A stretch of DNA of 20,622 nucleotides. Source: a virus. The stretch lies in IMG/VR virus record IMGVR_UViG_3300043446_005921, positions 1-20,622 of that record; one strand, 5' to 3'. The notes below the pieces were generated by a model. That model ran no database searches. It was not told the DNA's origin and saw only the letters and a list, made by a program, of their open reading frames with translations. The translations under genes were made by a program, and so were the position numbers. Below, in pieces: positions 1-20,622 of the stretch (position 1 is its first letter; each line of letters starts with the position of its first letter).

Positions 1-797
1 CCGTCGGTCGCTTGGCTGAAACCGGCCACGGTGGACTGCACCGTGGTGTTGCTGTCGGCCGAACCGAAGGCGCACAGGCCGACGCGACGGTTGGCGACGC
101 AGTGGGTGCGGATGCCGTCGTACACGGTGGACGAGGCACGGCTGGGGAGGGCGACGCAGCCGACACCGAGTTCGATGCCGAAGTTGGCGAGGGCGGTGAC
201 CGCCTGTGCGTCGGTGACGGCAGCACCCTCGGTGCCTGCCGACACGGAGACCGTGGTGCCGGCACCCGCTGCCGGGAGGCCCGTACCGCCACCGACGACG
301 GCGGTGATGAGGTGCGGCACGTTGGCGTTGATCGCGCTCACGACCTCGGCGTTCGAGGTCAGGTCGCCCGACACGTACTGGGTGACACCCTTGAGGGTGA
401 CGGTGAGGCGCACGTTCGACGTGTTCACGCCGTCGGCGAACGTGAGCGACACGTTCGAGGACCACGCACCGGCGTTCGCCGGGGTGACGGTCAAGGCCAC
501 GCCGGTGGTGCGGCCGTTGATGGCGAGCGTGCCGGAGGTGGCACCGGTGCCGAGGACACGGGTGAAGTAGGCGCGGGTGCCGCCCTCCTCGAAGTACGTC
601 TGGGCCTGCTGGTAGAGGACACCGGTCGACGCGAAGTCACCGAAGTACCTCTGGAAGTCGGTCATCGACGTGCAGAGCTGGGCGGCGGCGGTGGGACCGC
701 GTTCCGCTTCGCCTGCCATGAACAGGGTGCTTGCGGGGTTCGTCGTGGTCCCCGAGAGACCGGAACGAACACCTGTGCTGACGACGACGCCGGGCAT
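1..797 (-). CDS. Phage contractile tail sheath protein, N-terminal part (cut by window edge)
   Basis: About 265 residues are visible and the C-terminus lies outside the window. The protein polymerises around the tail tube and contracts during DNA injection, which marks the phage as a myovirus. The N-terminus begins MPGVVVSTGVRSG, matching the PGVYV-type opening of sheath proteins. It is followed by a FMAGEAERGPTAAAQ segment (about residues 26-40), FQRYFGDF, and FEEGGTRAYFTRVLG (about 69-83), which together are the classic N-terminal sheath signature. The region after residue 90 is Thr/Val/Gly-rich beta structure, as in the variable insertion domain. The ATG at 797 overlaps the upstream stop by one base (TGATG), so it is probably translationally coupled. 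The conserved C-terminal polymerisation domain cannot be checked here. Confidence 0.93.
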   Translation of the reverse strand, partial: MPGVVVSTGVRSGLSGTTTNPASTLFMAGEAERGPTAAAQLCTSMTDFQRYFGDFASTGVLYQQAQTYFEEGGTRAYFTRVLGTGATSGTLAINGRTTGVALTVTPANAGAWSSNVSLTFADGVNTSNVRLTVTLKGVTQYVSGDLTSNAEVVSAINANVPHLITAVVGGGTGLPAAGAGTTVSVSAGTEGAAVTDAQAVTALANFGIELGVGCVALPSRASSTVYDGIRTHCVANRRVGLCAFGSADSNTTVQSTVAGFSQATD

Positions 798-1075
798 CAG
801 TTCTCCTTCGCCTTGCTGGACTTCTTCTTGGGATCGTTGGTCGGGTCGCCGCCGTCACCGTCGACGGACGGTTCGGGGGCACCGATCGGCTCGGTGGTGG
901 CGACCGGTGCGGCACCGTCGTCGTCGACGAGGATGACCTCGCCGACGAGCAGCATCTTGACGAGCACCGGGTCGGTGTCGTCCACGTCCATCCGGCCGTA
1001 ACCGGGGACGAGTTCGCCCCTCTCGGTCACCTTGACGGGCTGGTCTGTCGTGTTGAAGACGGTCACCTTTGACAT
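797..1075 (-). CDS. Small protein between tail terminator and sheath, positional counterpart of Mu gp38 (DUF2635-like)
   Basis: 92 residues. A compact beta-rich N-terminal half (residues 1-50, MSKVTVFNTTDQPVKV then GYGRMDVDDTDPVLV) is followed by an Asp/Pro/Gly linker and a very basic tail, KKKSSKAK. The protein sits directly upstream of the sheath and downstream of a tail-terminator-like gene. Phage Mu places its DUF2635 protein gp38 in the same position, and the pattern of a G-x-V-P turn, a D-x-D step and a final GEVILVD strand is compatible, though similarity is weak. An in-frame GTG-led extension to 1111 exists, but it would read through a candidate -10 box at 1084-1089. I prefer the ATG at 1075, which would then be leaderless. 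The function (tail assembly) is inferred from position. Confidence 0.8.
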   Translation of the reverse strand: MSKVTVFNTTDQPVKVTERGELVPGYGRMDVDDTDPVLVKMLLVGEVILVDDDGAAPVATTEPIGAPEPSVDGDGGDPTNDPKKKSSKAKEN

Positions 1076-1083
1076 CGGACGGC

Positions 1084-1089
1084 ACACTA
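1084..1089 (-). promoter_or_regulatory. Candidate -10 box TAGTGT of a leaderless promoter for the gene at 1075
   Basis: On the minus strand the sequence TGTAGTGTG ends so that the hexamer TAGTGT (fits TAnnnT) lies 8 nt before the ATG at 1075. There is no Shine-Dalgarno sequence. The same nonamer at the same distance precedes the ATG at 6627. No good -35 is visible. The reading as a promoter is inferred from this conservation. Confidence 0.45.
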
Positions 1090-1104
1090 CACCGACACCC
1101 AACA

Positions 1105-1136
1105 CTCCCACGGAAAGCAGGTCACTGCCGTGGGAG
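1105..1136 (-). terminator. Hairpin at the end of the neck gene (possible terminator)
   Basis: A perfect 9-bp stem (CTCCCACGG at 1105-1113 pairing with CCGTGGGAG at 1128-1136) flanks a 14-nt loop that contains the stop codon of the gene ending at 1122. It sits just upstream of the candidate leaderless promoter for the next gene. There is no U-run downstream on the minus strand, so an intrinsic terminator is only a possibility. It could also be a processing or attenuation structure. Confidence 0.4.
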
Positions 1137-1715
1137 GGGGAAGTAGGTGGAGGTCAGCGACAACGGGTCGGCGACGGTCCCGGTGGCGATGTCCTCGCGC
1201 ACGATCGCCTCGTTCAGCGACAACTCGTACGACAGGTACGCCCCGGCTACCGCCCGGTCACCCTTCACGTAGGTGATGTCGGAGAACTCCTCGCGCACCG
1301 TCGTCTCGTCCAGCAGCAAGTCGTGGCCGGCGTGGAGGTCACCGGCGACGAGGCACGGCCGGTCCAGCAGCGAGGCCCGCAGCACAGTGGTGAGCCGGTC
1401 CCTCGTCTCGGTGACCATCTCGGCGGAGTCCTGCCGGACCCACAGGTAGGTGCGCATCCCGTAAGTGCACCGGTAGACCGGGTTCAACCCGTCGGTGTAG
1501 TCGATCCTGCTCACCCGTTGCGTCGACAACTGGACGGTGATGAGCATCGGCCACACGTCGATCGCCGGTGGTTCGTACGGGTAGTAGGCCGTCGGCAACG
1601 GGAGCCGGCGGTCGTCGAGCTGCCACAGGTTGCGGTAGCTGCCGATGCGGCGCGGCATGTCCCACTGCAGATAGGACGTCACGTACTGTTTCGCCGACCA
1701 CGGTCCGGACATCAT
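1122..1715 (-). CDS. Probable tail terminator / neck protein
   Basis: 197 residues. I do not recognise a sequence family with certainty. The gene lies after a gpG-like gene and before the DUF2635-like and sheath genes, which is where Mu-type phages keep the tail terminator (Mu gp37, DUF1834) that caps the tail tube and joins it to the head. Visible features are an aromatic N-terminal third (WSAKQYVTSYLQWDMPRR), a helix around VTETRDRLTTVLRASLLD (about residues 110-127) and an acidic C-terminal half, as expected of alpha/beta terminator folds. Two ATGs abut (ATGATG at 1715 and 1712). 1715 gives the 4-base ATGA overlap common in this operon, and an AAGG lies 8 nt upstream. Frame and start are fairly safe; function is inferred from synteny. 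Confidence 0.75.
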   Translation of the reverse strand: MMSGPWSAKQYVTSYLQWDMPRRIGSYRNLWQLDDRRLPLPTAYYPYEPPAIDVWPMLITVQLSTQRVSRIDYTDGLNPVYRCTYGMRTYLWVRQDSAEMVTETRDRLTTVLRASLLDRPCLVAGDLHAGHDLLLDETTVREEFSDITYVKGDRAVAGAYLSYELSLNEAIVREDIATGTVADPLSLTSTYFPLPRQ

Positions 1716-2185
1716 GTGAACAACCTTGTGAGGCCGTTCGTGGCACCGTTGGGGACGATGTGGCCGGCCACGCGGCGCGCCATGAGTTCGGCGAACCCGG
1801 GGGGCTCGAACACGATGCGTCGGGCCGGCATGTGCCGTGTGCCGAACTGGTGGAACCCGGCGACCTCGTTGTCGACGGCGAACGACGCACCCTTGTTGCC
1901 GACCCGGTGCTTGAGGGAGAACACGGCGGCGGCGAGGTCGCCGTCGTTGACGAGCGTGGGGGCCGGGCCGTAGCCGTGCTTGACACGCCAGTTCGTGGTG
2001 TAGGGGGACAGCGGGGCCCAGCCGCCGACCTGTGAACCGTCCGACGCGAAGTTGACGGCGAACTCGGCCTCGAGGAACTCGCCGGCCTCGGTCAGCGGAC
2101 CGACGTAGGACTTCATCGCCGTCTTGATCTCGTCGACGAGGGCTATCGCCTCGCTGGCGTCGACGCTGTAGTTGACGCGGCTCAC
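1712..2185 (-). CDS. Mu gpG-like virion morphogenesis / tail completion protein
   Basis: 157 residues. It resembles the phage virion morphogenesis (Mu gpG, HK97 gp10-like) family, small neck proteins needed to join heads and tails. Supporting features are an N-terminal helical stretch (SEAIALVDEIKTAMKSY), then GGWAPLSPYT (about residues 54-63). Next come LVNDGDLAAAV (about 78-88), corresponding to the family's L-x-x-T/D-G-x-L core, and FHQFGTRHMPARRIVF (about 110-125), the family's typical HQ-F/G-G-T-...-M-P-A-R-P/R motif. The start is GTG at 2185, overlapping the upstream stop as GTGA. The downstream gene begins in its stop codon. It is part of an uninterrupted connector-gpG-terminator-sheath run. 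Confidence 0.85.
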   Translation of the reverse strand: MSRVNYSVDASEAIALVDEIKTAMKSYVGPLTEAGEFLEAEFAVNFASDGSQVGGWAPLSPYTTNWRVKHGYGPAPTLVNDGDLAAAVFSLKHRVGNKGASFAVDNEVAGFHQFGTRHMPARRIVFEPPGFAELMARRVAGHIVPNGATNGLTRLFT

Positions 2186-2799
2186 GGCTTCTTCCGCTTG
2201 AACCGACGGAGCGTCTTGCGGTCGGCGTCGGTGAGCCCGATCTCGGCGACGGTGGCCGCACGGTTCTGGAAGTCCTTGAGGCCGAGCACGTCGTCGGTCA
2301 TGTTCTGCATCTCCCGTGCGGCGGCGCGCAGGACGACCAGTTTCACGATGGCGTTGTCCGCGAGCCCGGCGGTGTAGGTCACGTTGAGGCGGTCGTTGCG
2401 CCCGCACGCCCAGATGTCCAGCCCCCACCTGCGGACCGCGTAGTGGGTGCCGTCGACGAGGGTGTGGCCCGTCGCGTCCCCGACCGGGAAGATGACCACC
2501 GAGTCGACGCTCACCACGGGGGCGTTGCGGAACGACAGCATGAACGGGGGCATCACGAACCGGGCCATGCTGTCGGCACGGTCGAGGGTCCGGTCGTAGA
2601 AGTAGGAACTCGCCCAGATCGGGGTGTACGTGTCGTCCACGTAGTAGTCCTCGTTGAACTGGCGCACCTCGACCGGACGGTTCAGTTCCGCCTCGACCTC
2701 GGCCTGCACGCCGGCGATGACGAGCGCGGCGTTGTCCTCCTGACGGTTGGTCAGGGTCCGGTCCATGTAGTCGGCGAGTTCGGCGACCGAGACGATCAC
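2182..2799 (-). CDS. Head-tail connector (gp6-like adaptor)
   Basis: 205 residues, the usual size for gp6/gp15-type head-tail adaptors that form a ring under the portal. The N-terminal helices (VAELADYMDRTLTNRQEDNAAL...AEVEAELNRPVEVRQF) match the family's opening, in which an index or position helix precedes an E-x-x-x-x-R-x-x-E helix. The middle contains APVVSVDSVVIF and the DGTHYAVRRWG turn, and the end is Arg/Lys-rich helices (LKDFQNR...RRFKRKKP). The start is GTG at 2799, one base after the upstream TGA. An in-frame extension to 2835 would overlap the upstream gene and looks non-coding. Its order with the following gpG-like gene supports the assignment. Confidence 0.78.
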   Translation of the reverse strand: MIVSVAELADYMDRTLTNRQEDNAALVIAGVQAEVEAELNRPVEVRQFNEDYYVDDTYTPIWASSYFYDRTLDRADSMARFVMPPFMLSFRNAPVVSVDSVVIFPVGDATGHTLVDGTHYAVRRWGLDIWACGRNDRLNVTYTAGLADNAIVKLVVLRAAAREMQNMTDDVLGLKDFQNRAATVAEIGLTDADRKTLRRFKRKKP

Positions 2800-2800
2800 C

Positions 2801-3019
2801 TCAGTTGCCGCCGAGCAACCTGCCGCCCAGACCACGGAGGAACCGGGACAGTGCCCCCGGTCGCCGCGACGGACGGGACGGACGTGACGGACGGACCGGC
2901 TCGACGTCGGGGAGTTCGTCGGCTGATCCGATGGGGTTGCCGGCGGCGTCGAGGATGACGCCGGGCACGTCCCTCAGCGGTTCGAGTTCGCTGTCTGCGC
3001 CGCTCCGGGTGGGGGCCAT
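2801..3019 (-). CDS. Small Arg/Pro-rich protein, unknown function
   Basis: 72 residues. It begins MAPTRSGADSELEPLRDVPG and contains the segment PSRPSRPSRRP (about residues 44-54) and a Gly/Leu/Arg amphipathic C-terminus (SRFLRGLGGRLLGGN). The Ser-Arg-Pro repeat reflects short tandem GACGGACGG-type repeats at about 2870-2895. The ATG at 3019 is preceded by a strong AGGAGG four bases upstream (3024-3029), so it is very probably translated even though it is short. It lies 2 nt ahead of the connector gene. The basic, proline-rich character could suit nucleic-acid or capsid contact. No family is recognised. Confidence 0.75.
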   Translation of the reverse strand: MAPTRSGADSELEPLRDVPGVILDAAGNPIGSADELPDVEPVRPSRPSRPSRRPGALSRFLRGLGGRLLGGN

Positions 3020-3046
3020 GTTTCCTCCTGCGATGATGTGACCGCG

Positions 3047-3052
3047 AAGTTA
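3047..3052 (-). promoter_or_regulatory. Possible -10 box TAACTT ahead of the neck/tail operon
   Basis: The 69-bp gap between the ParB-like gene (ending 3089) and the gene at 3019 holds TAACTT on the minus strand. This would put a start near 3040, followed by a short leader with the AGGAGG site. No convincing -35 is present. Two GTGACC-type motifs (3035-3043 and 3082-3089) flank it. This is a weak call. Confidence 0.28.
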
Positions 3053-3088
3053 CCGCACCCGGTGGTTCCCGTGCTGAACGAGTGTGAC

Positions 3089-3652
3089 CTAGTTGTCCGG
3101 GTTGATCGGGTACTCGTATGACATGGCTGAGGTGACCTCGCCCGGTTTCGGGGCCTCGATCGGCACCCACGCCCTCGAGTACTGGTGCTGGCCGACCGCC
3201 TTCATCTTGACGTAGCGGGCATCGCGGAGGACGTCGAACTCCTCGGACGTCATGCACAACGCCCGGCGCAGACCGTTGGGGTCGTACTTGCCCGACGCGA
3301 GCACCTCGTTGAGCAGGCCCGACACGCGTTTCGCGACGACCATCCCCCTGCCACGGTTCAGCCTCATGTGCATCACCATGGCGTCGACCTCGTCGCAGTC
3401 GACGACGTTCACCGGCACCTTGTCCCCGAGGGCCGACGCGACCCTCGGTTCGGTGACCAGCAGCCGGTACCGTTGGTTGCCGTCGATGACGAGCCCGTCC
3501 CGGTTGACGACGAGGGGGCAGAGCCAGCCGTGCCCCAACAGCGAGTCGGTCAGGAGCCGTTCGTCGGGGCGCAGCACGAAACTGGTCGCCCATGGCGCCG
3601 GGGTGAGCTCGCCCACCTTGCGGGCGGTCGTGTTCATGATCTTGTCCCTCAT
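3089..3652 (-). CDS. ParB/Srx-fold protein (IbrB-like), second of two
   Basis: 187 residues. A ParB N-terminal-like domain covers about residues 12-105: an opening ELTPAPWATSFV, then WLCPLVVNRDGLVIDGNQRY with the family's G-N-Q-R-Y-R box at about 58-63. That box corresponds to the CTP/phosphate-binding G-E-R-R box of ParB. No ParB helix-turn-helix DNA-binding domain is evident downstream; the remaining residues (LLNEVLASGKYDPNG, then LRDARYVKMKAVGQH) are mostly helical. The start ATG at 3652 overlaps the stop of the PAPS-reductase-like gene as ATGA. Pairs of a PAPS-reductase-like protein and a ParB-like protein are known as IbrA/IbrB in enterobacteria and recur in phages. The biochemical role of the pair is unclear to me, so only the fold and partnership are claimed. 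Confidence 0.82.
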   Translation of the reverse strand: MRDKIMNTTARKVGELTPAPWATSFVLRPDERLLTDSLLGHGWLCPLVVNRDGLVIDGNQRYRLLVTEPRVASALGDKVPVNVVDCDEVDAMVMHMRLNRGRGMVVAKRVSGLLNEVLASGKYDPNGLRRALCMTSEEFDVLRDARYVKMKAVGQHQYSRAWVPIEAPKPGEVTSAMSYEYPINPDN

Positions 3653-4779
3653 CCGTCCATCTCCGCCTGTGCGGCCTGCTTGCGTTTCCAGTCCTTCGTC
3701 TTCGGCCCGACCGGACGTGGGCTCGTGTTGTGGAACTCGTTCAGCATCAGCGACCTGACGAGCCACCCGATCGGGTAGGAGAGCGGGTCGTTGAGGTGTT
3801 TCTTGCGGAACTCGGCCGCGAAACCCATGGCCGCCTTCTTCATCCCCGGGGTGAGCATGTTGTCGGCGATGCAGTTGCGGACACCGTCCCACCCGTCGGC
3901 GGCGTAGTCGTCGATCAGCGTGTCGATGTCGAACTCGGGCCACAGCCGGTACTGGGCGTCGATCTGCGGGAACGCCTCGTACAGGGGTTGGTACCACTCG
4001 GGTTCGGCGGCGATGTAGTCGCGCAGCCGGCGGATGCTGACCGAGTGGAGGGGGATGCCGACGCGTTGCACGCCACCGACCATCGACGCGAGGTCGTAGT
4101 ACTCGCACCACGACGCACCGTGTTCCTCGTGGAGGAACTTCGCCACGTCCGCCTCGAGCCAGTCGTAGATCGGTTTGCCGAACATCAACGGGATCGACTT
4201 CGGCATCTTGAACGGCTTGGTGATGTAGTTCTCGTTCAGCTTGTTCACGACCGACCGGTAGCGCACCATCGACTCGTTGGCGCGAACCCCGGTGAGGAAG
4301 CAGGTGCGACCGACCTTGCCCTGCATCGTGTAGTAGTCGATGGACTCGGGGATGGCCTCGTACTCGGAGAGCCCGAAGTGGCGGGCGGTGATCGCCCACG
4401 GCGGCATCTGCCGGGTGAGCCGCCCACGGTCCCGTCGGCCACCCGACCACAGCAGCACGTACTCGCGTCGTCCGAGCACCCAGCACTCCTGCCCGACGGG
4501 GAGCGCGTACCATTCCATGTCGACCCAGTCGTAGGAACGGACCTCCTCCACGAACTTGACGACAGCGGGCGACACCATCTCCTCGTCGCGGAAGATCACC
4601 TTGACGGGGCCGAGGCCGCGTTCCTCGTGGACCTCCTTGGCGAGGTAGAGGACGGCGGTGGAGTCCTTGCCACCCGAGAACTGGACGGCGACGGTGTCGA
4701 AGGTGTCGTAGATGTGCCGGATTCGTTGCCGTGCCCCGTCGACGCACGACATGTCGAGGAACATCCGCTGACGGCTCAC
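3649..4779 (-). CDS. PAPS reductase-family PP-loop ATPase (IbrA-like)
   Basis: 376 residues. The adenine-nucleotide alpha-hydrolase PP-loop SGGKDS is at residues 35-40, in the context FDTVAVQFSGGKDSTAVLY. An acidic strand follows (VIFRDEEMVSP), and GRTCFLTGVRANESMVRYR (about 173-191) matches the conserved G-x-R-x-x-E-S-x-x-R of the family. The C-terminal half, including the FGKPIYDWLEADV segment and a helical tail, is longer than in sulfate-assimilation CysH and fits the IbrA/DUF3440-type branch. The Cys pair of true thioredoxin-dependent PAPS reductases is not obvious. The start is GTG at 4779 (ATG at 4764 is the alternative), overlapping the stop of a 10-codon mini-frame. It is flanked on both sides by ParB-like genes, with an ATGA overlap to the downstream one. 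Probable nucleotide or sulfur chemistry; substrate unknown. Confidence 0.88.
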   Translation of the reverse strand: MSRQRMFLDMSCVDGARQRIRHIYDTFDTVAVQFSGGKDSTAVLYLAKEVHEERGLGPVKVIFRDEEMVSPAVVKFVEEVRSYDWVDMEWYALPVGQECWVLGRREYVLLWSGGRRDRGRLTRQMPPWAITARHFGLSEYEAIPESIDYYTMQGKVGRTCFLTGVRANESMVRYRSVVNKLNENYITKPFKMPKSIPLMFGKPIYDWLEADVAKFLHEEHGASWCEYYDLASMVGGVQRVGIPLHSVSIRRLRDYIAAEPEWYQPLYEAFPQIDAQYRLWPEFDIDTLIDDYAADGWDGVRNCIADNMLTPGMKKAAMGFAAEFRKKHLNDPLSYPIGWLVRSLMLNEFHNTSPRPVGPKTKDWKRKQAAQAEMDG

Positions 4780-4808
4780 CCGCCGCCCCGCCGGTCGGTT
4801 TTCGTCAT
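4776..4808 (-). other. 10-codon mini-frame linking ParB-like and PAPS-like genes
   Basis: One base after the stop of the upstream ParB-like gene, an ATG at 4808 opens a frame encoding MTKTDRRGGG. Its TGA overlaps the GTG start of the PAPS-reductase-like gene (GTGA). It may carry ribosomes across the 30-nt gap so that the third gene is coupled. The alternative is chance, since the peptide itself shows no function. Confidence 0.3.
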
Positions 4809-4809
4809 C

Positions 4810-5589
4810 TCAGACCTCCGAGTGGGCGTCGATGAAGGACATCAGCTTCGCCGTGATGGTGTCGCCGTCGTAGGCGGGCTGGGCGCGCAACCAGCGCACG
4901 AAGTCCCACCACCGGCCCATCTGCGACGCCTCGTCGAACACGATGTTGTAGGAGAACACGGCCTGCTTGGTGCCGGCCTGCCCGGTAACGGTAGCGCCAC
5001 CGGTGACGGCGGCGTTCTGGTCGATCCCCTTGGGGGCCTCGTAGCGAGACGGTTCGTCGAGGGTGACGGGTCGGGTGACGGTGGGGGCGAGCGTCGGGTC
5101 GGTGAGCACGGGGGGGATGTACCCGCCGGACGCGCCGGGTGCGGCAAGGCCGCTGCCGACGGTCTCGGCGTCGACGCCCATGGAGGCAATCTCGAAGTCG
5201 TCCCAACCGACCGAGTCGAACAGTTCGGGCATCTCGTCGTACACGTCGACGATGTGGTCGTGGAGGCGGCCCTTGTCGATTGACCCGAGCTCGCCGAACC
5301 TGTTCTCGACGAGGGCGAACGCTATGGCGTCGGCCTCGCTGCCGGTCATCTCGGTGACGGCGAGCCGGTCCCAGCCGAGGCGTTTCGCCGCTTCCAGCTG
5401 GTGGTTGCCGGACATCACCGTGGAGGTGCCGTCGCCGTTCGCCTTGACCACGATCGGTTTGAGCTGCCCGAACCGCTGGTACGACCGCATGATCGCGTCG
5501 ACGTTGCCGTTGCGCGGGTTGTCGGGGAGCGGGACGAGCGTGTTGACGGCGACGGCGAGCTTCTCAAGGGAGGGGTGGATGTTGTTCAT
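4810..5589 (-). CDS. ParB-like nuclease-fold protein, first of two
   Basis: 259 residues. The N-terminal ParB domain (about residues 8-110) is well formed. It shows NTLVPLPDNPRNGN (16-29), the helix VDAIMRSYQRFGQLKPIVV, and the nucleotide-binding box SGNHQLEAAKRLGW (60-73), followed by DAIAFALVENRFGELGSID. Such stand-alone ParB-N proteins in phages are annotated as ParB-like nucleases or DNA-modification partners. The C-terminal 120 residues have a low-complexity Gly/Pro/Thr linker (about 145-200) and then a distinct globular segment (KQAVFSYNIVFDEASQMGRWW...DAHSEV, about 207-259) that I do not recognise. The start ATG at 5589 overlaps the upstream stop (ATGA) and has GAGGAG four bases ahead. 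It heads the cassette with the PAPS-like and second ParB-like genes. Confidence 0.85.
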   Translation of the reverse strand: MNNIHPSLEKLAVAVNTLVPLPDNPRNGNVDAIMRSYQRFGQLKPIVVKANGDGTSTVMSGNHQLEAAKRLGWDRLAVTEMTGSEADAIAFALVENRFGELGSIDKGRLHDHIVDVYDEMPELFDSVGWDDFEIASMGVDAETVGSGLAAPGASGGYIPPVLTDPTLAPTVTRPVTLDEPSRYEAPKGIDQNAAVTGGATVTGQAGTKQAVFSYNIVFDEASQMGRWWDFVRWLRAQPAYDGDTITAKLMSFIDAHSEV

Positions 5590-5765
5590 TCTTCTCCTCG
5601 GGTGCTGTCCGGGACCCACACCCGGTACGGTTCGCCGACGACGGTGGTGGGGTTCTTCCCGCACCTGCCGCACCGCCCGCGTTGGAAGGCGACGGCGAGC
5701 GGCACGGGCCACACCCTGCAGTCGCACGGCATGTCGACCACGTCCAGCCAGTGGCCGTCGGTCAC
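5586..5765 (-). CDS. Small zinc-binding (treble Cys-pair) protein
   Basis: 59 residues. Four cysteines form two pairs, C14-x-C16 and C32-x2-C35 (within QRGRCGRCGKNP), a spacing suited to a single zinc ribbon. His5 is also available. The C-terminal strand GEPYRVWVPDSTRG completes a possible beta-hairpin. The start is GTG at 5765, overlapping the upstream stop as GTGA, and the stop overlaps the ParB-like gene's ATG. The protein is therefore locked into the resolvase-to-ParB operon. The role is unknown; zinc ribbons of this size often bind nucleic acid or another protein. Confidence 0.72.
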   Translation of the reverse strand: MTDGHWLDVVDMPCDCRVWPVPLAVAFQRGRCGRCGKNPTTVVGEPYRVWVPDSTRGEE

Positions 5766-6118
5766 CACGTCGCCACCTGCGAGCGGACGTTGGCGTTCAG
5801 GGTGCGCAACGCGTCGATGGCCGACCGGACGCTCGTCAGCTTCTCGCGCTTGGCGCGCATGAGTCCCTCGGCGATCTTCCAGTCCATGTGGATGCCGGCG
5901 GTCTGGTAGTCGGCCCATGCCTCGCGCTGCTTGATGCTGCCCTCGGCCGACAGGTACGCCTTGGCCGCTTCCGCCTTGTAGATGGCTTCCTTCTTCGCAG
6001 CGTCCTCGGAGAGTCGCTCGAACGCCTCCGTCTCGTCCTCGAGGTGGTTGAGCAGACGCATGATCTCGTCCTCGATCTCTACTTGCGAGATGGGTGTGTT
6101 GCGGGTCCTCGTGTTCAC
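5762..6118 (-). CDS. Small all-helical (coiled-coil) protein, unknown function
   Basis: 118 residues, almost entirely helical and charged. It contains EIEDEIMRLLNHLEDETEAF (about 14-33), then AAKKEAIYKAEAAKAYLSAEG, then KQREAWADYQTA, and finally a Lys/Arg-rich helix MRAKREKLTSVRSAIDALRTL. The heptad-like pattern suggests a coiled-coil dimer. The start is GTG at 6118 in a GTGA overlap with the RuvC-like gene, and the end overlaps the zinc protein gene. I recall similar short helical proteins encoded beside phage recombination genes, but I cannot name a family, so function is not assigned. Confidence 0.72.
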   Translation of the reverse strand: MNTRTRNTPISQVEIEDEIMRLLNHLEDETEAFERLSEDAAKKEAIYKAEAAKAYLSAEGSIKQREAWADYQTAGIHMDWKIAEGLMRAKREKLTSVRSAIDALRTLNANVRSQVATW

Positions 6119-6627
6119 ATGTCCTCCGGCCATTTGACGGCTTCGAGTGCGGCGGTGTGCGCCCGCGGCCACTGGTGACGCGGCCTGCCCAGACGGGTGA
6201 GTCCCATCTCCTGCAGCACCCACGCGTCGCACTGGTCCTCGGCCCCCTTGCCCGCCCACAGCAGCCCGGTGCGTGCCGAGACGGCCGACACGACCTCGGC
6301 CTTGGCGGCGTTCCCCTTGCCGGTGGCGAACTTGGCACGGCACGTCGGCGGAACGTCGACGTAGGGGACGGAGCGTCGCCACAGTTCGTGCCTCACCACG
6401 CCGCCGAGTTCGCCGAGGGCGTGCGCGTGGGAGTTCCGGGACGAGAACGAGTACCCCTCGACGACCACGAACGGGTCGGGGGCCGCCCCGACGGCGTCGA
6501 GGACGAACCCGAGCACCCCGTCCAGTCGTTCCATCCCCTTGGTCTTCGGTTGGAAGGACGCGGTCGTGTCCCCGTGGGCCACCCCGGTCGAGGTGAGGCT
6601 CAGGTCTAGGCCGATCACATAGGTCAT
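6115..6627 (-). CDS. RuvC-like Holliday junction resolvase
   Basis: 170 residues, the normal RuvC length. It has the RNase H-like fold acidic residues: D8 in GLDLSLTSTG (6-15), E57 in FVVVEGYSFSS (53-63), and D131/D134 in AEDQCDAW (129-136), with a basic K-rich stretch TGKGNAAKAEVV between. Such phage enzymes cleave four-way and branched DNA arising in replication and recombination so that concatemers can be packaged. The start chosen is ATG at 6627. An in-frame extension to 6705 would cross the divergent promoter region and reads as non-coding. There is no Shine-Dalgarno, and a TGTAGTGT element ends 8 nt upstream, suggesting a leaderless message. It heads a run of overlapping genes leading into the ParB/PAPS cassette. 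Confidence 0.88.
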   Translation of the reverse strand: MTYVIGLDLSLTSTGVAHGDTTASFQPKTKGMERLDGVLGFVLDAVGAAPDPFVVVEGYSFSSRNSHAHALGELGGVVRHELWRRSVPYVDVPPTCRAKFATGKGNAAKAEVVSAVSARTGLLWAGKGAEDQCDAWVLQEMGLTRLGRPRHQWPRAHTAALEAVKWPEDM

Positions 6628-6635
6628 ACGGAAAC

Positions 6636-6641
6636 ACACTA
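6636..6641 (-). promoter_or_regulatory. Candidate -10 box TAGTGT of a leaderless promoter for the RuvC-like gene
   Basis: TGTAGTGTG on the minus strand places TAGTGT 8 nt before the ATG at 6627, exactly the geometry seen ahead of 1075. A TGGCAA 17 nt upstream is a poor -35. The region is shared with a promoter facing the other way. Confidence 0.45.
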
Positions 6642-6658
6642 CATCGGCGGTCAACGGG

Positions 6659-6688
6659 TTGCCACCCCTTCCCGGTGCGGGATACGGT
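6659..6688 (+). promoter_or_regulatory. Candidate promoter and operator for the winged-helix gene
   Basis: TTGCCA (6659-6664) and TACGGT (6683-6688) are 18 bp apart, which is compatible with a sigma-70-type promoter. The spacer ends in a short palindrome, TCCCG-GTG-CGGGA (6670-6682), placed where a repressor would block the promoter. The next gene encodes a DNA-binding-like protein, so autoregulation is a reasonable inference but is not shown. Confidence 0.4.
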
Positions 6689-6721
6689 GAGGCACTGCTG
6701 TACATCTATTGCTAGGAAGAC

Positions 6722-7045
6722 ATGCCGTACAAGGATCCCGCCCGCCGCCATTCCTGCAGGTCGAAGACCTCGGAAGCGTTCCCGATCTTCTACCAGAGCA
6801 CCCCGTACATCGCCCTCTGCTACCTCAAGATGGCCGGCACGCGTGTGCGGCCGGCCGACCTGACGGAACTGAGTCCCCGTTTCCGCGACGTCCGGCGCAC
6901 GCTGGGCAGGCTCACCGAGCTCGGGTTCGCCGATGCCCACCCGGACGGTTCGTACTCGGTCACAGGACTCGGTGTCGCCACGATGTACAAGATCGCGAGG
7001 GCCAAGGCCGTCGCCCCGGACGACTACGAGGACGACGGCCTCTGA
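6722..7045 (+). CDS. Small winged-helix-like regulator
   Basis: 107 residues. The central part looks like a winged helix: a helix (TPYIALCYLKMAG), a second (RPADLTEL), a recognition-type helix (RFRDVRRTLGRLTELGFADA, about 53-72) and a beta wing (PDGSYSVTGLGVATMY, about 74-89). The N-terminus is basic with a lone Cys (RRHSCRSKTSE), and the C-terminus is acidic (DDYEDDGL). An AGGAAG lies just before the ATG. It is the only plus-strand gene inside the leftward array, divergent from the RuvC-like gene and overlapping the 3' end of the HNH gene by 22 bp. It probably regulates the flanking promoters. No closer family is recognised. Confidence 0.75.
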   Translation: MPYKDPARRHSCRSKTSEAFPIFYQSTPYIALCYLKMAGTRVRPADLTELSPRFRDVRRTLGRLTELGFADAHPDGSYSVTGLGVATMYKIARAKAVAPDDYEDDGL

Positions 7046-7347
7046 CCGTCCTCCCAGCCGTGGCGCGCCAGTCCGAGGTCGAACGCCAAGGCGGGGTGCT
7101 TCCCGATGCGTTCGTGGCACGGCCTGCACACCGCCAGCACGTTCGCCTCGTCGAGGATCGAACCGCCCTGCGACCGGCGGACGAGTTCGTGCACGTCCTG
7201 CGACGGTCGCCGCGCGTAGACGCGTTTGCCGTCGTGCGAGGCGAACACCGGGCACGCCTCGCACCACGGGCGCCCGGACAGGACCCGTTCGACGAACGGT
7301 CGGCGCTCCCGGTAGAGCGCTTCCTGCTTGGCCGACCGTTTCCTCAC
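7024..7347 (-). CDS. HNH endonuclease-type protein
   Basis: 107 residues. The HNH signature is DVHELVRRSQGGSILDEANV (about 50-69) followed by LAVCRPCHERIGKHP. It is framed by two zinc Cys pairs, C-x2-C at about 29-32 (PWCEACP) and C-x2-C at about 73-76 (CRPCH). The N-terminus is highly basic (RKRSAKQEALYRERR). Small phage HNH proteins near the terminase can assist packaging cleavage or nick DNA; free-standing homing nucleases look similar. The GTG start at 7347 overlaps the glycosyltransferase stop as GTGA, which argues for a normal operon member rather than an inserted homing gene. Its end overlaps the convergent winged-helix gene. No terminator is visible between the two. Confidence 0.85.
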   Translation of the reverse strand: MRKRSAKQEALYRERRPFVERVLSGRPWCEACPVFASHDGKRVYARRPSQDVHELVRRSQGGSILDEANVLAVCRPCHERIGKHPALAFDLGLARHGWEDGQRPSSS

Positions 7348-8435
7348 CCGAGGAGTCCGTCGACGAGGTCGTCGAGTTCGCGTGCCTGCCGTGCGGCATC
7401 GAGGTGGTGGCGGACGAGCGACCACTGCCGCACCGCCTCCTCCTGCCGCACGTCGGGGTCGGCGAGTTCGTGGATGTGCCGGAGCCACTGTTCCTTCGAC
7501 ACGGCGACACGGCCGATCCCGAACTCGTCCCGCAGGCGCAGGTACTCGGGGGAGCAGCTGGCGACGAACGGGATGCCCGCGGCCGCGTACTCGAGTCCCT
7601 TGATGAACGACTTGGCACGGTTGAACGGGTGGTCCGACAGCGGGACCACCCCGATGTCGAAGCACAGCCCCGACGGGTACTGCCACGGTGGCAGCAACGG
7701 CATCGTGGTCACCCGTCTGCGGTGCAGGCCGACCTCGTCGGCGAACAGGGTGTGGGCGGGGTGGAGGTCGCCGGTGTGGTGCCAACGCCATTCGGGGGGG
7801 AGTTCGTTGGCGAACTCGGCAAGCACGACGAGGTCGTCGGAGCGGTGCGCCGTGGAACCCGTCCAGCCGATCGTCGGTGGCCCGTCGGAGTGCATCCGGG
7901 GGGTGAAGTCCGAGGTGGCGACCCTGTTCTGGACGACGACGGCCGGCACGTCCCATTCCCGCATCCTGTCGGCCAGCCACGGGGTCGAGACGGTGACCGC
8001 CGTGGATGCCCGGAGTGTCGCTAGGTAGTGGTCGACGTTGGAGTCGGGGCTGTGCCCGGGGTCGACCGCCTTCGCCGCAGCGTTGGACGGGTGGATGCCC
8101 CAGAACCAGTCGTCCACGTCGTTGACGACCACTTGGCCGAGGGCGACCGCCTCGGTCACCGCCTCGGTCACCCAAGAGTCCATGAGCCGCTGCAGGAAGA
8201 TGACGTCGCACCCGAAGTAGAACTGGCCGTCCCACCCGGCGATGCCGAGTCCCTCGGGGCCGGCGACGAGGCCGCCGACGATGATCCGGTTCCGGGAACG
8301 GTTGACCAGTTGGCCGAACCTCACCCAGCCGGCACCGCCGAGCGACGGTTGGCCGGTGTGGGCGGTGACGGTGTGGGACCAGTCGTTCGTGGCGACACCG
8401 ACGAACTTGGTCCGGCCGGGGGTCTTCGACGCCAT
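7344..8435 (-). CDS. Glycosyltransferase, GT4/GT-B type
   Basis: 363 residues. The C-terminal GT-B half is clear: PPTIGWTGSTAHRSDDL opens the second Rossmann domain, then FDIGVVPLSDHPFNRAKS and FIKGLEYAAAGIPFVASCSP, which is the donor-binding motif in which the family's E-x7-E is reduced to K...E-Y. The N-terminal domain includes VVVNDVDDWFWGIHP and STAVTVSTPWLADRM, an acceptor-side arrangement common in group 1 transferases. The start is ATG at 8435 in a TGATG overlap, and the end overlaps the HNH gene. The protein would move a sugar from a nucleotide-sugar to an unknown acceptor, which could be host surface glycan, virion protein or modified phage DNA. Its place among DNA-processing genes hints at DNA, but no base-hydroxylating enzyme is in the window. 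Confidence 0.85.
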   Translation of the reverse strand: MASKTPGRTKFVGVATNDWSHTVTAHTGQPSLGGAGWVRFGQLVNRSRNRIIVGGLVAGPEGLGIAGWDGQFYFGCDVIFLQRLMDSWVTEAVTEAVALGQVVVNDVDDWFWGIHPSNAAAKAVDPGHSPDSNVDHYLATLRASTAVTVSTPWLADRMREWDVPAVVVQNRVATSDFTPRMHSDGPPTIGWTGSTAHRSDDLVVLAEFANELPPEWRWHHTGDLHPAHTLFADEVGLHRRRVTTMPLLPPWQYPSGLCFDIGVVPLSDHPFNRAKSFIKGLEYAAAGIPFVASCSPEYLRLRDEFGIGRVAVSKEQWLRHIHELADPDVRQEEAVRQWSLVRHHLDAARQARELDDLVDGLLG

Positions 8436-8935
8436 CAGACCTCTGAAAGGTCGATGTCGTCGAACAGCCAGTGCCCCGCCAGCGAGGCCCACAGGGCCTT
8501 GTCAATGGGGGTGGGGTCAAGGTCGGCGACGGCGAGCAGTTCCCGGTGCTTCTCGATCGCACGTCGCATGAACACGGAGAGTTCTGCCCCGGGGGCGGAT
8601 TCACCGACGGCGACGAGACGGGTCGCTTCGTCGAGCCGTGTCTCGACGTGGAAACGGAACCTGCTGATCCGTTTCCTGCGTTCCGTGATGTCGGCCTGCG
8701 CCTCCGCCAGAAGCCTCGTCCCGTCGTCGCCGAGCGCACGGTACCGGTCGGTTTCCTCCCGTTCCCTCGCCGAGAGCTCGTCGAGCTGTTGGGCGAGGTT
8801 GCCGAGGAGGGCGACGAGGTTGCGTTGCCAGCGTTCGAGGTTCTCCGGCATCCGAAGGTACTGCTTCTGCTCGTCGGTCACCCGGTTCTTGACGTCCTCG
8901 GCGACGAGCCGGGCGAAGGCTTCGTTGGTCAGCAC
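8435..8935 (-). CDS. Helical coiled-coil protein, unknown function
   Basis: 166 residues. A long helical centre rich in Glu, Arg and Gln (LGNLAQQLDELSAREREETDRY, then RLLAEAQADITERRKRISRFRFHVETRLDEATRLV, about residues 43-108) predicts a coiled coil. It is followed by a second helical part (FMRRAIEKHREL) and a hydrophobic C-terminus ending FDDIDLSEV. It starts with GTG at 8935, three bases after the nuclease stop, and its stop overlaps the glycosyltransferase start. Conserved placement beside a Cas4/RecB-like nuclease and a Rad52-like protein suggests an accessory to recombination, but that is only context. No family is recognised. Confidence 0.75.
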   Translation of the reverse strand: MLTNEAFARLVAEDVKNRVTDEQKQYLRMPENLERWQRNLVALLGNLAQQLDELSAREREETDRYRALGDDGTRLLAEAQADITERRKRISRFRFHVETRLDEATRLVAVGESAPGAELSVFMRRAIEKHRELLAVADLDPTPIDKALWASLAGHWLFDDIDLSEV

Positions 8936-8938
8936 GGT

Positions 8939-9721
8939 TCACTTGCTCCTCTGCCATGCGGGGCAGGTCGGTTTGTGGAAACACCAGTCGCAGAGCCGGG
9001 TCCTGTTCGTGGGGAACACCCCGGTTGCGCACGCCGTTTCCAGATCGGTCCAGACTGTACGGACGGTGTCCCTCATCGCTGAGAGGTCGTCCTCCGTTGG
9101 AGTGTAGGACACCCGCTTGCCTTTGCCCTTGAGGTACAGCAACTCAGCACGTTTCACCTTGACGGACTTCAAGGTCTGCACTAGGTCGGTGTAGATGTAG
9201 AGCTGCAGTTTTTTCTCGGTGTCGTACGGGGGCCGGCTGACCTTGCCGGTCTTGTAGTCCTGAATGACGGCACCGTCGTCCTCGACGAGCCAACGGTCCA
9301 TGTAGCCGAGCATCGGGACACCGGCGACCTCGGCGAACACCTCGTCCTCTATGCCGGCCGGTGTGACACCGTTCGGGTCCTCGATGGCGAAGTAGTTCTC
9401 CACGCACACCCAAGCGTTCCACCGCAGCATGTGCTGGCCGTGGGGGGAGAGCCTGAGGTCCTCCTCGGCGACCTTCTGCCACTTGGCGTGCCACTGGCGG
9501 ACCATGATGCCCCGGGCGGCGACCGGGTCGCGTTCACCCGGGGGCAGGTGGAACAGGTGCTCGAGCGTGTCGTGGGTCATGTTGCCGACCACTTGGGCTT
9601 CCGAGGGCGGCTCGGGGATCTTGTCGATGCGCGAGTACTTGAACTTGAGCGGGCACTGCAGGAAGGTCGACACCGAGGAGGGCGACAACCGGGACGGCAT
9701 GGCGACGGGTGTCGTCGTCAC
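8939..9721 (-). CDS. Cas4/RecB-like PD-(D/E)XK exonuclease with Fe-S cluster
   Basis: 260 residues. The motifs are in order: LSPSSVSTFLQCPLKFKY with C23, H50 in NMTHDTLEHLF, D142 in MLGYMDRW, D155-Y-K157 in VIQDYKTGK (the D-x-K core), and QLYIYTDLV. The C-terminal cysteines C244, C247 and C253 (C-x2-C-x5-C) combine with C23 to give the four ligands of the 4Fe-4S cluster found in Cas4 and AddB nucleases. The enzyme would resect double-stranded DNA ends and pass single strands to the Rad52-like partner encoded just upstream. The start is GTG at 9721 in a GTGA overlap; ATG eight codons on is an alternative. The size is typical of stand-alone phage RecB-like nucleases. No CRISPR genes are nearby, so this is not a CRISPR adaptation protein. 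Confidence 0.92.
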   Translation of the reverse strand: MTTTPVAMPSRLSPSSVSTFLQCPLKFKYSRIDKIPEPPSEAQVVGNMTHDTLEHLFHLPPGERDPVAARGIMVRQWHAKWQKVAEEDLRLSPHGQHMLRWNAWVCVENYFAIEDPNGVTPAGIEDEVFAEVAGVPMLGYMDRWLVEDDGAVIQDYKTGKVSRPPYDTEKKLQLYIYTDLVQTLKSVKVKRAELLYLKGKGKRVSYTPTEDDLSAMRDTVRTVWTDLETACATGVFPTNRTRLCDWCFHKPTCPAWQRSK

Positions 9722-10380
9722 CCTTCCACCTGTTCCGCCCCGAGCCGGATGCGGACGATCTCGGTGACGGCCGACGCGATCTCGTCGGTGGTGCAGGTCT
9801 CCGGGTTCGGGCGGCCCAACCCGGGGTAGGTGATGTTCCACCACTCCTTGAGTGCGGCGATCTCGCCGGGGTCCATCGACTTCATGTGGTCGTCGAACAT
9901 CTTCCACGTGTCGGGGTCGCAGCCGACGACGGACGGGGCGAGCGACTGCTTGTCCTCCGTGTAGTGCTCCTGCTCCGCGTAGAGGGCTTCCTCGGTGCGT
10001 GCGAGGTAGAGGCCGATGCCGAACTTCTGCGCAGCCTTCTTGAAGGCGTCGCTCTCGGCGCCCTTGAACTCGTCGCCGAGGTCGACGATCTCGCCCTTCT
10101 TGTTGCGCTTCACCTGCTGGCCGCCGACGCCGTCGCGCACGACGGTGACGCCGTCGACCCGTGCGGTGACCCGGACGCGGGCGATGACCCAGTCGGGGTC
10201 GAGGTGGTCGCGTTGCACGGTGATGGTCTCCGACGACCACCCGTCAACGCCGAGGACACGGTTGAGCCGTGCGATGACCTCCGACACGGGGATGTAGGTC
10301 AGCCGGGTGCCCGACTTGGTGAGTGTGCGTTCCACCTCGGACGGGAACGGCTCGGCCAGCAGGTCGTAGATGTTGTTCAT
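9718..10380 (-). CDS. Rad52-family single-strand annealing protein
   Basis: 220 residues. The N-terminal two thirds follow the Rad52/Rad22 annealing fold: YIPVSEVIARLNRVLGVDGW (about 29-48), beta strands VIARVRVTARVDGVTVVRDG, then GDEFKGAESDAFKKAAQKFG (about 101-120) and IGLYL. That last segment is the hallmark helix that contacts ssDNA. A C-terminal tail includes WWNITYPGLGRPNPETC. It anneals complementary strands for recombination and repair, partnered with the Fe-S nuclease, whose GTG start overlaps this stop. The start ATG at 10380 is preceded by a strong AGGAGG with a 5-nt spacer (10386-10391), the best ribosome site in the leftward block, implying high expression. Confidence 0.88.
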   Translation of the reverse strand: MNNIYDLLAEPFPSEVERTLTKSGTRLTYIPVSEVIARLNRVLGVDGWSSETITVQRDHLDPDWVIARVRVTARVDGVTVVRDGVGGQQVKRNKKGEIVDLGDEFKGAESDAFKKAAQKFGIGLYLARTEEALYAEQEHYTEDKQSLAPSVVGCDPDTWKMFDDHMKSMDPGEIAALKEWWNITYPGLGRPNPETCTTDEIASAVTEIVRIRLGAEQVEG

Positions 10381-10414
10381 GGTTGCCTCCTAGGGGCATT
10401 GTTAGGGATATGTG

Positions 10415-10936
10415 TCAGCGGGACCGGACGACGATGCTCGTGGTCGGTTCGCCCTGCTCGCAGTAGTCGTCGGCCACCAGCCCGAGCTGGGAGAGCTGCT
10501 TGACCCGCCAGTACGAGGGGGCGGCGTAGTCCAGCATCGCCACCATCAGGTCCTCGGTGCCGAGCAGCACCTCGCCGGTGTCCATGTCGATGTTCATCTC
10601 GACGAGGCGGTGGGCGACGTCCCGGCCGATCTCCGTGTGGCGCCACGTCTTGCGTGGAGTCCCGTTCTTCTTCTCGAGGACGGGACCGCTGGGGGAGACG
10701 ACCTCGGGTTCGTCGCCCATGGCGGATGCGAGCAGGTCGCACGCCTCCTTGTAGGTGTCCTTCGTCGTCGCCAGCAGGCCGTGGAGCACCACGACGATGT
10801 CGCTCAGACGGTCGGTGTCCCCGGTGGCGGCCCTAGCGGCGTCGTACATCTCGAGCAACACCCCGTCAACGGTGGTGGTCCACCGCGTCGGGTCGTCGTT
10901 CGGGACGGACTTCGTGTAGGTAGCGTCATCAGGCAC
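10415..10936 (-). CDS. Unknown 173-residue protein downstream of terminase
   Basis: 173 residues. No family is recognised. It has an N-terminal helical half (TVDGVLLEMYDAARAATGDT, then RLSDIVVVLHGLLATTKDTYKEACDLLASAMG), a polar linker, then HTEIGRDVAHRLVEMNIDMD and YWRVKQLSQLGLVADDYCEQ, a short helix-turn-helix-like end. It starts with GTG 40 nt after the terminase stop and has no Shine-Dalgarno. A good -10/-35 pair just upstream predicts a leaderless message starting exactly at the GTG. Position between terminase and recombination genes would suit a DNA-binding or replication accessory, but that is a guess from neighbours. Confidence 0.75.
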   Translation of the reverse strand: MPDDATYTKSVPNDDPTRWTTTVDGVLLEMYDAARAATGDTDRLSDIVVVLHGLLATTKDTYKEACDLLASAMGDEPEVVSPSGPVLEKKNGTPRKTWRHTEIGRDVAHRLVEMNIDMDTGEVLLGTEDLMVAMLDYAAPSYWRVKQLSQLGLVADDYCEQGEPTTSIVVRSR

Positions 10937-10942
10937 ACTGCA

Positions 10943-10971
10943 AGGGTAGCAAGACCGGACACGGAGTACAA
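10943..10971 (-). promoter_or_regulatory. Leaderless promoter TTGTAC-17-TACCCT for the gene at 10936
   Basis: On the minus strand TTGTAC (10966-10971) and TACCCT (10943-10948) are 17 bp apart. Six bases separate the -10 from the GTG at 10936, so transcription should begin at the start codon. It sits in the short terminase-to-unknown-gene gap. This is the best-formed promoter in the leftward array. Confidence 0.55.
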
Positions 10972-10976
10972 CGGGT

Positions 10977-12287
10977 TCACACGATGATGCTCGCCCGGCT
11001 CCGCATGGGGGTGCCGAGGCCGGCGACGTGGGTGAACGCCCCGACTACGGAGTCGACTTGGTCGTCGTGGGCGGACGACTCGGGGAAGGCGGACAGTTCG
11101 TCGAGCCAGTCGGTGAGCCACATCGACCGGACGACGCGCACGTTGCCGTTGGCGACGGCGGCGGCGAACGGTCGGGCGCGGGTCACCTTGTCACCGGTGG
11201 CGCGGACACCTTGGAAGTCGTAGCCGGGGACGACGTACCGTGCGTACTGGTCGATCAGGTTCTTGCCGGCCGAGCCGGGTTCGGTCTCCATGCGTATCGA
11301 CACGAGGGGGCCGTCCTCCGCTGCTGTCTGGGCGACGAGTTGCTCCACCTTCTCGCCCTTGACACGGGCCCGGCGGACGTCGACGACCCACGCGATCCCG
11401 TCGGCGTAGAGGACGAGCGTCCCGACGCTCCAGTCGGGGTCGGGGTTGGACGGCGAGGGTTCGGTACCGGCGAGGTCCCAGAACCGCACCATGCGGGCGG
11501 TCTTCGAGGAGAACTCGGGGAGGTCGAACGGGTCGACGATGACGAACGACGAACGGTCGAACATGGAGCCGAGCGACGTGACCCACCAGTCGCCCTCCTC
11601 GAGCCGTTTGCGTTCCTCGGGCGGGAGTTCCTGCAGTGCCCGTCGGTACGACTCTGCGTCCACGCCGGGGTTGTCGGTCAGCTTGGAGGGGACGAACACC
11701 CTGTTCTTGGACGGCCCCTCGACGAGGAACCGTTGCCGCACCCAGTTCGGGGCAGGGTTGGATGCGCACCGCATCCGCAACGGCACCTGCGCCAACGGGC
11801 CGGACGACGGGCGGCGCAGACGGGAGAACAGGTAGCGGTAGTCGGCCTCACGGATCTCGGTGACCTCGTCCATGCCGACGAACTGGACCTCGACACCCTT
11901 GTAGCGGAGGTAGTCCTCCTTGTTGTTGAGGTAGCCGAACCCGATGCGTGCACCCGACGGGAACGTCGCCGTGTAGGTGTTGGCGTTCCACCGGACGTCG
12001 TCGTAGTTGGAGATCCACGACTGGAAACGGTCCATCAGCGCACCGGGGAGGGTGAGGTCCTGCAGGGTACGGCGGAACAGCAGGGCCGAGTAGCCGGGGA
12101 CTTCGACGTATTGCAGGGCGGCCATCAACAGGGCGGACGACTTGCCGCCGCCGGCCGCCCCGCCGAACAACGCCTCCATGGCGTTGGTGCGCAGGAACAC
12201 CTTCTGGGGGAGCGACGGGGTCTCGGGGCAGAAGGACGGCTCCTTCGGCATCAACCACTTGAGGACCTCGTCCCAGTTCTCTGCCAT
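10977..12287 (-). CDS. terL: Terminase large subunit (DNA packaging ATPase/nuclease)
   Basis: 436 residues, full length. The ATPase has Walker A in FGGAAGGGKSS (41-51) and Walker B in VQFVGMDEV (134-142), with SRLRR and CASNP further on as the coupling segment. The nuclease domain shows D271 in RFWDLAGTE, a second acidic patch METEPGSAGK and the C-terminal HDDQVDSVVGAF (407-418), as in Terminase_6/6C proteins. It docks on the portal, pumps DNA into the prohead and cuts concatemers. The ATG at 12287 has GAGGGAG a few bases upstream. It is transcribed away from the portal gene, although the two normally share an operon. No small-subunit gene is evident next to it. Confidence 0.95.
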   Translation of the reverse strand: MAENWDEVLKWLMPKEPSFCPETPSLPQKVFLRTNAMEALFGGAAGGGKSSALLMAALQYVEVPGYSALLFRRTLQDLTLPGALMDRFQSWISNYDDVRWNANTYTATFPSGARIGFGYLNNKEDYLRYKGVEVQFVGMDEVTEIREADYRYLFSRLRRPSSGPLAQVPLRMRCASNPAPNWVRQRFLVEGPSKNRVFVPSKLTDNPGVDAESYRRALQELPPEERKRLEEGDWWVTSLGSMFDRSSFVIVDPFDLPEFSSKTARMVRFWDLAGTEPSPSNPDPDWSVGTLVLYADGIAWVVDVRRARVKGEKVEQLVAQTAAEDGPLVSIRMETEPGSAGKNLIDQYARYVVPGYDFQGVRATGDKVTRARPFAAAVANGNVRVVRSMWLTDWLDELSAFPESSAHDDQVDSVVGAFTHVAGLGTPMRSRASIIV

Positions 12288-12314
12288 GCTCCCTCGCTGA
12301 CCTAGTACAGTCCC

Positions 12315-12343
12315 ATCTAACCCGCATACCTTAGACGATGTAA
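12315..12343 (-). promoter_or_regulatory. Terminase promoter TTACAT-17-TTAGAT
   Basis: On the minus strand TTACAT (12338-12343) and TTAGAT (12315-12320) are 17 bp apart, leading to a leader of roughly 20 nt that carries the GAGGGAG ribosome site of the terminase. The -35 lies inside the palindrome at 12328-12346, so a protein bound there would block it. Confidence 0.5.
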
Positions 12344-12346
12344 GGT
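12328..12346. promoter_or_regulatory. Palindromic operator candidate between terminase and portal operons
   Basis: ACCTTA at 12328-12333 and TAAGGT at 12341-12346 form a perfect 6-bp inverted repeat around a 7-bp centre, a typical dimer-binding geometry. It overlaps the -35 of the leftward terminase promoter and a possible rightward -10 (TACCTT, 12327-12332). Its right arm also supplies the ribosome site of the gene at 12353. One regulator could therefore control both packaging and head transcription. Confidence 0.42.
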
Positions 12347-12352
12347 GGTGCC

Positions 12353-12571
12353 GTGCATCCTGCGCGCCCTTCCGACCGCAACCAGAACGTGACCGTCAGG
12401 GAGAGGGTGTCGTCCGTCCCCCTGTCCCGCTCCATGGTCGCCTACCTGTTCGTCGGTGCGGCCCCGCTGGCCGTCGGTGCCGGGCTCGGCATCGAACTCG
12501 GGGCGGGGTGGGGGATTGCCGCCGCCGGCGGCGGGATGTTCCTCGTCGGATGGTTGCTGGGGGCCGAGTAA
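12353..12571 (+). CDS. Small membrane protein, unknown function
   Basis: 72 residues. A polar, basic N-terminus of about 27 residues is followed by two hydrophobic Gly/Ala-rich segments: MVAYLFVGAAPLAVGAGLG (about 28-46) and WGIAAAGGGMFLVGWLLG (about 53-70). The short turn between them suggests a hairpin in the membrane. It begins with GTG seven or so bases after AAGGTGG, and its TAA overlaps the portal ATG (TAATG), so it is probably real and coupled to the portal. Holin-like shape is possible, but a gene leading the head operon is an odd place for a holin. I leave the function open. Confidence 0.65.
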   Translation: MHPARPSDRNQNVTVRERVSSVPLSRSMVAYLFVGAAPLAVGAGLGIELGAGWGIAAAGGGMFLVGWLLGAE

Positions 12572-14874
12572 TGGCGTGGAACACCTCCAACAAGGCCGTC
12601 ACCGTCGCCGAGCAGAAGGCGATTCCGTACGGCGCACCCGTGTCCACCAACGCCGCCAACCAAGAACGCGGCTACTACGACGGCTGGGACATCGAACGGG
12701 TGTTCAAGGAGGGTGTCAAGAAGGTCACGTGGGTGTACCGGTGCATTGACGCCATCGCCGGCAACCAAGCCCGCCTCCCGATGGTCGGCCGGCACGGGAA
12801 CAAGCCCGACGGGGCGATTGTCGTCGACGACGAGATCCTCGACCTGCTCAACCTGCGTGCGAACCCGGGTGAGGACGCGTTCGCGTTCCGCTACCGGCTC
12901 TCGGCGCAACTCCTGACCTCGACCCGTGGGGCGTTCGTCGAGGTGTTGCGCGGCCGGGGCGGCAAGGTCATCGCCCTCAACCTGCTCCCGCCGCAGTACA
13001 CCTCCCCGGTGCCGGACGCGAAGAAGTTTGTGAAAGCGTTCCAAGTCCACCTGCCCGGCCAGCCACGCACCTTCCTCAACCCGGCCGACGTGCTGTGGTT
13101 CAAGCACCCCCACCCGCTGGACCCGTACCTGTCGATGACCCCGCTCGAGTCCGCCGGGGTCGCCGTGGAGATCGAGGTGTTGGCGAAGTTCTACAACCGG
13201 TCGTTCCTGCTCAACGACGGCCGCCCCGGCGGCCTGCTCGTCGTGCGCGGCGAGATGGACGACGACGACAAGTCCGAACTGGCGATGCGGTTCCGCGGCA
13301 ACGTCCAACGGGCGGGCAGCATCTCGGTCATCGCCTCGGAGGAGGGCGTCGACTTCGTCGACACGGGCGCAAACCCACGCGACGCCGCCTACATCCAGAT
13401 GCGCCAGATCACCAAGGAGGAGATCCTGTCGGCGTTCGGCGTGCCCGAGTCGGTGATCGGCAACGCCGCCGGCCGCACGTTCTCCAACGCCCTCGAGGAG
13501 ACACGGGTGTTCTGGCTCGAGACGATGCCCCAGCACCTGCACATGCTGTGCCGGGGCTTCGACCCGCTCCACGACGAACTGTGGTTCGACTTCGACACCT
13601 CGAAGGTGCCGGTGCTGATGTCGGCGGAGCAGGAGAAACACCGCTACCTCATGCAGGAGTTCCAAGCCGGCCTGCTCACCGCCAACGAGTACCGCGACGG
13701 CACGGGCCGCAAGAAGGTCGAGGCCGACCTCGCCGACTCGATGCTCGCCAACCCGAACCTCGCCCCCATCGGCAACACCGCACGAAAGCTCGACTTCGAC
13801 CAAGGTGCCGCGCCCGGGATGCCCGGCGCACCCGGGATGCCGCCCGGCCCCGACGGCGGGGTACCGCCCGCCGCCCCGCCGCCCGAACCGGGCAAACTCC
13901 CGGCACCGGCCCCGGCGTCGGAGGGGGGTGTCCCGGACGGCATGGTCCAGATGGCCGACGGGTCGGTCGTCCAACGCCCACCCGGCGAACCGACCCCCGA
14001 GTACGAACTCTCCGCCCACGTCGGCACCTTCGGGACGAAACAGGCCCCCGGCAGCGGGTTCCCCGCGTCGTGGGACACCAAGGCCGAGGCCGATGCCGAC
14101 CGGTGGGTCGAGATCATGGACACCTCGCTGGAGCGACTGTTCGACCGCCAGCAGCGGGTGGTGCTCGAGAAGGCGACCGGGGCCAAGGCGCGTCGGTCGT
14201 TGTCGGCGAAGGAGCTCACCGTCGACCAGATCTTCGACACACAGGTGTGGAACAGGCAGCTCCGCGAGGATGTCGCCCCCCTGCTGTCCGCCATCGTGAA
14301 GGACGCCATCTCCACCTCCGGGTCGGCGACCGGGCGTCCGACCGACCCGTCGTCGCCCGAGGTGCAGGCGTACATCGACCAGCAGATGGAACGGCTCGAG
14401 AAGGCGAACTCGACGACACGCGAAGAACTGGCGGGAGCAATCCTGACGTCGTTGGCGATGAACGAGTCCGACGAGGACGGCCACCTGCTCCTCAAGGCCG
14501 CCATCGTCGCGATCTTCGCCCACCTGTTGGCGAAACGGCGCCGCCGCATCGCCGAACACGAGGCACAGGCGGCGTACAACGCCGGCGTGTGGCTCGCCGC
14601 CGAACAAGTGGCGTCCCAAGGGGGACGTCCCGCCGGTGCCGTCGAGGCCGGTGGCGATGCCGCCGGCCCGACCGGGGGGATCCCGGTGTCCAAGACGTGG
14701 GTGACCCGCATGGACGCTCAGGTGCGTGATTCGCACCGTCTGCTGCACGGCAAGACCGTCCCCCTCGACGAGGGGTTCGAGGCCGACGGGACCGTACTCC
14801 GGTTCCCCGGCGACCCGTTGGCACCGCCGTCGCTGACCATCGGCTGCAGGTGCCGCCTGCGGTTCGGTGTTTGA
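12571..14874 (+). CDS. Portal protein fused to a MuF-like minor head domain
   Basis: 767 residues, against 400-550 for a usual HK97-type portal. The portal part (about 30-400) includes VYRCIDAIAGNQARLPMV, then FVEVLRGRGGKVIALNLLPP and VLWFKHPHPLDPYLSMTPLE, then KEEILSAFGVPESVIGN and FSNALEETRVFWLETMPQHL, all strongly typical. A Pro/Gly collagen-like linker (about 412-475) follows. Residues about 500-767 are helical and end in the SPP1 gp7/MuF signature: KTWVTRMDAQVRDSHRLLHG, PGDPLAPPS and IGCRCRL. The portal forms the 12-mer entry channel for DNA, and MuF proteins are carried inside heads or ejected with DNA. The ATG at 12571 overlaps the upstream stop. The continuous frame with consistent coding character argues against a sequencing artefact. 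Confidence 0.93.
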   Translation: MAWNTSNKAVTVAEQKAIPYGAPVSTNAANQERGYYDGWDIERVFKEGVKKVTWVYRCIDAIAGNQARLPMVGRHGNKPDGAIVVDDEILDLLNLRANPGEDAFAFRYRLSAQLLTSTRGAFVEVLRGRGGKVIALNLLPPQYTSPVPDAKKFVKAFQVHLPGQPRTFLNPADVLWFKHPHPLDPYLSMTPLESAGVAVEIEVLAKFYNRSFLLNDGRPGGLLVVRGEMDDDDKSELAMRFRGNVQRAGSISVIASEEGVDFVDTGANPRDAAYIQMRQITKEEILSAFGVPESVIGNAAGRTFSNALEETRVFWLETMPQHLHMLCRGFDPLHDELWFDFDTSKVPVLMSAEQEKHRYLMQEFQAGLLTANEYRDGTGRKKVEADLADSMLANPNLAPIGNTARKLDFDQGAAPGMPGAPGMPPGPDGGVPPAAPPPEPGKLPAPAPASEGGVPDGMVQMADGSVVQRPPGEPTPEYELSAHVGTFGTKQAPGSGFPASWDTKAEADADRWVEIMDTSLERLFDRQQRVVLEKATGAKARRSLSAKELTVDQIFDTQVWNRQLREDVAPLLSAIVKDAISTSGSATGRPTDPSSPEVQAYIDQQMERLEKANSTTREELAGAILTSLAMNESDEDGHLLLKAAIVAIFAHLLAKRRRRIAEHEAQAAYNAGVWLAAEQVASQGGRPAGAVEAGGDAAGPTGGIPVSKTWVTRMDAQVRDSHRLLHGKTVPLDEGFEADGTVLRFPGDPLAPPSLTIGCRCRLRFGV

Positions 14875-14903
14875 CGGCAATACGGCACGGCATAGACGGC
14901 AAT
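14873..14903 (+). repeat. Direct repeat of GACGGCAAT, 22 bp apart
   Basis: Identical 9-mers GACGGCAAT at 14873-14881 and 14895-14903 lie at the portal stop and just after it, two helical turns apart. They could be regulator half-sites or chance. They open the 91-bp portal-protease gap. Confidence 0.35.
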
Positions 14904-14914
14904 CTTCCGCCACG

Positions 14915-14952
14915 GTGTGACACCCCCGGTTTAGGGTGTGACCGAGTGTGAC
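14915..14952 (+). repeat. Three GTGTGAC motifs with 21- and 10-bp phasing
   Basis: GTGTGAC occurs at 14915-14921, 14936-14942 and 14946-14952, so all copies face the same side of the helix. The first two also bracket a 6-bp hairpin (ACACCC at 14920-14925 with GGGTGT at 14934-14939). A similar GAGTGTGACC lies at 3080-3089 in another intergenic gap. This may be an operator or activator array for the protease gene. Confidence 0.4.
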
Positions 14953-14955
14953 CAC

Positions 14956-14960
14956 GGAGG
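14956..14960 (+). promoter_or_regulatory. Ribosome binding site GGAGG deciding the protease start
   Basis: GGAGG is followed after five bases by GTG at 14966. An earlier in-frame GTG at 14948 would place this site inside the coding sequence and has no ribosome site of its own, so 14966 is chosen. Confidence 0.7.
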
Positions 14961-14965
14961 AACCA

Positions 14966-17900
14966 GTGAAGAACCTGCACTTCAAGGCCATGAACGGCCA
15001 GATGACCGTTGACGAGGCGCAGGGCATCGTCGAGTGCTTCGTCGCCGCCATCGGCAACAAGGACAGCGTTGGGGACATCATCGTCCCCGGGGCGTTCGAC
15101 ACCTCGTTCCGCAAGCGCAAGCCCCGCGTCGTGTGGGGCCACGATTGGAACCAACCCATCGGCAAGGTCCTTGAGATCTACGAGGTCGGCCCCCGCGACC
15201 CCCGACTGCCCGGCAAGATGAAGCAGGCCGGTGTCGGCGGCGTGTTCGCCAAGGTCCAGTTCAACCTCGCCAGCGAACGCGGCAGGGAAGCGTTCTCCAA
15301 CGTCCTGTTCTTCGGCGAGGAACAGGAGTGGTCGATCGGCTACAAGACCCTTGACGCCGTGTGGGACCCGAACACGCAGGCCAACGTGCTGCGGGAACTC
15401 GAGCTCTACGAGGTCAGCCCCGTCCTCCACGGTGCCAACCAGCTCACCGGGACCATCTCCATCAAGGATGCCAAGGGCGAGGAGAAGGACGAGATCACCT
15501 CGTTGCGCGACTCCAAGTGGGACACCTTCGACATCGCTTGGGCCAAGAAGCTCAAGGACGAGCACCCCGACATCTGGGCCAAGGGCGGCAACATCAAGGG
15601 CAACGACCAGTGGCGGATCCTCACCCAGATCGCCGCCAAGGGCAGGGCGACGACGCAGGCCGAACTGAACGCCCTCAAGCTCCGCGAGGCGTGGATCGCC
15701 CGCCACAAGGGCGACTTCCGGCTCCCCGGTGTCATCGCACAGATCAAGTGGCTCGCCGTCGGCACCCGTGGCGAGGACTACATGAAGGACATCGTGCGCG
15801 AGGCCGTCGACCGGGGCGAGAAGGACGACCGCCACGGGTTGTCCGTCAAGGGGCACGACTCGGGGGTCACCCCGGGGGCGTTCGTGCGGTGGTCGTCGTC
15901 CGGTGGGACAGCGTACGGCAAGGTGCTGAAAGTCGTAAAGGGAGGCGTCGTCAAGGCCAAACCCGTCGGCCCCTCGATGAGGGGGACCGCCGACGAACCC
16001 GCCGTGCAGGTCCGCGTCTACCGCTTCGCCGACGGACGATGGGACGAGACGGAAACCGTCACCGTCCACCGCCACGACGCCCTGCAGGCGGTCGAGGGAC
16101 TCCCCGAGTCGAAGGCCGCCCCCGGAGCGGAGAAGCTGCAGAACCTCGCCGACGCCCTCGGCGACCGCATCCCCACCGGCTCCAACCTCGTCCCCGACGT
16201 CCTGCCGCAGGAACGCGTCACCGGCGACGTCCTCCACGGGCACGGCCCACGGCGCGGCAACCTCGAGAAGCTGCTCCGCTACTGGCGGCCGATCATGCGC
16301 AAGCCCGGCGGGTTCCGCCGCTGCCGTGTGATCCTCGCCGACCACCCCGAGTTGTACCCGCTCGAGAACCTGTGCGCATGGCTCCACCACGAGACGACAG
16401 GTCTGTGGCCCAACGAGGGCTGTCACCACCCGGGGATGAAGAACTGCCGCCGCAAGCTCAAGCGCGTCGTGAACGGTTCGCTGTTCTCCGACTCCGAGTT
16501 CGACAACCGCCTCCGCCGACTCGGCAAGTCGGCCGACGGGATGACCGACTACGACTACTGGGCAGGACAGGAAGGGCTGCCGTGGGACGAGGACTACGAG
16601 GACCACGAGGAGTACGAGGACGAGGAGCACGAAGCCGACGAGGAACTCATGCTCGAGTTCGGTGAGGCACTGCGCCGTTTCGCCCGGCAGGAACCCGAGT
16701 TCATGGACTACCTCGCCGACGACGACAACTGGGTCCACGAAGGACAGGAGCACGACGAGGACGACTGGCACGAGCACGTTGCCCTCGTACCCATGGGCAA
16801 GCAGGGCTGCGGGTGCGGGGGAGGTTGCGGAGGCAAGGCCGAACCCCACGGGGACCTCGCCGGGAAGGCCGGACGCACCCTGTCCACACGGAACCGCACC
16901 AAACTGCAGGACGCCGTCCAACTCATCAAGTCCGTCATCGACGAGGGCGAGATCACCGTCAAGTCGGCCACCGTCACCTACCTCGCCTCCGACGACCCCC
17001 ACGGGCTCGCCTCCGGCATCGCCCCCGTCGTCGCCCACCACGACCTAGCGATTGTCGTGGAACCCGGCGTCATCGGGTTCAAGTCGGACAACATGACCGC
17101 TGCCGCCGCCGAGGCGCTCTCCAACGCCTTGGGTGCGTTCGGCTACGACGCCAAGGGCTTCCTCCGCCGCATGATCGGCGGGAACCGTGGAGGGGGAGGC
17201 GGCCGTCGGGCCATCGGCCGGGCACGCCAGATCGCGGCGGCGTACGAACCCGACGCCTTCGACGGCGACAACGACGGCATCGTGCAGGACCACACCCCGT
17301 TCGAGCGACCGGCGGCCGCACGGGCCGCCGATACCGCCCGGAAACTCGTCAGCGATGCCGAAGCGGCGATGAGCCTCGACGACGGAGGGATGGGGATGGG
17401 TGACGCCGTCAGGTCGATCCTCGGCAACAACGACCGCCCCAACGGTGAGGGGGAGGTCAAGTTCTGGACACCTATCATCTCCCGCTCCATGTCGGGCGAC
17501 CTGACCGGCGGCGAGCACGCCGACCTGTTCGACTCAGGTCTCCACCGCATCGCCTACCCCGACGGCGACGGTCCCGCCGCAACCGTGTCCGGCATCGTGC
17601 GACGCGGCGACAGCAAGGTCGTCGCCGACGGTTCGGACTGGGCCGACACCAATCTCGAGAGCCTGTCGAAGGGTGACGTCGTCGTGTTCAGGGACGGCTC
17701 CCGTGGCGTCGTGTCGGGGATTGCCCTCCCCGAACTGAACGACAGCGACCAGAACATGAACGAGGACGCCGGTTTTGACGTCGAGCTCACCCACGTGCGC
17801 GGTGTCCCGGTAGCCCCCGACGAGTTCGGCGACACCAAGCACCGTCGGGCCGTCACCGACCCGGCCGACATGGGGGAGGACCAGCTGAAGGTCATCAAGG

Positions 17901-18994
17901 GTGACCGACGGACCGTCGACCTCGCGAAGGGTGCCGACAAGAAGTTCAGCGACAGCATCGCCCCGAAGAAGCAACCGGACGACTCCGCAGCGGCGAAGGC
18001 ACTGCTCAAGGAATCGCAGAACTACGACAAGAACGTGGCCGACGGATGGGAGGAACTGTCCAAGCTCGTCGGCTCCAACGACCTCACCGAGGGCGGCCTG
18101 CTCACCGACGAACTCCAACTCAACCCCGGCAACGACCCCCAAGACTCGTTCGGGGTGTCCGGCAAGTTCGTCGACCCGGAAGCGGTCACCGGCAACGAGA
18201 TCATCCACGACGCCGAGACGGGTCGCGTCGGTGCGGTCCTGTCGGCCGACGACCCGGCCGAGGGGGACAGGGCGAACGACGTCAACGTGCTGTGGTTGTT
18301 CGGCAGGGACGGCAAACCGCTACCGCTCGGTGGGGACAACGAGGACACGCTCTCGTCGGAGAACATCCGGACCGGCCCCGGCGACGGCAGCCGCTACGAG
18401 ATCTCGCGTTCCGACGCCCTCGAGGCGTTCGACCTGACCGGGTTCGCCGACACGGTCACGTCCACGCAGTCGGCCATCAGCATGCGTGTCAGGGAGGCCA
18501 TCGCCGCCGACGACCCCGACATGATCTACGCCCTCAAGGACCGTCTGTCCCCGACCGTGTACATGGCGCTCCTCGAGCGGTTCAACCGTCTGTCCGGCAG
18601 GGGGGCCAAGTCGGCGCTCAGGGTCGGGCTCGGCACCCACAAGTCGCTCCTGCCCGTCGTGCGACACCACGACATCCCCCACACGATCGACGGCAAGGGT
18701 GTCTCGTACGACCTCGCCTCGGTCACCGAACAGGCACGCGACGCCCTCACCACCGCCACGGCGGCGTTGGAGGCGGAGACCAAGCGCGACTACTCGACGA
18801 CGACGAGGGACTCGTACGCCGGCAAGGGCTGGGCACTGCCCGACGGCTCGTTCCCGATCCGCGACAAGGGTGACCTCGACAACGCCATCAAGGCGTACGG
18901 CAGGGCCAAGGACAAGCCGGCGGCGAAGGCGCACATCGTGAAACGGGCACGGGCACTCAAGGCCACGGCGATGCTGCCGGAGGGTTGGGCATGA
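14966..18994 (+). CDS. Giant multidomain HK97-family prohead protease
   Basis: 1342 residues, against about 200-250 for a simple prohead protease. Residues 5-165 are the protease: VPGAF (40-44), H59 in WGHDW, S123 in EWSIGY and LELYEVSPVLHGAN (145-158). After it come an SH3/Tudor-like segment (about 300-375, FVRWSSSGGTAYGKV) and a Trp/His/Cys segment (about 439-500, with LCAWLHHETTGLWP) familiar from actinophage head proteases. Next are an acidic run (540-562), a C615-G-C617-GGG-C621 cluster, GRTLSTRNRTKLQDAV (about 636), and an EF-hand-like loop DGDNDGIVQD (766-775). A long unrecognised part (about 800-1260) precedes a C-terminal module (LPDGSFPIRDKGDL...RARALKA, about 1291-1342). The protease should process head proteins. 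The other parts may act as scaffold or internal proteins, perhaps released by self-cleavage. Confidence 0.92.
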   Translation: MKNLHFKAMNGQMTVDEAQGIVECFVAAIGNKDSVGDIIVPGAFDTSFRKRKPRVVWGHDWNQPIGKVLEIYEVGPRDPRLPGKMKQAGVGGVFAKVQFNLASERGREAFSNVLFFGEEQEWSIGYKTLDAVWDPNTQANVLRELELYEVSPVLHGANQLTGTISIKDAKGEEKDEITSLRDSKWDTFDIAWAKKLKDEHPDIWAKGGNIKGNDQWRILTQIAAKGRATTQAELNALKLREAWIARHKGDFRLPGVIAQIKWLAVGTRGEDYMKDIVREAVDRGEKDDRHGLSVKGHDSGVTPGAFVRWSSSGGTAYGKVLKVVKGGVVKAKPVGPSMRGTADEPAVQVRVYRFADGRWDETETVTVHRHDALQAVEGLPESKAAPGAEKLQNLADALGDRIPTGSNLVPDVLPQERVTGDVLHGHGPRRGNLEKLLRYWRPIMRKPGGFRRCRVILADHPELYPLENLCAWLHHETTGLWPNEGCHHPGMKNCRRKLKRVVNGSLFSDSEFDNRLRRLGKSADGMTDYDYWAGQEGLPWDEDYEDHEEYEDEEHEADEELMLEFGEALRRFARQEPEFMDYLADDDNWVHEGQEHDEDDWHEHVALVPMGKQGCGCGGGCGGKAEPHGDLAGKAGRTLSTRNRTKLQDAVQLIKSVIDEGEITVKSATVTYLASDDPHGLASGIAPVVAHHDLAIVVEPGVIGFKSDNMTAAAAEALSNALGAFGYDAKGFLRRMIGGNRGGGGGRRAIGRARQIAAAYEPDAFDGDNDGIVQDHTPFERPAAARAADTARKLVSDAEAAMSLDDGGMGMGDAVRSILGNNDRPNGEGEVKFWTPIISRSMSGDLTGGEHADLFDSGLHRIAYPDGDGPAATVSGIVRRGDSKVVADGSDWADTNLESLSKGDVVVFRDGSRGVVSGIALPELNDSDQNMNEDAGFDVELTHVRGVPVAPDEFGDTKHRRAVTDPADMGEDQLKVIKGDRRTVDLAKGADKKFSDSIAPKKQPDDSAAAKALLKESQNYDKNVADGWEELSKLVGSNDLTEGGLLTDELQLNPGNDPQDSFGVSGKFVDPEAVTGNEIIHDAETGRVGAVLSADDPAEGDRANDVNVLWLFGRDGKPLPLGGDNEDTLSSENIRTGPGDGSRYEISRSDALEAFDLTGFADTVTSTQSAISMRVREAIAADDPDMIYALKDRLSPTVYMALLERFNRLSGRGAKSALRVGLGTHKSLLPVVRHHDIPHTIDGKGVSYDLASVTEQARDALTTATAALEAETKRDYSTTTRDSYAGKGWALPDGSFPIRDKGDLDNAIKAYGRAKDKPAAKAHIVKRARALKATAMLPEGWA

Positions 18995-19023
18995 CACCGT
19001 GCCCTAGCAAGTCAACACAGAAC

Positions 19024-19059
19024 GGTAATGTCGGTCAGCGACCGAGCAACACCATTACC
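19024..19059 (+). promoter_or_regulatory. Nested hairpin in the leader of the Cys-rich head gene
   Basis: GGTAATG (19024-19030) pairs perfectly with CATTACC (19053-19059). Inside, TCGGTC (19031-19036) pairs with GACCGA (19040-19045) around an AGC loop, stacking directly on the outer stem. The structure ends about 15 nt before the GGAGGAG ribosome site of the gene at 19089. No U-run follows, so a leader control element or RNA stabiliser is as likely as a terminator of the protease transcript. Confidence 0.5.
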
Positions 19060-19088
19060 CCTACCCCCGTCACCGGAGGAGTCACACC

Positions 19089-20171
19089 GTGAGTGGAATC
19101 AACAGCAAGGCGGTCCTTCGGGTCAACGCCGACGGCGACATCATCAAGTGCGCCAAGGGTCTGAAGCCCGCCGAGTGCGGGTGGAAACCCGGCGACAAGG
19201 TCTGCGGTGCCTGCGGGGCGATGGCCGTGCTGACCAAGGCCGGTTCGCCCGTCGTCGCCGACCCTCGCAAGCGGGCCACGGCGGTCGCCGAGGACGCTGA
19301 GGACGCCGAGGACGCCGACTACGGCGTGGGGATGGAACGCGAGATGGACGAGGAGGTGTACGACGAGGACCAAGCCGCGTCGCGCCGTCCCTCGGCCGTC
19401 AACCCGCCCCGGCCGAAGACCTCGGACCTGATGGACGAGGACGGCGCCCCCGAGGAAGAAGCGGAGAACACCGAGGACGAACTCGAACGGCAGGCCCGGA
19501 TCAAGAAGTTCCGCCGCATGCGTATGGGCGGCATGGGCATCAAGGACGCCACCGGCGACGAGGGCGTGTTCATGTGCGGCATCAACCGCAAGATGCTCGA
19601 CGCCGGCAACGAGCCCTGCGAGGGCTGCACCGGTGGCTGCTTCCCGGTTCAGGGCATGCCCGACCTGCTCGCCATCGAGGGCATGGCCGAGGACATGTTC
19701 GGCGGCAAGGCGCTCGACTCCGGCTACTCCAGCCAGTACGACACGTTCGTCGTCGACGTCCGCCGCAAGGACGGCAAGCTCATCGAGGCGTACTTCGACG
19801 GGCGGGGCGAGTCGGAGGGCTGGCACCCGCTCCCCGAGGACGCCGTCGGTTACAGCGACACCATCGTCGGTGGCGACGAGGCCATCATCGCCGCCCTCGG
19901 CCACATCGAGGGCAAGGCGTTGGAGATCGGCGTCCAACTGGTGGACGGCAAGCCGTCGTACCGTGTCGAGGTCGACGGCAGCGACGGCTACTCGTACGAC
20001 GTGTTCGTCGGCATGGACGGCAAGGTGCTCGGCATCGACCAATGGGAGTACGAGACCGGTGCGGCACAGCCGTCGGACGTCAAGTCCGACGACCCCGACA
20101 TCGTCGCCTCCCTGATGGAGTTCGAGGTACTCGCCGCCGAGGCAGAACTCCGCGACAGCGGAATCATCTGA
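19089..20171 (+). CDS. Cys-rich acidic head-region protein with PepSY-like C-terminus
   Basis: 360 residues. I do not recognise a named family. There are two cysteine clusters: C21-x8-C30-x8-C39-x2-C42 near the N-terminus (IKCAKGLKPAECG and VCGACG), which fits a zinc ribbon, and C163-x13-C177-x2-C180-x3-C184 (PCEGCTGGCFP). Between them is an acidic, low-complexity stretch (EDAEDAEDAD at about 68-77, from a 9-bp tandem repeat at about 19290-19316) and a basic patch (IKKFRRMRMGGMG). Residues about 215-330 hold two beta-alpha units (YDTFVVDVRRKDGKLIEAYF and YRVEVDGSDGYSYDVFVGMD) that look PepSY-like. The GTG at 19089 follows GGAGGAG by 8 nt. Its place between protease and the presumed capsid gene suits a scaffold, decoration or internal head protein. 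Confidence 0.82.
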   Translation: MSGINSKAVLRVNADGDIIKCAKGLKPAECGWKPGDKVCGACGAMAVLTKAGSPVVADPRKRATAVAEDAEDAEDADYGVGMEREMDEEVYDEDQAASRRPSAVNPPRPKTSDLMDEDGAPEEEAENTEDELERQARIKKFRRMRMGGMGIKDATGDEGVFMCGINRKMLDAGNEPCEGCTGGCFPVQGMPDLLAIEGMAEDMFGGKALDSGYSSQYDTFVVDVRRKDGKLIEAYFDGRGESEGWHPLPEDAVGYSDTIVGGDEAIIAALGHIEGKALEIGVQLVDGKPSYRVEVDGSDGYSYDVFVGMDGKVLGIDQWEYETGAAQPSDVKSDDPDIVASLMEFEVLAAEAELRDSGII

Positions 20172-20200
20172 CGGCCCCCCACGACGGGAACCGACCGACC

Positions 20201-20622
20201 GTGGACGCAACCGCACGCGTCAACTCCCTCCGGGGGTTCGCCCCCACAGCCGTCACCATCGACATAACCCCCAACCCGACAAGGCCGGCCCCCGAACTGC
20301 AGGTCCCCGCGTCGCCGTGGGACGCGAAGGTCGCCGCACGCATGCTCGTGGCCGAGAGGGGTGCCGAGCGGCTGTCCCGGCGGCTCGGGGTCGACGTCAA
20401 GAAACTGCGCCGTCTGTCCGACGTGAAACCCCGCCGGATGACCACGGGGGCATCGCAGGGGTTGCGCCGGGGACTGGTCGTCGTCGACGACCTCGGCATC
20501 ATGCGTTGCCCACCGGGAACCCCCAACGCGATGGAGTTCACGGACAACCTCGGTTCCAACTGCATGGGCGGCCCCCCGAGCAAACCTGTCCGCCTCGCGA
20601 TCGGTGACGTCCGCAAACTCGT
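20201..20622 (+). CDS. Partial head-region gene, unknown function
   Basis: About 140 codons are visible and the frame is open at the right edge. The product begins VDATARVNSLRGFAPTAVTI, continues with WDAKVAARMLVAERGAERLS and RRLGVDVKKLRRLSD (helical and basic, about 46-75), and contains RCPPGTPNAMEFTDNLGSNC (about 102-121). A Cys-Pro-Pro-Gly ... Phe-Thr-Asp ... Cys motif of this type I vaguely associate with actinophage head proteins. The GTG at 20201 is 29 nt after the previous stop, with only a weak GGGAA upstream, so the start is uncertain because the frame is open further left. It might be another internal head protein preceding the major capsid gene. Confidence 0.6.
   Translation, partial: MDATARVNSLRGFAPTAVTIDITPNPTRPAPELQVPASPWDAKVAARMLVAERGAERLSRRLGVDVKKLRRLSDVKPRRMTTGASQGLRRGLVVVDDLGIMRCPPGTPNAMEFTDNLGSNCMGGPPSKPVRLAIGDVRKL

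Follow-up and report, generated by a model that had tools for sequence, protein, structure and literature searches.

IbrA and IbrB are known as co-activators of prophage genes and not as DNA modifiers, and the pair reportedly activates the eib prophage genes in E. coli (Sandt et al. 2002). In these loci a PP-loop enzyme is followed by a ParB partner with a DGxxR box, and a PP-loop enzyme with a ParB-superfamily partner is likewise found in the DndB/DndC phosphorothioation system. Dpd cassettes of the Rosebush type combine the transglycosylase DpdA with the ParB-like DpdB and with preQ0 synthesis genes. ParB domain genes have also been described beside another DNA-modifying enzyme, with their role unknown (Nat. 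Commun. 2025, PMC12783734).

The window analyzed here, a 20,622-bp IMG/VR virus record, contains on its minus strand a PP-loop enzyme gene placed between genes for two ParB-like proteins, transcribed in the order ParB-U, PP-loop enzyme, and ParB-D (Table 1). A first-pass annotation had described the three ORFs, their coordinates, the SGGKDS, GNHQLEAA, and GNQRYR boxes, and an ATGA overlap, all of which are correct, and it had likened the trio to IbrA/IbrB with a third, extra ParB. This relationship holds, as IbrA (phrog_2302, E 1e-82) and IbrB (phrog_2159, E 5e-91) of E. coli phage PhiR5_2 share their PHROGs with the PP-loop enzyme and ParB-D, which also follow the same order, the window differing in the addition of ParB-U upstream. 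Many cellular IbrA proteins are annotated with a C-terminal DUF3440 domain, whereas the window PP-loop protein has no Pfam DUF3440 match up to E 1, and in a quick tree, with the root and some long branches unsure, most cellular pairs form a clade separate from the phage proteins.

Upstream of the trio in the direction of transcription lies the TerL gene (12287-10977, minus strand). Between TerL and a RuvC-like resolvase gene (6705-6115, minus strand) are genes for an Erf-like annealing protein, an exonuclease, a glycosyltransferase, and an HNH protein, in that order and on the same strand; the RuvC-like gene is followed by one for a small protein and then by ParB-U, and a head-tail adaptor gene, also on the minus strand, lies after ParB-D. 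The trio is thus downstream of RuvC and several kb from the terminase. No precursor-synthesis genes were seen in the 20.6-kb record, and a megablast search of the whole window against phages gave no match.

Table 1. Coordinates of the trio and its sequence features in the window.
Feature	Coordinates	Strand	Description
ParB-U	4810..5589	-	259-aa ParB/Srx-fold protein, phrog_723; its GNHQLEAA box lacks the arginine normally seen in GxxR
ParB-N domain of ParB-U	5167..5568	-	Common to gp1 of phages with DpdA, TET, or methyltransferase sets
C-terminal module of ParB-U	4813..4959	-	VFDxxxQxxxWxxFxxWL...T; proposed PP-loop-enzyme docking; follows low-confidence linker
PP-loop ATP-pyrophosphatase	3649..4779	-	PAPS-reductase-like/IbrA-like, phrog_2302; 376 aa, GTG start
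SGGKDS PP-loop motif	4660..4677	-	ATP pyrophosphate-binding; S35, G37, K38, D39 invariant in 74 sequences
ParB-D	3089..3652	-	187-aa ParB/Srx-fold protein, IbrB-like, phrog_2159
DGNQR (DGxxR) box of ParB-D	3470..3484	-	Nucleotide-binding box within DGNQRYR; D57, G58, R61 invariant
ATGA overlap	3649..3652	-	PP-loop stop/ParB-D start; translational coupling, from sequence and relatives

The close spacing of the PP-loop and ParB-D genes is shared by their relatives, with the two overlapping or no more than 20 nt apart in 87 of 96 cases and an exact ATGA overlap in 31. The upstream ParB gene had been described as linked to the PP-loop gene through a 30-nt mini-frame. Such a frame exists (10 codons, with an ATG at 4808 and a TGA that overlaps the GTG at which the PP-loop gene starts), but the spacing between ParB-U and the PP-loop gene varies from -55 to +1534 nt in relatives; the mini-frame is therefore not a conserved feature, and we do not regard it as a functional element.

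We gathered relatives in IMG/VR, among isolate phages, and in bacterial genomes. At 90% identity there are 107 PP-loop clusters, and in 82 of them each flank is 1.5 kb or longer. ParB-PAPS-ParB triplets clearly recur outside the window: in 62 of these 82 flank-complete, non-redundant loci there is a ParB-U upstream and a ParB-D downstream, the two being told apart by where they lie with respect to the PP-loop gene. The 473 kb within 2.5 kb of a PP-loop gene contain 195 ParB-like ORFs and the 513 kb beyond contain 2, a density about 100-fold higher near the gene, and the recurrence of the triplet is far above chance. Triplets are present in many phages that are not related to one another, among them phages of Arthrobacter, Mycobacterium, Bacillus, Rhizobium, and Faecalibacterium, and on many environmental contigs. 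The isolate-phage records with a match number 215 for the PP-loop protein and 219 for ParB-D, and the counts per genus are almost the same. In the reverse direction, all five contigs picked by ParB-U alone also carry the PP-loop gene.

PP-loop genes that seem to lack ParBs do not serve as counter-examples. In two large records (138 and 106 kb) with no ParB beside the PP-loop gene both ParBs are encoded elsewhere, unlinked, and the other such records include one fragment that has ParB-U and seven uninformative fragments shorter than 28 kb. ParB-U was not detected in four records with ParB-D only, two of them large (G011 and G012), and loci of the L034 type have an NGQHR protein (phrog_5931) upstream instead, which we do not claim as a partner. 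In bacterial genomes a PP-loop/ParB-D pair without ParB-U is found at 64 of 80 loci and both ParBs at 6 of 80. Because most bacterial loci carry the pair only, ParB-U is mainly a phage addition to an IbrA/IbrB core, which agrees with its earlier description as an extra third member. An apparent DNA methyltransferase gene adjoining IbrA in Rhizobium proved to encode a ParB_N protein.

The triplet has already been annotated gene by gene in GenBank entries for Arthrobacter Laroyevirus (Shrooms gp5-7) and Mycobacterium B3 phages (Phlyer and GlenHope gp1, 4, and 5). These trios have the same order as that of the window, share the C-terminal module of ParB-U, and encode PP-loop enzymes about 35% identical to the window enzyme, and Shrooms differs in having a phrog_11826 methyltransferase with the trio. 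Their location is also different, at the left end of the genome before the terminase, whereas the window copy lies between RuvC and the head-tail adaptor gene. In GlenHope and other B3 phages, which also have RuvC nearby, and likewise in Shrooms, the PP-loop and ParB-D genes occupy a slot before the terminase. We traced this slot across other phages using B3 gp1 (ParB-U) as query, and in phages of Mycobacterium cluster B, as well as in related ones, the terminase is preceded by a ParB-U relative and, after it, a DNA-modification set, again with RuvC nearby.

The contents of the slot differ between phages. TA17A, Nadezda, and Knocker have DpdA with QueC/D/E and FolE between the ParB-U relative and the terminase, and Finch has the same DpdA/preQ0 set after its ParB-U relative, with no terminase in the stretch read. 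Rosebush, which has the DpdA set and belongs to the same genus as TA17A, carries dPreQ0 at ~28% of its Gs, as proven chemically (PMC6884629), whereas in phage Orion the same study detected no 7-deazaguanine. A published account of phage CRB2 connects the slot with DpdA/DpdB (PMC6392294). These Dpd cassettes share with the trio a ParB-U-related ParB-N protein as the first gene, before the terminase, and differ in their transglycosylase and preQ0 synthesis genes and in lacking both a PP-loop IbrA-type enzyme and the ParB-U tail. KayaCho, Heath, LilMcDreamy, Acadian, and Wooper have a TET-like oxygenase with a kinase and/or a transferase, the latter being an amino-acid:DNA transferase or a TET-associated glycosyltransferase. 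The TET matches are below the Pfam curated cut-off (E 3e-5 to 6e-4) but agree with the kinase and transferase neighbors, and in Heath and LilMcDreamy the assignment is made only through the shared phrog_6059. The TET/JBP hypermodification cassettes of KayaCho, Acadian, and Wooper thus have the slot and the ParB-N gp1 in common with the trio and differ in their oxygenase, base kinase, and transferase chemistry. In Evaa the ParB-U relative is followed by ParB-methyltransferase genes.

Since the cassette stands, in relatives such as GlenHope and Shrooms, where other phages keep established DNA-modification genes, DNA modification is its likely role, as had been suggested from the window alone. 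Position is the strongest functional evidence for the trio, with the slot argument drawn from Mycobacterium cluster B, Gordonia, and Marvin phages and the window trio sitting elsewhere, after RuvC. We consider it probable, at roughly 60%, that the trio is an uncharacterized DNA-modification cassette, with adenylation of a target by the PP-loop enzyme, ParB-D as the dedicated NTP-binding partner of that enzyme, and ParB-U as an adaptor on the DNA side. We found no report of a modified nucleoside for any triplet phage in the literature searched.

The main rival is a regulatory role of the IbrA/IbrB type. The PP-loop enzyme together with ParB-D would then activate phage genes, ParB-U would be an accessory DNA binder, and any nucleotide chemistry would serve regulation. 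The shared PHROGs, the location of the trio in late operons, and the activation that IbrAB is said to exert on eib are consistent with such a role. Activation has been reported for one gene family, however, and might be the consequence of a DNA mark, and a regulator leaves unexplained both the slot and a ParB-U common to DpdA and TET cassettes; we judge this explanation unlikely. A packaging or genome-end function is less likely again. Here the ParBs would mark or hold DNA for the terminase and the PP-loop enzyme would act at the packaging site only, as might be imagined from the proximity of trio and terminase in Shrooms, GlenHope, prophi79-1, and FP_Taranis. However, relatives have genes for genome-wide base modification in this slot, the trio does not adjoin the terminase in the window or in Bacillus and Rhizobium phages, and the three genes are scattered in two large genomes.

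Profile searches placed all three proteins in the families expected of them (PF01507, phrog_2302, phrog_723, and phrog_2159), and both ParBs match Noc/Spo0J structures by profile. ParB-U matches phrog_723 (E 4e-29 over residues 7-256) and Pfam ParB_N just under the curated cut-off (E 2e-5); in its AlphaFold2 model the ParB-N part is mostly at pLDDT 94-98, and Foldseek matches the model to Noc/ParB (E 2e-7). ParB-D matches phrog_2159 (E 3e-25) and the Noc structure 7ol9 (E 2e-10). The DGxxR arginine is kept in ParB-D (54 of 54 sequences), and an arginine is found at the GxxR position of ParB-U in only 11 of 50. A role in chromosome or plasmid partition was rejected on the poor scores of both ParBs with partition models: ParB-U scores 27 bits against TIGR00180 (full ParB/RepB/Spo0J; cut-off 58), and ParB-D has no NCBIfam match.

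The ParB-N part of ParB-U resembles gp1 of TA17A, Nadezda, Wooper, Evaa, LilMcDreamy, KayaCho, and Acadian (profile E 1e-19 to 4e-32), whereas the C-terminal ~45 residues match only those ParB-U versions that adjoin a PP-loop enzyme. What had been noted as a C-terminal domain of unknown kind is thus a short module found only in phages with the PP-loop gene, separated from the ParB-N part by a low-confidence linker (about residues 142-210) and modeled with two short helices. Searching 50,697 phage records with the tail alone gave 70 matches (52 Mycobacterium, 12 Arthrobacter, and 6 Bacillus), the same genera and counts as the ParB-D carriers in those hosts, the correspondence with PP-loop carriers being by taxon counts and not accession by accession throughout. 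Firmicutes-type ParB-U proteins end in a zinc-ribbon-like CPxCG instead of the tail. The restriction of the tail to PP-loop phages suggests that it is a good candidate for docking the PP-loop enzyme.

The PP-loop enzyme matches Pfam PAPS_reduct (PF01507, E 4e-9) and phrog_2302 (E 3e-68), and its AlphaFold2 model (pLDDT 88.9, pTM 0.84; isolate-phage rows were left out of the structure jobs) has an adenine nucleotide alpha-hydrolase-like (PP-loop) fold. Among solved structures it comes closest to the PAPS domain of FAD synthase, CysH, and TilS (Foldseek E 1e-6 for the first two), and the enzyme differs from CysH in an extra C-terminal helical region, in its ParB partners, and in the absence of the catalytic cysteine motif. 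Invariant residues among 74 relatives include, besides those of the SGGKDS motif, D65, E67, D206-W207, and a GxRxxES motif (G164, R166, E169, and S170). No cysteine is invariant in these 74 sequences; the commonest, at position 92, is present in 62 and is an alanine in the window protein, and the CysH motif ECG(L/I/V/M)H is present in none. Because the ATP motifs are invariant, no cysteine is, and the CysH motif never occurs, the fold would fit an ATP-consuming adenylating enzyme and not a reductase, and 'PAPS reductase' is, to judge by sequence, a fold name only. One clade has a linked fourth gene, the phrog_11826 methyltransferase, which is absent from the clade of the window and would fit a multi-step modification.

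The suggestion that the modification is sulfur-based is not supported by these comparisons, as the cysteine signatures of both CysH and DndC are missing, and a persulfide relay within the PP-loop enzyme is unlikely since no cysteine is conserved. A backbone modification akin to phosphorothioation, in which the parts of DndC and DndB would fall to the PP-loop enzyme and a ParB, respectively, is accordingly very improbable, even with weak DndC/BrxP matches to the PP-loop region, the ParB-like nature of DndB (PMC12839542, PMC11662687), and the likening of a prophage PAPS-reductase-like gene to DndC in an mBio 2021 paper (PMC8092301). DndC needs cysteine for its 4Fe-4S cluster (PMC11662687), we reject DndC membership on this ground, and no DndA, DndD, or DndE families were seen among the window genes scanned, the record being a fragment. 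Equally improbable is a counter-defense or conflict module, in which the ParBs would be directed against host systems as NTPases or nickases while the PP-loop enzyme made a signal or decoy: ParB/Srx proteins can nick DNA and hydrolyze NTPs (cited in PMC12839542), but the trio has a conserved head-operon or terminase-linked position and not that of a variable accessory locus, and counter-defense, which had also been raised, is possible as a consequence of the cassette only. An auxiliary cysH gene reducing PAPS for the host, as the Pfam match and the listing of cysH among widespread viral metabolic genes (PMC9301287) might imply, can be dismissed together with sulfate assimilation, as the catalytic cysteine is missing and a metabolic enzyme would have no use for constant ParB partners.

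Returning to a DNA-modification cassette, we infer DNA as the substrate, adenylation as the chemistry, and a role for each ParB from what is directly established for the trio, namely its fold and motifs, co-occurrence, linkage, exclusive C-terminal module, and shared genomic slot. The PP-loop enzyme would bind ATP and adenylate its target (ATP -> AMP + PPi), and a nucleophile would then replace the activated oxygen. ParB-D, an IbrB-type protein with an intact DGxxR NTP-binding box, would be the obligate partner of the enzyme, and ParB-U, docking the enzyme through its C-terminal module, may bring the complex to DNA or gate it. More tentatively, and with somewhat less than even confidence, this could be a new DNA modification in which a base or the backbone undergoes ATP-dependent adenylation followed by attack of a non-sulfur nucleophile. 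ParB-U would then be an interchangeable DNA-targeting subunit, adapted by phages to one or another modifying enzyme by exchange of its C-terminal module, and the widespread IbrA/IbrB pair would be the cellular form.

We found no paper describing the triplet, the slot, or the ParB-U tail in the open-access literature searched. If the proposed role is correct, a gene set present on hundreds of environmental virus contigs and in at least 70 isolated phages would gain a function open to immediate testing, since cultured phages are available in both B3 mycobacteriophages and Arthrobacter Laroyevirus. The PP-loop enzyme would join the known phage DNA modifiers, and ParB-N genes beside modifying enzymes would acquire a role as partner-specific adaptors. 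A molecular basis would also be suggested for IbrA/IbrB, and some viral genes labeled 'cysH' and currently assigned to sulfur metabolism would be something else.

The phages in three IMG/VR records (G019, G020 and G021) carry an in-frame intein inside the gene for the IbrA-like PP-loop enzyme, with domain matches to Intein_splicing (E 1e-6) and LAGLIDADG_3 (E 3e-8). The insertion point is immediately N-terminal of Cys92 (MEWY|C), the commonest and commonly conserved cysteine position of the protein alignment, and the strand at this site may therefore lie near the active site.

In 35 of the surveyed loci, in gut and rumen Firmicutes phages, a predicted membrane protein of ~333 aa is encoded upstream of ParB-U, the upstream ParB-like gene, whose product in these phages ends C-terminally in a zinc-ribbon-like CPxCG motif. 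At L034 and nine similar loci, unlinked PP-loop genes are preceded by an LNGQHR-box protein of phrog_5931, a family of unknown function, and this is possibly a further DGQHR/ParB-like partner. ParB-U is not recognisable in four phage records that have the PP-loop gene and ParB-D, the downstream ParB-like gene; two of these are 70–89 kb in size.

Features in the window and in surveyed loci (L-numbers; own coordinates)
Feature	Location	Strand	Remark
Glycosyltransferase	window 7344-8435	-	phrog_7162, E 7e-30; upstream of trio
TerL	window 10977-12287	-	
ORFs reading as portal/MuF and prohead-protease genes	window 12508-18994	+	
PP-loop gene with intein	L306:285-2387		G019
Membrane protein (predicted) before ParB-U	L088:2302-3303		relatives in L118-L197
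LNGQHR-box protein	L034:5304-6449		nine similar loci
PP-loop and ParB-D, ParB-U not recognisable	L067, L056, L038, L069		G011, G012, G013, G015
phrog_6059	L298:785-1759, L293:855-1787, L297:819-1697, L295:801-1658		

The window head operon is unusually split, with TerL diverging from the putative portal/MuF and prohead-protease ORFs. Relatives of the window glycosyltransferase are present in 13 surveyed loci, and the enzyme could decorate DNA or the virion.

Phrog_6059 carries the name queuine tRNA-ribosyltransferase and contains gp2 of phage Wooper, whose gp1 is related to ParB-U. Because Wooper gp2 has a Tet_JBP match and family members neighbour base kinases and DNA transferases, phrog_6059 looks, by sequence and context, like a misnamed TET oxygenase family.

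The cysH gene is listed among the globally common viral metabolic genes (PMC9301287). Members of the PP-loop family are missing the CysH catalytic motif, ECG(L/I/V/M)H, and despite this may have been included in that tally.
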